Below are positions 1 to 43,877 of a DNA stretch of 43,877 nt, in pieces (within the stretch, counting starts at the first letter, position 1; each line of letters starts with the position of its first letter). The notes under the pieces are model-generated. The model was given only the letters and a program-made list of their open reading frames with translations. It made no database searches and had not been told where the DNA came from. The DNA is taken from positions 1 through 43,877 of IMG/VR virus record IMGVR_UViG_3300032242_001137. One strand, written 5' to 3'. Position numbers and translations under genes: made by a program. This DNA is from a virus.

Positions 1-110
1 AAGAGGAGCATGCGCGGACGAAACTGGCTCATTTGCGGAACGGCTGTTCGCCGTCCCGCCAGCCCCCAGGCTTTTGCATCGGTTTGCGTGGCTCAATACG
101 CGATCTGTAG
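1..110 (+). CDS. Possible 3' end of the reading frame that starts at 43805 (if the molecule is circular)
   Basis: If the last base is joined to base 1, the frame opened by the GTG at 43805 continues here with codons starting at position 3 and stops at TAG 108-110, eleven bases before the small terminase start. The joined product would be 60 residues: a charged helical N-terminal half, then a Pro/Gly/Arg-rich tail that looks less like ordinary protein. About 35 open codons in GC-rich DNA could occur by chance, so this is only modest support for circularity. No function is recognised. An overlapping frame beginning at the ATG at position 10 merely extends the terminase frame upstream. Confidence 0.35.
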   Translation, partial: EEHARTKLAHLRNGCSPSRQPPGFCIGLRGSIRDL

Positions 111-113
111 GCT
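84..113 (+). promoter_or_regulatory. Candidate promoter before the terminase operon (TTGCGT-N18-TAGGCT)
   Basis: TTGCGT at 84-89 and TAGGCT at 108-113 are 18 bases apart. The same TTG...TAGGCT arrangement occurs at 5552-5581 before the capsid gene and at 29900-29928 before the early gene. Only the -35-like half resembles sigma-70 consensus. The call rests on the shared motif and its placement at module starts. Confidence 0.35.
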
Positions 114-120
114 GGTAGCT

Positions 121-600
121 ATGAAAGGCCGCCCCCCAACACCGAAACACATACTCGCTCTGCGGGGTTCCAAGCACGCCAAGGGGCGTGAGGAACTCGG
201 CGCGGCCCCGTCTTCGCCGATCACCGCGCCAGAGTGGCTGAAGCCTCGAGCGCAGGAGATTTTCGGCCGTGTTGTAGCGTGGCTTGAGGGTATGGGCACC
301 CTCGCCGAGAGCGACGAGCACGTCATCACCCGCTACGCCACGACCTATGTCATGTGGGAGTATGCCAGCCAGCAACTCCAGGCGATGGATTCGTGCTATG
401 TCGAGGTCTTAGCCCCCGACGGGTCGATCCGCTTCTCTCGGCCAGTAGCTATGGCGATGCAGGCGAAGGAATGCGGCGAAGCCCTTCGCCATCTTGAGAC
501 TGTCCTGGGGCTAACCCCCGGCGACCGCACCCGACTCGGCTACGGAGCGGTGAAGGTCGTCGTCGATCCGATGGATGCTCTGCTCGCAAAACGTGGTTGA
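121..600 (+). CDS. terS: Terminase small subunit, P27 family
   Basis: 159 residues if started at ATG 121. The basic N-terminus with MKGRPPTPKH and a nearby LRGS is characteristic of P27-type small terminases, the DNA-recognition subunit that delivers genome ends to the packaging motor. The middle is helical and acidic, and the C-terminus is followed at once by the large subunit, whose start lies inside this gene's last 26 bases. The frame is open upstream to position 10, but the P27-like start motif begins at 121 and the extra residues look random, so 121 is preferred. No strong ribosome-binding site is visible. A candidate promoter lies just upstream. Confidence 0.85.
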   Translation: MKGRPPTPKHILALRGSKHAKGREELGAAPSSPITAPEWLKPRAQEIFGRVVAWLEGMGTLAESDEHVITRYATTYVMWEYASQQLQAMDSCYVEVLAPDGSIRFSRPVAMAMQAKECGEALRHLETVLGLTPGDRTRLGYGAVKVVVDPMDALLAKRG

Positions 601-2107
601 TATCCGCGAGTTCATCGGCCTACTTCAGCACAGTCGAGGCGACTTTGCGGGGAAGCCATTCGTCCTAGAGAAGTGGCAGGACGAGTACCTTGACAAGCTC
701 TTCAATACGAAGAAGCCCGACGGCCTCCGGCAATATCGCACTTCGCTGCTAGCCTTGCCCCGCAAGAACGGAAAATCTGCGATGGCGGCGGCCGTCGGAT
801 TGTTCATGCTCTGCTGCGATGACATCGGGGCCGAAGTAATCGTCGCGGCCGGCGACCGCTCGCAGGCGGCTCTGTTACACACCGCCGCGAAACAGTTCGT
901 CGAATCGTGCCCGTCGCTGGCGAAGAGGTGCAAGGTCTATCGAAACAGCATCGTCCTGCCCGAGAGGAATGCGACGATGATCTGCATCTCAAGCGAGGCC
1001 GGCACCAAGCACGGCTACAACCCAAGCTGCGTGCTGGTCGATGAATATCACGTCTTCCCCGACCGCGAGCTAGTCGATGTCCTAGAGACGGGTACTGGCT
1101 CCAGAAGCCAGCCGCTGACTCTTTACATCACGACAGCCGGCACTGACATGATGGGGCCGTGTTACAAGGACTGGCAGCGGGCAGAGAAGATTCGCGACGG
1201 AGTGTTGGTAGACGAGTCGTTCCTGCCCTGCATCTACGCCGCTGGCCCCGACGATGACCCGTTCGTCGAAGAGACGTGGAAGAAGGCAAACCCGAACTAC
1301 GGAATCACGCTAAAGCCAGAGTATTTTCAGCAGTTTTCGCAGAAGGCGAAGGATAGCCCAGCCGACGAGATCGTCTTCAAAACCCTACATCTAAATACTT
1401 GGCAAAAAAGTGAAACGAAGTGGATTCGCCACGGTGCCTGGGACGCGAACAACGCCCCGCTTCGGGAGACTGCCGGCCGCCCATGCTGGTGCGGCGTTGA
1501 CTTGGCAAGCACGTTCGACACGACGGCGTTCGTCGCCGTCTGGCCGATGGCCGAGCCGGATGGCACCCTGACCTATGACGTTCACGCGAAGTTCTTCATC
1601 CCCGAAGAGAACGCGCAGAAGCGTTCCAAGGAGGATAGAGTGCCATATCAAGCCTGGGCAGAGGCTGGATATGTTAAATTAACGGAAGGCGATGTGACGT
1701 GCTACGATACTGTGCGAGACTATATTCTCTCGTTTTGCGAGAAGAATGACGTTCGTGCTGTAGCCATAGACCGTTGGAACGCGGTTCATCTCACGACTCA
1801 GCTTGTCGGCGAAGGCATCGAAGTTCGGCCTTTCGGACAAGGTTTTGCGAGCATGAGTTCGCCTTCTAAATTGCTCGAAACTGCGACCATCGGTAAACGC
1901 ATCCGGCACGCTGGTAACCCGGTTCTCGCGTGGCAGATGTCGAATGTTCAGATCAAAATCGACGACGCGGCGAACATAAAGCCGACGAAGAAGCACAGTC
2001 ACTCGACCGCCCGTATAGACGGGGTTGTGGCATTGATCATGGCTCTGGGCCTCGCCAGTGGCGAGAACCACGGCACTTCTGACGAACCCACCCTCATGGT
2101 GCTCTAG
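575..2107 (+). CDS. terL: Terminase large subunit (packaging ATPase and nuclease)
   Basis: 510 residues, normal for HK97-type TerL. The N-terminal ATPase shows a Walker A-like LPRKNGKS at residues 61-68, a Walker B CVLVDE at 152-157 and a coupling motif TTAGTD near 186-191. The C-terminal RNase H-like nuclease shows the acidic positions expected for metal binding: D309 in GVDLAST, D399 in VAIDRW and D482 in ARIDGV. It would pump DNA into proheads through the portal and cut the concatemer. It overlaps the small subunit by 26 bases, suggesting translational coupling, and the portal follows after 2 bases. Confidence 0.95.
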   Translation: MLCSQNVVDIREFIGLLQHSRGDFAGKPFVLEKWQDEYLDKLFNTKKPDGLRQYRTSLLALPRKNGKSAMAAAVGLFMLCCDDIGAEVIVAAGDRSQAALLHTAAKQFVESCPSLAKRCKVYRNSIVLPERNATMICISSEAGTKHGYNPSCVLVDEYHVFPDRELVDVLETGTGSRSQPLTLYITTAGTDMMGPCYKDWQRAEKIRDGVLVDESFLPCIYAAGPDDDPFVEETWKKANPNYGITLKPEYFQQFSQKAKDSPADEIVFKTLHLNTWQKSETKWIRHGAWDANNAPLRETAGRPCWCGVDLASTFDTTAFVAVWPMAEPDGTLTYDVHAKFFIPEENAQKRSKEDRVPYQAWAEAGYVKLTEGDVTCYDTVRDYILSFCEKNDVRAVAIDRWNAVHLTTQLVGEGIEVRPFGQGFASMSSPSKLLETATIGKRIRHAGNPVLAWQMSNVQIKIDDAANIKPTKKHSHSTARIDGVVALIMALGLASGENHGTSDEPTLMVL

Positions 2108-2109
2108 CC

Positions 2110-3753
2110 GTGGACAAGACCGACGAAGAAGTCTCCGATCTGATTGAGCTTCGAGACGGCTATTCCCGCATCTTCGAGGAAATCAAAGAGTCTCGTCGAA
2201 CGGCGTCTGGCGTCAATGTCTCGCCCGAGACGAGTCTGCAATGTGCGGCGGTCTTGGCGTGTGTGAGAGTCCTCGCCGAATCGTTGGCGTCGATGCCAAT
2301 GAACGTCTACCGCAGGCTCCCCGGCGGCGGCAAAGAGATCGCCGAAGAGCAGCATCTGCATGAGCTACTCTGCCACCAGCCCAATTCGTGGATGACAGGC
2401 TTTGAGTTCCGAGAATTACTCCAAAGCTGGCTTTTGCTCTGGGGTAATGCCTATGCATTGATCAAGAGCGGCCGGCAGGGCGGCGTGAGCGAACTGATCC
2501 CACTGCATCCATCGCGTATGGAGGTCAAGCGTCTCTCGAACGGCAAGCTCCGCTACTACTACACCGAACCAACCACGCCGATCCAGCCGCAGGTTCATGT
2601 CACTGAGTATCGCCAAGACGAGATTTTTTCGCTTCGCTGGCTTTCGTCCGATGGGGTGACAGGATTTGTGCCGACAGCCCTGTCCCGAGACGCTATTGGG
2701 CTAGCGCGGGCTACTGAACTGCACTCGGGTGCGTTCTTCGGCAACGGCGCGATGCCTGGAACGTACATCGAAACCGACCAGCCGCATAAGCCCGAGGTGC
2801 TCGCCCGCTTCAAAGAGCAGTGGAACGACGCTCACGCCGGCCCGAACAACGCTTACAAGACCGTCGTCATGCCGTTTGGCTTCCATCGGAAGCAGATCGA
2901 GCAACGGAACGACACGGCTATGCTCGTCGAGACTCGGCGCTATCAAGTCGAAGAGGTGGCACGATGCTACCGTGTACCCCCTCATTTGGTGGGTGACTTG
3001 AGTAATGTCCGTTTCAGTACGGTTGAGCAGTCGGCCATCGACTTCGTCACGTTCTCGTTGATCCCGTGGTGCCGACGATGGGAATCGGCCTGCCGCCGCG
3101 ATCTCGTCGTGGACGACAAGCAGTATTTCGTCCAGTTCGACACGAATGCCTTGATGGCCGGCGACTACGCCGCCCGCAGCCAGTTCATTCGCGAGATGGC
3201 GAACCTCGGCGCACTCGACGTGGACGAGATTCGCGCCCAGATTGGGTACAACCCGCTCCCCGACGGCCTCGGCAAGAAGCGGTTCGTGCAAGTCAATATG
3301 CAGTTGCTGGATGCGTTCACGGTGGAGAACCCGAACGGCCAGAAGCCGCAGCCCGAGGGCGACCCTGCCCAAACCGACCAAGAACCGACCAACAACCGAC
3401 CAGAAACCGACCAAGAACCGACCAACGACCCAGATGCTGCCCAGGAGCAGGACGCCAGGACGGTTGCCGGAGCCGAAGTGGTCTTCAAGACGACGCTTCG
3501 ACGCCTCGCTGGAGTCGAAGCCGACGGCGTGCTTGAGCGCAGGAACAAGCCTGAGAAGATGGCGGCGTGGCTTGACACGATGGCCGCCCGCATTCGCGAA
3601 GAACTCCGCGAGTCAGCCCAGGCTACCGGCAGAGATATCGATCAGTTTGCGTCGAATTGGGCGACCCGGTCGCGTGAACTCCTCTTGGAGTGCCACCGAA
3701 GCGGGCAGAAGTATGAGATTGCCACCGAAGGATGGTGCGACAAGCACCTCTAA
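2110..3753 (+). CDS. Portal protein, HK97 family
   Basis: 547 residues with a GTG start two bases after the large terminase stop. The portal core has the usual features: ALACVRVLAESLASMP near residues 48-63, then the WGNAYALI segment and PLHPSRMEV. It forms the dodecameric DNA channel at one capsid vertex and docks the terminase. Beyond the roughly 410-residue core there is an unusual C-terminal extension: a low-complexity Thr/Asp/Gln/Glu/Pro/Asn-rich stretch encoded by a tandem repeat at 3371-3426, then about 95 residues of charged helix. The tail could be an internal scaffold-like segment or a fused separate domain. Confidence 0.95.
   Translation: MDKTDEEVSDLIELRDGYSRIFEEIKESRRTASGVNVSPETSLQCAAVLACVRVLAESLASMPMNVYRRLPGGGKEIAEEQHLHELLCHQPNSWMTGFEFRELLQSWLLLWGNAYALIKSGRQGGVSELIPLHPSRMEVKRLSNGKLRYYYTEPTTPIQPQVHVTEYRQDEIFSLRWLSSDGVTGFVPTALSRDAIGLARATELHSGAFFGNGAMPGTYIETDQPHKPEVLARFKEQWNDAHAGPNNAYKTVVMPFGFHRKQIEQRNDTAMLVETRRYQVEEVARCYRVPPHLVGDLSNVRFSTVEQSAIDFVTFSLIPWCRRWESACRRDLVVDDKQYFVQFDTNALMAGDYAARSQFIREMANLGALDVDEIRAQIGYNPLPDGLGKKRFVQVNMQLLDAFTVENPNGQKPQPEGDPAQTDQEPTNNRPETDQEPTNDPDAAQEQDARTVAGAEVVFKTTLRRLAGVEADGVLERRNKPEKMAAWLDTMAARIREELRESAQATGRDIDQFASNWATRSRELLLECHRSGQKYEIATEGWCDKHL
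3371..3426 (+). repeat. Tandem repeat inside the portal gene (33-bp period)
   Basis: A 23-base block at 3371-3393 recurs exactly at 3404-3426, a 33-base period giving an 11-residue protein repeat built on TDQEPTN. It encodes the flexible linker between the portal core and its C-terminal extension. Such perfect repeats can expand or contract by slippage. Confidence 0.8.
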
Positions 3754-3755
3754 CC

Positions 3756-4223
3756 ATGCCACAACCACTTGAAGGCGTTGTCGAAGCTCTCCAGGCGTCT
3801 CTTGCCCTGCATTGGTCGCAGGCCGAGATGTATGACCTCCAGTCGGTGCATCTGACCCGCTGGGGCTACCCCAAGCTCGGCAAAACGTGGGCGTCATACG
3901 CCAAGGACGAGCGGCACCACATTAAGAAACTCTCGCAGCGTCTTGAATTCTTCGACGTGCAGCCGGAGCCGGCCCACCAGCCGCCCGAAACGTGCCGCCA
4001 CGACTTCGAGGAGGTGCTGGATGACAACTATGAGGCCGACTTGCAGGCCGCAGAGGTCGAAAGGCAGGGATATCTGACGTGCAGCGCCGTCGGAGACAGC
4101 ACTTCGGCCAAGCTTTTCGCCAAACTTCGCGCCGGAAGCGAGGAATCAATGGCGAATATCGAAGCAATTCGACAAGTGATTTCCGACATCGGCCTTGATA
4201 ACTACCTCGCAGCACAGGTCTGA
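3756..4223 (+). CDS. Ferritin/bacterioferritin-like four-helix protein in the head operon
   Basis: 155 residues from ATG 3756, three bases after the portal stop; an in-frame ATG at 3732 lies inside the portal gene and is less likely. The chain resembles bacterioferritin throughout: an N-terminal helix leading to TRWGYPKLGK (Bfr has a NWGL motif there), a second helix with DERHH aligning with the Bfr DEMKH ligand motif, and a C-terminus IGLDNYLAAQ that closely mimics the Bfr ending. By eye, the E51 and H54 ferroxidase ligands are kept, E94 is Asp, but E18, E127 and H130 appear replaced, and the haem-ligand Met is Arg. It is therefore probably a non-haem, possibly catalytically weakened relative. 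Sitting between portal and protease it may be structural. Family call fairly confident; function unknown. Confidence 0.65.
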   Translation: MPQPLEGVVEALQASLALHWSQAEMYDLQSVHLTRWGYPKLGKTWASYAKDERHHIKKLSQRLEFFDVQPEPAHQPPETCRHDFEEVLDDNYEADLQAAEVERQGYLTCSAVGDSTSAKLFAKLRAGSEESMANIEAIRQVISDIGLDNYLAAQV

Positions 4224-4225
4224 CC

Positions 4226-5569
4226 ATGCCAAATATCGGTGAAATTGAGCGCAGAACCATGCTTTCGGAGGCTCAATTTGAGCTTCGGGCCACCGAAAAC
4301 GGCGAAAAACGGGCCGTAATTACGGGCTACGGGGCCGTATTTAACTCCGAAAGTCGCAATCTCGGTGGCTTTACGGAGACAATCCACCCCGCTGCGTTCG
4401 ATAACGTGCTCTCGTCGAATCCCGACGTGATCGGCGTGTTCAATCACGACCGCAATCTGCTCCTGGGGCGAACGAGCAACGGCACGATGAAGTTGACGAC
4501 CGATGCCTACGGCCTCCGTTACGAAATCACTCCCAATACGAATACGAGCATAGGAAAAGACGTGACCGAGTGGGTGCGTGATCGGACAGTGGTCGGATCA
4601 AGCTTCGCCTTCGCGATTTCTAAGGATTCCGGCGACTCTTGGTCTACTGACGCCCGCGGGATGCGTCGTCGCGAGGTGCGAAACATCGCCCTGCTCGAGG
4701 ATGTCGGCCCCGTGGCCCGGCCCGCATATGACTCGTCAAGCGTCGTCGTCAGCCGGCGAGCCATTGAGCTTGCCCTCGGCGATACGAATCGTCCGAATCA
4801 GACGATGGCGAACGCTGCGAAGCGAGGACTGAAGCTCGCCGAACGAAACGACGGCGTCGATGGCGTGCTGGTCGGCATCGCCGAGCGGCTGGCCGCCCGC
4901 GAGATCGTCAGCATCGAAGAAGTCGCCTACCTCGCAGGCGTCTACGAACGCTGTCTGGCGGCGAAGACCGTCGGCTGGTCGGGCACGCCCGCCTGGGTCG
5001 AGTGGCAACTGGCCGGCGGCGACACCGGGCAGAAATGGGTGGCTCGACGAGCCATGTCGGACGCGGCCGAAGAGAAGGCCGAGCGTCTGATCCCGAACGA
5101 AGGTATGGCAGCCTCGGCCCGCCGTGGCCTCAAGCTTCACGAAGCTGGCCGCTCCGGCGACGGCCTCAAGCCCGAGACGGTTGCTCGAGCGCACAAGATC
5201 GCCGCCCGCGACGAACTGACACCCGAGCACGTCCGCGAGATGCGGGCGTGGTTCGCGAGGCACAAGGTTGACCGTCGCCCAGGCTGGGATGCGGCCGGCA
5301 AGGAGACTCCAGGCTTTGTAGCGTGGGAACTCTGGGGCGGCAACGCCGGTCAAGAGTGGAGTGAGTCAAAGGTCAAGATGATGGACAACGACAACGAGGC
5401 CGACGAGGCTCGCGAAGTCGCCGCTGTCGAAGTGCCCGCCGAGATCGTCGAAGAGGCGAAGCCAGTAGTCGTCGAATCGCCGAAGCAGGAACGCGGCGAA
5501 GACTTCGCAGGCAAGATCGCATCGCTCAAGGCGACAATTCTGCGGAACAGTTTGCACGGCAATAGTTAA
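4226..5569 (+). CDS. HK97-type prohead maturation protease with duplicated C-terminal domain
   Basis: 447 residues, long for this family (usually about 150-250). The N-terminal U35/S78-type protease has the ITGYGAVFN opening, the likely catalytic His74 in FNHDRNLLLGR and the nucleophile Ser at 125/126 in VVGSSFAF, followed by the VGPVARPAY motif. It would cleave the capsid N-terminal scaffold region during prohead maturation. Residues 197-273 and 297-379 are two copies of one domain, both beginning RGLKL and ending with a WxLxGGxxGQxW motif. I recall this domain in other phage protease or head genes. The far C-terminus is acidic. It starts two bases after the ferritin-like gene. Confidence 0.9.
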   Translation: MPNIGEIERRTMLSEAQFELRATENGEKRAVITGYGAVFNSESRNLGGFTETIHPAAFDNVLSSNPDVIGVFNHDRNLLLGRTSNGTMKLTTDAYGLRYEITPNTNTSIGKDVTEWVRDRTVVGSSFAFAISKDSGDSWSTDARGMRRREVRNIALLEDVGPVARPAYDSSSVVVSRRAIELALGDTNRPNQTMANAAKRGLKLAERNDGVDGVLVGIAERLAAREIVSIEEVAYLAGVYERCLAAKTVGWSGTPAWVEWQLAGGDTGQKWVARRAMSDAAEEKAERLIPNEGMAASARRGLKLHEAGRSGDGLKPETVARAHKIAARDELTPEHVREMRAWFARHKVDRRPGWDAAGKETPGFVAWELWGGNAGQEWSESKVKMMDNDNEADEAREVAAVEVPAEIVEEAKPVVVESPKQERGEDFAGKIASLKATILRNSLHGNS

Positions 5570-5581
5570 GTTCGTTAGGCT
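5552..5581 (+). promoter_or_regulatory. Candidate promoter before the major capsid gene (TTGCAC-N18-TAGGCT)
   Basis: TTGCAC at 5552-5557 is 18 bases from TAGGCT at 5576-5581, the spacing seen at 84-113 and close to 29900-29928. The TTAGGCTAC 9-mer and a nearby AGATACA are both shared with the early-gene leader at 29922-29944. A separate promoter for the most abundantly needed protein is plausible. Not tested. Confidence 0.35.
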
Positions 5582-5597
5582 ACATAGATACACATTG

Positions 5598-5685
5598 CTT
5601 CGCGACGGAAGTCGCGAGGAGCAGTGCGAGCGACTTGAGGATTCAGGTCTGCGGCGCGCTAGCGGGAACACCCGCCAGCCGCCGC
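5598..5685 (+). promoter_or_regulatory. Two strong RNA hairpins in the capsid-gene leader
   Basis: Within the 155-base protease-capsid gap, bases 5598-5606 pair with 5611-5619 around a GGAA (GNRA-type) tetraloop. Bases 5651-5685 form a longer nested stem: 5651-5655 with 5681-5685, 5658-5660 with 5677-5679, and GCGGG/CCCGC around an AACA loop. Neither is followed by a T-run, so neither is a simple terminator. They may stabilise or process the capsid mRNA. Confidence 0.5.
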
Positions 5686-5724
5686 ATTTCGCGTTTGGCT
5701 GGCTCAACTAGGAGCAGAAGCCAA

Positions 5725-7065
5725 ATGGCATCGAATCTCAAGCGTCTTCAGGATCGTGCCGCGGCCATCGCCGCGCGAATGACCGAACTGGCCGCCGTGG
5801 CCGAGCGTTCGGAGGATCAGACCGTCGAACTGCGGAAGCTCTCCGGCGAAGCCGACACCGTCAAGTCTGACCTTGACTTCGAGTCGATGATCGCCGCCAA
5901 GGAGAAGGAACTCCGCTCGGTCGTCGAGGTCGCCGCTCCTGCTGCGGTCGCTGCCCCCGCCCCCGAAGCTCCGAAGACGGAGATTCGTGCGGTCGGCATC
6001 CATCACACCCAGCTTCGCGCGTTCAACGACGGCCCCGAGGCTGTCGAGAGTGCCTACCGCTGCGGCCGATGGCTGCGTGCTCACGCCTTTAAGAACGCCG
6101 ACGACATCCGTTGGTGCAAGGATCACGGCGTTGAGGCCCGCGCTCTCAACGAGGGCAGCAACTCGGCCGGTGGTGCCCTGGTTCCAGAGGAATTTGCTGC
6201 TCGCGTGATAAGGTTAGTAGAAAATTATGGAACCTTCGCAGCGTCGAACGTCGAGAAGATCACGATGTCTCGCGACACGATGATCATCCCGAAGCGTATC
6301 ACGGGCACCTCGGCCTACTTCGTGGGCGAAGGCACTGCGGTCAGCGAGTCGGAGCCGACCTACGCCAACGTGCAGCTTATCGCGAAGAAGCTCGCGGTCG
6401 GCACCCGCATGTCAAGCGAGATCGTGGAAGACGCTCTCGTTTCGATTGCAGATGCAGTCGCGACCGAGTTCGCCACTTCGCTGGCTCTCAAGCAGGATAT
6501 GTGCGGGTGGCTCGGTGACGGCACCAGCACTTACGGCGGCATCTACGGCGTGGTGCCGAAGATCAACGACGGCACTCACACGGCGGGCGTTCTGACGGCC
6601 AGCACGGGTGCCACGGGTTTTGAAAGCTTGACGATCACCGACTTCATCAAGCTCATCGGCAAGATGCCTCTCTACAGTCGTCAAGGCGCTGCTTTTTATA
6701 TTTCTCCTGCCGGTTTCGCTGCTTCGATGGCTCGTCTCCGCTATGCGGCCGGCGGGAATACCGTCGAGCAGATCGGCAGCGGCGTCAACGAGCAGTTCCT
6801 CGGATTTCCGGTGCATCTCGTCCACGTCATGGACAGCACTCTCGGTGCCGACCCGTCGAAGGTCAAGGTGCTGTTCGCGAACCTGGGCCTGTCAAGCATC
6901 TACGCTCGCCGTCGGGACTTCTCGGTCAAGCTGTTCGATCAGGTCTACGCGACCACTGATCAACTTTTGCTCCAAGGAACGTCCAGGTTCGACATTGTTC
7001 ATCACTCGCTTGGCGACAACAGCGTTGCCGGCCCGGTGATTGCTCTCAAGACCGCGGCGTCCTGA
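5725..7065 (+). CDS. Major capsid protein, HK97 fold
   Basis: 446 residues from ATG 5725, which has AGGAG upstream; the upstream in-frame extension is GC-rich leader with hairpins and is rejected. The N-terminal 100 residues are a charged coiled coil plus an Ala/Pro linker, the typical built-in scaffold (delta) domain removed by the protease encoded just upstream. The body has HK97 MCP landmarks: GGALVPEEFAARVI near 150-165, then the conserved spine-helix SSEIVEDA and the C-terminal VYATTDQLLLQGTSRFDI. It forms the icosahedral shell. Confidence 0.95.
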   Translation: MASNLKRLQDRAAAIAARMTELAAVAERSEDQTVELRKLSGEADTVKSDLDFESMIAAKEKELRSVVEVAAPAAVAAPAPEAPKTEIRAVGIHHTQLRAFNDGPEAVESAYRCGRWLRAHAFKNADDIRWCKDHGVEARALNEGSNSAGGALVPEEFAARVIRLVENYGTFAASNVEKITMSRDTMIIPKRITGTSAYFVGEGTAVSESEPTYANVQLIAKKLAVGTRMSSEIVEDALVSIADAVATEFATSLALKQDMCGWLGDGTSTYGGIYGVVPKINDGTHTAGVLTASTGATGFESLTITDFIKLIGKMPLYSRQGAAFYISPAGFAASMARLRYAAGGNTVEQIGSGVNEQFLGFPVHLVHVMDSTLGADPSKVKVLFANLGLSSIYARRRDFSVKLFDQVYATTDQLLLQGTSRFDIVHHSLGDNSVAGPVIALKTAAS

Positions 7066-7101
7066 GCCTAAAACAACCTCTTAGAAGGAGAACCCTGTCC
7101 C

Positions 7102-7527
7102 ATGTTGCATTCTCAGATGGAAAAGGTTGTCGCCTCCGTTCCGACCACGGTCGGCACCAGCGACGTGACCCTTGTGATCGACACCCTCGGTTGGGATCAC
7201 GCCAGCGTGACTGTCCTTCGGGCCAGCAACGCCTCGACCGTGTTCGCCAGCGCCCTGAAGATTCAGCAGAGCGACGACAACTCGTCCTACGCTGACGCCT
7301 CGGGCTTCGTCGGTGGCACCGACTTCACGATCCCGGCCGTGTCCGACACAGCGTCGGCGTCCGTCGTGAAGCTTGACGTGAACACCTTGGCGAAGAAGCG
7401 GTATCTCAAGGTGCTCGCGACCCCCGCGGTCAGCGTCAACACCATCGTGACGGCTCGGCTGTCGCGTGGCGAGAACGCTCCTTCGACTGCTTCGGAAGCT
7501 GGCGTGATCGGTTGGGTCAAGGGCTGA
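7102..7527 (+). CDS. Small beta-rich structural protein, possible capsid decoration protein
   Basis: 141 residues, directly after the capsid gene. It is rich in Val, Thr, Ser and Ala with alternating hydrophobic residues. A segment ALKIQQSDDNSSYADAS resembles head-associated proteins of other siphophages that have strand patterns around QxSDDxxxY. An AAGGAG motif lies upstream but somewhat far from the ATG. The most likely role is capsid decoration or stabilisation, inferred only from position and composition. No catalytic motifs. Confidence 0.6.
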   Translation: MLHSQMEKVVASVPTTVGTSDVTLVIDTLGWDHASVTVLRASNASTVFASALKIQQSDDNSSYADASGFVGGTDFTIPAVSDTASASVVKLDVNTLAKKRYLKVLATPAVSVNTIVTARLSRGENAPSTASEAGVIGWVKG

Positions 7528-7582
7528 TTCCCGTAACTGCGGGACGGCCATGACGGCCGACAAAGGCGCAAGGATGCGCGCC

Positions 7583-7600
7583 CGCTCCATATAAGGAGCG
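7583..7600 (+). promoter_or_regulatory. Hairpin burying the ribosome-binding site of the glycosyltransferase gene
   Basis: CGCTCC at 7583-7588 pairs with GGAGCG at 7595-7600 around the hexaloop ATATAA. The GGAG of the 3' arm is the Shine-Dalgarno for the GTG start at 7605. The rest of the 77-base gap also contains short inverted repeats. Confidence 0.5.
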
Positions 7601-7604
7601 AAAC

Positions 7605-8333
7605 GTGCTACTGCGTATCGGTAACTGCGAAGCGGAAATCAAAGTCGCGGCGGTGATGAGCACCCCGCGACTTGGATTTACCGACAACTTCTTCTGCGTC
7701 TCGTCGGCGCTGGCCCCGCATGGCATCAGTCCAATAAAAGTGACAGGTGCCTTCTGGGGTCAGTGCTTGACCCGTGCAATGGAACAGGTCGTGGATACAC
7801 ACGACGTGATCCTGACCGTTGACTATGACACGGTCTTCTCCGCAAAGACGGTGGAGGCGCTTCTCGCCCTGCTCATGCACTCTGGGTATGACGCGATTGC
7901 CCCGCTTCAGACGAAGCGTGAGGCAAACGCGGTCATGTTCGCTCTCAAAGGCGTCGATCCAGCGGAAAAGACCTCGGTGGATCGCACATTCTTTGAGCAA
8001 GTCGTGCAGCCGGTTGATACGGCCCACTTCGGTCTGACGTTCCTGCGAACATCTGCCCTCAAGAAGATGAAGAAGCCGTGGTTCCTAGCTCGCCCGAGCG
8101 AGAATGGAGACTGGGACGGCACTCATGTTGACGAGGATTTGTCGTTCTGGAAGTCGTGGGCCGCCTGCGGCAACACGCTTGGGATCGCCACGAACGTCAG
8201 CGTCGGCCACGCCGAACTGATGGTGACATGGCCCTCCAGAACGCTTGAGAGCGGCAAAGTGCAGCAGCACACGACCGAATACTGGTCGAACGGGCAGAAG
8301 GCACCCAAGGACGCCTGGGGGCATGTGTCATGA
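7605..8333 (+). CDS. GT-A-type glycosyltransferase-like protein in the head operon
   Basis: 242 residues from GTG 7605 with AAGGAG six bases upstream. The fold markers of family-2-like glycosyltransferases are present: a strand-loop ILTVDYDTVF with a DxD motif (D73, D75) for metal and nucleotide-sugar binding, and a later HVDEDLSFWKSW acidic motif near residues 174-184 in the usual ED position. It would transfer a sugar to an unknown acceptor. Located between capsid and connector genes, it might glycosylate virion protein. Alternatively it may act on DNA or host surface sugars. Confidence 0.7.
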   Translation: MLLRIGNCEAEIKVAAVMSTPRLGFTDNFFCVSSALAPHGISPIKVTGAFWGQCLTRAMEQVVDTHDVILTVDYDTVFSAKTVEALLALLMHSGYDAIAPLQTKREANAVMFALKGVDPAEKTSVDRTFFEQVVQPVDTAHFGLTFLRTSALKKMKKPWFLARPSENGDWDGTHVDEDLSFWKSWAACGNTLGIATNVSVGHAELMVTWPSRTLESGKVQQHTTEYWSNGQKAPKDAWGHVS

Positions 8334-8521
8334 AAATCCGCGTGCTCCAGAACTTCGACTGCTACGAAAAAGGTCAAGTCTTTGAGGACTGGCCCGGTGG
8401 CATGTGCGATCTGCTCATTCGCCGCGGTCTGATCGAACAGGTCGAGACGGCAGAAGCCGTGCCCGAGGCTATTGAGCGGGCTGAGATTGGCGTCAAAACC
8501 AAGGCAAAGCAGAGGAAGTAA
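8330..8521 (+). CDS. Small conserved head-region protein, function unknown
   Basis: 63 residues, ATGA overlap with the preceding gene and one-base overlap with the next. The pattern of a short N-terminal beta segment, then GQVFE and LLIRRGLIE, then an acidic/basic tail, is one I recall from small proteins next to connector genes in other phages. No known function or catalytic motif. Confidence 0.65.
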   Translation: MKIRVLQNFDCYEKGQVFEDWPGGMCDLLIRRGLIEQVETAEAVPEAIERAEIGVKTKAKQRK

Positions 8522-9162
8522 TGGACACGATTGTCTTTGGAACACCGCAGAAGCCGACGGCGACGATTACGCCGTTTCGTAGTCTTCGCCGAATCACGCA
8601 GCCGGCCGTCGAGCCGGTGAGCTTGGCGTTCGCGAAGACGCACGTCCGCGTGGATACTGAGACGGATGATCTCTACATCCAGTCGCTGATCTCGGTCGCG
8701 AGGCAGTATGTAGAAGACGTGCTGGACATCACGATCTGCACGACCGTCTGGGAGGTCAAGTATGACTTGTTCCCCATCTGGGCCATCATCCTGCCTCGGC
8801 TGCCGATGCAGGACAAGACGATCACGGTGACCTATCGCAGTGGCGACGGCACCTACAGCACACTCTCGAGCGCGAACGCCGCTTTTCAAGTGGACGCCAG
8901 CGTCCTGCCTGGGCGAATCTACCCGCAGTGGGCGACGGCGTGGCCGGCGACTCGAGGCGACGAAAACTCTGTCACCGTTCGGTATACGGCGGGATACGGC
9001 GATGACGGGCAGAACGTGCCCCCCGTGGTCAAGCACCTCATCCTGATCCTTGTAGCTCACTGGTATGACACTCGCCAGCCGGCGGTCACTGGAGCACCCG
9101 TTTCGGTGCCGCAGACGTTTGAGACGCTCTTGGCAGCGTCCAGTATGGGGGTCTACCGATGA
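8521..9162 (+). CDS. Head-tail connector protein (HK97 gp6 / phiE125 gp8-like)
   Basis: 213 residues. The segment EPVSLAFAKTHVRVDTETDD, followed by LISVARQYVEDVL, is the signature of the gp6-like connector family, which forms a ring below the portal and starts the neck. The C-terminal part with VTVRYTAGYGD and then VPPVVKHLILILVAHWYDTR also fits. It overlaps its neighbours, consistent with a head-completion operon. Confidence 0.85.
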   Translation: MDTIVFGTPQKPTATITPFRSLRRITQPAVEPVSLAFAKTHVRVDTETDDLYIQSLISVARQYVEDVLDITICTTVWEVKYDLFPIWAIILPRLPMQDKTITVTYRSGDGTYSTLSSANAAFQVDASVLPGRIYPQWATAWPATRGDENSVTVRYTAGYGDDGQNVPPVVKHLILILVAHWYDTRQPAVTGAPVSVPQTFETLLAASSMGVYR

Positions 9163-9488
9163 GCATTCGCGCCCGCATCGACGTTGACGCCGTCTACCAC
9201 AACGTCACCGACACGTCTCTGCTGATTGGATCACTTGCGGAGCACATTGCCCCGTCCCTGACGGTGGCACAGACCATCACCGCCAACGCGACGACTGCGG
9301 CCGTGCAGATCGTCGGCACGACGCCTCTCTCCACGCTAGTGATCAAGAACACGGGCAGCAGCGTCTTGCGGCTGGCCGGCAGCGTCGATGTCGCCGCAGG
9401 CCGGGTTGCGGTCATCCCCGTGACGGCGACGATCACCGTTTCTGCTCCCTCTGGTTCTGGCTCCTACACCGCCATCTGGATGGGGTGA
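9159..9488 (+). CDS. Small beta-rich structural protein of unknown role
   Basis: 109 residues with an ATGA overlap to the connector gene. The sequence is dominated by Thr, Val, Ala and Ser in alternating patterns, with STLVIKNTGSSVLRLAG near the middle, suggesting a small beta sandwich. It lies between connector and head-tail adaptor genes. It may be an accessory decoration or neck protein. Confidence 0.6.
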   Translation: MSIRARIDVDAVYHNVTDTSLLIGSLAEHIAPSLTVAQTITANATTAAVQIVGTTPLSTLVIKNTGSSVLRLAGSVDVAAGRVAVIPVTATITVSAPSGSGSYTAIWMG

Positions 9489-9491
9489 GCC

Positions 9492-9812
9492 GTGATCAAT
9501 TCTGGCGTAATGCGTGAGCGGGTGACGATCCAGAAGCCGGTCGAGAGCCAGAGTTCGTTCGGCGAGGCGACGATCTCCTGGGTGGACGAGGGCACGGTTT
9601 ACGCCAGCGTCATGGGCGTGAGAGCCGCCGATTACTTCGCGGCCCAGCAGGCAGGCGTGCTCGTTACCCACCGCATTCGCATCCGCTTCTTCCCCGGCAT
9701 CACCCACCAGCACCGACTGATTTGGCGTGACCGCGTGATGGAGATCAGCAGCGTGCTCGAGCGAGAGGCCCGGTCGATCCACGAAATCCTGGCGAGGGAG
9801 GACGCGACATGA
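9492..9812 (+). CDS. Head-tail adaptor/closure protein (SPP1 gp16-like family)
   Basis: 106 residues from GTG 9492. MRERVTIQKP with a following acidic W-x-D-E-G-T-V-Y-A-S-V motif and the ITHQHRLIWRDRVMEI segment are typical of head closure proteins that plug the connector and receive the tail. GGGTG lies a few bases upstream of the start. It overlaps the next gene by ATGA. Confidence 0.9.
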   Translation: MINSGVMRERVTIQKPVESQSSFGEATISWVDEGTVYASVMGVRAADYFAAQQAGVLVTHRIRIRFFPGITHQHRLIWRDRVMEISSVLEREARSIHEILAREDAT

Positions 9813-10546
9813 TTACACAGGGCATCGGCGCACCTCGGGTAATGGACGGCCAGACCGGCAAGCAACTGACGAATGCGTTCGTCACGGTCAAGACGGCAGG
9901 CATTCGCGAGCTTGCTGAAAAGCTGGAGATGCTTGGTGCCAGGATGGGCGAGCCTGACGCTCTTGAGAAGTGCGTCGAAAAGGCAGGCGAGCACATTAAA
10001 AAGGGCTACAAGGCGAAGGTCAGCAAAGTCACGGGCAACTTGAGCAAGTCGGTTCGCATCGAAACTAAGTCTTACGAAGCGGCCGCCGTCGCAGTCATTG
10101 GCCCGTGGCAGTCAGGTGCGTCTGGTGCCACTTCAAAGCAAGCTTCGGGCAATCACGCATGGCTGGTTGAGTTTGGTACGGATGCCAGAAAACCGGGCAC
10201 AAAAGGTCGCCGCACCTACTTGAATGTTCATCAAATGATCAACGGGAAGATGAAGCGGCATTCTTCAGCGAACAATACGCAATTTGCGAATATGTCTCGG
10301 GGTTACTACTTCTTGATGGGCAGTAAAAACGAACCGACCCGACAAGCGGGCATGGGTTCGGGCTATCCGCACGACTTCGGCTCCACCAATGGCAAGATGC
10401 ACCCAGTCACGCTTCGTCCCGGCGAAACATACGGAGCAATGCCCGCCCAGCACGCGATGGAGAAGACCATCAGCGAGCAGCAGGGGGCCGTGTTCAACAC
10501 GCTTAAAGCCGCCATCCAAAACTCACTGGACAGGCTGACATCGTGA
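9809..10546 (+). CDS. Neck/tail-completion protein, HK97 gp10-like
   Basis: 245 residues, longer than the usual 120-150. The C-terminal two-thirds has the gp10 landmarks: VRIETKSYEAAAVAVIGP, the VEFGTDAR motif and the C-terminal HAMEKTISEQQG helix. These proteins lie at the head-tail joint. A GGGAGG motif precedes the ATG. The insert around residues 130-190 contains extra Lys/Arg/Asn-rich sequence. Confidence 0.85.
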   Translation: MITQGIGAPRVMDGQTGKQLTNAFVTVKTAGIRELAEKLEMLGARMGEPDALEKCVEKAGEHIKKGYKAKVSKVTGNLSKSVRIETKSYEAAAVAVIGPWQSGASGATSKQASGNHAWLVEFGTDARKPGTKGRRTYLNVHQMINGKMKRHSSANNTQFANMSRGYYFLMGSKNEPTRQAGMGSGYPHDFGSTNGKMHPVTLRPGETYGAMPAQHAMEKTISEQQGAVFNTLKAAIQNSLDRLTS

Positions 10547-10968
10547 TCATTTCACCAGAAAAGCACGTTTTCCAGCGGCTCGTCACCACTCCCGCGGTGG
10601 CGAGGCTCGTCGGGTTCCAAGTATTTCCGATTGCGGTGCCGAAGACCGCCGTTCTGCCGTTCTGCGTCTACAAGCGGAACAACATCACCCGCGAGTCGCA
10701 GTTTGCCGGTGCGTTGTATCAGCCTGTCGTGAACCTTCAGATAGCCTCCTGGGCACTCTATTACGATACCGCCCGTGAGCTTGCCGATGAGGTTCGATTG
10801 GCCTTGGATGGCCGCATCGGCACCCTCTCGGGGGTTACAATTGAAGATATACGGCTCGTTTCGGAGACGGATGACTACCTCGACCCGGCAGCCGTGGGAG
10901 CACAACTCCCGCCCGCATACGAAGTTCGACAACTATTTCAAATTCGGTGGCAAGAAGCCACTGAATAA
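10543..10968 (+). CDS. Tail terminator/completion protein (DUF3168-like)
   Basis: 141 residues from GTG 10543, overlapping the previous gene by GTGA. The sequence has the expected shape of a tail terminator: AVPKTAVLPFCVYK near the N-terminus, then VVNLQIASWALYYDTARELADEVRLAL and a C-terminal beta strand YEVRQLFQIRW. It would cap the tail tube and join it to the head. Confidence 0.85.
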   Translation: MIISPEKHVFQRLVTTPAVARLVGFQVFPIAVPKTAVLPFCVYKRNNITRESQFAGALYQPVVNLQIASWALYYDTARELADEVRLALDGRIGTLSGVTIEDIRLVSETDDYLDPAAVGAQLPPAYEVRQLFQIRWQEATE

Positions 10969-10975
10969 GACTTTA

Positions 10976-10989
10976 GCGCAAGGAGGCGC
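10976..10989 (+). promoter_or_regulatory. AAGGAG hexaloop hairpin presenting the ribosome-binding site (CsrA-like site)
   Basis: GCGC at 10976-10979 pairs with GCGC at 10986-10989, leaving the Shine-Dalgarno AAGGAG (10980-10985) exactly as a six-base loop, two bases before ATG 10992. A GGA in a hexaloop is the classic CsrA target form, and this phage encodes a CsrA at 37559. The stem is only 4 bp. Confidence 0.5.
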
Positions 10990-10991
10990 AC

Positions 10992-11327
10992 ATGGCCGGT
11001 TTAGCTGCGATGGGGATGACGATCACCTACGCCTCTCAGGGGCTGACGGCAACGAGCTTCAATGTTAGCGACTCAATCGAACTTGCCGACGGCTCGCACT
11101 TGGCACAAAACCCCGGCGACCGACGCCAGTATGTGCCCACGTTCGTCCAGCGCGAAATCTCCTGCGATTACATCGCAACCGCGATTATCACGACCCAGTC
11201 TGCGGCGATCAGCATCACAGGCCCAGGCGGCTTGTCGTTTACGGGCAACGCGACCATCAACTCGTCTTCGCTCGGCGGCAGCGTCGGCGACCTCATCAAA
11301 GGCTCGGTCACTTGGCGGGTTGCTTAA
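10992..11327 (+). CDS. Tail tube-like protein 1
   Basis: 111 residues starting MAGLAAMG, preceded by a perfect AAGGAG in a hairpin loop. It shares its N-terminus (MAG-x-x-A-x-G) and its C-terminal VGDLIKGSVTW pattern with the next gene (VNDLVRGSIKF), so the two are paralogues. Composition is Ser/Thr/Ile/Gly-rich beta. By position between tail terminator and chaperone, one of the two should be the major tail tube subunit, the other perhaps a minor tube or tube-tip variant. Confidence 0.7.
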   Translation: MAGLAAMGMTITYASQGLTATSFNVSDSIELADGSHLAQNPGDRRQYVPTFVQREISCDYIATAIITTQSAAISITGPGGLSFTGNATINSSSLGGSVGDLIKGSVTWRVA

Positions 11328-11347
11328 TAGTGAGGGGGTGACCCGAT

Positions 11348-11725
11348 ATGGCCGGGGCCACCGCACTAGGTGCGACATTTACGTTTGTTTCTCGCACGGC
11401 AAGTTTTACCGGCAAGATTTCTGGCATTTCGGTAGAGATGCCATCTGCGGAGGTCACAGACATGACCGCCGCGACGGACGGGCTGGGCTACTCATATATG
11501 GTGCCGACCGGAGAGATGTCCGGCGGCACCATATCGGTGGACTTCGTCACCACCAACCTCGACCCGCAGACGTTCGTGCGAAAAGCCGGCGTCCTGACTT
11601 TTGTGTCGCCGGGTTACAGCATCACCCGTCGCGTGGTTTGCCAGTCGGCAAACGTCACGGGCAACGTCAACGACCTCGTTCGCGGCTCTATTAAATTCTT
11701 GATGACTGACTATACGGGCGACTGA
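11348..11725 (+). CDS. Tail tube-like protein 2 (probable major tail protein)
   Basis: 125 residues. FTGKISGISVEMPSAEVTDMTAATDG and GGTISVDFVTTNLDP, followed by SITRRVVCQSANVTGNVNDL, fit a small major-tail-protein fold. It sits immediately before the tail assembly chaperone, the normal position of the tube gene. The leader contains a G-rich purine tract (GAGGGGGTGA) as ribosome-binding site. Paralogous to the gene at 10992. Confidence 0.75.
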   Translation: MAGATALGATFTFVSRTASFTGKISGISVEMPSAEVTDMTAATDGLGYSYMVPTGEMSGGTISVDFVTTNLDPQTFVRKAGVLTFVSPGYSITRRVVCQSANVTGNVNDLVRGSIKFLMTDYTGD

Positions 11726-11768
11726 ACGGCAGGATGCCGCCTCTCGACCATTCTCGGAGCAGATTGAC

Positions 11769-12140
11769 ATGGCACTTGATCGTAAAAGCATCGTGGCGGC
11801 CGACGACGTTCGCAAGGAGAAGATCGCTGTTCCCGAGTGGGGTGGCGATGTGTTTCTCAGAGTGCTGACCGGCACCGACCGAGATCATTTTGAGGAATCG
11901 TATTCCGAGCAGAAGATGAAGGCGTTTCGCATTCGCTTCCTCCTGCTCGCCCTGTGCGACGAGGCCGGCGAGCGACTCTTCGGCGACGACGACGGCGACA
12001 CGCTCGGTAAGAAGTCGTCGGTCGTTATCAACCGTCTCTTCGAGGCGGGTTGGAAACTGAACGCCTTCAGCCAGGAGGCAGTTGATGCCTTGGGGGAAGA
12101 TTCGCAAACCGCCCCGAGCGAAAGTTCTACTTCCGTTTAG
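11769..12140 (+). CDS. Tail assembly chaperone (gpG-like, frame 0)
   Basis: 123 residues. The N-terminus carries the chaperone pattern VAADDVRKEKIAVPEWGGDVFLR, with TGTDRDHFEE and then FRIRFLLLALCDEAG, typical of siphophage gpG/gp13-like proteins that coat the tape measure during tail assembly. Close to its end lies a G-run slippery site (12092-12098). Slipping back one base there enters the frame of the downstream gene, giving a longer gpGT-type product. A GGAGCAG motif precedes the start. Confidence 0.85.
   Translation: MALDRKSIVAADDVRKEKIAVPEWGGDVFLRVLTGTDRDHFEESYSEQKMKAFRIRFLLLALCDEAGERLFGDDDGDTLGKKSSVVINRLFEAGWKLNAFSQEAVDALGEDSQTAPSESSTSV
12092..12098 (+). promoter_or_regulatory. Probable -1 ribosomal frameshift site (G GGG GAA)
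   Basis: The frame-0 codons TTG GGG GAA contain G.GGG.GAA at 12092-12098, similar to lambda's G.GGA.AAG. The -1 frame is open only from 12086 and frame 0 ends at 12140, so any shift must happen in this 55-base overlap. After the slip the -1 frame reads on with RPERKFYFRLAATLGMSVKR, a normal gpT beginning. Confidence 0.75.
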
Positions 12141-12154
12141 CGGCAACGCTCGGC

Positions 12155-12415
12155 ATGAGCGTCAAGCGGCTGCTGACGGAGATGGATAGTACGGAGATCG
12201 CTGAGTGGTACGCATATGACCAGCGGTGGCCGCTCCCAGACCCGTGGGGCCAGACCGCCAGAATGTGCAGGGTGATCATGGCCGCGTCGGGAAACTACAA
12301 GAAACACGACATTCCCGACGAGGCCGTGTTTATCCCTGCGGTGGTTAAGCCAGAGCAGAACGCCAATCAGATTCTCGCCGAGATGATGAAACTAAACGCG
12401 CCACTACCAGGGTGA
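12155..12415 (+). CDS. Tail assembly chaperone extension (gpT part of a gpGT fusion)
   Basis: As a free-standing gene it would have 86 residues from ATG 12155, but coding similarity begins upstream of that ATG: the -1 frame between 12092 and 12155 already reads FYFRLAATLGM, the conserved start of T domains. The real product is therefore probably a fusion made by -1 frameshifting from the gene at 11769. The MDSTEIAEWYAYDQRWPLPDP motif (T-domain EWxAYxxR) is typical. In lambda the G:GT ratio controls tail assembly. Confidence 0.85.
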   Translation: MSVKRLLTEMDSTEIAEWYAYDQRWPLPDPWGQTARMCRVIMAASGNYKKHDIPDEAVFIPAVVKPEQNANQILAEMMKLNAPLPG

Positions 12416-12419
12416 AGCG

Positions 12420-15400
12420 ATGGGAAACGGCTATCTCGGCAAGATCAGTGCTATCGTCTCGGCGAATACGGCCGACTTTGATAGCAAGCTGAGTAAATCT
12501 GCCGCTGAGGTTCGGAAATTCGCTGGCAGTATGCAGGGCACGCTGACCTCCGCTCAGACGGGGGCAGGCAATGCATTGCGCGGGATTTATACGGAAGCGC
12601 AGAAAGTCGAGCGCGCGTTGCAGGCCGTCGCAACGCGGAAACTGGCGTTCAAGGGTTTTCAGGGAGCAAATCTCCCCGAGGCCGTCAAGCAGATGCAGGC
12701 CGTCTTTTCCGTTTCTCAGCAAATCAGCAAGCCTCTTGCTGCCGCCGCGAAATCGCTGAACGGACTGTCAACCGAAATCCAAGCAGAGTTTTTGCCTGCG
12801 ATGATTTCGGCGCAGAAAGCGACAGAGTCACTTGCCGACGTTGTTGATCGAACGGGGGCGGTTGGAAAACGGCAGTGGCAGTCCGTAACGGAACAAGTCG
12901 AAAAGACTGCGGCAGCAATCGCTCGCCTTAAAGAAGCAAGCACACTGACCGGCGGGCTGGCGACCGGGAAAGAGTTGCGTTTTCAGCGGCCCGAGCAAGA
13001 GGCTGAGATTCGCAGGTCTGCAAAAACTCAAGCAGACATGGCATCTCTTCCGGCAGATGCCATGTCAAGCATGGGAAGTTATGTTGCACGACAGCGGGCC
13101 GCAGCCGACGAAGTAAATCGGCTAGCCGCTGCCGTCGAGAAAGCGAAACTGTCAAGAAAAGGCAACACTTCGCAGAACGTAGCAAACGCAGAGTCTGCCT
13201 ATCAAAAAGCACTTGAGCACCAGCGAAACCTAAACACGCTTGTTGAGAAAGAGGTGGATGCAAGAAAGTCGCCGGGCGCGACTGGCCCAAATCTGCCTCC
13301 TGGTTACGGCGGCAGCGCGGATGCGGGGCTGGGACGCAGGGTCGAAGACCCTGCTAGGAGACTTGATGTTCTTAAAGGCAGTATCACTTCAGTCAAAAGC
13401 GTTGTTGACGCACTTCCTGCTTCGCTGCAAAACAAGTTTATTCCTGGGCTGCGAGATGCTGAGAAAGAGTTCAAGAGGCTGGCCGGTTTGGGCAATGCGA
13501 CTGCTCAAGAAATCGAGGCGGCCCGACAAAAGGTTGTTCGCCTAGCAAGAGACGCGGCTCAAGCCGGCAAGCAGATGGACGCTCGAGCAGCAACGGCACG
13601 CAGCTTCGGCGAGTCTTTTGGTGGTCGCGGCATAAAGGGCATAAACCTTGGCCTAGATCAGCGTGCCCTGCGTGGCTACGAAGGCGAATTGACGGCTTTG
13701 CAGGCCGCTCTCGGTCAGACAGAGCAGAAGGCTCGCGGCCCAGCCGTAAAGGCGTTCAGCGACCTACGCCGAGCGATTGCCGCCGCCATGAAGGCAGGCA
13801 CGATTCAGAACCCGGCGACGATGCAGAACATTCAGAACCTTTCTGATGCTGCGGTGAACGCAACGTCTCGGGCCGGCGGCGGCAGTGTCAAGCAGATAAA
13901 GCAAAGGATGCAGCGTGCTGGCGACATCGGCAGAGGCGGCTTTGACAACTTCGCGCTCGCCGTCAATCAGGGCGCATTCGCAATCGACGACTTCTTGTCT
14001 GCGACCGGCGGGATGGATCAGAAACTTCGGGCCGTCAGCAATAACATCACGCAGCTTGGGTTTATTTTGGGTGGCACCGCAGGTCTTGTGACCGCCCTCG
14101 CCGCCGTAATCGGCGGCCAGTTGGTTGTTGGTTTTGTCAAATGGTGGAACGAGGGGCGAACGACCGAGAATCAGACGAAGGCGTTGAACGACGCTCTTGA
14201 GAAGCAGAAGTCGCTCGTCGAAGAACTAGCCAGCGCGTTCAAGTCGCTGGGCAACGAAATGGTCGGAAACGGCTTTAGCAAGGCCGCCGCAGACAACAAG
14301 AAGTTCGCCGACTCGCTTGAGGAGATTAGGAAAAAGCAGGAAGAGGCCCGCGATCAGCGGCTGGGCCAAACGTCTCCTGAAGTGCAAAAGGAACGTGCCA
14401 ATCAAGCCGCATTGAAGGAGAAGTTGGACAAGGAGTCAGACCCGCGGGCACGATTGTTCATTGAGCGAGACATTCGCCAATCGCAGGATCGTGAAAAAGG
14501 CGCGATTGAGCGTGCTCGCGCGAACCCAGTATCAAAAGAAGAACTCTTTCCTATCCTCTCAAACGCGGCCCGAAACAGAGTTCGTGACGCCGAGGATCAG
14601 AAGAGGAAGGGGTTCGATGTCGATATCAACGCCTCCATGCGAGGCGCAGTCAAAGAAGACATTGGCTTTCTAAGGCAAAACAACGCCGATGGCAGGAACG
14701 ACGGAGAGATCGAGGCTCTGTCCGCGCTCCTTGAGCGACTTGAAGACCCGGTGCATCGGGCTTTGGATAAAGTCGCACGCGACATCGCAGCGGCATCACG
14801 CGGGCCGGCAAAGCAGATTGAGCAGGCTCAGACAGAGGTGGCCGAGGCAATTAAGCTCGGACTCCCTGGAGCGAGGCTATTCGCGCTGGAGTTGGACAAG
14901 AACAATCAGGCGCTTTCAAAAGCCTATGAGGAACTAGAGACTGCTTCAAAGGAAACCGATGTCGGCAAGCGAGAGGGACTCGTCGGCTCTGCAAACGCCA
15001 GGATTGCAGAGGTCGAAAAAGAACGCGAACGAATTCGGATGGGCGAGCAGAAGTTCCGCTATGCCAGGACTGTCGATCCGCAGGACAAGGTCGAAGCTAG
15101 GCAAGAGCGTGCCCGAAACAATCTCGGGGCTGCCGGCCTTGAGAACGGTCAGATTGCTCGCCGAATGCGGGAGATCGAATACAAGCGTGAGTCGATTCGA
15201 CAGGACAGCGAACTTCCGGGGAATAACAACGCGGCTGCACAAGCGGCGTTTGCAGATCAAGAGGCCGCTCTCAACGCCGAAGTCGCCGCCATCGAAGCAA
15301 CCACGCTAGCCTTAAAGATGTTTTCCACTGCGCTTGATCGGGCTTCGGATGAGGCGAAAAGTAACCTCAACTCAGCACAACAGAGGTTCGACGAGGCGCG

Positions 15401-16364
15401 GCGGGCAGACATTAATAACAGCACGCCGAAGACTGAGGAAGACCTCAATGCAGCCAGCTTCTGGCTCACGCAGCAGCGAGAACAGTCGAAGGAGGCAGAG
15501 ACGGAGCTATCGAAACTAAGAGATCGCGAAGAAGAGATAAAGAGAGGGCCGGAATTTACGCGAATGCAGACGATTGACGAGCAACTGCAATCGGGAACCT
15601 TGAGCGCAGATGACAAAGGAGCACTAAGAGACGAGCGCGGAGAACTTCAACGACGAGTCGATATTGACATTGATGACTTGCGCAGAAAAGCAAACAAAGT
15701 CGTAGAGCGTAGTACGCGAGAAGAGGAGGCAGCAAAGTCTGCATTGCGAGGCAAGGACTTGGTAACAACTCCTGAAGAGAAGTTCGCCCAAGAAACAGAG
15801 AACGGCCTGAACGATATTAAAACAAACTTCGCCAGGGAATTCGTTCAAGACGCGGGGTTGTTCATGGCGAAGGGTGGTTTTGAGAGGCAAGATCAAGCTA
15901 CCGAAAAATACAAGCAAGAACGCGAGAAAGAAGCCCGTACCGCCACTTCTGCCGGCCGTGGCCGCGAAGCTTTCATGACCGACCGCGAGCGTTTCGCCCG
16001 CGACTCCCGCGAAGGCATCGTCAGAGACATGACTGCCGGGGCCATCGACCAAGCCGGCCTTATGAACGTCAACGGTCGCCGCGATCTGCTTGAGAAGGGG
16101 CTTCAGAACCAGATGGAGCAAGTCGCCCCAGGCATCGCCGCCTTCGACGAGGAACGGAAGAATGCACAGATTCAAGGCCCGTCTCGAGCCGCTCTCAATG
16201 TCACCGACGTTTCGACGAGTCAGGGTGCCAGCGAACTGACCCGACTTCTTCGAGGCGACGATTCGGCGAAGGATGTGAACCTCGCGGAATTGCGGAAACA
16301 AACCTCCAAGTTCGACGACCTCATTCAAGCTGTGAAGGACGCCAACCCCGGCGTGATCCCGTAA
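12420..16364 (+). CDS. Tape measure protein
   Basis: 1314 residues, the longest gene here. It is a very long helical coiled-coil protein rich in Ala, Glu, Lys and Arg, with one hydrophobic stretch around residues 545-573 (LGFILGGTAGLVTALAAVIGG) that may cross the host membrane during DNA entry. It determines tail length; about 1300 residues would fit a tail near 180-200 nm by the common 0.15 nm per residue rule. The part after about residue 590 is nearly all heptad-like with repeated RE/EE/AE patterns. No peptidase or muramidase motif recognised. Confidence 0.95.
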   Translation: MGNGYLGKISAIVSANTADFDSKLSKSAAEVRKFAGSMQGTLTSAQTGAGNALRGIYTEAQKVERALQAVATRKLAFKGFQGANLPEAVKQMQAVFSVSQQISKPLAAAAKSLNGLSTEIQAEFLPAMISAQKATESLADVVDRTGAVGKRQWQSVTEQVEKTAAAIARLKEASTLTGGLATGKELRFQRPEQEAEIRRSAKTQADMASLPADAMSSMGSYVARQRAAADEVNRLAAAVEKAKLSRKGNTSQNVANAESAYQKALEHQRNLNTLVEKEVDARKSPGATGPNLPPGYGGSADAGLGRRVEDPARRLDVLKGSITSVKSVVDALPASLQNKFIPGLRDAEKEFKRLAGLGNATAQEIEAARQKVVRLARDAAQAGKQMDARAATARSFGESFGGRGIKGINLGLDQRALRGYEGELTALQAALGQTEQKARGPAVKAFSDLRRAIAAAMKAGTIQNPATMQNIQNLSDAAVNATSRAGGGSVKQIKQRMQRAGDIGRGGFDNFALAVNQGAFAIDDFLSATGGMDQKLRAVSNNITQLGFILGGTAGLVTALAAVIGGQLVVGFVKWWNEGRTTENQTKALNDALEKQKSLVEELASAFKSLGNEMVGNGFSKAAADNKKFADSLEEIRKKQEEARDQRLGQTSPEVQKERANQAALKEKLDKESDPRARLFIERDIRQSQDREKGAIERARANPVSKEELFPILSNAARNRVRDAEDQKRKGFDVDINASMRGAVKEDIGFLRQNNADGRNDGEIEALSALLERLEDPVHRALDKVARDIAAASRGPAKQIEQAQTEVAEAIKLGLPGARLFALELDKNNQALSKAYEELETASKETDVGKREGLVGSANARIAEVEKERERIRMGEQKFRYARTVDPQDKVEARQERARNNLGAAGLENGQIARRMREIEYKRESIRQDSELPGNNNAAAQAAFADQEAALNAEVAAIEATTLALKMFSTALDRASDEAKSNLNSAQQRFDEARRADINNSTPKTEEDLNAASFWLTQQREQSKEAETELSKLRDREEEIKRGPEFTRMQTIDEQLQSGTLSADDKGALRDERGELQRRVDIDIDDLRRKANKVVERSTREEEAAKSALRGKDLVTTPEEKFAQETENGLNDIKTNFAREFVQDAGLFMAKGGFERQDQATEKYKQEREKEARTATSAGRGREAFMTDRERFARDSREGIVRDMTAGAIDQAGLMNVNGRRDLLEKGLQNQMEQVAPGIAAFDEERKNAQIQGPSRAALNVTDVSTSQGASELTRLLRGDDSAKDVNLAELRKQTSKFDDLIQAVKDANPGVIP

Positions 16365-16367
16365 GCC

Positions 16368-17450
16368 ATGCCAAAACTTGTATCAGAATTAGGTCAGGGA
16401 AACGCCTTTTCGCGGAGTTCAGACGGCGGCGGTGCCGCCGACAACGCCGTCCGCAAGTGGAAGGTTCTCCTCAATTCTCCAGGCGAGCCGCTGGACGTGT
16501 TCGCCGCGTCTGGCGTCAACATCGGCGACCTCTACAGCGAGACGAATCCAATCCCGTGCGTGAGCATCGAGGCGTCTCACGACGGCGACAGCCGCATGGT
16601 GGTGATCATCACCGCCAATTACCGCAGCAGCCCAGGCGCAGACCCGACCGCGCCAGACCCGAAGTCGCAAGACCCGACGGCGCGTCCTGCGATGTATTCG
16701 ATGACAACGTCGCTGACGGAGATCGCAGCGTGGGCGTGGAAGAAAGTCACTAGCGGCAACTCAGGAAGCTGGGAGGCCGCCGTTAACCCCGTCGGCGATA
16801 TGTATGACGGAGTGACCCGCCTTGAGCCTGTCGTTAACGTCAACGTCGAGCAGTATTCTGACAATGATGAGAGCAGTATGCTCCAATACACGGGCTATGT
16901 GAACAGCGACACGTTCGCGTTCAGTTCACTGACCATCCTGCCTCACGGGTGTATGCTGAACAGCGTAGCGTCGAATCCCGTGGTAGAGCAATTCGGCGAG
17001 ACTACATTCAGGGGGTTCAAGGTTTCGTTTGCGTTCACCATTCGGGCGCATTGGACGCTCTGCAACGGACAGTTTGAGCCAATCGGCTGGGACATGGCCG
17101 TGCCGCAAACGGGATTCAATGTCATCAATAACGGCCTTGGTCGAAGCGACGTGGACGTGCTGGGACTCTCCCTACAGCACCGTCTCGGCAAAATAGAGTT
17201 GCCCGTCGATTACGCGGACAACTCTCAGGGGCAGAAGATGCGTGGGTGCGTCGGAATATCGGCATACGAAGACGGCGGTATATGCCAGAGGCCGGCAGCC
17301 CAGCCGCTTGCGCTAAACAACGACGGGACGCCTCGAAATACTCAAGCTTTTCCAAACGCCACAAAAGTCATTATCAATCGCGTTTGCTGCCAGCCCGAGA
17401 GAGCGTTCGGCAACAACTTTTCTGCATTTGGCATTCATATGTTTTCGTAA
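16368..17450 (+). CDS. Tail protein of unknown family (tail tip candidate)
   Basis: 360 residues, beginning three bases after the tape measure stop. It is a soluble beta-rich protein with motifs such as WKVLLNSPGEPLDVFAASG near residue 32 and SIEASHDGDSRMVVIITANY near 67. Position right after the tape measure matches distal tail proteins of siphophages, which form the ring beneath the tube. I do not recognise a named family. Confidence 0.65.
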   Translation: MPKLVSELGQGNAFSRSSDGGGAADNAVRKWKVLLNSPGEPLDVFAASGVNIGDLYSETNPIPCVSIEASHDGDSRMVVIITANYRSSPGADPTAPDPKSQDPTARPAMYSMTTSLTEIAAWAWKKVTSGNSGSWEAAVNPVGDMYDGVTRLEPVVNVNVEQYSDNDESSMLQYTGYVNSDTFAFSSLTILPHGCMLNSVASNPVVEQFGETTFRGFKVSFAFTIRAHWTLCNGQFEPIGWDMAVPQTGFNVINNGLGRSDVDVLGLSLQHRLGKIELPVDYADNSQGQKMRGCVGISAYEDGGICQRPAAQPLALNNDGTPRNTQAFPNATKVIINRVCCQPERAFGNNFSAFGIHMFS

Positions 17451-17476
17451 GCCTTGCCCGATCAACGGCAACATAC

Positions 17477-18109
17477 ATGGCAGAACCAACTAAATTCGTC
17501 ATTGGCCCCGGCTTTCGCAAAAAGCTAGAGAGCACGATTCAGAAGGTGGACGCGCTGTGCCCAGGCGGGCCGGTCAAGCGTATCCCCACCGCACTTGAAG
17601 ATGGCCCGTCTCGAGGCACCGCTAGCTCCCTGCGCTTGAGCAAGACGACCAGCACTTGGCGTCAAGACACATACAAACGTCTGACGATCTGGAGGGGATA
17701 CCCCGACATGGCGTATCCCGACTATGGCAACGAGGTCATCGCATGGAATAGTTGGGCTGACATCGGAGCCGACGAATGGGTCATCCTCGGGTCTGTCAAC
17801 AGTTTCTGGTATGTCGTCGAACGACCAAACTACGGCGCGGTCTATCACGGCCAATACAGCGGTTCGTGGGGAACCGGCGGCACGACAAACATAGTCACCG
17901 AGTGGTACACGGGAATCACCTACACCGTGAAGAACTATCTGACGCCGATCAGCGGTGCCGGCGGCCACTGCACTTTTGGCTTCGCTGAAGGTGAGTTCGT
18001 GCTACTGAGCTTCGACCTGACATCGCTTGAAGGTTACACGGGCGCGACTCAGATTTTGGGTGTTGAGGGCGGCTCGCTCAAATGGTTCGATACGGTGATC
18101 TGCACATGA
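17477..18109 (+). CDS. Tail-associated protein, unknown
   Basis: 210 residues from ATG 17477 (MAEPTKFVIGPG). The frame is open further upstream inside the preceding gene but those residues are a shadow. Aromatic-rich segments (DEWVILGSVNSFWYVVERPN, then VTEWYTGITYTVKNYL) suggest a beta-structured tail-tip component. No clear Shine-Dalgarno, but the close packing suggests coupling with its neighbours. Function inferred from position only. Confidence 0.6.
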   Translation: MAEPTKFVIGPGFRKKLESTIQKVDALCPGGPVKRIPTALEDGPSRGTASSLRLSKTTSTWRQDTYKRLTIWRGYPDMAYPDYGNEVIAWNSWADIGADEWVILGSVNSFWYVVERPNYGAVYHGQYSGSWGTGGTTNIVTEWYTGITYTVKNYLTPISGAGGHCTFGFAEGEFVLLSFDLTSLEGYTGATQILGVEGGSLKWFDTVICT

Positions 18110-18912
18110 CAACAATCGCCATCGCTGGCTTTGGATACAACGGCGGTCAGGTGATTTTCAAGCACCAGTTGGACGACCCGCTTTATAAGAATTACAAAGA
18201 GGCAGCCAGGACTTGCGCATGCTGCTGCCTGCCTCCACCGCGAGTAAAGATTTCATTGCACCCAGGCACTTGTATCGTCGGTGGTATTGATCCTGGCAAT
18301 GCTTTCAATCAGACGCAGAAAACAACGTACCGCGCGTTGGTTGAAAACAAGACCGAAAAGGTTCTGTCGCTCACCCTGGACAACATCCCGTGCCCCCAGC
18401 GGTCGAAGTGGGAATACTCGCTAACATTTATTCCAGACGGAACCGATCAGCCCGTTTCCGTTATTCTGCTGGTGCCGACGCAACAGTATTATCCGAAAGA
18501 TTTTTTGTTGAACTGTGGGTCAGGAAGTGTTGATTTTGTGCGGTTCACGAAGTTTCCCCCAGGCACGCCGCCGCCGGACACTCGACTCCCCGTCGCGGAT
18601 ACCGATCAAAACGGCTTCCCGTTGGCGTATGTCGATTACTTTAACTTCGCCGGGTTCGATGATAAAGACGGCAACACTGGATTGCCGGAGCATGGCTTGT
18701 ATGTTGAAAACGTCTGCTACGGATATCGCTATTTCAAAATACCGTGCTTTCAGTACCCAGAAATACGGGCTGCCGGCTGGCTGCGAAACGGAGTGAATCA
18801 ACCGGGATACCCGAATTTTTTCGACTGGGTGTTCTTCTGCTCCGACGATAACCCAAGCGGGAAGCTGGCATATTTTGAGGTCGAATTCCCCGCCAAGCAG
18901 CCGCTGCCATGA
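18106..18912 (+). CDS. Tail-tip protein with N-terminal cysteine cluster, unknown
   Basis: 268 residues from ATG 18106, overlapping the previous stop by ATGA. It carries a cysteine cluster ARTCACCCLPPPRV near residues 37-50 and further Cys near 57, 96, 143, 207, 215 and 250, unusual for a structural protein and suggesting disulphides or metal. The rest is beta-rich with many Tyr, Phe and Pro. It could be part of a baseplate or tail-tip complex. Confidence 0.55.
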   Translation: MTTIAIAGFGYNGGQVIFKHQLDDPLYKNYKEAARTCACCCLPPPRVKISLHPGTCIVGGIDPGNAFNQTQKTTYRALVENKTEKVLSLTLDNIPCPQRSKWEYSLTFIPDGTDQPVSVILLVPTQQYYPKDFLLNCGSGSVDFVRFTKFPPGTPPPDTRLPVADTDQNGFPLAYVDYFNFAGFDDKDGNTGLPEHGLYVENVCYGYRYFKIPCFQYPEIRAAGWLRNGVNQPGYPNFFDWVFFCSDDNPSGKLAYFEVEFPAKQPLP

Positions 18913-19343
18913 ACATTGCCTGCGAACGATTTCATCTCCTTGCCCGATGCCAAGAGCGAGGTTATACACTCGCCGAAGCATCGCCTTGCATCGTCTCTGA
19001 GGAAGGCGACAACCTCGTCGTGAATGTAGATCACCCCGCCTTTCCCAGACTCTCCCGTTTTCCGCAGCCTGGAACTTCTCTGAAACTGCTGCTAGCAAGC
19101 TGTCCGCTCAAGATCGTCGCCGAACCCGACTGTGCCTGCCTCTCAAGGGCAGACGAGATGGACAGGATGGAGCGGCAAACTCCCGGCTGGTGCAGGGAGA
19201 ACATTGAGACAATTGTGGGCTGGCTTAAGGAGCAGGCAGATGCTCGCGGCCTGCCGTTCTCCAGCCTTGTCGCAAAACTAATAGTGCGACGAGCCATCCG
19301 CACGGCATATCGCGAAGTGGCGAAAAACAAGATTGACCATTAA
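18909..19343 (+). CDS. Tail-region protein with C-terminal CRENIETIVGWLKE domain
   Basis: 144 residues, ATGA overlap with the upstream gene. The N-terminus looks like a small beta domain (RCQERGYTLAEASPCIVSEE); the C-terminus is helical: CLSRADEMDRMERQTPGWCRENIETIVGWLKEQADARG in two adjacent pieces. I recall this Cys...WCRxNxxxIVxWLxEEA domain in other phage tail-region and planctomycete phage proteins. Its cysteines could bind metal. No catalytic role can be assigned. Confidence 0.6.
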   Translation: MNIACERFHLLARCQERGYTLAEASPCIVSEEGDNLVVNVDHPAFPRLSRFPQPGTSLKLLLASCPLKIVAEPDCACLSRADEMDRMERQTPGWCRENIETIVGWLKEQADARGLPFSSLVAKLIVRRAIRTAYREVAKNKIDH

Positions 19344-19367
19344 ACACTACTGAGCAACACTACTGCT

Positions 19368-19583
19368 ATGGGAAAAGCCCCCCCACCAAAAGATTTCGTC
19401 TTCTCCGACGATGACGACGAGCAAGTCGAGGGCGGCGGCATACCCGATGACGACGGCATGATCTACCTGAAAGGAAAGCATGGACAAGCTGACCGAGGAG
19501 ATTCTGGCGAGCGTAAAGCCGACGCCGAAAAAACAAGGGTGGTTCGACGCTCTGTCCGACGAGCACCGAAGCGCCATCCTTGA
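19368..19583 (+). CDS. Small acidic-to-basic reading frame, doubtful
   Basis: 71 residues: an acidic N-terminal half (VFSDDDDEQVEGGGIPDDDG) and a basic Arg-rich end that overlaps the next gene by 104 bases in another frame. The first 110 bases are otherwise empty and the acidic part looks like real protein, but the overlap part looks like shadow coding. It might be a short acidic protein whose true 3' end is affected by a frame error, or an N-terminal extension of the next gene. Confidence 0.35.
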   Translation: MGKAPPPKDFVFSDDDDEQVEGGGIPDDDGMIYLKGKHGQADRGDSGERKADAEKTRVVRRSVRRAPKRHP

Positions 19584-19728
19584 CGTTCGCTCTCATTGGA
19601 GGAAGAACGCCGAGGCCACTGGCATCTCGGCTTCCGCGATGGCGAGGGCAATCGTCCAGAAACTCGTTGACCGTGGTTACCGCATCCAAGGCTACCGAAA
19701 GGTTCAACGATGGCTGACGCAGGGCTGA
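19480..19728 (+). CDS. Small helical protein, possible DNA-binding regulator
   Basis: 82 residues with AAAGGA upstream of ATG 19480. The central and C-terminal helices (SASAMARAIVQKLVDRGYRI, then GYRKVQRWL) resemble a helix-turn-helix with a recognition helix ending in a W-L pair. Similar small proteins precede phosphoesterase genes in other phages as far as I recall. It overlaps the phosphoesterase start by 19 bases, suggesting they act together. Function not known. Confidence 0.6.
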   Translation: MDKLTEEILASVKPTPKKQGWFDALSDEHRSAILDVRSHWRKNAEATGISASAMARAIVQKLVDRGYRIQGYRKVQRWLTQG

Positions 19729-20885
19729 CCGGCGACATCTTGTCGTCGGCGGCAGCGGCGGCCACGCCGAAGCCAGCCCCAGACGCCGAACAGGTGACGC
19801 AGCGGCGAGACGGCGAGGTGCTCGAGGCCCGCTCGACCAGCCGCCGCATCAAGACGGTTGACGATCTGCTCGCCCACATCGAAGCAGATATGAGTCGCTA
19901 TGAAGTCGCGGCGTCTGAGGCGACCAAGTGGGAGGTGGCGACCGCCGGCAGCGACGGCGAGCCGACGGTCACCGAGCTTCACCGAGTCTGGGTGCGGCTC
20001 AAGCCGAAGGCTGGGCCGGGGATTCGCGAGGCCGTCGAGGCCATGATCGCGGCGGCCAATCTGCCCCGCACGAAGCACAAGCCCATCAAGCCCAAGGCCC
20101 GCGGCGACCTCTGGCAAGTGCTGGTGGTCGCAGACTGTCATTTCGGCAAATACGCCTGGGGTAAATCGACCGGCCACGACGACTACGATCTGGCAATTGC
20201 CGAGCGGATGGTGGGCGATGCCGGCCGGTCGCTGATTGAGATCGGCGACACATACGCCCCCGCCCGCAGGACGATCCTGTTCCTTGGCGACCTCTTTAAC
20301 GCCGACGGGCCGGCGGGGAACACGACCGCAGGGACGCCCCAGGACAACGACGGGCGGCTCCAGAAGATGATCCAAGTGGGCTGCGACACGCTCTTGGGGA
20401 TCGTCGAGCGTTCTTCGGACACGGCTCAGACAGACGTTGTCGTCGTGAACGGCAACCACGACGAAACCCTGACCTGGGCGTTTCAGCGAATCCTGCAAGA
20501 GCGATTCAGAAACAGCGAGCGAGTGTCTGTGTCTCCAAACTACACCCGCCGGAGTTATGTGACCTTCGGTTCTAACCTAATCGGCGCTGCACACGGAGAT
20601 AAGGCGCGAAAGCGGCTGCCGCAGCTTATGGCGATGGAGGCAGCCGCCGATTGGTCGCGGTGCTGGTATCGGGAGTTCCACACCGGCCACTACCACGCCC
20701 AGGCAGCAGAGCGGTCGATTGAGACACAGGATTCTGTGGTGCTCAGAACCTCGCCATCGCTCACACCGCCCGATGAATGGCACGCAGGCCAAGGCTACGT
20801 TTGCGCGAGGCAGTGCATGGAAACCTTTCTATACCTACCCGAGGGCGGCTTGACCGCCATGCACATCGCGGGGCCAACCAAATGA
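19710..20885 (+). CDS. Calcineurin-like metallophosphoesterase
   Basis: 391 residues. All metal-ligand motifs of the family are visible in order: DCH at 142-144, GD at 193-194 in FLGDLFN, GNHDE at 248-252, AHGD near 294-297, and GHYH near 326-329. This predicts a two-metal phosphodiesterase or nuclease acting on DNA, RNA or nucleotides. The N-terminal 130 residues form a separate helical, charged region that may bind DNA or a partner. It is embedded between a small HTH-like gene and nucleotide-metabolism genes. Confidence 0.85.
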   Translation: MADAGLTGDILSSAAAAATPKPAPDAEQVTQRRDGEVLEARSTSRRIKTVDDLLAHIEADMSRYEVAASEATKWEVATAGSDGEPTVTELHRVWVRLKPKAGPGIREAVEAMIAAANLPRTKHKPIKPKARGDLWQVLVVADCHFGKYAWGKSTGHDDYDLAIAERMVGDAGRSLIEIGDTYAPARRTILFLGDLFNADGPAGNTTAGTPQDNDGRLQKMIQVGCDTLLGIVERSSDTAQTDVVVVNGNHDETLTWAFQRILQERFRNSERVSVSPNYTRRSYVTFGSNLIGAAHGDKARKRLPQLMAMEAAADWSRCWYREFHTGHYHAQAAERSIETQDSVVLRTSPSLTPPDEWHAGQGYVCARQCMETFLYLPEGGLTAMHIAGPTK

Positions 20886-21361
20886 ACGAGATTGACTACC
20901 TTCGGCAAGCGTGTCAGTTCGCCGCTCTTAGCTCGCACGACTCGCGGACGCAGAACGGTGCCGTGCTGGTGACGAAGACACGCTCGCTGTGCGCAGTCAA
21001 CGCCCTGCCGCTCGGCCTCAAGTTCACGCCCGAGCGGGGGCTGGCTCCCGAGAAATACAAGTGGATCGAGCACGCCGAGCGGGCGGTGATCTACAGAGCC
21101 GCTAGCCTCGGCGTATCGACGGCCGGCGCGAGCCTCTACTGCCCGTGGTTCGCCTGCTGCGACTGTGCCAGGGCGATTATCTGGGCAGGAATCACTGAGG
21201 TTGTCGGCCTCGTTTCATTACGCAACGCCACGCCAGACCACTGGCAGGAAAACATCTTGACGGCTGAGAAGATGCTCGCCGAGGCCGGCGTCGGCCAGCG
21301 GCTGCTGGCGGTCGAGCTTGGGGAGTGGATACGTTTCAACGGGGAGCTACGGAAATGCTGA
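20882..21361 (+). CDS. Deoxycytidylate (dCMP) deaminase-like protein
   Basis: 159 residues from ATG 20882, overlapping the phosphoesterase stop by ATGA. The zinc-dependent deaminase signature is clear: EHAER with H64 as ligand and E66 as proton shuttle, and the CPWFACCDC segment giving the Cys ligands near 92 and 95. It probably converts dCMP to dUMP for thymidylate synthesis. The next gene, a nucleotide kinase, supports a role in nucleotide supply. Confidence 0.85.
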   Translation: MNEIDYLRQACQFAALSSHDSRTQNGAVLVTKTRSLCAVNALPLGLKFTPERGLAPEKYKWIEHAERAVIYRAASLGVSTAGASLYCPWFACCDCARAIIWAGITEVVGLVSLRNATPDHWQENILTAEKMLAEAGVGQRLLAVELGEWIRFNGELRKC

Positions 21362-21897
21362 TCGGACTCTGCGGGCCGGCGGGGGCGGGGAAAAACACCG
21401 TAGCCGAACTTCTTACCGATTCGGACAGGTGCACGTTTCACACGATGGCATTCGCCGACCCGCTCTATGAGTGCGTCTCTCTCATCACCGGCATCGGGGT
21501 GGCTGGCCTCCAGAATCGAGACGTTAAAGAGGCCGTCATCCCGTGGCTGGGCAAAAGCCCTCGGCAGATGCTTCAGACGCTGGGCACCGAGTGGGGCAGG
21601 GAGACGGTGAACCCGCAGATTTGGATTCGGATCGCCATTGAACGTGCCACTCCGCACCTCGCCGTGGGCCGCGGCGTTGTCATCACCGACGTTCGCTTCG
21701 ACAATGAGGCGGCTGCGATCATTGCCGCTGGCGGCGAGGTCTGGAGAGTAACTCGGCCTGGGTGGAAATGTCTGGCCGATAGCACGGCCACGCACCAGAG
21801 CGAAGCCGGGGTCAGCGAGCAGTTAATAGCCCGCACCATCGATAACGCTGGCTCTCTGGATGACCTCAGACGGCAACTCGTCGCTGCTACAATTTAG
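21355..21897 (+). CDS. Deoxynucleoside monophosphate kinase-like protein
   Basis: 180 residues from ATG 21355 with GGAG upstream. The P-loop GPAGAGKN occupies residues 7-14. FADPLYE, GKSPRQMLQTLGTEWGR and VVITDVRFDNEA are landmarks of phage dNMP kinases (T4 gp1-like), which phosphorylate normal and, in T4, hydroxymethylated monophosphates. It overlaps the dCMP deaminase by seven bases. Substrate range cannot be told from sequence. Confidence 0.85.
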   Translation: MLIGLCGPAGAGKNTVAELLTDSDRCTFHTMAFADPLYECVSLITGIGVAGLQNRDVKEAVIPWLGKSPRQMLQTLGTEWGRETVNPQIWIRIAIERATPHLAVGRGVVITDVRFDNEAAAIIAAGGEVWRVTRPGWKCLADSTATHQSEAGVSEQLIARTIDNAGSLDDLRRQLVAATI

Positions 21898-21942
21898 ATA
21901 AGGCTACCGGCCTTCATATTGTGGTTTTTCGCGGAGTTCACG

Positions 21943-22254
21943 ATGAGCGACCGTCCATTGTCCCTTGTTGAGGCCGGGTTTCGGGTGGCCGAGCGTTTTG
22001 GCGTTCCCGTCCTGCTGCTAGCCGTCATGGTCTGGTTCCTTCGGGACGCCGCCATAACGCTGCACGGCACGGTTCTGGTGCCAATCGTGAAGAGTCATAC
22101 CGAGTTTTTGGATTCAACTCGGGCAACTCTGGACGAGATCGGTAAGACGCAGTCCACGCAGGCCGAGACGCTTCAAGCGATTGCACGGGATCAACACGAA
22201 ATCAAGGCCGCCGTCGTCAAACGGACGGGTTCGGCAGACCCCCAGAGCAACTGA
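21943..22254 (+). CDS. Small membrane protein with cytoplasmic-type coiled coil (holin candidate)
   Basis: 103 residues from ATG 21943 with GCGGAG upstream. One strong transmembrane segment, FGVPVLLLAVMVWFL, lies near residues 19-33, followed by a long charged helical tail (STRATLDEIGKTQSTQAETL) and a basic end. Single-span small proteins next to fibre genes are often holins or spanin-like. No endolysin is nearby, so a lysis role is a guess. Confidence 0.6.
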   Translation: MSDRPLSLVEAGFRVAERFGVPVLLLAVMVWFLRDAAITLHGTVLVPIVKSHTEFLDSTRATLDEIGKTQSTQAETLQAIARDQHEIKAAVVKRTGSADPQSN

Positions 22255-22266
22255 TAGGGTGATGCC

Positions 22267-22632
22267 ATCGCAACTTTCAGCCAGCTTCCAGGCGTATTAG
22301 ACATTCTCGCCGTGAACGGGGATGAACTGTCCATTGCCATTAATCTCCAGCGTAGCGTGGAGAATTACACCTGGGAATCGTACATCTACCGCAGCGACAC
22401 TTCGACGATGGGCGGCGGGGCTGGGGCGCTATCAGGAATCGGCGCAACCGTAACGCAGCCGACAGTCGGCATCTCAAATAGCACGACCGGGGCGCTGGTC
22501 ATCGGTTTATCGGAAGCACAGACCCATGCCCTATCTGTCGGCACGTCCTACCGCTGGTATCTGCGGTGGAAAACCCCGACCGACATCGCGCGAACTATTG
22601 TTAGTGGCAGCGTAACGGTGGTAGCCCCATGA
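22267..22632 (+). CDS. Small beta-rich fibre-associated protein, apparent ATC start
   Basis: 121 residues if read from ATC 22267; 106 residues from GTG 22312 if a standard start is required. The extra N-terminal codons read x-ATFSQLPGVLDI, and the paralogue at 24023 begins MATYSVLPGSMNL, so the homologous start falls exactly on the ATC. AGGGTGA lies seven bases upstream. Either ATC is used as a rare start, the ATG mutated, or a base was mis-called. The rest has a repeated beta pattern ending in GSVTVV, as in the paralogue. Role: fibre or baseplate structure, by position. Confidence 0.7.
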   Translation: MATFSQLPGVLDILAVNGDELSIAINLQRSVENYTWESYIYRSDTSTMGGGAGALSGIGATVTQPTVGISNSTTGALVIGLSEAQTHALSVGTSYRWYLRWKTPTDIARTIVSGSVTVVAP

Positions 22633-23522
22633 GCGAAATCAGCGTTGTTGTCAGCGGGGCCGCCGGGAGCGGCGACTCCGTCTCGGTCAATGTCGGCGAC
22701 CAGACCATCGGCGGCGGCAATGGTGCTGCCGCCACCATTCAAGTGGGCACCGTTACGGCTCTCGCGAACACTGCGAATCCGACCGTGGTAAATTCCGGTT
22801 CGGCCTATGCAGCCAAGCTTGATTTTGGGCTGCCGCGCGGCCCGACGGGGCTAACCGGAAACACGGGGCCGGCAAACTCCTTGACCATCGCAAGCGTGGT
22901 CACCGGAGCGACGGCCTCGGTCAGCATCGGCGGCACATCGCCCTCGCAGACGCTCTCGTTCGTCCTGCCTGTGGGGCCGGCAAACTCGCTCTCCATCGGC
23001 AGCGTTACCACTGGAGCTACGGCCTCCGTCAGCATTAGCGGCAGCGCACCTTCGCAGACCCTCTCGTTCGTCCTTCAGCCGGGGCCGGCGGGGCAGTCTG
23101 GTAGCACCAATCTGTCAAACCTTGCTCCGCAGCCGCTCGGGGTCGCGGCGTCAGGCTCAAGCACGAACGCCTCCCGTTCTGACCACGTTCATGCAGCCCC
23201 AGCGGTGGCCGACGTTACCGGCCTTCAGGCCGCATTGGACGCAAAACAAGTCACCGGAAGCTATGCCGCAGTCTCGCACACTCACGCCGCTAGTCAGATC
23301 GTTGACTTTGCCACGCAAGCGGCGAAATACGGCCCGGTGCTAACCGTCCAGAATCGCACGGGAACGGTCACGGTGGTCGCCGCAGACTTGACTGCCGTCA
23401 CCAGCATCACGACCGGCCTTGCGCAAGTAACCTCGCTGACGAACATGGTTGCGATATCCGCAACCGCTTACTCAGCGATCTCAAGCAAGAGCACCACGAC
23501 CCTCTACATAGTCACGGGGTGA
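22629..23522 (+). CDS. Tail fibre-like protein with 36-residue repeats and collagen-like linkers
   Basis: 297 residues. The central part has two copies of a 36-residue repeat beginning GPANSL(T/S)I and ending LSFVL, separated by Gly-Pro motifs (GPTGLTGNTGP; GPAGQSG) like collagen triple-helix segments. Next comes SRSDHVHA and then LQAALDAKQ, a common tail-fibre motif pair, and a C-terminal domain around VLTVQNRTGTVTVV. Likely a trimeric fibre shaft. ATGA overlap with the upstream gene. Confidence 0.75.
   Translation: MSEISVVVSGAAGSGDSVSVNVGDQTIGGGNGAAATIQVGTVTALANTANPTVVNSGSAYAAKLDFGLPRGPTGLTGNTGPANSLTIASVVTGATASVSIGGTSPSQTLSFVLPVGPANSLSIGSVTTGATASVSISGSAPSQTLSFVLQPGPAGQSGSTNLSNLAPQPLGVAASGSSTNASRSDHVHAAPAVADVTGLQAALDAKQVTGSYAAVSHTHAASQIVDFATQAAKYGPVLTVQNRTGTVTVVAADLTAVTSITTGLAQVTSLTNMVAISATAYSAISSKSTTTLYIVTG
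22865..23080 (+). repeat. Two 108-bp direct repeats in the fibre gene
   Basis: Copies at 22865-22972 and 22973-23080 both start GGGGCCGGCAAACTC and encode the 36-residue protein repeat. A third copy begins at 23081 (GGGGCCGGCG) but breaks off. Many third-position differences show selection at the protein level. Confidence 0.85.
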
Positions 23523-23525
23523 AAC

Positions 23526-24020
23526 GTGGCTCTCAACGTCGGCTCAATAACGCCAGCCAGCGTCTACGTTGGCGCGATTGCAGTGAGCAAGATGTATCTC
23601 GGTTCGCTAGAGGTCTACTCAAGCTCGGGGTCGTCGCCGTTCACCACATTCAGCGCAAACTGGGGCTACGGCGGCTTCGCGGGCACGGGCTTCGCGTCAA
23701 CGCCGTATTCGGCGTCTTCGGCGATTCCGTCCAACGGCAATTTCGACGGAGCGTATTTCACCGTCATCAACGCGGGCACGGTTCGCATTACGGCACAGGC
23801 TGCACACTCTGACAACGACTTCACGGTCACCCGCACTCGAGGGGCAACCGTCACGTCCTTCGGCTACTCAGGCGGCGGCAGCGGATATGACGGTGCCGTC
23901 GATCTGACAATTACGGTGCAGGCGGGCGACATCATCAAGATCGGCGCGGCCGGCGACTACTTGGCATTTAGCTACACGACGCCCTTTACGCATTACCTCA
24001 AAATCTGGTGGACGGCATAA
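23526..24020 (+). CDS. Beta-rich fibre/receptor-binding candidate
   Basis: 164 residues from GTG 23526. A short N-terminal anchor (VGSITPASVYVGAIAVSKMYLGS) precedes a Ser/Gly linker and a C-terminal beta domain with GTVRITAQAAHSDNDFTVTR and VDLTITVQAGDIIKIG. The latter shape resembles jelly-roll-like tip domains; the gene at 27820 has a comparable C-terminal domain after its Fn3 unit. Probably a virion tip or fibre protein. Confidence 0.6.
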   Translation: MALNVGSITPASVYVGAIAVSKMYLGSLEVYSSSGSSPFTTFSANWGYGGFAGTGFASTPYSASSAIPSNGNFDGAYFTVINAGTVRITAQAAHSDNDFTVTRTRGATVTSFGYSGGGSGYDGAVDLTITVQAGDIIKIGAAGDYLAFSYTTPFTHYLKIWWTA

Positions 24021-24022
24021 AT

Positions 24023-24346
24023 ATGGCAACCTATAGCGTCCTGCCCGGTTCGATGAATCTCGCGTTCAAGCGTGGCGGCGACTTCGCGTCAACCATCGAC
24101 TTCGATGGGACAACCCTAGTTGGGTACACCGTTACGGCGAGCCTCATCAGCCTCGTCTCAAGCACCGTCGTGCAGTCATTTACCACCAGTATCGTTGATG
24201 CCGCAGCAGGGCAAGTCTCTGTGAGCCTCTCTGACACGCAGACAACCGCTCTGGCTGCCGGCACCTACGGCTGGCAGTTGGACTGGGTCGCCCCTGGCAG
24301 CGTGCAGAGGACGGCCCTCAGTGGCACCGTGGAGGTCGTGGCATGA
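24023..24346 (+). CDS. Small beta-rich fibre-associated protein (paralogue of 22267)
   Basis: 107 residues from ATG 24023 (MATYSVLPG); the frame is open 15 bases further upstream but the motif start is here. It parallels the gene at 22267 over its length: SLSDTQTTALAAGTYGWQLDWVAP matches GLSEAQTHALSVGTSYRWYL in the paralogue, and both end in a G(T/S)V(E/T)VV strand. Like its paralogue it is followed at once by a Gly/Ser-rich collagen-like protein. Confidence 0.7.
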   Translation: MATYSVLPGSMNLAFKRGGDFASTIDFDGTTLVGYTVTASLISLVSSTVVQSFTTSIVDAAAGQVSVSLSDTQTTALAAGTYGWQLDWVAPGSVQRTALSGTVEVVA

Positions 24347-24618
24347 CAGAAATCACAGCAACAGTCTCTTCGCAGCCGATAACGGCGACCGTCAGCGGTT
24401 CTGGGAACATCTCAGCGAGCGTTGGCTCGTCGTCTATTTCGGCGTCGGTGGCTGGTGGTATCGGCCCGCAGGGGCCGGCGGGTTCAAGCGGCGCGGCACT
24501 CGGCGACTTGTCGGGGGTGACTCTCACCAATGTGCAGGACGGCGACGTGCTGCAATACCAGTCAAGCAAATGGCAGAACGTAAACCAAATCCAACTCGTC
24601 GATGGCGGCAACGCCTAA
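24343..24618 (+). CDS. Short Ser/Gly-rich collagen-like fibre protein
   Basis: 91 residues, ATGA overlap upstream. A repeated (I/V)(S/T)A(S/T)V pattern in the first 40 residues is followed by GPQGPAGSSG, a collagen-like hinge, then a C-terminal LQYQSSKWQNVNQIQ motif typical of fibre linkers. It is a short counterpart of the protein at 22629 and may connect to the fibre at 24641. Confidence 0.65.
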   Translation: MTEITATVSSQPITATVSGSGNISASVGSSSISASVAGGIGPQGPAGSSGAALGDLSGVTLTNVQDGDVLQYQSSKWQNVNQIQLVDGGNA

Positions 24619-24619
24619 C

Positions 24620-24635
24620 AAGCCAAGGAGGGCTT
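24620..24635 (+). promoter_or_regulatory. AAGGAG hexaloop hairpin before the tail fibre gene (CsrA-like site)
   Basis: AAGCC at 24620-24624 pairs with GGCTT at 24631-24635, with AAGGAG (24625-24630) as the six-base loop. This loop is the Shine-Dalgarno for ATG 24641. The identical loop occurs in the hairpin before 10992. The form matches known CsrA-binding hairpins (GGA in a hexaloop). Confidence 0.55.
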
Positions 24636-24640
24636 TCTAG

Positions 24641-25591
24641 ATGTCCAACGTGATCCGTATTCGCCGCCGCAACTCATCGGGGTCTGCCGGCGCGCCGTCT
24701 TCGCTTCAGCAGGCAGAACTTTGCTTCAATGAAGCAGACGGGCGAATTTACATAGGCGTCGGAACGGGCGGCTCTGGGGGCAGCGCAACTACGATCCCGT
24801 CGATTGGCGGGACTGACTGGGCGAGCAAGACATACGTTGACTCCGCAGTCTCGGGCGTGAGCGTTGTCGGCTATCGCCTTGATCAGTTCGCCGCTCCGAA
24901 CACAAGCGTTTCATTTAACTCGCAGAAGATCACCAATCTCGGAACGCCGACCGCAGACACAGACGCAGTGACGAAAGGCTACGCCGATGCTCTTCGCAGC
25001 GGCTTGGACGTGAAGCAGTCGGTGCGTGCTGCGACTACGGCAAATATCACGCTATCAGGTGCGCAGACGATTGACGGCGTGGCCGTGATCGCGGGCGACA
25101 GAGTGCTGGTGAAGAACCAGTCCACGGGCTTGCAGAACGGCATCTACGTTGCAGCCGCCAGCACATGGTCGCGGGCAACTGACGCTGACGCGGATTCCGA
25201 GATCAACCCCGGCATGTTCTGTTTTGTTGAGGAGGGCACCGCCAACGCCGACACTGGCTGGGTGATGTCAAACAACGCTCCGACTACGGTCGGAACGACG
25301 GCGTTGACGTTCGCTCAGTTTTCTGGTGCTGGTTCTTTCAGCGTTGACGCCACCCTTACAAAGACCGGAAACAGCATAGGGCTAACCTCCGGCATCGCTA
25401 CGGCAGGCACCTATACCTCAGTGACCGTCGATACCTACGGCCGCGTCACGGCAGGCAGCAGCCCCGCGGTGCAATCGCAGATCACGGCAACCGGAATTTT
25501 GAAAGGTGCTGGTGGCGGCAGTGTTTCGGCAGCAGTTGACGGCACCGACTACCTCAGTCCTTCAGCCACAATCGATGGGGGTTCGTTCTAG
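24641..25591 (+). CDS. Tail fibre protein
   Basis: 316 residues. The N-terminus (VIRIRRRNSSGSAGAPSSL, then ELCFNEADGRIYIG) is a common fibre-attachment domain. The middle has KITNLGTPTADTDAVTKGYAD, a hallmark of fibre shafts, then RVLVKNQSTGLQNGIYVAAA with a following DADADSEINPGMFCFVEEGT region found in many phage tail fibres. The C-terminus GILKGAGGGSVSAAVDGTDY is another fibre-terminal motif. Likely contributes to host recognition. Confidence 0.85.
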   Translation: MSNVIRIRRRNSSGSAGAPSSLQQAELCFNEADGRIYIGVGTGGSGGSATTIPSIGGTDWASKTYVDSAVSGVSVVGYRLDQFAAPNTSVSFNSQKITNLGTPTADTDAVTKGYADALRSGLDVKQSVRAATTANITLSGAQTIDGVAVIAGDRVLVKNQSTGLQNGIYVAAASTWSRATDADADSEINPGMFCFVEEGTANADTGWVMSNNAPTTVGTTALTFAQFSGAGSFSVDATLTKTGNSIGLTSGIATAGTYTSVTVDTYGRVTAGSSPAVQSQITATGILKGAGGGSVSAAVDGTDYLSPSATIDGGSF

Positions 25592-25593
25592 GG

Positions 25594-26478
25594 ATGCCGA
25601 ACGTCGTTAAAATCTTGAAGTCAACGACGGCTGGAAACGTGCCTTCGCTGGTGAGCGGCCAGATTGCCATCAACGAGGCAGACGGCAAACTGTTCTACCG
25701 CAACGGCAGCGGGACGGTCACGACATATACAAACGTCATTGAGTACGCGACAACCGCGTCGTTTCCAGCGACAGGCGTCTCTGGAAACATATACCTCGCC
25801 ACCGACACAGGCAGGACATATCGATGGACATCTTCGGTATATCAAGAGGTCGGGCCTATCGCGGCACCGATATCGTCTGCTGCTGACATTTCGTCGGGCA
25901 CTCTTTCCGACGCTAGACTCTCGGCTAACATCGTAACGACGGCGACATTAACTGCTAGTTCTAATCAGTCAACTTCGGTAGTAGACGTTATCGACCGCGC
26001 GACGGTTACGACAACGCGAGTGCCGAATACAGGAACGATATTTTTTTCGTTTTTCTCGCCCGTTTCTAACGTCACGATTAGCTCAATTTCAATGGCAACC
26101 GGCGCAAGCGTTGCCTCTTCTGTGACGCTCGCGCGTATGGGCTTATATACTTGGGACGGAACAACGCTAACGCTTGTCGCCAGGACAGCCAGCGACACGA
26201 CGCTATTTACGTCTGCCGCCACGGTGTTTACTCGCAGCTTTGATACGTCGGGAAGTTATCCTGCGACGTACACTCTCGCGGCTGGAACTCGATACGCTGT
26301 GGCGGTTATTGTAGTTGCAAGTTCAGTGGGATTGCTGCTCGCAGGAAATGCTCCGAACACCCTGGCAGGACTCACGCCGAGAGTGCAGGCCGCGCGTAAC
26401 GGCGCAAGCGATTTGCAAACAAGCGTAAGCCAGTTTCAGTCCACGGTTGATACGATTATTTGGGCGAGGTTGTCATGA
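25594..26478 (+). CDS. Fibre or receptor-binding protein with attachment domain
   Basis: 294 residues. The N-terminus repeats the attachment domain of the previous gene: LKSTTAGNVPSLVSGQIAIN, then EADGKLFYRNGSG. The C-terminal 200 residues form a different Ser/Thr/Val-rich beta domain with MGLYTWDGTTLTLVARTASD, which may be the receptor-binding head. A domain-swapped pair with the gene at 24641 is likely. Confidence 0.75.
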   Translation: MPNVVKILKSTTAGNVPSLVSGQIAINEADGKLFYRNGSGTVTTYTNVIEYATTASFPATGVSGNIYLATDTGRTYRWTSSVYQEVGPIAAPISSAADISSGTLSDARLSANIVTTATLTASSNQSTSVVDVIDRATVTTTRVPNTGTIFFSFFSPVSNVTISSISMATGASVASSVTLARMGLYTWDGTTLTLVARTASDTTLFTSAATVFTRSFDTSGSYPATYTLAAGTRYAVAVIVVASSVGLLLAGNAPNTLAGLTPRVQAARNGASDLQTSVSQFQSTVDTIIWARLS

Positions 26479-26639
26479 TCACGACATATGTCGGCATCGT
26501 TGACGGAATGCACACTTGGGAAGTAAGGAACGAAGCCGGAGAACTCGTCGGCATGAACCAAAGCCCTCGCCCGCCATGCCCAGGCGATGGCTATGTTTTT
26601 GACGAATCGACGGGTGAGTGGGTTCAAGGAGGAAACTAA
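26475..26639 (+). CDS. 54-residue protein in the fibre cluster
   Basis: Small gene with an ATGA overlap to 25594-26478 and an end two bases before the next start. The translation begins MITTYVGIVDGMHTWEV and ends GYVFDESTGEWVQGGN. The aromatic tail (YVFDxxTGxWV) is like short segments found in tail-fibre accessory proteins. Its coupling to both neighbours and conserved-looking spacing support it as real. Function unknown. Confidence 0.6.
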   Translation: MITTYVGIVDGMHTWEVRNEAGELVGMNQSPRPPCPGDGYVFDESTGEWVQGGN

Positions 26640-26641
26640 CT

Positions 26642-26851
26642 ATGGCGCTTTCATTCCCAGCATCCCCGACTGTCAACCAGCAATCAACGCAGAACGGTCG
26701 CGTCTACTACTGGACGGGCTATGCCTGGGAGTTGTACGCAGCCCCAACTACATCCGTTGGTCTGGCAACGGTAGCCACCTCCGGCAGTTACGTTGACTTA
26801 TCAAACAAACCCTCCATCCCCACCCGCGGCACAATCTTCGCCCTTTCGTGA
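26642..26851 (+). CDS. Short tail-fibre-like protein
   Basis: 69 residues from ATG 26642, with AAGGAGG upstream. PTVNQQSTQNGRVYYWTGYAWELYA is the W-rich motif that recurs in fibre proteins, followed by a linker and a C-terminal ...SNKPSIP-type motif (LSNKP). It may be a truncated or modular fibre segment. Confidence 0.6.
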   Translation: MALSFPASPTVNQQSTQNGRVYYWTGYAWELYAAPTTSVGLATVATSGSYVDLSNKPSIPTRGTIFALS

Positions 26852-26858
26852 GTGACTA

Positions 26859-27230
26859 ATGGCAAACCCGAATATCAACTCTCCCAGTTTCTGCTACGCG
26901 AACAATGCCCTTGTGTCGCTGGGAAACACTACTGAAACACAGATCGCGACGAACGCGGCCTCGAGCAGCACCGTGTTTCTGTTCGACTCAGTCGTTGTCG
27001 CCAACACTTCGGCGGCGGCGGCCGACATCACGATCACGCAGTACGCAGCCGCCACTAACACGGGCACGGCGTTCCGAGTCGCGAACACGATCACCGTGCC
27101 GGCGAAGGCCACGCTCGTTGTTGTATCGAAGACAAACGGCCTGAGCTTGAAAGAGGCGCAGTCGCTCTACGCGACCGCAAGCGTGTCGTCGGCGTTGGTG
27201 GTGACCGCGTACTGGAAGGAATTCAGTTGA
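26859..27230 (+). CDS. Small beta-sandwich structural protein 1
   Basis: 123 residues. NTTETQIATNAASSSTVFLF and SLKEAQSLYATASVSSALVV are characteristic strand-rich stretches. The gene at 27464 is a distant paralogue with SVMRIRTVYVNNTTASSQAF and VEDAIYLEAGDVLTF in equivalent places. Such proteins often decorate the tip or fibres. No enzyme motif. Confidence 0.6.
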   Translation: MANPNINSPSFCYANNALVSLGNTTETQIATNAASSSTVFLFDSVVVANTSAAAADITITQYAAATNTGTAFRVANTITVPAKATLVVVSKTNGLSLKEAQSLYATASVSSALVVTAYWKEFS

Positions 27231-27460
27231 AACGCTCAAGCACACTGAAACCCAGTGCCACGACCGCGACCACGCTCGTCAGAAGCGGCGTTTTTTCTGT
27301 CGGTGCCAACCCCGCGACAGACGGCATCATTGGGAAGACAGAGTTTGTCACGTCGTGGCAGGGGGTGACGGAACTGGACAGCATCACCGACTCGTTTCCT
27401 CCCCCTGCGATCCTTATGCCGCATTGGTTTGTCTACACGCAACCCTATCACTGGAACTGA
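27227..27460 (+). CDS. 77-residue fibre-cluster protein (TTG start)
   Basis: Starts at TTG 27227 overlapping the previous stop as TTGA. It has no recognised motif: a Ser/Thr-rich N-terminus, then FVTSWQGVTELDSITDSFPP and an aromatic C-terminus PHWFVYTQPYHWN. Its tight packing between two structural genes supports it. Confidence 0.5.
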   Translation: MKRSSTLKPSATTATTLVRSGVFSVGANPATDGIIGKTEFVTSWQGVTELDSITDSFPPPAILMPHWFVYTQPYHWN

Positions 27461-27463
27461 CGA

Positions 27464-27820
27464 ATGCCCACTCCAGACCTCGCCCGCCCAAGTAAAGTCG
27501 AAGCGAAACTCGTCATCTCAAAGCCGACGAACGCCAGCACACTAACGGTTCTGACGTGCCCGACGGACTCAGTGATGCGTATTCGGACGGTGTATGTGAA
27601 CAACACGACGGCGTCGTCGCAGGCATTCACCATTTCTGTGACCAGAAGTTCAGTGTCCTACGCCCTGGTCAGCGGCGTCACCGTCACGGCGAAGAACTTG
27701 TTTAACTGCGTCAACGTCGAAGACGCGATTTACCTTGAGGCCGGCGACGTGCTGACGTTTGCACAGGTCGCGACATCGGCCGCCTTAAACCTCTTCGTCT
27801 CCTACGAACTGGTGACCTAA
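27464..27820 (+). CDS. Small beta-sandwich structural protein 2
   Basis: 118 residues, paralogue-like to 26859. The segment VEDAIYLEAGDVLTFAQV and the C-terminal ALNLFVSYELV are commonly seen in small phage virion proteins. Its stop TAA shares its last base with the ATG of the next gene. Presumably a tip or fibre component. Confidence 0.6.
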   Translation: MPTPDLARPSKVEAKLVISKPTNASTLTVLTCPTDSVMRIRTVYVNNTTASSQAFTISVTRSSVSYALVSGVTVTAKNLFNCVNVEDAIYLEAGDVLTFAQVATSAALNLFVSYELVT

Positions 27821-28581
27821 TGCCCCGTGCCAATTACGGCTTTCGCGGCGATGCCCTAACGCCTGCCGCCGCCATCGCGGCTGGGGCCACGGTCACTGGG
27901 CAGGACTACCTCTACAACGTCGGCCTCGCGACGATCACGACTCTGACGCCGCCAGGGCAAGTTGCCGGTGTATCCGCTACCGCTGGAAGCGGACAAGTCT
28001 CCTTGACGTGGACGGCACCGTCAGCAGGGTCGTCGGCGATTACTTCTTATGACGTGGAGGTCACGCCTTCCGGCGGCTCGGCGACCGTGACGAACACGGG
28101 CAGCGCCTCGGCGAGCTACACGGCGACTGGACTGACGAACGGCACCGTCTACTCAATCCGCGTGAGGGCGAACAACGGCACGGCCGGCGACGGCGACTGG
28201 AGCACGGCGGCCACGGCGACCCCATCGGGCACGGCGAACTTCAAGGCTCCGACCACCGCGTGGACGAGCACCTTCGGGGCCACAACCAGCAGCAGTGGCT
28301 CGGCGGCAACGCCATATGCAGCGTCCGTCACGGGCTTCGACTTCACTTCGGCCGCGACGATCACAACGGCAAGGAGCGGCACGCTCAGAGTGACCGGCAC
28401 GGTAACCAGCGACAGTGCGTTTCAGTTGATTTCGGGATCGACCGTCCTCGGAACAGTGGGCGACTCAAGCGGCAACTCAGGGGCGACGATCAACTTCTCT
28501 GTGTCCGTTGTCGTTGACTCTATCCTCTACATCGACTGCACCTACGCGACAATCAGCAATCTTCGCGTCTGGCTGGTCTAA
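27820..28581 (+). CDS. Fibronectin type III-containing virion protein
   Basis: 253 residues. After an N-terminal anchor of about 45 residues, an Fn3 domain spans roughly 46-140 (PGQVAGVSATAGSGQVSLTW, then VYSIRVRANNGTAGDG). The C-terminal 100 residues form a second beta domain with TTSSSGSAATPYAASVTGFD. Fn3 domains on virions often aid surface or carbohydrate binding. The gene converges on the integrase and overlaps its end by four bases. Confidence 0.75.
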   Translation: MPRANYGFRGDALTPAAAIAAGATVTGQDYLYNVGLATITTLTPPGQVAGVSATAGSGQVSLTWTAPSAGSSAITSYDVEVTPSGGSATVTNTGSASASYTATGLTNGTVYSIRVRANNGTAGDGDWSTAATATPSGTANFKAPTTAWTSTFGATTSSSGSAATPYAASVTGFDFTSAATITTARSGTLRVTGTVTSDSAFQLISGSTVLGTVGDSSGNSGATINFSVSVVVDSILYIDCTYATISNLRVWLV

Positions 28582-29462
28582 ACCACTTTCGGCAGCACGC
28601 TCGGCGCAGGCACTCCTGGGGTGACGATTCGCGGGTCTAGGTATTTCCGCGTGACGGCAGGCGACGAGTGATCAAGCAGACGTTGGGCCGAGCCGCCGGC
28701 AGCCTCATAGAAACTCGCGGTCGTCTTTCTGATGCGATGGAATTTGCACTTCCGGTCTGACGGCAATCCTGCCCGCACCAAAATCTTCTTCAAATACCGC
28801 CAGACGCATGTGCGGTGGTGATCCCACGGCAGAGCGAAGTCGTCGGGGGTGCGACGAACCGTTGCCAGGGCATCAGCGCACTCTTGGCTGATCTCGCGGT
28901 AGATGTCGCGGCGTCTGCCCTTTCTCTGCTCTGCCCGAAAGATCACCGATAACTCGCGAACGTCGGAGCAACGAAGCTCAAGCATGGAAGAAATACGTTC
29001 GCCCGTGTCATAGGCGAGAAGCAACAAAGCTCTCCAAACCGCAGCGGCTGGGAACTTGCCGACGAACCCCGGCTCCGCAGCGGCCGATGTCATAAGTCGC
29101 TGCATCTCGTCGATGAGCCACGCCTCGGGCACCCGCTCTGGCACGTTGACCCTATGCACCGCAGGCCACGTCTCGCACATCTTCCGCTTCGAGCAGAAGC
29201 CCCAGAGGGCCAGAATCTGAGCGCGATCCTTGGCGGCGGTTGCCGGTGCCCATCTGCGGACTCGCCACGCCAAGAAACGAGCGACCGCTAACTCTTCCAA
29301 ATCTCCAGTCTCGGGGGGTCTTCCAAGGAATTCCCCCCAAGACCGGAGCGTGTACCCATAGAGGGTGATCGTCCTGTCGCTGACGCCTGTCAGCGGGGCA
29401 TAGAAGTCACGCAGAACATTGTGCAAAAGCATGGCGAGTGGCTCCTTCAAAAGAAGTAGCAC
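28578..29462 (-). CDS. int: Tyrosine recombinase (phage integrase)
   Basis: 294 residues from ATG 29462 (an internal Met11 is an alternative start). The N-terminal SAM-like core-binding domain spans roughly 15-110. The catalytic domain shows Arg156 in DTGERISSM, a basic beta-hairpin EQRKGRRR with a Lys near 181, the HRIR box (His242-Arg245), His265 in LLDHSS and the nucleophile Tyr274 in TRKYLDP. It would catalyse site-specific integration and excision. It lies on the opposite strand to the fibre genes and converges with them. The att core cannot be identified from this window. Confidence 0.95.
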   Translation of the reverse strand: MLLLLKEPLAMLLHNVLRDFYAPLTGVSDRTITLYGYTLRSWGEFLGRPPETGDLEELAVARFLAWRVRRWAPATAAKDRAQILALWGFCSKRKMCETWPAVHRVNVPERVPEAWLIDEMQRLMTSAAAEPGFVGKFPAAAVWRALLLLAYDTGERISSMLELRCSDVRELSVIFRAEQRKGRRRDIYREISQECADALATVRRTPDDFALPWDHHRTCVWRYLKKILVRAGLPSDRKCKFHRIRKTTASFYEAAGGSAQRLLDHSSPAVTRKYLDPRIVTPGVPAPSVLPKVV

Positions 29463-29488
29463 TTCCGTGCGGTGAGGCTAAAGGGGAT

Positions 29489-29522
29489 CGACCCCCCACC
29501 AGCATAGAAATTGGGGGGGTCG
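29489..29522 (-). promoter_or_regulatory. Inverted repeat in the integrase leader
   Basis: CGACCCCCC at 29489-29497 pairs perfectly with GGGGGGTCG at 29514-29522 around a 16-base loop. It lies between the integrase start and the small upstream gene. It could be an arm-type recombinase site, part of attP, or an mRNA hairpin limiting integrase translation. Confidence 0.4.
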
Positions 29523-29555
29523 CAGTCCGCTTGTAGGGGGTGAAGCTGTTGCGCG

Positions 29556-29768
29556 TCACGGTGAGTTCTCCTGAATGATTTTTTTCGTCAAGACGACGGA
29601 TTCTGTCAGCTTGAGGTGCGGCCATTCCACACCATGAGTCAGTCGCCATTGCTTTCGAGCTTTGGCGACGGCCTTGGCCGCAGACTCTGCCGAGACGGTA
29701 ATCTCGTCAGCGTCCGCTTCGTATTCGTCACGACCTTCCCAGTGGCAAATAACCGTGAAGCTACGCAT
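29556..29768 (-). CDS. Small protein upstream of the integrase, unknown
   Basis: 70 residues. Although the frame opens earlier, GGAGGTGA sits five bases before the ATG at 29768, fixing the start (MRSFTVICHWEG). EYEADADEITVSAESAAKAV is an acidic strand-helix, and the middle KARKQWRLTHGVEW is basic. It is the first gene of the minus-strand transcript ahead of the integrase. A role in integration or excision control is conceivable but unsupported. Confidence 0.65.
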   Translation of the reverse strand: MRSFTVICHWEGRDEYEADADEITVSAESAAKAVAKARKQWRLTHGVEWPHLKLTESVVLTKKIIQENSP

Positions 29769-29822
29769 ACTCACCTCCATGTGATGCTGATCCAAAAGCC
29801 GTTCCTTTGACGGCGACCCCCA

Positions 29823-29852
29823 TATTCAAATCCCCTATCCTCCACTTGTCAA
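29823..29852 (-). promoter_or_regulatory. Sigma-70-like promoter for the integrase operon
   Basis: Read on the minus strand: a perfect -35 TTGACA (29852-29847), an 18-base spacer and a -10-like TGAATA (29828-29823). It lies about 55 bases before the ATG of the small gene at 29768. The -10 is weak. Confidence 0.5.
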
Positions 29853-29855
29853 GTG
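29843..29855. promoter_or_regulatory. Palindromic operator candidate over the integrase -35 box
   Basis: CACTTG-T-CAAGTG is a perfect odd palindrome with 6-bp arms that overlaps the TTGACA of the minus-strand promoter. Such a site would let a dimeric repressor or the two-HTH protein encoded at 29945 shut off integrase. No second copy was found nearby. Confidence 0.4.
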
Positions 29856-29877
29856 CGAGTGAGGGAGCCGTGGCGGC

Positions 29878-29909
29878 TTGCGGGGAAACCGCAATGGCGT
29901 TGTTTTTTT
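29878..29909 (+). terminator. Terminator-like hairpin in the divergent control region
   Basis: TTGCGG (29878-29883) and CCGCAA (29889-29894) form a perfect stem with loop GGAAA. A run of seven T follows at 29903-29909, after an 8-base gap, longer than usual. It would insulate the early gene from upstream transcription; the T-run also overlaps a candidate -35 region. Confidence 0.4.
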
Positions 29910-29928
29910 AATCTCGGAAACTTAGGCT
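29900..29928 (+). promoter_or_regulatory. Candidate early promoter (TTGTTT-N17-TAGGCT)
   Basis: TTGTTT at 29900-29905 and TAGGCT at 29923-29928 are 17 bases apart. The TTAGGCTAC 9-mer matches the capsid leader at 5575-5583. It lies 16 bases upstream of ATG 29945. Confidence 0.35.
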
Positions 29929-29944
29929 ACTTAGGGAGATACAA

Positions 29945-30484
29945 ATGTCTAAGAAAAACGTCGATCTGGCAATTGGCAGTTGGGAGGCCGCTCAAATCCT
30001 GGGCGTCCACTTCACGGTTCCGAAGCGGATGCATCAAAAGGGGCTGCTCACCATCCGCGACCTCTTGTCGCCCGAGGTCGCCGACCCCGAGCGAATCTTC
30101 TCGATCTACTCGTTCAGCGAGTGCGAAGCAGACTGGCAGGCATACGAAGAGCAACTGAAGCACGGCGGCTCGGGTCGCCGGCCGCGGGCATACGCCGACG
30201 ACCGCCCGAAAATGCTCAAGCTCCTAAAGGCTATTGAGCAACCGATTGAGTTCGGCGATGCCGTCTCCACCGGGGAGGCCGCCGAAATCCTCCGCTGCCA
30301 CTGGACGTGGCCGACCCGGCTGGCGGCCGAGGGGAAGATTGTCGGAAGGATTCTCCAGAACGGAAGAAATGCCCGCAGTCGCTGCTGGATTTTCTCTCGG
30401 GCAAGCTGCGAGGCCAATGTGTCCATCACCACGCGGATGGAAGAGGCTGGCAAGAAAAAGGGACGCAAGCGAAAACAAGCTTGA
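29945..30484 (+). CDS. Protein with two Xis/MerR-like helix-turn-helix domains
   Basis: 179 residues, first gene of the rightward early module, divergent from the integrase operon. Two similar winged-helix motifs are visible: GSWEAAQILGVHFTVPKRM near residues 11-29 and STGEAAEILRCHWTWPTRLA near 107-126, each followed by an Arg-rich or Phe-Ser wing (WIFSRASCEAN in the second). This is the layout of excisionase or helix-turn-helix-17 proteins, duplicated in one chain. It ends in a very basic tail (GKKKGRKRK). It might be excisionase, a repressor or early regulator. Confidence 0.7.
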   Translation: MSKKNVDLAIGSWEAAQILGVHFTVPKRMHQKGLLTIRDLLSPEVADPERIFSIYSFSECEADWQAYEEQLKHGGSGRRPRAYADDRPKMLKLLKAIEQPIEFGDAVSTGEAAEILRCHWTWPTRLAAEGKIVGRILQNGRNARSRCWIFSRASCEANVSITTRMEEAGKKKGRKRKQA

Positions 30485-30506
30485 CGATTGTCCAGTAGCC
30501 AAAGTA

Positions 30507-30538
30507 TCCTGCCCCTCCGACACAAGGAGGTGGCAGGA
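30507..30538 (+). promoter_or_regulatory. Strong hairpin sequestering the ribosome-binding site of the helicase gene (CsrA-like site)
   Basis: TCCTGCC-CCTCC (30507-30518) pairs with GGAGG (30526-30530) and GGCAGGA (30532-30538): 12 bp with one bulged T at 30531 and loop GACACAA. The Shine-Dalgarno AAGGAGG and the first base of the start codon lie inside. ACACAAGGAGGT matches the published CsrA consensus RUACARGGAUGU at 10 of 12 positions, and a second AGGAUG overlaps the start codon. Confidence 0.6.
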
Positions 30539-31926
30539 TGCTTTGGTTGCACCAGCAAGAGGCTATTCAGTGGGCCGAGGGCCGCCGCGACGTTTTGCTC
30601 TGGATGGGCATGGGCACCGGCAAGAGCCGCGTTGCCCTTGAGATCATCAAGCGGATGATGATCGCCGGCAGCATCCGCAGGGTGCTGGTGGGCTGCCCGA
30701 AAGCGGTGATGCCCGCCTGGGCGAAACAGGCCAGCCTCTGGCTCCCAGGCGTTCGCATCATCCTCCTTGACCGGGGCACCTCGGCCGACAAGGGCAAGGA
30801 GATTCTGCGTGCCCTCGCTGATACATCACCGGCTATCATCGTCGGGAACTATGAAAGCCTTTGGCGAATCAAGGAAGTTGAAAAGACCTCCTGGGACGTT
30901 TTCGTCTGGGACGAGGTTCACCGGCTGAAATCGCCGTCGGGGGCCGCGAGCAAATGGGCCGCTCGCATGGGCAAGAAGAACCCGACCGCCAAGCGGATCG
31001 GCTTGTCTGGCACGCTCCTGGCTCAGTCGCCGCTTGACGCCTACGGCGTTTGGCGAGCCGTCGAATCCCCCGAGTGCTACACGTTCGGGCAACTCTGGTC
31101 GCTTTTTAAGGCGCTGTTCAGCGTGCCCCACCCGCATATTCAGGGTGCCGTGCTCGGCTACCGCAACGAAAAGCTGTTCGCGGAGAAGGTGGCGGCGACG
31201 ACGTTTCAGCGCAGGTCGGAAGACGTGCTAGACCTCCCCCCGATCCACCACGTCGAAGTCGCCGTGGAGATGACGGCCAAGGAGGGCCGCGTCTACACGG
31301 GGCTGGAGCGGGATTTTTGCGTCCAGCTTGAGGACGGCACGATCACCCCGAGCAACGCGATGGTGGGTCTATTGAGGATGCTTCAGGCGACCAGCGGCTT
31401 CATGCGATTGGATGGCGACGACGCCGCGAGGCAGATCGACGAGACGCCGTCGAAGTATGCCGCCTTCGCCGAACTACTCGAGGACTTGCCCGCAGACGAG
31501 CCGCTGGTCGTCTTCTGTCGCTTCAGGTCAGACATCAACTGCGTGCTCAAAGCCTGCGAGACGCATGGCCGCAGCGTGAGCGAGCTATCTGGTAAAGTGG
31601 ACGACCTTGCCGCGTGGCAGGCCGGGAAGACCGCCGTACTGCTTGCTCAAATTCAGTCGGGCGGGATCGGCATAGATTTAACGCGGGCCAATGTGGGCGT
31701 CTTCTTCTCGCTAGGCCACTCGCTCTCCGAGTGGCTCCAAGCAATCGCCCGTCTCCATCGACCTGGGCAGGAGCGACACACCCGCTTCTTCTCGCTGGTC
31801 GCCACCCTACACGGCAACACAACTGCCGACGGACGTGTTTATGAAGCCCTTAAAAACAGGAAGGAAGTGATCGATGTCATTTGCGACTCATACCGCAGCC
31901 GACAGCCCGCTCTCAAGCAGTCTTGA
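30538..31926 (+). CDS. SNF2/DEAD-box superfamily 2 helicase
   Basis: 462 residues. Helicase motifs in order: motif I GMGTGKS (24-30), motif II DEVH near 126 in VFVWDEVHRL, motif III SGT near 160, then the second RecA-like domain with VVFCRFRSDI, motif V GGIGIDLTRA and motif VI QAIARLHRPGQ. This is a compact SNF2-like DNA translocase, common in phage replication modules, likely remodelling replication forks or removing proteins. The start lies at the end of a strong RNA hairpin. Confidence 0.9.
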   Translation: MLWLHQQEAIQWAEGRRDVLLWMGMGTGKSRVALEIIKRMMIAGSIRRVLVGCPKAVMPAWAKQASLWLPGVRIILLDRGTSADKGKEILRALADTSPAIIVGNYESLWRIKEVEKTSWDVFVWDEVHRLKSPSGAASKWAARMGKKNPTAKRIGLSGTLLAQSPLDAYGVWRAVESPECYTFGQLWSLFKALFSVPHPHIQGAVLGYRNEKLFAEKVAATTFQRRSEDVLDLPPIHHVEVAVEMTAKEGRVYTGLERDFCVQLEDGTITPSNAMVGLLRMLQATSGFMRLDGDDAARQIDETPSKYAAFAELLEDLPADEPLVVFCRFRSDINCVLKACETHGRSVSELSGKVDDLAAWQAGKTAVLLAQIQSGGIGIDLTRANVGVFFSLGHSLSEWLQAIARLHRPGQERHTRFFSLVATLHGNTTADGRVYEALKNRKEVIDVICDSYRSRQPALKQS

Positions 31927-32323
31927 GCAGATTACGGAGATCGACCGGCAGATTGGCGTGGCCGAGATGGAGATCAAGGAGTTGAAGAAGCGCAGGGATG
32001 CGTTGTCTGAGGTTGCCGTCGAGGAACTGCTCGCCGGCAAGCTTGATGGTGTTCGCGTGGCCGGAAGGAGTTGGCGCATCGAGTGGGAGCACTCGGTGAG
32101 CGCGACGGGCGAGAAGCAGGATGCCATTCTCGCCGCGGCGAGGGATGCCGGGTTGGAGGAGCAACTTGTCAGCGTCAACACGGCGCGACTCAAGGCTCTG
32201 CTCAAGGAGATGTCGAAGGAGTCGGGCAGGGATGCCCGACAGCCTTGGGCCGATGGAACCCCGTTCGCGGGGATCGTGTCGGAGTATGTGCGTCCGGTGC
32301 TCCGGCACTTGACGACTGGTTGA
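31874..32323 (+). CDS. Coiled-coil protein of the replication module, unknown
   Basis: 149 residues, overlapping the helicase end by 53 bases in another frame. Residues 17-45 form a clear coiled coil (ITEIDRQIGVAEMEIKELKK). After that a beta-ish segment GVRVAGRSWRIEWEHSV and a helical C-terminus with VNTARLKALLKEM. Position between helicase and a possible DNA-binding protein suggests a replication accessory. AGGAAGGAAG is the upstream purine-rich site. Confidence 0.7.
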   Translation: MSFATHTAADSPLSSSLEQITEIDRQIGVAEMEIKELKKRRDALSEVAVEELLAGKLDGVRVAGRSWRIEWEHSVSATGEKQDAILAAARDAGLEEQLVSVNTARLKALLKEMSKESGRDARQPWADGTPFAGIVSEYVRPVLRHLTTG

Positions 32324-32390
32324 TGACGCTCCCCGGCGCGTTGCCGGGGGCGTGGACGATGGATCGATAGTCGCTCAAAAAGGAAAACAC

Positions 32391-33176
32391 ATGAGCACTG
32401 CAATTTCGACGACGACGACTGTGATCAATTACCCGAGCCTCATGCCGGATAGCCGGCAGGCCCGCATCATCGCTGCCAATCTTGAAGGCGAGCCGATGCG
32501 CGAGCAGGATTTGATTCGTGTTCCAACCCCGGCCGGCGGGGCGACGATCTGGAGCATCGACAACCAGGGCAATGTTGAGACTACCGATGAGATCATCGGC
32601 CTCTTCGTTGCCGAGGGGAAGCGAGGTGTGCTGTGGCCCAAGGACGACCCGAGCGGTACTCGCCCGCTGATCGTGTCGCACGATCTGGTCGTCGGCTACC
32701 GCGTCGGAGAGGATTACGGTGATCGCGATCCAAAAGCCGTTGAACGGTATCGCATTGGCGATAGGAAATATGACTGGCAGGCTTTGGCTACCGGCCCCGA
32801 GTTTGGCTGGGATAGCGGCAAGGGCGGCAAGGGTCGCAAGGTCAAGGAGCATCGCACTGTCGCCGTTCTTCGCCTTGGTGACACATGGCCGATCCTTATC
32901 AACATCGGGCCTGCGTCCCTCACCGACTGGAACAAGCGGAAGCGTGGCCTGGAGTTGTTCAGCTACGAAACCATCATCGGCTTCAAGCTGGTCAAGATGA
33001 AGAACAGCGGCGGCCAGCCGTACTCGCAGATTGTCACCCGTGTCGCCGGGTCGATTCCCGAGGATCAGGGTGAGGCCGCCAGAAAAATTTACCACCTCCC
33101 TTTGACGGCGATGTTCAACGCGCCGCCGATGGGAATGGGTGCCAGCGTCGTCATCGACAACCGCGACGAACAGTAG
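32391..33176 (+). CDS. Possible DNA-binding/recombination protein, family not recognised
   Basis: 261 residues from ATG 32391 with AAGGAAA upstream. It contains an N-terminal TTTTVINYPSLMPDSRQARI segment, a Gly/Lys-rich loop DSGKGGKGRKVKEHR near residue 145, and VTRVAGSIPEDQGEAARKI towards the end. Size, charge and location between helicase and primase are compatible with an ssDNA-binding or annealing protein, but I see no diagnostic motif. A DNA role is an inference from context only. Confidence 0.6.
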   Translation: MSTAISTTTTVINYPSLMPDSRQARIIAANLEGEPMREQDLIRVPTPAGGATIWSIDNQGNVETTDEIIGLFVAEGKRGVLWPKDDPSGTRPLIVSHDLVVGYRVGEDYGDRDPKAVERYRIGDRKYDWQALATGPEFGWDSGKGGKGRKVKEHRTVAVLRLGDTWPILINIGPASLTDWNKRKRGLELFSYETIIGFKLVKMKNSGGQPYSQIVTRVAGSIPEDQGEAARKIYHLPLTAMFNAPPMGMGASVVIDNRDEQ

Positions 33177-33394
33177 TCACTTGCCGCTGGGCCGGCGGCG
33201 CACTCGCTGGTTTGTTCGTCCGTTGTCCAGCGAGCCGGCAGCCAATGCCTGGGAGTGGCTTCGTAACCCCAGGAACTCGCCGCAGAACCTCGCGTCTACC
33301 TCTCGCGAGCCTGCGGCGGGGCATTTGCCCCTGCGGGGCCGTTGCAGCGGCTCCGCAGGGGATTTCTTGCACACCCTAATTCATGGAGGACGGT
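33177..33394 (+). other. Structured non-coding gap with several inverted repeats
   Basis: No convincing reading frame. CGCTGG...CCAGCG and flanking GCCGG...CCGGC segments form one stem in the first 75 bases, and CCTGG...CCAGG a second near 33250-33270. A third, strong hairpin lies at 33328-33361 (separate entry). The region may hold a terminator and a processed leader or small RNA. Confidence 0.4.
33328..33368 (+). terminator. Strong hairpin, probable terminator
   Basis: CCCCTGCGG (33328-33336) pairs with CCGCAGGGG (33353-33361). Inside, GCCG and CGGC add four more pairs around loop TTGCAG. The downstream tract ATTTCTT is only partly T-rich, so termination may be incomplete. Confidence 0.5.
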
Positions 33395-35194
33395 ATGGCG
33401 TTTGAGTTCAATGGCGACCGGCTGTTCAAGGAAGCGGCGATTGCACAGTCCAAGGGGTGCAAGATCGTTCGCGACTACGGAATCCTCCCCGACGGCCAGT
33501 GCGCCTGCGGCAACCCCGATCACCGTGCCGGCGGCGCAGCGGAGAAGCAGTGCGGCAAGCACCCCCGCGGGCTGCAATGGGGCGACAAGGCCGCCGCCGA
33601 CGAAGACACGCTCTGGCGCTGGGTCGAAGAGGCGAAGGATACGGGCGTGCCGTTCAACATCGGCATCCTCCTCGGCCCCCGCAGCGGCGTCATCGACATG
33701 GAGTGGGACGACGAGAAAGCCAAGGCATACGCCGAGACGATGAATCTCGTTGACATCGAAACGCCGACCTACATCTCCGGCCGATCAGAGCACCGACTCT
33801 TCAAGTGGGATGATCGGCTCGCAGGGTGCCAAGCAGTCGTGAAGCCCGGTGGACTCGAGGTGCGGCTCGGCACTGGCGACCTTGATGCACAGAGCGTCCT
33901 GCCGCCGTCGTGGCACTGGAGCGGAATCCAATACCGATGGAAAGAAGGGCTGTCTCTTGAAGACGTGCCGTTCGCTCCGCTGCCAGAGAACCTTCTGCGG
34001 GCGATCATCAACGACGTTGACATCAAGCAGAGGACATCGACATCGCTCTCGTCGCGGACGGTGCTCCACGGCGATGTGCAGGAGGGCAGCAGGCACCCGT
34101 ACCTCTTGAGCTATGTCACGTCGAAGGTGTTCTCGCACTCGCGGTATCTGAGCGGCGCGGCCCAGGCTGATATGCTCATGGAGATTGAACTGGTCAACGA
34201 GCGACGGTGCAAGCCGCCGAAGTCGCCCCAGGAGATTCGCACGCTCTTCTATTCGTGCGTGGACTATCGCCGAAAGCTGGAGGCCAGCGGCGAGTCTCTT
34301 CCGCGGTCGGATCAAGAACTGGAACTGGCCGCTGAGAAGATCGCCAAGGCCGGCGAGAGGCAGGAGGCACCCGTCAGCGGGTATGCCATGCACGGCCTCA
34401 AGTGGGCGGCTGTTGATGGCTGGAAGGACGGCGAGTGGCTGCCGGGTGACTGGAAGATTCAAGTGGTCTGCGGCGACCCCGCTGAAATCATTCTCTGCGT
34501 TCCCCAGTGGAAGAACACGCCGTGCAAGGGGGAGATCGCATTCTCCTTCGCGGAGTTTGAATCGGCGAAGCTCGTCGCCAAGAAGATATTCGAGGCCACC
34601 CGCCGGGTGATCCTACACGGCGACATCACCGAGTGGCAGACGATCTGGCGGGGGCAGGACGGCAACGGCAAGCGGCCGAAGCTCTTGGGGATGTTTGAGA
34701 AACTGTTCATTGAGAAGAGCAAGGCCGACGACATCCACGTCGGCACCTCCAGCCTGCGTTACGCCACGCTGTCTGGCTATCTGCTCGAGGTGCTCTCCCG
34801 AGCCAAGCAGGCCAAGGAGGAGAAGCCCGAGCCGGATAAGACTGGCAGGCCGAAGTGGGTGAAGCCCGACGAGCTATGGCTGGGCTGGCAGAAGACCTGG
34901 GAGGAGATCGGCCGTGCCCACGACGTGGCGGCGGGGGAGCGCATTCGCATCAAACGGATGCTCTGCGACCGGATGAAGGTCAAGGACTTCAAAGAGGGCC
35001 GGCACAACTTCGCCGGCACCAAGCGGGCCTATGTCATCTTCACGCCCGAGTGGCTGGCGGCCATCGAAAACCTCTCCCACGGGGTCGTGGACGACTTTCC
35101 ACCTAATACGGGGGAAACGCCCAATGAAAACGGAGGTTTTGACAGCGCCGAGGCCCGGATTCCCCGGATTGCTTCGCAAAGTGTTGCTGGATAA
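33395..35194 (+). CDS. PrimPol-type DNA primase (bifunctional primase/polymerase domain)
   Basis: 599 residues from ATG 33395, chosen because GGAGG lies eight bases before it; an in-frame ATG at 33383 overlaps that site. The N-terminal prim-pol domain has the zinc-like CACG near 36-39 and C-x-KHPRG near 53-58, the acidic catalytic pair in IDMEWDD near 100-106, SGRSEHRLFKWDD near 128, and GLEVRLGTGD with VLPPSWHW. The second half carries a helical and a winged-helix-like region. It would synthesise primers, and perhaps DNA, at the phage origin. No AAA+ helicase is fused; helicases are separate genes. Confidence 0.85.
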   Translation: MAFEFNGDRLFKEAAIAQSKGCKIVRDYGILPDGQCACGNPDHRAGGAAEKQCGKHPRGLQWGDKAAADEDTLWRWVEEAKDTGVPFNIGILLGPRSGVIDMEWDDEKAKAYAETMNLVDIETPTYISGRSEHRLFKWDDRLAGCQAVVKPGGLEVRLGTGDLDAQSVLPPSWHWSGIQYRWKEGLSLEDVPFAPLPENLLRAIINDVDIKQRTSTSLSSRTVLHGDVQEGSRHPYLLSYVTSKVFSHSRYLSGAAQADMLMEIELVNERRCKPPKSPQEIRTLFYSCVDYRRKLEASGESLPRSDQELELAAEKIAKAGERQEAPVSGYAMHGLKWAAVDGWKDGEWLPGDWKIQVVCGDPAEIILCVPQWKNTPCKGEIAFSFAEFESAKLVAKKIFEATRRVILHGDITEWQTIWRGQDGNGKRPKLLGMFEKLFIEKSKADDIHVGTSSLRYATLSGYLLEVLSRAKQAKEEKPEPDKTGRPKWVKPDELWLGWQKTWEEIGRAHDVAAGERIRIKRMLCDRMKVKDFKEGRHNFAGTKRAYVIFTPEWLAAIENLSHGVVDDFPPNTGETPNENGGFDSAEARIPRIASQSVAG

Positions 35195-35267
35195 AGACTT
35201 AGGTGGTACGCGGAATTTCGGGAAATCCGGGGAATCCCCGGACGGGCGGCAAAAAGTTCAGAAGTAA
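35124..35267 (+). CDS. Possible 47-residue protein overlapping the primase end
   Basis: From ATG 35124 (after GGGGGAAA) the frame reads MKTEVLTAPRPGFPGLLRKV and ends with basic, Gly-rich residues at 35267. It overlaps the primase by 71 bases. Composition is plausible but there is no supporting homology; it could be a shadow. Confidence 0.25.
   Translation: MKTEVLTAPRPGFPGLLRKVLLDKDLGGTRNFGKSGESPDGRQKVQK
35226..35242 (+). promoter_or_regulatory. Short perfect hairpin between primase and UvrD-like helicase
   Basis: TCCGGGG and CCCCGGA pair perfectly with an AAT triloop. No T-run follows directly. The surrounding gap (35195-35340) also holds CCCC...GGGG just before the next start. Confidence 0.4.
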
Positions 35268-35340
35268 AGCGGTTTTTGTGGACGGAAAATCAAGGTTTAC
35301 CCATCTTAAACCCCGCCAGTAGGGGGAAAGGAGTCCGAGA

Positions 35341-37032
35341 ATGGCTCAGTTGCAGGCTTTGCGAGCGGTCGGTTCGGCAGGCACTGGAAAAACGACGCTT
35401 TTGGTCAACACCGCTTGTAAGGCTCTGGAGAGGCCGGAGACGGGCGGTAATCCTTTTGCCATAGGATTCTCGACTTTCACCCGTGCGGCCCGCAGCGAGG
35501 CTGCTGGGCGTGCTGCCGACGCTTGGGGGATGCAGAAGAGCGAACTGGAGCGGGAGGGCTGGTTCCGAACTGCACACTCGGTAGCCTATCGGCAGTTGGG
35601 CATTGCCAAGGGTGAGATCATCGGCGGCGGCAAGGCCGACAACGAGTGGGTCAGCAACGCCATAGATTCTTCCGTCGCCTATTGTGCGGACGACGACGCC
35701 GAGGGCGGGATCGGCATTTACACGGGCGATCCGGTCGCGGCGATGTCCCTCAACTTCTGGTCGCTTGCCAGGAGCATGTGCCGCCCGCTCCGCGAGGTCG
35801 TCGAGGAAGCCTACGGCTGGGACGCCGAATGCCCCGACGCCGAGGAGGTGATTCGACGTGTCAGCCTCTATGAGTCGGCCAAGCGGCTCGAGAACCGCAG
35901 CGACTTCACCGATCTGCTCTCACGGTTCGTCGGCATCCGGCACAATCCGGCCGGCGGCCCCGAGGAGGTCACCCCCGAGGGGCTAGTTCCCGACAGCATC
36001 GTCGGCTGGATTTTCGACGAGGCCCAAGATGCCAGCCGCCTGCTGGACATGGCCTGCCGCCGTCTGGTCACGGGAGATGCGGTCAAGTGGGCGTGGCTGG
36101 TCGGCGATCCGTTTCAAGTTCTTTATTCGTGGGCGGGAGCGTCCAGCGAGTTCTTCATGGGGTGGAAGGTTGACCGTCAGGAGATCATGCCCAAGAGCTA
36201 CCGCTGTGCGAAGCCGATCCTGCAACTCGGTGAGGACTGCCTCCAGAGGCTGACCAAGGGCTACTGGAACCGGGGAGTCGAAGCGGCCGACCACGACGGC
36301 GAAATCGTCGAAAGCGAAAACTTCGAGGACGATCTGAATGATCTGACGCCCGACAAGGAAACGCTGGTGATCGCCAGGACGAACCGTCACGTCGGGAAGA
36401 TCGCCATGATCCTTGACGACTGCGGCGTGCCCTTCAGGAAGATCAAGGCGAAGCAGGGGAGCTACAACCGTGACATCGGCATGACGGGCCTCTGGAAGCT
36501 CCAGCACGGCCAGCCGGCCAGCAAGGACGAGTGGTCGGAGGCCATTGATTTGCTACCGAGTGCCACAATACGCAGCAAGAAAGAGGGCCGCGAAGAGAAG
36601 ACGTGGCTGGTTCGGGGGGCGAAGGCACAGTGGAATCGGCAGGGGAAGGATCACTATGACGTTCTGTTCCCAGAGGAACTCGGCGATGTCGGCGCGACCG
36701 AGCATCTCCGCGAGAAGATCGCCACCGGCTCCTGGGGCGAACTTATCGACGGCGGCACCGCGTGGTGCAGGGCAGCGAAGGAGTGGGGCATCGACGCCGT
36801 GTCGAACCCGAAGATTCGTATCGGCACGATTCACTCGGCCAAAGGCATGGAGGCCGACACCGTCATCCTGCTCACCAGCGTCGGCCGCCGCATCCGCGAT
36901 GGGGAGGAGCGGAGCGAGGAGCGTCACGACGAAGAGCGTCGAATCGAGTATGTCGCCGCCACTCGAGCAAAGAGCAAGCTGATCGTGGCCCACGACCCCC
37001 GCGAAGCCTTCAGGATGGAGATGCCCATATGA
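35341..37032 (+). CDS. UvrD/Rep-like superfamily 1 helicase
   Basis: 563 residues. Motif I GSAGTGKTT at 11-19, motif II DEAQD near 224, motif III GDPFQVLYSWAGA just after, motif IV KSYRC, motif V TIHSAKGMEADTV and motif VI IEYVAATRAKSKL are all present in order, so the enzyme looks intact. UvrD-type proteins unwind DNA 3' to 5' and may support phage replication or recombination. AAAGGAG precedes the start. It overlaps the next gene by ATGA. Confidence 0.9.
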   Translation: MAQLQALRAVGSAGTGKTTLLVNTACKALERPETGGNPFAIGFSTFTRAARSEAAGRAADAWGMQKSELEREGWFRTAHSVAYRQLGIAKGEIIGGGKADNEWVSNAIDSSVAYCADDDAEGGIGIYTGDPVAAMSLNFWSLARSMCRPLREVVEEAYGWDAECPDAEEVIRRVSLYESAKRLENRSDFTDLLSRFVGIRHNPAGGPEEVTPEGLVPDSIVGWIFDEAQDASRLLDMACRRLVTGDAVKWAWLVGDPFQVLYSWAGASSEFFMGWKVDRQEIMPKSYRCAKPILQLGEDCLQRLTKGYWNRGVEAADHDGEIVESENFEDDLNDLTPDKETLVIARTNRHVGKIAMILDDCGVPFRKIKAKQGSYNRDIGMTGLWKLQHGQPASKDEWSEAIDLLPSATIRSKKEGREEKTWLVRGAKAQWNRQGKDHYDVLFPEELGDVGATEHLREKIATGSWGELIDGGTAWCRAAKEWGIDAVSNPKIRIGTIHSAKGMEADTVILLTSVGRRIRDGEERSEERHDEERRIEYVAATRAKSKLIVAHDPREAFRMEMPI

Positions 37033-37526
37033 GCCAGCTATTTGAGTTCAAGGACGATACGGCACCGGAGGATCGTGCGCGCACGGGTTCTAAACGCGCG
37101 CGCGCGCGATTGGACGCGGCCCATAAAAACGTAGTGGAGCCGGTCGAAAAACCTTTCTCTTATATAGGGCAATTGCCGGCCAAGGCGATCCTACCCATCG
37201 GTAAGGCAGACGATCTGTTCGACTGCGGCGACGGGCGTTGCGGGGCGAGGTGCCACGACATCCTGCACGAACACAAAGGCGAGTGGTATGTCGCTTGTTG
37301 TTTCTGCGGCACGGCTATGTGGGTGAAGGCAGTCGCCGGCCACTTGAAGCCTCGGGAGGGCGAGTTCGTGTTTCGTGACGGGCGGTTTGCTGGCATGACA
37401 GTATCCGAGGCTGCCTGCCAGCCGAGGGGCGAGGACTACATCAAGTGGTGTGCGGCGAACCACCAGCGAGACGCCGTCCGCGCCGCCTGCAAAAAACATA
37501 TGGACGATAAAAAACCCGCCGTGTAG
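37029..37526 (+). CDS. Zinc-binding protein with C-terminal EAAxxxxGxxYIKW motif, unknown
   Basis: 165 residues from ATG 37029. A basic, low-complexity N-terminus (TGSKRARARLD, encoded partly by a (CG)7 tract) is followed by a cysteine cluster CGDGRCGARC and CCFC near residues 66-75 and 89-92, likely a zinc ribbon. The end FRDGRFAGMTVSEAACQPRG with DYIKWCA resembles the small DUF3820/ExoX-C-like domain (GKxxGxTxxEVxxxDPxYLxW). Possibly nucleic-acid-binding. Coupled to the helicase by ATGA overlap. Confidence 0.65.
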   Translation: MSQLFEFKDDTAPEDRARTGSKRARARLDAAHKNVVEPVEKPFSYIGQLPAKAILPIGKADDLFDCGDGRCGARCHDILHEHKGEWYVACCFCGTAMWVKAVAGHLKPREGEFVFRDGRFAGMTVSEAACQPRGEDYIKWCAANHQRDAVRAACKKHMDDKKPAV

Positions 37527-37544
37527 ACTACTGCCGCCCACAAC

Positions 37545-37556
37545 GGAAAGGATTCC
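37545..37556 (+). promoter_or_regulatory. GGA motifs and small hairpin in the csrA leader (autoregulation candidate)
   Basis: GGAA (37545-37548) and TTCC (37553-37556) pair around an AGGA loop just before ATG 37559, and ACAACGGA precedes it. Two GGA motifs overlapping the ribosome-binding site are the usual layout of CsrA self-repression in Enterobacteria. Confidence 0.45.
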
Positions 37557-37558
37557 CG

Positions 37559-37747
37559 ATGGCTCTATGTCTCACTCGCCGCCCCGGCCAGCGTCTGCTG
37601 TTCAGCAGACCCGACATCAAGATCACGATTGAGTCGGTTGAAGGGAAAACCGTGCGTCTGGTCATCGACGCACCCAAGCACATTCGCATCACTCGCGAAG
37701 AGCTTGTCTACCGCGCCCCGCCGAAGACGCCGGAGGCTGCGACATGA
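37559..37747 (+). CDS. csrA: CsrA/RsmA-family translational regulator
   Basis: 62 residues, the usual CsrA size. The N-terminus LCLTRRPGQRLLF matches LTRR.GE of CsrA, and the C-terminal half VEGKTVRLVIDAPKHIRITR followed by EELVYR matches the core QVRIGVNAPKEVSVHREEI. The RNA-binding Arg next to REE (Arg44 in E. coli) and the N-terminal LTRR strand are retained. CsrA dimers bind GGA hairpins at ribosome-binding sites and block or aid translation. Being inside a phage accessory operon, it could regulate phage or host mRNAs. The stop overlaps the next ATG. Confidence 0.9.
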   Translation: MALCLTRRPGQRLLFSRPDIKITIESVEGKTVRLVIDAPKHIRITREELVYRAPPKTPEAAT

Positions 37748-38088
37748 TCAATCTGTTTGACCCCAATCGCGTCTGGACATTTCCGCTACCTAAGTTCACC
37801 CAGGAGAACTTTTCGATGGCTAAGAAAAAGCCCGCCCCCGGCTGCCCGACCCGCACCGCAATCGACGAAATCCTTGCCAACATCGAGATCATCAATACCC
37901 GTCTCGCCCTCTGCGCGAAGTTCGAGGAACTGCGAACGGCCGAGCGAATGCTGCACACCCTCGCCCAGAGCATCAACACGCTGACGGAGAGGGTCGAAGC
38001 CATCGAAGCCACCCTCGCGGCCGAAGAACTTGACGAAGACGACGCGCCCGTGACCCGCACATGGCAGCAGTGGCTGGAGGGCAAATGA
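37744..38088 (+). CDS. Coiled-coil protein coupled to csrA, unknown
   Basis: 114 residues from ATG 37744, ATGA overlap with csrA; an internal ATG at 37816 would give 90 residues. Residues 40-95 form an amphipathic helix (ILANIEIINTRLALCAKFEE; then QSINTLTERVEAIEATL), and the C-terminus ends DAPVTRTWQQWLEGK. No known family. Coupling to csrA suggests common expression. Confidence 0.65.
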   Translation: MINLFDPNRVWTFPLPKFTQENFSMAKKKPAPGCPTRTAIDEILANIEIINTRLALCAKFEELRTAERMLHTLAQSINTLTERVEAIEATLAAEELDEDDAPVTRTWQQWLEGK

Positions 38089-38189
38089 TCGACTCAGCAC
38101 TTCACATTTGGGCGTCGGTCGCCACGATTTTGATCTTGGCGGGGGCGATTTGTTACCTGTCGCTGCTGCCGTACATGACGAGGGATTGA
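38085..38189 (+). CDS. 34-residue membrane peptide
   Basis: ATG 38085 overlaps the previous stop by ATGA. The product is essentially one transmembrane helix: HIWASVATILILAGAICYLS near residues 7-26, then LLPYMTRD. It fits a tiny inner-membrane protein and is too short for most gene finders. Function unknown; holin-like or signalling roles are guesses. Confidence 0.55.
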   Translation: MIDSALHIWASVATILILAGAICYLSLLPYMTRD

Positions 38190-38191
38190 TC

Positions 38192-38386
38192 GTGAGCCTG
38201 TGCGTGATCACAAGCCGGAAGGTATGGAGGCCGTGGCCGAAACTTCGGTGGGTCGCTCGCAAACAATATCGAACGATTCGCCGCAAAGACGGCACAGAGA
38301 CGACGGTATGGTTCGACGCTGAAGACTACGAATTCGTATGGCCGTGGATGAAGTGCCAGGGGATAGGGATTCACAAAGGAGCGTGA
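38192..38386 (+). CDS. 64-residue basic protein, unknown
   Basis: From GTG 38192, two bases after the membrane peptide stop, to TGA 38384-38386. Trp- and Arg-rich (RKVWRPWPKLRWVARKQYRT), then a strand-turn KDGTETTVWFDAEDYEFVW. It may bind nucleic acid. Last codon overlaps the next gene's start. Confidence 0.55.
   Translation: MSLCVITSRKVWRPWPKLRWVARKQYRTIRRKDGTETTVWFDAEDYEFVWPWMKCQGIGIHKGA
38371..38386 (+). promoter_or_regulatory. Weak hairpin with AAAGGAGC loop before the nuclease gene
   Basis: TCAC (38371-38374) and GTGA (38383-38386) can pair, exposing AAAGGAGC as an eight-base loop with the Shine-Dalgarno in it. Only four pairs, two of them A-T, so it is marginal as a structure. Confidence 0.3.
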
Positions 38387-38880
38387 TGAACTCCGCGAAA
38401 GTAAAGCGAATTATTCGGCTGGCAAGGAAGCTGGCAGCGGTCGTTGATGGGGGCGGTTGTCCTCTCCAGCGTGCCGGCAGGAAGTGGGAGAAGAAGTTCG
38501 TAAGGCTCGCAGCCGGTTTTGGTTTCACGGTTTCAGAGCCTCCTGCTGGACGTGCCTATGACATCGTCGTTGACGGCCTGCGGGTTCAGTGCAAGCAGAG
38601 GAAAACGCTTGCGGGTGGGTGGATCAACATATGCCTTCACGCGAGGTCGTCTCGAGGAAGCAGCAAAGAAGCGTATTTGCTGAACGAGTTCGAGGTGCTT
38701 GCGCTGCGGTGTGACGGAATCGTTTACATCATCCCGTCGTGGGCGCTCGAGTCTGGAGACGGGATCACGATGAAGAACAGGTTTCGCCCAAGCGACTACA
38801 CCACATTCATCAATAACTGGGACGTGTTTCGTGGCGAAGGCGTCCAACGCATGGCAACACAGAAGAAGTTCTGGGCATGA
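38386..38880 (+). CDS. PD-(D/E)XK-like nuclease candidate
   Basis: 164 residues from ATG 38386 with AAAGGAG upstream. After a basic N-terminus (KVKRIIRLARKL), an AGRKWEKKFVRLAAGFGF helix is followed by AYDIVVDGLRVQCKQRK: an Asp, then a strand with Q-x-K, the restriction-endonuclease core. Such proteins act as resolvases or repair nucleases in phages. The fold call is from the motif only. Confidence 0.6.
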   Translation: MNSAKVKRIIRLARKLAAVVDGGGCPLQRAGRKWEKKFVRLAAGFGFTVSEPPAGRAYDIVVDGLRVQCKQRKTLAGGWINICLHARSSRGSSKEAYLLNEFEVLALRCDGIVYIIPSWALESGDGITMKNRFRPSDYTTFINNWDVFRGEGVQRMATQKKFWA

Positions 38881-39005
38881 CCACCTACTGCAACCGCTGC
38901 AACGAGAAGAAGACCAGCAACGGCCCGTGCCCGAAGTGCGGGTGCCCCGAGTTCAGGATTGAGAATCACGAAAGGAGCCGAGATGCCAATCAAAAAAGGC
39001 TATAG
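38877..39005 (+). CDS. 42-residue zinc-ribbon protein
   Basis: ATGA overlap with the nuclease gene. The translation has CNRC (5-8) and CPKCGC (18-23) pairs, so one zinc ribbon, followed by a charged tail. It overlaps the start of the next gene by 23 bases in another frame. Confidence 0.6.
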   Translation: MTTYCNRCNEKKTSNGPCPKCGCPEFRIENHERSRDANQKRL

Positions 39006-39126
39006 CCAACAGACAATTAGCAGCAACATCAAGACCGAGATGCAGGCGGGTCGTCCGCATAAGCAGGCCGTTGCGATAGCACTTGACATCGCCAAGAAGG
39101 CGAAGGCGAAGGCGAAGAAGAAGTGA
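38983..39126 (+). CDS. 47-residue small conserved phage protein (QAVAIAL type)
   Basis: From ATG 38983 with AAAGGAG upstream to TGA 39124-39126. MPIKKGYSQQTISSN and GRPHKQAVAIALDIAKKAKA are hallmarks of a very common small phage protein of unknown function that occurs in many unrelated tailed phages. Strongly basic C-terminus of Lys-Ala repeats. Confidence 0.75.
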   Translation: MPIKKGYSQQTISSNIKTEMQAGRPHKQAVAIALDIAKKAKAKAKKK

Positions 39127-39129
39127 ACT

Positions 39130-39730
39130 ATGAAAGTTCTTGTTGCGTGCGAATTTAGCGGCACAGTTAGAGATGCGTTCGTCGCTCTCGGGCATGACGC
39201 TATGTCGTGCGACCTCCTTCCGACCGACAAGGGTGGCCCTCATTACCAAGGTGACATCCGAGATGTCTTGCACTACCCGTGGGACTTAATGATCGCCCAC
39301 CCGCCATGCACGAACTTGTCGGTAAGCGGCGCGGCGCACTTCGCCAAGAAAAAGTGGGGGGGGGCAGCAGGCTTCTGCCTCGTTCTTCATGCTCCTCGCC
39401 AAGGCCGACATACCGATGATCGCTGTCGAGAATCCCGTGTGCATCATGTCGTCGCTTTGGCGCAAACCAGATCAGATCATTCAGCCGTGGCAGTTCGGGC
39501 ACGGCGAAACAAAAGCGACTTGTCTATGGCTCAAGAACCTTCCGAAGCTGACGCCGACGAATGTTGTTTCAGGACGAGAGCAGCGGCTTCATTGGCTGCC
39601 TCCGTCGCCAGACAGGTGGAAGATACGCAGCCTCACATTCAGCGGCATCGCCAAGGCTATGGCCGAGCAATGGGGCGGTGTTGTATCGCCAAAGCTACTA
39701 ACGGAGACACAACTTGACAAGGAAGCGTGA
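39130..39730 (+). CDS. C5-cytosine methyltransferase-like protein, frame broken at a G9 run
   Basis: The N-terminal half from ATG 39130 has MKVLVACEFSGTVRDAF (cofactor loop) and AHPPCTNLSVSG (the PPC catalytic motif). The C-terminal half is in another frame, 39389-39730, with MIAVENPVCIMSS (ENP motif) and QPWQFGHGETKATCLWLK. The frames separate exactly at a run of nine G (39356-39364). With eight G the frame would read through KKKWGGQQASASFFML and give about 200 residues, a normal protein of this phage family. This could be sequencing or assembly error, a phase-variable tract, or a real mutation. As written it would make a truncated, scrambled product of 195 residues. Confidence 0.75.
39356..39364 (+). 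repeat. Homopolymer run of nine G in the methyltransferase-like gene
   Basis: Nine G in a row, the point where the two halves of the gene change frame. Such runs are prone both to sequencing error and to replication slippage. Confidence 0.95.
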
Positions 39731-40388
39731 ACGCCAAGCCAAGAAGAAGCCCGCCCCGCCGGCCCCGCCGGAGGGCTACGCCGCCAGGACAAAAGCCCAG
39801 GCCCACGCACTCGAGGTGATCGCCAAGAGCACGATCACGTTCATCCTCGGCCCCGCCGGCACGGGAAAAACACACCTCGCCTCGGGCTACGCCGTCCAGC
39901 AACTGATCGACGGTCGCGTCGAGAACATCGTGATCACTCGCCCGTCGGTAGCGACGGAGCAGTTGGGCTACCTCCCCGGCTCGGCCGAGGAGAAAGTCGG
40001 GCCATACCTCGTCCCGTTCTTCGACGCGCTTGAGCGGATCGCCGGCAAGCGAGGCCATACCCGCGACCGCATCTCTGCCGCGGTGAAGATCGCGCCGCTC
40101 GCATATCTGCGCGGCAGGACGTTCAACAAGTCGGTGATGATTTTTGATGAAGCACAGAATGCGACGTTCGGGCAACTCAAGCTATTTATCACCCGCCTGG
40201 GCCAAGGCAGCCAGATCATCATCACAGGCGATGCCGACCAGTCAGACCTTCCCAGGAGCGAGCGTCGTCTCATCGACGTGATGCAGCGGCTGTCGGGACT
40301 GAAGGGCGTCGGAGTCGTCGAGTTCAAAGGTTCCGACATCGTGCGGAACCCGATCATCGAAGGCGTCCTGCGGGAGTTGGAGAAATGA
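39714..40388 (+). CDS. phoH: PhoH-like P-loop ATPase
   Basis: 224 residues from TTG 39714. Walker A GPAGTGKTH near 46-54, a ITRPSV motif near 75-80, Walker B VMIFDEAQN near 142-150, and ITGDADQSDLP near 172-182 all match PhoH. In bacteria and phages PhoH proteins are predicted ATPase/RNA helicase-type; often seen in marine phages. An N-terminal basic Ala/Pro-rich tail of 20 residues precedes the domain. It overlaps the preceding methyltransferase-like gene by 17 bases. Confidence 0.9.
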   Translation: MTRKRERQAKKKPAPPAPPEGYAARTKAQAHALEVIAKSTITFILGPAGTGKTHLASGYAVQQLIDGRVENIVITRPSVATEQLGYLPGSAEEKVGPYLVPFFDALERIAGKRGHTRDRISAAVKIAPLAYLRGRTFNKSVMIFDEAQNATFGQLKLFITRLGQGSQIIITGDADQSDLPRSERRLIDVMQRLSGLKGVGVVEFKGSDIVRNPIIEGVLRELEK

Positions 40389-40990
40389 TAGACGAAACCA
40401 CTACGGCTCAACGGTCTGGTTTGACGCACATCTCCTCAATGATGGCCGTCTGCGGGAAACCGCAAAGCACTATAGATGTCGATTCTGTGGTCGGAGAGCC
40501 GCCGTGGAAATGGCACGCCTTCGTGACGTGCAAGCATCAAAACACGCGAGTTCGCTTAAAGCGTTTTGAAACAGGCGACAGAGCTTGCAAGCAGTGCATC
40601 GATTGCGGGAGAAGAGTTGGTCAATGGGTTGCGAAAACAAACATTGTTGAAGTTTTCGACGAAGAGTTTTTGAAAAACATGGCCGCCGATTATGACGATG
40701 CCCAAAACAAGTTTTTTGTTCGGCGCGAGTTTGCGCAGCAGCAATCAAAGCAAGATCAAAACAAGCTCTGGTGGGATGTTTACAACAAGTACCTGAAGAC
40801 AGCCGTCTGGGCAGTAAAGCGAGAGAAAGTATTAGAGCGGTGCGGCAGCGTGTGCGAATGCTGCGGTCAACGCAAAGCCACCCAAGTGCATCACTTGGAA
40901 TATCCGCAAGTGTTTGGATACGAACCGCTTTGGACTCTTCGCGGCATCTGCGTCCCGTGCCACAAAATCATTCACCCCCACATGAAATAG
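40385..40990 (+). CDS. HNH endonuclease with zinc fingers
   Basis: 201 residues, ATGA overlap with phoH. An N-terminal treble-clef-like zinc site (CKHQ...CKQCIDCG near 49-75) is followed by a helical linker and a C-terminal HNH domain: CECCGQRKATQVHHLEY, then CVPCHKIIHPH, with the His-His catalytic pair and four Cys for structural zinc. It may be a free-standing (homing-type) nuclease or a packaging or host-DNA nuclease. Its codon use is A/T-richer than neighbours, suggesting recent acquisition. Confidence 0.8.
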   Translation: MIDETTTAQRSGLTHISSMMAVCGKPQSTIDVDSVVGEPPWKWHAFVTCKHQNTRVRLKRFETGDRACKQCIDCGRRVGQWVAKTNIVEVFDEEFLKNMAADYDDAQNKFFVRREFAQQQSKQDQNKLWWDVYNKYLKTAVWAVKREKVLERCGSVCECCGQRKATQVHHLEYPQVFGYEPLWTLRGICVPCHKIIHPHMK

Positions 40991-40991
40991 C

Positions 40992-41399
40992 ATGGAACTG
41001 TTTGTCCTGCCGTCGGCTCGTCTTCGACTGAGCGAAAGAAACTTCATAGCCGATCATCTCACTCGGCCGGGGAGCGACTTCCAGAAGATGCTGCTCAGTG
41101 GCACTCCACCCGGCACCATTGCCATCTGCCTAGATCAAGGCGAGATCATCGGGTGGGCGCGAACGGAACTCTGGCGTGAGATGCCGACGCTCGAGGCGTT
41201 CGTCTCGCCTGCGTACCGCCGCCGCGGCGTGGCTACGCTCTGCGCCGCCGGCCTGCGGACGCAGGGCGTCTTCAGAGACTACGAATTCGTCGCGGTCTTT
41301 AGAATGCCGATGGCAACGCTTGCTAAACGCCTTGGCCTGCTGTTCGCCGCATTTGACCGCGCCCCCGACGGGTCGTGGGTGGAGGGCAGATTTCATTGA
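40992..41399 (+). CDS. GNAT-family acetyltransferase-like protein
   Basis: 135 residues, one base after the HNH stop. GEIIGWARTELWREMPTLEA and VSPAYRRRGVATLCAAGL are the beta4-helix3 acetyl-CoA binding signature (RRRGxA). GNAT proteins in phages are rare and may modify host proteins or small molecules. Substrate unknown. Confidence 0.75.
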   Translation: MELFVLPSARLRLSERNFIADHLTRPGSDFQKMLLSGTPPGTIAICLDQGEIIGWARTELWREMPTLEAFVSPAYRRRGVATLCAAGLRTQGVFRDYEFVAVFRMPMATLAKRLGLLFAAFDRAPDGSWVEGRFH

Positions 41400-41623
41400 C
41401 TCCTGAAGAACATATCGCCATCGCGAACGCGACGATCCAAGTGGATCGGATGCTCCAGACAACCATCCCGATGGTCGAAGTCTTAGCCAAGGCCGCCACC
41501 GAGGTAGAGGCTACGGGATTGGCGATGGCGGCGTGGTTTATGCGGGACAGCATGATTGTTTATGCCGCCGAAATGAAGCGATTTCTTGAGAGTTTGGACG
41601 AAGACGATGGGCTTGACGACTAG
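41396..41623 (+). CDS. 75-residue helical protein, unknown
   Basis: TTG 41396 overlaps the previous stop as TTGA, with GGAGGG upstream; a GTG at 41375 is the alternative. The start TPEEHIAIANATIQVDRML is helical, then MVEVLAKAATEVEATGLAMA and an acidic end ESLDEDDGLDD. It resembles a small four-helix or coiled-coil protein. No known function. Confidence 0.55.
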   Translation: MTPEEHIAIANATIQVDRMLQTTIPMVEVLAKAATEVEATGLAMAAWFMRDSMIVYAAEMKRFLESLDEDDGLDD

Positions 41624-41681
41624 ACTACCGAGCCAGATAATGCCGCCGTTCGGTTCCACTTTTTCATGGAGGATAGTGCTT

Positions 41682-41990
41682 ATGCGTTTTCTTGTTTGTG
41701 CCCTTGGCTTGTTCATGTTCGCCGCCTCGGCTCGCGCCGAAAACGTCGTCGTGACGACGACGACCGTTGTCAGCGCCCAAGACCAGGCCGAGGCGTGTGC
41801 CCGCACGGGGCGTCTGACCCATTGCCGCGTGCTCCACGGCCGCCGGGAAGGCATAGGCTTCTCTACTGTCAGCCCGCTTCAGGCAGAGAAGTCGGCGTGT
41901 TTCTACGGTCGGTATCGCATTGTCGAGCGTGGCTACGCATGGTCGCCGATTCGCCGTGGCTGGTTTGCCGTCATCCGCTACGCCGACTGA
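41682..41990 (+). CDS. Secreted protein with signal peptide, planctomycete-like family
   Basis: 102 residues from ATG 41682 with GGAGG upstream. A clean Sec signal peptide (MRFLVCALGLFMFAASARA, cleavage after ARA) exports the chain. The mature part has three Cys (AEACARTGRLTHC, then SACFYGRYRIVERGYAW) and ends IRRGWFAVIRYAD. I recall similar small exported proteins in planctomycete genomes and their phages, so it may act on the host envelope or be carried with the virion. A strong terminator follows. Confidence 0.65.
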   Translation: MRFLVCALGLFMFAASARAENVVVTTTTVVSAQDQAEACARTGRLTHCRVLHGRREGIGFSTVSPLQAEKSACFYGRYRIVERGYAWSPIRRGWFAVIRYAD

Positions 41991-42003
41991 TCTTTTTGGT
42001 GGG

Positions 42004-42045
42004 CCGGGGGTGGCGTATCTGCCGGAGCGCCGCCCCCGGTTTTTT
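42004..42045 (+). terminator. Strong Rho-independent terminator
   Basis: CCGGGGG (42004-42010) and CCCCCGG (42033-42039) pair, with GGCG (42012-42015) and CGCC (42028-42031) inside, followed by six T at 42040-42045. It ends the transcript containing the accessory genes. The next gene's ATG follows only four bases later. Confidence 0.85.
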
Positions 42046-42048
42046 CTT

Positions 42049-42270
42049 ATGAGCAACGACTTCATACGGATTGAGTTTGTCGGCGGGCCTCTTGATGGTG
42101 CGATCAGACCGATTCACCGAGGTTGCATCGAAGTGCCGCTGGCGTCTGGGGCATTCCTGCACGTTTATCGTCGAGACGAAATCTACATTGGCTACGCCGT
42201 GAAACAGATCATGCGGCACAGCGTGGTCAAAGCAACCTGGGGGAAGAAGAATGACAATTGCGGAAGTTGA
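42049..42270 (+). CDS. 73-residue protein beginning directly after the terminator
   Basis: ATG 42049 (MSNDFIRIEFVGGPLDGAI) is the natural-looking start, with the RIEFxGGPLDG motif I recall from small phage/bacterial proteins. There is no Shine-Dalgarno; the U-tract of the terminator stops four bases before. The gene would have to be read from terminator read-through or as a near leaderless RNA. The C-terminus is basic. Overlaps the next gene by 20 bases. Confidence 0.6.
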   Translation: MSNDFIRIEFVGGPLDGAIRPIHRGCIEVPLASGAFLHVYRRDEIYIGYAVKQIMRHSVVKATWGKKNDNCGS

Positions 42271-42409
42271 CGAGCAGGCGGCGAAGATCGCCGAACTCGA
42301 GTCGCAGCTTGAGCGGCAGATCAAGAAGGCCGCCTACTGGCAAGAACTCTGCGAGACGCTTCGCCTGCGGGCGCAGTCGCTGGCCCACGAACTGGATCAG
42401 ATGCGATGA
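42251..42409 (+). CDS. 52-residue coiled-coil peptide
   Basis: ATG 42251, GAAGAAG upstream. The chain is one amphipathic helix: VDEQAAKIAELESQLERQIK, then AAYWQELCETLRLRAQSLAH. Stop overlaps the next ATG by ATGA. Probably a dimeric coiled coil; function unknown. Confidence 0.6.
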   Translation: MTIAEVDEQAAKIAELESQLERQIKKAAYWQELCETLRLRAQSLAHELDQMR

Positions 42410-42852
42410 ACGACTACCCCACCACCCTCCGCGTGATCGCGTCTTACAAGGCAGGCGAAGACCTCGCCGAACGACTTGCTACGGCGGTCGCCGTGCAGCA
42501 GTCGATGTCAGTGGCACTGCGCAAGGCCGCAGACGAGATTGAGCGGCTTGAGGCTCTTCGCGTTGAGGATGGTAAACAGATGAGCGCATTGATCGCCGAG
42601 TGCCAAGAGATGAAAGACAGGCTTGTGGACGGCGATGATGTCAAGATTTCTTGCAAAAAAACTGACGACGCCCCCGACTCATATGCGAAAAGCGACGAAA
42701 AACATGGCGTTGTCGGTATTAATCGGGTAACCCTCGCCGCAGATGAGCGTGAGGCGATTGACGGCATGGCCTGTTATTTCGACGCGCGAGCGAGCCTGAC
42801 GATGCAGTCGTGGGGGTCGCTGCTTCGGATACTTCTAGAGCGACTGAAATGA
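42406..42852 (+). CDS. Protein with EREAI...LLERL C-terminal module 1
   Basis: 148 residues. N-terminal helical part (TTLRVIASYKAGEDLAERLA, then SVALRKAADEIERLEAL), acidic middle, and C-terminal module LAADEREAIDGMACYFDARA followed by SWGSLLRILLERLK. The same module, an (E/A)ER(E/D)AI helix and an LRxLLER(L/T) helix, ends the proteins at 42849, 43052 and 43602. ATGA overlaps at both ends. Function unknown. Confidence 0.65.
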   Translation: MNDYPTTLRVIASYKAGEDLAERLATAVAVQQSMSVALRKAADEIERLEALRVEDGKQMSALIAECQEMKDRLVDGDDVKISCKKTDDAPDSYAKSDEKHGVVGINRVTLAADEREAIDGMACYFDARASLTMQSWGSLLRILLERLK

Positions 42853-43055
42853 CCGACCTACTTATACGGCTCCGCGTCATGGCTCGTCTCACTGGTCGCG
42901 ACGACGATGCTGACACTGCCGCTGAAGCAGCACGCGAGATAGAGCGTCTGCGTCTCACCGACGCGGAGCGGGATGCGATTAAATGGTGCATCGAACAGTG
43001 GGCTGGGATTAATCGATCAACCACCCTTCGCAACCTGTTGGAGAGAACCAAGTGA
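42849..43055 (+). CDS. Protein with EREAI...LLERL C-terminal module 2
   Basis: 68 residues from ATG 42849. TAAEAAREIERLRLTDAERD is a helix leading into the shared module, whose end is TTLRNLLERTK. A 20-base stretch at 42954-42973 coding LTDAERD is identical to 43277-43296. Stop overlaps the next GTG. It looks like the minimal module with a short N-terminus. Confidence 0.65.
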   Translation: MTDLLIRLRVMARLTGRDDDADTAAEAAREIERLRLTDAERDAIKWCIEQWAGINRSTTLRNLLERTK

Positions 43056-43151
43056 GAATCGACCCCGACGAGTGCCGAGACCCAGACCTCCTTGCCGCAG
43101 AGGTGCGGCGATTGCAGGCCGTAATCGCAGCAGGCGAGCCAACGCTCACCG
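43051..43151 (+). repeat. 101-bp direct repeat, copy 1 (paralogous gene starts)
   Basis: Copy 1 (43051-43151) and copy 2 (43601-43701) share 93 of 101 bases, ending at AACGCTCACCG. It encodes the same N-terminal 33 residues of the genes at 43052 and 43602. Confidence 0.9.
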
Positions 43152-43393
43152 ACAACGATCCAGTGGCGTGGGCGGTGGTGTACCCAAACTACTTGGAGCC
43201 GTATGAATACGAAAGTGACGCTCGTGAATCCGCTTCTGACGATCAAGAGGTCATCCCGCTCTACCGCTCGCCGACCCTCACCGACGCGGAGCGGGAGGCG
43301 ATTGAGTTTTTTGACGCGATCCACAACGAAGGCTACGGAATTTTTGCGAAACACACAGCCACCCTCCGCACATTACTGGAGAGACTGACATGA
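43052..43393 (+). CDS. Protein with EREAI...LLERL C-terminal module 3 and an inserted domain
   Basis: 113 residues from GTG 43052. The first 33 residues (MRIDPDECRDPDLLAAEVRR, then VIAAGEPTLT) are nearly the same as in the protein at 43602. Between two PTLT motifs lies a 44-residue insert DNDPVAWAVVYPNYLEPY...EVIPLYRSPTLT, a W-A-V...VPLYR domain I recall from other phage proteins, before the module EREAIEFF...TLRTLLERLT. No known function. Confidence 0.65.
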   Translation: MRIDPDECRDPDLLAAEVRRLQAVIAAGEPTLTDNDPVAWAVVYPNYLEPYEYESDARESASDDQEVIPLYRSPTLTDAEREAIEFFDAIHNEGYGIFAKHTATLRTLLERLT

Positions 43394-43605
43394 CTGACAC
43401 TGATGCTCTGACAATACAGCCGATGCTTCACGGCGAGGTCTACAAGATTCCGCACCGCATCAACGGGACGGTAGATGGAAAAATTGTAACCCTGCGTATG
43501 GAGACAGAAGATGACGCCCGTGCCATGCACGGCATCATCCGCGATGTGTGCTTTGGGATCGCAGATGTTGTTCGCGTGATGACACCGACGGAGAGGATGA
43601 AGTGA
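43390..43605 (+). CDS. 71-residue protein between two repeat genes, unknown
   Basis: ATGA overlap with the previous gene and GTGA overlap with the next. It lacks the LLERL module: MTDTDALTIQPMLHGEVYKI, then GTVDGKIVTLRMETEDDARA and a C-terminus ADVVRVMTPTERMK. Strand-helix pattern; no recognised family. Confidence 0.55.
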   Translation: MTDTDALTIQPMLHGEVYKIPHRINGTVDGKIVTLRMETEDDARAMHGIIRDVCFGIADVVRVMTPTERMK

Positions 43606-43701
43606 GAATCGATCCCGACGAGTACCGCGACCCAGAACTCCTCGCCGCAGAGGTGCGGCGATTGCGAACCGTAATCGCAGCAGGCGAGCCAACGCTCACC
43701 G
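43601..43701 (+). repeat. 101-bp direct repeat, copy 2
   Basis: See copy 1 at 43051-43151: 93 of 101 bases are the same. The two copies flank the gene at 43390. Confidence 0.9.
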
Positions 43702-43808
43702 CAGAGGAGCGGGAAGCGATTCAAAAAGCATTGAAGTGGGCATTGAATCTGCGTGACACAGGCGTCACTGCCGATTCCCTGCGTTCTATTTTGGAGAGAC
43801 TGACGTGA
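43602..43808 (+). CDS. Protein with EREAI...LLERL C-terminal module 4
   Basis: 68 residues from GTG 43602. N-terminal 33 residues as in 43052 (29 of 33 identical), then directly PTLTAEEREAIQKALKWALN and TADSLRSILERLT. It is 43052 without the 44-residue insert. Stop overlaps the next GTG. Confidence 0.65.
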   Translation: MRIDPDEYRDPELLAAEVRRLRTVIAAGEPTLTAEEREAIQKALKWALNLRDTGVTADSLRSILERLT

Positions 43809-43877
43809 CCGACCCAAACGACCTGCGAAAAATTGAGAAGTGGATGGCTGAAAACAAGGCAGACAAGATGCTGACCA
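43805..43877 (+). CDS. 5' part of a gene cut by the window end
   Basis: GTG 43805, GTGA overlap with the previous stop. The visible 24 residues are MTDPNDLRKIEKWMAENKAD plus KMLT, a basic helical start. If the molecule is circular the frame goes on at base 1 and stops at 108-110 (60 residues). Function unknown. Confidence 0.5.
   Translation, partial: MTDPNDLRKIEKWMAENKADKMLT

Follow-up and report, generated by a model that had tools for sequence, protein, structure and literature searches.

A bacterioferritin-derived phage protein family with a remodelled metal site, haem pocket and Bfd dock

The window, a stretch of 43,877 nucleotides of viral DNA, carries between its portal and prohead protease genes an open reading frame (positions 3756–4223, plus strand) for a 155-residue ferritin-like protein which is derived from bacterioferritin (Bfr) and belongs to a phage family with a consistently altered metal site, haem pocket and Bfd dock. 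The gene is best read as accessory phage cargo, of the moron or auxiliary metabolic gene type, encoding a Bfr-derived haem-free protein. Iron control in phage infection is known mainly through indirect effects, and this ferritin-like family provides a concrete, recurrent and conserved protein open to expression and testing, while the consistent rewiring of so well understood a protein leads to clear predictions.

Bacterioferritin homology and the phage family

The frame opens with an ATG at 3756 and ends with a stop at 4221–4223; a further in-frame ATG at 3732 falls within the portal gene, and the MP... start at 3756 is the one common to the relatives. The Pfam Ferritin model PF00210 is matched over residues 10–142 (E = 2.5e-11; 44.1 bits against a gathering cut-off of 24.5), as it is by all 31 aligned family members. 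The top match of a single-sequence PDB search is bacterioferritin 4am2 (E = 2.2e-11, residues 8–151), and the family profile aligns with Bfr 5zur over residues 6–155 (E = 2.9e-21), both without gaps, the latter alignment giving full-length Bfr homology with no large insertion or deletion; the PDB matches of the profile up to E = 0.01 carry the names bacterioferritin, ferroxidase or ferritin. The initial annotation had noticed a Bfr-like pattern running through to an IGLDNYLAAQ ending and had placed the protein with the ferritins, and both observations hold: the ending is the normal Bfr C-terminal segment, the alignments to PDB entries rule out a chance similarity at the C-terminus, and by sequence the protein is a true ferritin/Bfr homologue. 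To its likeness to known Bfrs (TIGR00754; PDB 4am2, 5zur, 2fkz, 1bcf) may be added the retention of Bfr residues Y25, W35 and R61 along with much of the C-terminal segment. With no gaps in the alignment, E. coli Bfr numbers are obtained by subtracting one from the window residue number. Under the NCBIfam Bfr equivalog TIGR00754 the window protein scores 37.6 bits, and relatives scanned singly score up to 59.3, below the cut-off of 125.55. PHROGs holds no family for the protein; the Dps family models give marginal matches below cut-off in one relative and no grounds for Dps membership, and the best EncB match has E = 0.006, again below cut-off.

The family set comprises 67 distinct homologues from phages, no less than 43% identical to one another, which were compared in the same alignment with 10 ordinary Bfrs from plasmid and phage records, to which they are 20–32% identical. 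A search with the capsid protein yielded 80 loci, supplemented by others found through the ferritin itself, and 80 of the 124 loci from a ferritin profile search were kept. The phage family forms one clade separate from ordinary Bfr in the tree (support 100/100). Two scans of bacterial genome contigs with strict peptide patterns, one from the ferritin and one from the capsid alignment, returned no relatives. MT835709.1 and OQ572407.1 were considered as phage carriers of Bfr and rejected, given their bacterial-type surroundings and the position of their Bfrs among the ordinary ones in the tree; both look like host chromosome, not phage. By our own reading of the frames, OQ572407.1 contains argininosuccinate synthase- and dihydroorotase-like ORFs, and MT835709.1 a Bfd-like ORF just upstream of its Bfr.

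The head genes of the window, all on the plus strand, are those of the terminase small subunit at 10–600 (phrog_83, 1.6e-24), the terminase large subunit at 575–2107 (phrog_9, 8e-147), the portal protein at 2110–3753 (phrog_12, 1e-100), the prohead protease at 4226–5569 (phrog_80, 4e-40; Peptidase_S78 PF04586, 2.8e-39) and the major capsid protein at 5725–7065 (phrog_10, 1e-37; PF05065, 3.5e-28), and the phrog_12 and phrog_80 neighbours confirm the position between portal and protease given in the initial annotation. Beyond its S78 domain the protease frame contains two repeats of about 90 residues with a weak LPD22 match, and in four relatives (L004, L006, L009 and L010) the protease matches are interrupted by roughly 600–700 bases of extra sequence. 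The two terminase genes overlap in the window, while their matches lie about 870 bases apart in L004, L005, L144, L163 and L170, where a gene has probably been inserted. A tyrosine integrase is encoded at 28578–29462 on the minus strand (PF00589, 6e-12), so the window phage is probably temperate; bacterial genome scans with strict patterns returned no lysogen of it.

Metal site, haem pocket and Bfd dock

The Bfr ferroxidase centre has E18 and H54 as terminal ligands on Fe1, E94 and H130 on Fe2, and E51 and E127 as bridges (PMC4771812). Among the ordinary Bfrs compared, E18, E51 and E94 are present in 10/10, H54 and H130 in 9/10 and E127 in 8/10, and not one of the 67 phage proteins has the six-ligand centre complete. 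All 67 present H19, E52, H55, D/E95, S128 and S/A/G131 in its place, that is, E18 is replaced by His, E127 by Ser and H130 by Ser, Ala or Gly. The corresponding codons in the window (plus strand) are His19 at 3810–3812, E52-R53-x-H55 at 3909–3920 (Bfr E51, haem ligand M52 and H54), Asp95 at 4038–4040 (Bfr E94; D or E in every member) and S128 to S131 at 4137–4148, where E127 and H130 are lost. The initial annotation had rightly read E51 and H54 as kept, Asp as standing for E94 and the haem Met as lost (R53), and had overlooked that E18 is now His19.

Since a different residue set, H/E/H/[D/E], is invariant across the 67 proteins, random decay is excluded, and a decaying pseudogene is ruled out by these invariant ligands together with dN/dS values of 0.02–0.21 within the ferritin allele classes, which mark purifying selection. 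From the residues present, the remodelled H/E/H/[D/E] site seems suited to a single metal and not to a di-iron centre. With both E127 and H130 lost, ferroxidase activity is predicted to be weak or absent, and it is doubtful that a ferric core is stored; Zn or Mn might be bound instead, or the site might have a purely structural role. A bacterial case of a partly lost site occurs in Azospirillum (NZ_CP029356.1, 210568–211538), where, of two adjacent bfr genes, the one that was read encodes T and D at the ferroxidase positions E127 and H130.

The same invariance would take on another meaning if the ferritin fold had been turned into a metalloenzyme, with a mononuclear Fe (or Mn/Zn) catalytic site of two histidines and one or two carboxylates. 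Its task would have nothing to do with storing iron, and might be, for instance, to catalyse an oxidation or to defend against peroxide or superoxide. H19, E52 and H55, present in 67/67, resemble a facial-triad ligand set, and a second site could be made from the phage-specific invariants R81 and H82 with H32, E64 and E102, the last three being without counterpart in ordinary Bfrs. We nevertheless regard such an enzyme as very unlikely, for the full-length Bfr architecture is retained and no enzyme gene was found to adjoin the ferritin gene in both of the genome slots described below.

The alterations extend to the haem pocket, where the position of the haem ligand Met52 is occupied by Arg in 64/67 phage proteins and by Met in none. 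N23 is replaced by Glu in 60/67, and polar or small residues predominate at the F26 (Q/D/E) and I49 (E/A/K) positions, such that the apolar haem-pocket residues are lost and the surrounding pocket is polar. In P. aeruginosa Bfr, Bfd docks at L68, P69, N70, Q72, L78, L79, G80 and E81 (PMC12261321). None of the phage proteins has Leu at position 68, position 79 is Pro in 63/67, and positions 80 and 81 are invariably Arg and His (67/67 each), followed directly by an invariant Asp; this R81-H82-D83 motif of the window protein (Bfr positions 80–82) is encoded at 3996–4004, plus strand. With haem-pocket and Bfd-dock residues both replaced, iron release by the known haem- and Bfd-driven route is unlikely.

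That the haem and Bfd-dock positions are exactly those altered would also suit a modifier of host ferritin, in which subunits from the phage join those of host Bfr or Ftn in one cage and dilute its ferroxidase centres, haem and Bfd docks, iron being thereby trapped in the host store or kept out of it. Hetero-oligomeric ferritins provide a precedent: in P. aeruginosa FtnA and BfrB together build the 24-mer Bfr (PMC12261321), animal ferritins mix H and L chains, and a subunit lacking the full ferroxidase centre can be functional when its cage is a mixed one (L chain of animals, PMC4771812; bacterial, PMC12261321), while blocking of the Bfr–Bfd interaction traps iron and brings about iron limitation (PMC12261321). 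The Azospirillum tandem pair, with its T127 and D130 subunit, and the swapping of alleles described below, which would suit different host partners, point in the same direction. In contrast to these systems the altered subunit here is phage-borne and its co-assembly with host subunits hypothetical; moreover, co-assembly requires compatible interfaces, and identity to the ordinary Bfrs compared is low. We consider a modifier of host ferritin unlikely.

Gene loss, allele exchange and a second genomic slot

Among 72 distinct portal–protease junctions the ferritin gene is present in 62 and absent from 10. Three of the latter look like separate losses, two of them with in-frame scars. In L049, which shares 91–92% identity with the window in its portal and capsid proteins, the gene is cleanly absent and a single near-copy remains of the direct repeat ACCATGCCA, which in the window occurs at the start of the ferritin gene (3753–3761, plus strand) and again at the start of the protease (4223–4231, plus strand). 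In L076 the portal frame continues into a ferritin-like tail (...DQIGLDNYLVNKVQE), and in L095 a ferritin-like start (MPQPDN) continues in frame into the protease; in the other seven gene-less phages portal and protease adjoin or overlap. Alleles have also been exchanged, for ferritins about 50% identical to one another are found in phages whose flanks stay 82–96% identical. The ferritin gene of L102, for example, shares only about 65% DNA and 50% protein identity with those of near relatives of the window, against 82–96% for its portal and protease flanks, and the tree places it with the other allele class. In its patchy presence, clean gain or loss, conserved coding and cellular homologue the ferritin gene shows the features of an accessory cargo gene (moron or AMG).

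A second location is found in 11 loci, representing seven distinct proteins, with none of the head genes of the window near the ferritin gene, which here comes after genes for a Prim-Pol and a UvrD-type helicase, in that order, and is itself followed directly by a DNA methylase gene in L133 and L134. The window has a homologous pair at 33383–37032 (plus strand), with no ferritin gene beside it, whose Prim-Pol (33383–35191) and helicase (35341–37029) are respectively 26–30% and 35–37% identical to their second-slot homologues. Each of six replication-slot contigs tested has one ferritin; in G017 the portal gene lies at 14 kb and the ferritin at 78 kb. The portal domain of this phage (residues 48–485) opens a 2389-residue ORF (L183:5116-12285), the remainder of which has no Pfam match. 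In a twelfth locus, L178, the ferritin gene is near an integrase. Five of the replication-slot proteins fall within the window's class in the tree (99/91) and two elsewhere with weaker support. The occurrence of the same subfamily in the replication module implies that the ferritin gene is not tied to the head cluster; the portal–protease position put forward for checking in relatives is the usual one (62/72 junctions), and seven distinct relatives depart from it.

An essential part of the head is ruled out by the junctions without the gene, the apparent losses and the replication-module location. The idea of the initial annotation that the protein was recruited to the head, structurally or as an internal component, is likewise disfavoured by the ten gene-less junctions with their three apparent losses, the allele swaps, the replication-module copies and the lack of a terminal extension. 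A virion cargo or internal head protein, packed in the procapsid and either shielding the DNA from iron and peroxide or bringing iron to the next host, would account for the place kept between portal and protease at 62 of 72 junctions, and HK97-fold encapsulins are known to carry ferritin-like cargo, including a proposed Bfr cargo (PMC8346489); a trace of host Bfr (two peptides), which may be contamination, was also reported in purified AXL1 virions (PMC9206674). However, the gene is missing at 10/72 junctions, some with loss scars, related phages carry the same subfamily in their replication module, and the protein has no N- or C-terminal extension past Bfr length, whereas encapsulin Bfr cargo is recognised through C-terminal targeting peptides. 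The resemblance to encapsulin systems (EncB, Flp and Bfr cargo; PMC8346489) lies in a ferritin-like gene beside an HK97-fold shell gene, but the shell gene in this case encodes a phage capsid protein (PF05065) and is accompanied by protease, portal and terminase, and neither an encapsulin shell gene nor the C-terminal targeting peptide of Family 1 cargo is present. We judge a function in the virion to be quite unlikely; the family also shows that location in a head operon is in itself no evidence for such a role.

Proposed function and relation to known systems

We propose that the protein forms a haem-free, Bfd-independent ferritin-type cage which, inside the infected cell, binds a metal, be it iron or a different one, as the product of an accessory phage gene, and we give equal weight to this proposal being right and being wrong. 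A cage is suggested by the conserved length, the gapless alignment and the retained C-terminal segment N149-Y150-L151. It would assemble in the host cytoplasm during infection, and in each subunit two histidines and one or two carboxylates would hold a single metal ion, most probably Fe(II), where Fe1 lies in Bfr. Iron sequestered or buffered by such a cage would be beyond recovery by host Bfd and by electron transfer through haem, and the phage might benefit from less Fenton damage or from control of the free iron pool during its replication; the head-operon position would be no more than a convenient slot for expression. Against this accessory iron cage stands the fact that 59 of the 67 distinct proteins sit in the head cluster, so that a link to the head is possible. 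In a bolder and more tentative form, which we think rather improbable, the family would be a phage-dedicated ferritin branch with a mononuclear two-His, carboxylate site and a rebuilt haem pocket and Bfd dock, whose cage, either by itself or with host Bfr subunits included, would act as a one-way iron trap used by phages to control iron during infection. The other suggestion of the initial annotation was an iron or oxidative-stress protein packaged in virions; of this, the iron or oxidative-stress role is likely.

Manipulation of host iron has been reported for another phage, SPO1 Gp49 upregulating host haem synthesis and iron metabolism (PMC10531801). In the open-licence literature searched we found no description of a phage family with this remodelled site. 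One earlier report places a virus-encoded bfr among the auxiliary metabolic genes of a vOTU whose predicted host belongs to the Bathyarchaeia; this, like the genes studied here, is a viral Bfr gene under purifying selection (PMC10904782). That gene was described as Thermoproteota-derived and Fe2+-oxidising (PMC10904782), whereas the present family belongs to one phage group, occupies fixed slots and has the remodelled site in 67/67 members. Our impression is that the samples carrying the family are freshwater ones.

What the first reader, a model, noticed from the sequence alone, without database searches (positions are those of the whole stretch)
42406..43877. Chain of small proteins sharing one C-terminal docking-like module on different N-termini
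Seen: four proteins (42406, 42849, 43052, 43602) end in (E/A)ER(E/D)AI...LR(x)LLER(L/T), while their N-termini differ, and all are translationally coupled. A constant C-terminus with variable heads suggests adaptors that plug into one common partner. I recall similar tails in planctomycete and phage proteins, but no described function. This could be a virus toolkit for redirecting a host complex, or an anti-defence set.
Basis: partly seen in the sequence, partly recalled or inferred. Interest (0 to 1): 0.75.

Follow-up and report, generated by a model that had tools for sequence, protein, structure and literature searches.

The report
Shuffled phage proteins sharing one tail
A row of tiny phage proteins shares one C-terminal module found in at least 273 fetched virus stretches, and a nearly fixed 27-base stretch of DNA inside each gene marks where phages swap the rest of the protein; what the proteins do is still unknown.

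Summary
Four small coupled genes at the right end of a tailed-phage contig end in the same 35-45 aa module. P0003 and P0004 also share their first ~33 residues, so only three head types are present.

The module is large and undescribed: no Pfam or PHROGs family matches the four proteins. I found 346 distinct proteins in 273 loci, all but one from IMG/VR virus contigs. tblastn with three members found none in 50,697 phage records, and ~85,000 prokaryote genomes gave one, in an integron-bearing Cyanobium contig. A planctomycete link is not supported.

The tail has three parts: a block of nearly fixed DNA (B1, encoding LTD[A/E]EREAI), a swappable segment of 12-41 aa (114 clusters), and a block (B2) whose last codons supply a ribosome site and usually the overlapping start of the next gene. 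Segments combine many-to-many with heads. In pairs sharing neither, DNA identity falls from ~86% inside B1 to chance outside. One relative (L004) joins the window's P0002 head to its P0003 segment inside B1.

Best reading: Ea22/DUF551-like mosaic accessory proteins, diversified by recombination at B1. That B1 is the crossover site is inferred. Docking and anti-defence are untested.

The parts
42251..42409 (+). small coiled-coil-like ORF without the tail; overlaps the next start by 4 nt
42406..42852 (+). P0001: head (..ASYKAGEDLAERL..AADEIERL) + tail. A similar head precedes a MazG domain in L002
42733..42759 (+). B1 block of P0001 (CTCGCCGCAGATGAGCGTGAGGCGATT; divergent copy)
42814..42852 (+). 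B2 block of P0001 with SD-like GAG and ATGA hand-over to P0002
42849..43055 (+). P0002: helical head (..REIERLR) + tail; AlphaFold2 gives four helices, H38-50 and H55-67 being the tail hairpin (mean pLDDT 82)
42954..42980 (+). B1 block of P0002; in L004 this head continues, inside B1, into a P0003-like segment
43017..43055 (+). B2 block of P0002 with GGAGAG SD-like sequence and GTGA hand-over
43052..43393 (+). P0003: MRID head + NDPVAW..VIPLYRSP module (predicted beta-beta-alpha-beta) + tail
43145..43178 (+). fusion point in P0003: CTCACCGAC (first 9 nt of B1) runs into AACGATCCAGTGGCGTGG, the start of the PVAW gene seen in L004 and L006
43277..43303 (+). B1 block of P0003 (CTCACCGACGCGGAGCGGGAGGCGATT, consensus form)
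43355..43393 (+). B2 block of P0003 with GGAGAG and ATGA hand-over
43390..43605 (+). gene without the tail, coupled on both sides (ends TERMK*)
43602..43808 (+). P0004: MRID head joined directly to the tail
43695..43721 (+). B1 block of P0004
43770..43808 (+). B2 block of P0004; GTGA hand-over into a gene cut by the contig end

Best explanation
This is a tandem, translationally coupled array of small acidic mosaic phage accessory proteins, built like the lambda Ea22/DUF551 proteins but with a new C-terminal module. Shown: each tail is B1 (27 nt of nearly fixed DNA) + one of 114 swappable segment types under purifying selection + B2, whose last codons carry a ribosome-binding-like sequence and usually the overlapping start of the next gene; heads and segments recombine many-to-many. 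Inferred: the fixed B1 DNA is where homologous recombination joins a head to a different segment, within or between phages, so frame, start signal and coupling survive every exchange. Inferred with low confidence: the proteins are small helical regulators or adaptors (oligomerising heads, helical-hairpin tails) that interfere with host or phage development, and diversity is kept because hosts or rival phages vary. The function itself is not shown.
For: 34 of 43 loop-segment clusters that occur in two or more distinct proteins occur with two or more head types; one (AYYIGTGGPDxVD) occurs with eight. Among 125 representatives found by protein patterns, restricted to pairs sharing neither head nor segment, nucleotide identity per codon is 0.79-0.96 over the first eight codons of B1 (0.61 at the ninth) and about 0.27 ten bases outside; synonymous codon identity in B1 is 0.77 against 0.39 by chance. 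B1 synonymous conservation exceeds that of the neighbouring segment in the same gene pairs (0.86 v 0.72; Wilcoxon 2.8e-7, pairs not independent) and of the neighbouring head (0.84 v 0.64). All 191 exact 26-mer copies in the loci held are in frame in tail ORFs. Base-level junction: L004 equals the window's P0002 for 43 nt into B1 and then continues as a P0003-like segment; L004 and L006 have unrelated heads but share 1337 nt at 94.8% starting at the first base of B1. Hand-over: TGA stop in 126 of 151 clear tails, 4-nt overlap with the next ORF in 78, purine-ended terminal Arg codon in 139; 126 of 270 consecutive tail-gene pairs overlap by exactly 4 nt. Related heads also sit in front of MazG and DUF551 domains, and DUF551 occurs in front of a tail. 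Acidic proteins, median pI 4.96. Arrays lie within 1.5 kb of a contig end in 13 of 51 records against 2.9 expected.
Against: Control motifs in the heads also show raised synonymous identity (0.51-0.67 against 0.29-0.40), so part of the B1 signal is recent common ancestry. B1 copies are no more alike within a genome than between genomes (0.82 v 0.83, p=0.86), so local gene conversion is not supported. Only 16 of 51 records hold RecT or ERF annealing proteins, and the window holds neither. Contig-end enrichment may partly reflect natural genome ends. No functional data; Foldseek found no solved fold.
Confidence: 0.6

Rival explanations
1. Ordinary phage mosaicism plus protein-level selection: the tail is a conserved docking or dimerisation helix hairpin, and the B1 codon uniformity is only recent spread of one ancestral gene, with no role for B1 as a recombination anchor.
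For: Other conserved motifs in these genes also have raised synonymous identity; the tail is predicted as a helix hairpin; segments are under purifying selection, dN/dS 0.15.
Against: B1 is more conserved at synonymous sites than both neighbours in the same gene pairs, and the plateau ends within a few bases. Segments are unrelated between clusters, so whole-module recent spread does not explain B1. L004 and window share a junction inside B1.
Confidence: 0.27
2. Adaptors or anti-defence set: the constant tail docks to one host or phage complex and each head redirects it to another target.
For: Constant tail and variable heads; early-type position near PhoH, HNH and helicase genes; the related Ea22 CTD has been proposed to bind an unknown host protein (PMC10834534).
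Against: The middle of the tail varies between 114 clusters, so it is not one constant docking surface; no defence-linked domain seen in or beside the proteins in the scans made; no function data.
Confidence: 0.1
3. B1 is a dedicated site for site-specific cassette exchange (integron- or shufflon-like), not a homologous anchor.
For: Near-fixed 27-nt sequence always in one orientation per locus; two tail ORFs lie in a Cyanobium contig with an integron integrase (TIGR02249, 2.2e-137) and one attC-like inverted repeat at 1860-1921 of L084.
Against: No recombinase shared by the array phages was identified; no B1-B2 pairing covariation; B1 lies in coding sequence without the inverted-repeat core of known sites; the attC-like site is a single unverified match and overlaps the tail-coding part of the ORF.
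Confidence: 0.03

Closest known systems
Lambda/Stx phage Ea22 (Ead_Ea22) mosaic proteins
   Same: Small acidic early-region phage proteins with a coiled-coil-rich N-terminal part and an exchangeable C-terminal domain of unknown function; genes mosaic (PMC10834534).
   Different: There the head is common and the tail varies; here the tail is common, and its middle and the head both vary. No Pfam match of the four proteins to Ead_Ea22; predicted tail is a helix hairpin, not the alpha-beta Ea22 CTD; tandem coupled array; fixed DNA block.
DUF551 (PF04448) portable domain
   Same: Portable small domain on many unrelated heads; shares a head type (MTDR[DN]xFAAAALTGLL) with tail proteins and occurs directly before the tail in L122.
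   Different: Unrelated sequence; the window proteins do not match PF04448.
Protein-fragment shuffling in phages (PMC10684548)
   Same: Fragments of phage proteins shuffle between otherwise unrelated proteins.
   Different: Here the junction is a near-fixed 27-nt DNA block used across many phages, in an array with overlapping genes. I saw only the title and the start of the abstract of that paper.
Integron gene cassettes
   Same: Tandem small genes exchanged between arrays; two tail ORFs sit in an integron-bearing contig (L084).
   Different: No integrase shared by the phage arrays was found, the repeat is inside the reading frame, and it is not an attC structure.

Membership tests
Ea22 (Ead_Ea22, PF13935) | sequence match to the Ead_Ea22 model | tested here: not met
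   P0001-P0004 have no Pfam match better than E=0.04
Ea22 (Ead_Ea22, PF13935) | acidic protein with helical/coiled-coil N-terminal part and separate C-terminal domain | tested here: met
   median pI 4.96 in 217 proteins; AlphaFold2 helical head plus hairpin tail for P0002
Ea22 (Ead_Ea22, PF13935) | alpha-beta dimeric CTD | tested here: not met
   predicted tail is two helices; oligomeric state not testable
DUF551 | match to PF04448 | tested here: not met
   for window proteins; relatives L002:5580 and L122:811 do carry PF04448 as a separate part
Integron cassette | attC site and integrase in the same element | tested here: inconclusive
   integron integrase in L084 only, one attC-like repeat; the window has a tyrosine integrase not shown to act on B1
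Phage mosaic accessory proteins | same module on several unrelated partner modules in different phages | tested here: met
   34 of 43 multi-member segment clusters have at least two head types; array contigs carry two portal families
Phage homologous recombination locus | cognate recombinase in the same phage | tested here: inconclusive
   RecT in 7 of 51, ERF in 9 of 51, none in the window; Rad52, RecA and Sak types not tested

The most novel reading that the evidence does not exclude
B1 is a DNA element selected for cassette exchange: phages maintain a shared pool of protein segments that are swapped in frame at a 27-bp coding junction, each carrying the start signal of the next gene, giving an integron-like diversification system that works inside genes.
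Probability: 0.15. Interest if true: 0.85.

Novelty: new variant of a known kind. Interest (0 to 1): 0.58.

Why it matters
Phage mosaicism is usually described at gene or domain level, and the junctions are rarely visible. Here the junction is a near-fixed, in-frame 27-bp block repeated through an array, with a ribosome site and start codon at the far end of each unit, so swaps keep frame and translation. That gives a concrete, testable route to combinatorial protein diversity. It also names a large protein family, frequent in environmental phage contigs and absent from the Pfam and PHROGs models tested, which can now be annotated.

Tried and rejected
(1) B1-B2 RNA or DNA hairpin: the two blocks look complementary, but a gene's own B1-B2 duplex energy equals that of random pairings (-21.0 v -21.1) and the hairpin z-score is only -0.97. 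Rejected. (2) Concerted evolution of B1 within a genome: within 0.82, between 0.83. Rejected. (3) Segment and next head travelling together as one cassette: same-loop pairs share their own head in 35 of 127 and the next gene's N-terminus in 16 of 60, about equal. Not supported. (4) C-terminal conservation explained only by the embedded SD and start: explains the last residues (K/T before TGA, purine-ended Arg codon) but not B1. (5) Known family: Pfam, PHROGs and PDB fold searches negative. (6) Host: genome scan and 151 genomes of the Cyanobium family gave one carrier only; host unknown. (7) First head/tail split and block analysis used wrong coordinates or patterns and were redone.

Full report
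WHAT IS THERE. The window is an entire IMG/VR virus record of 43,877 bp with terminase, portal, PhoH and a tyrosine integrase. At its right end lies a chain of overlapping small genes. Four of them (42406, 42849, 43052, 43602) end in L(T/A)xxER(E/D)AI...LRx(L/I)LER(L/T)(K/T). The hand-overs are 4-nt ATGA or GTGA overlaps. P0003 and P0004 share a nearly identical head, so the four proteins show three head types. P0003 carries an extra NDPVAW...VIPLYRSP block.

THE FAMILY. A single-protein search found two relatives. In all, 543 tail ORFs in 273 loci, 359 unique by DNA, 346 distinct proteins. Several loci overlap on the same contig, so 273 is not a count of phages. The tail sits at the extreme C-terminus in most cases (152 of 217 end one residue from the model end). 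In 50 whole records there are 1 to 7 copies, usually clustered. tblastn with three members found nothing in 50,697 phage records, the four window proteins match no Pfam or PHROGs family, and pattern scans of 84,980 GTDB genomes gave one confirmed hit, a Cyanobium contig. Pattern scans find only members close enough to the patterns, so counts are lower bounds. Array contigs carry different portal families, terminases, helicases, RusA and methylases, so more than one phage lineage has the array.

ANATOMY OF THE TAIL. It divides into B1 (nine codons, LTD[A/E]EREAI), a segment of 12-41 residues, and B2 (..AATLRxLLER). In 217 proteins with both blocks recognised there are 188 distinct segments in 114 clusters. 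B2 ends in LLER(L/T)K*, whose codons contain a GGAG-like ribosome site and usually end in AA[A/G]TGA, so the next gene starts inside the stop. Of 151 clear cases 126 use TGA, 90 end in Lys and 78 overlap a next ORF of at least 35 codons by 4 nt; the last Arg codon is purine-ended in 139 against 64% in the background. The conserved last residues are therefore partly a translation signal.

COMBINATORICS. 34 of the 43 segment clusters that occur in two or more distinct proteins occur on two or more different head ends; AYYIGTGGPDxVD occurs on eight. Head parts recur too: MRID, PVAW, CPYV, AIRRLADQD, FAAAALTGLL, EIERLR. Outside the family, a head like that of P0001 precedes MazG in L002, the FAAAALTGLL head precedes DUF551 in L002, and DUF551 precedes a tail in L122.

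THE 27-BASE BLOCK. Among pairs sharing neither head nor segment, restricted to loci found by protein patterns with one representative per combination, identity is 0.79-0.96 in codons 1-8 of B1, 0.61 in codon 9, and about chance (0.27) ten bases outside. Synonymous codon identity is 0.77 against 0.39 expected from head codon usage. B1 exceeds the neighbouring segment (0.86 v 0.72) and the neighbouring head (0.84 v 0.64) in the same gene pairs. Two cautions: other conserved head motifs are also raised (0.51-0.67 against 0.29-0.40), so recent shared ancestry contributes; and the pairs are not independent, so the p-values are indicative only.

JUNCTIONS SEEN DIRECTLY. L004 is identical to the window's P0002 gene for 43 nt, into B1, and then continues as a P0003-like segment. 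L004 and L006 have unrelated heads but share 1337 nt at 94.8% from the first base of B1. P0003 itself reads CTCACCGAC (first nine bases of B1) and then AACGATCCAGTGGCGTGG, the start of a PVAW gene present in L004 and L006. A homology limit at B1 alone would be expected wherever heads differ; the L004/window case is stronger because both parents are in hand. Arrays lie within 1.5 kb of a contig end in 13 of 51 records against 2.9 expected. Assembly breaks in a variable locus would do this, but so would natural genome ends.

IS IT TRANSLATED. Same-cluster segments from different contigs have pN 0.10, pS 0.47 and dN/dS 0.15, and all 191 exact 26-mer copies are in frame in tail ORFs. AlphaFold2 gives four helices for P0002 (mean pLDDT 82, pTM 0.51) and, for P0003, helix, beta-beta-alpha-beta, helix hairpin (mean pLDDT 75, pTM 0.42). 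No solved structure matches.

MECHANISM. Shown: mosaic array, conserved B1 DNA, constrained segments, overlapping genes. Inferred: homologous exchange through B1 makes new head-segment combinations that stay in frame and coupled. The recombinase is unknown: RecT in 7 and ERF in 9 of 51 records, none in the window; host RecA or untested phage proteins could serve. Guessed: the proteins act as small helical regulators or adaptors like Ea22, whose CTD has been proposed to bind an unknown host protein (PMC10834534).

COMPARISON. The closest known kind is the Ea22/DUF551 mosaic of lambdoid phages. The window proteins are not members by sequence but resemble it in size, charge, mosaicism and modular plan. 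Differences: constant tail with variable middle, tandem array, fixed DNA junction. I rate it a new variant of a known kind.

Noticed in passing
L084:194-2663: Cyanobium sp. FGCU52 contig JANWUS010000039.1: integron integrase (TIGR02249), a MazE/MazF-like pair present twice (300-nt exact direct repeat), and two tail-family ORFs; phage mosaic genes may have entered an integron.
   Followed up: partly
L002:3252-3698: A head like that of P0001 fused to a MazG domain (PF03819, 1.6e-6) instead of the tail.
   Followed up: partly
L122:811-1227: DUF551 domain directly followed by the tail module.
   Followed up: partly
window:43145-43270: PVAW..VPLY module: predicted beta-beta-alpha-beta mini-domain, found in dozens of tail proteins and matching no Pfam family in P0003.
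   Followed up: partly
window:39130-39730: Two overlapping ORFs (39130-39717 and 39389-39730) look like one gene split by a frameshift; the pieces read as a DNA-modification-like protein, from memory only.
   Followed up: no
L032 and similar heads: CPYVxGxTTxHCSLTPF motif with two spaced cysteines in many heads; possible metal site, not examined.
   Followed up: no
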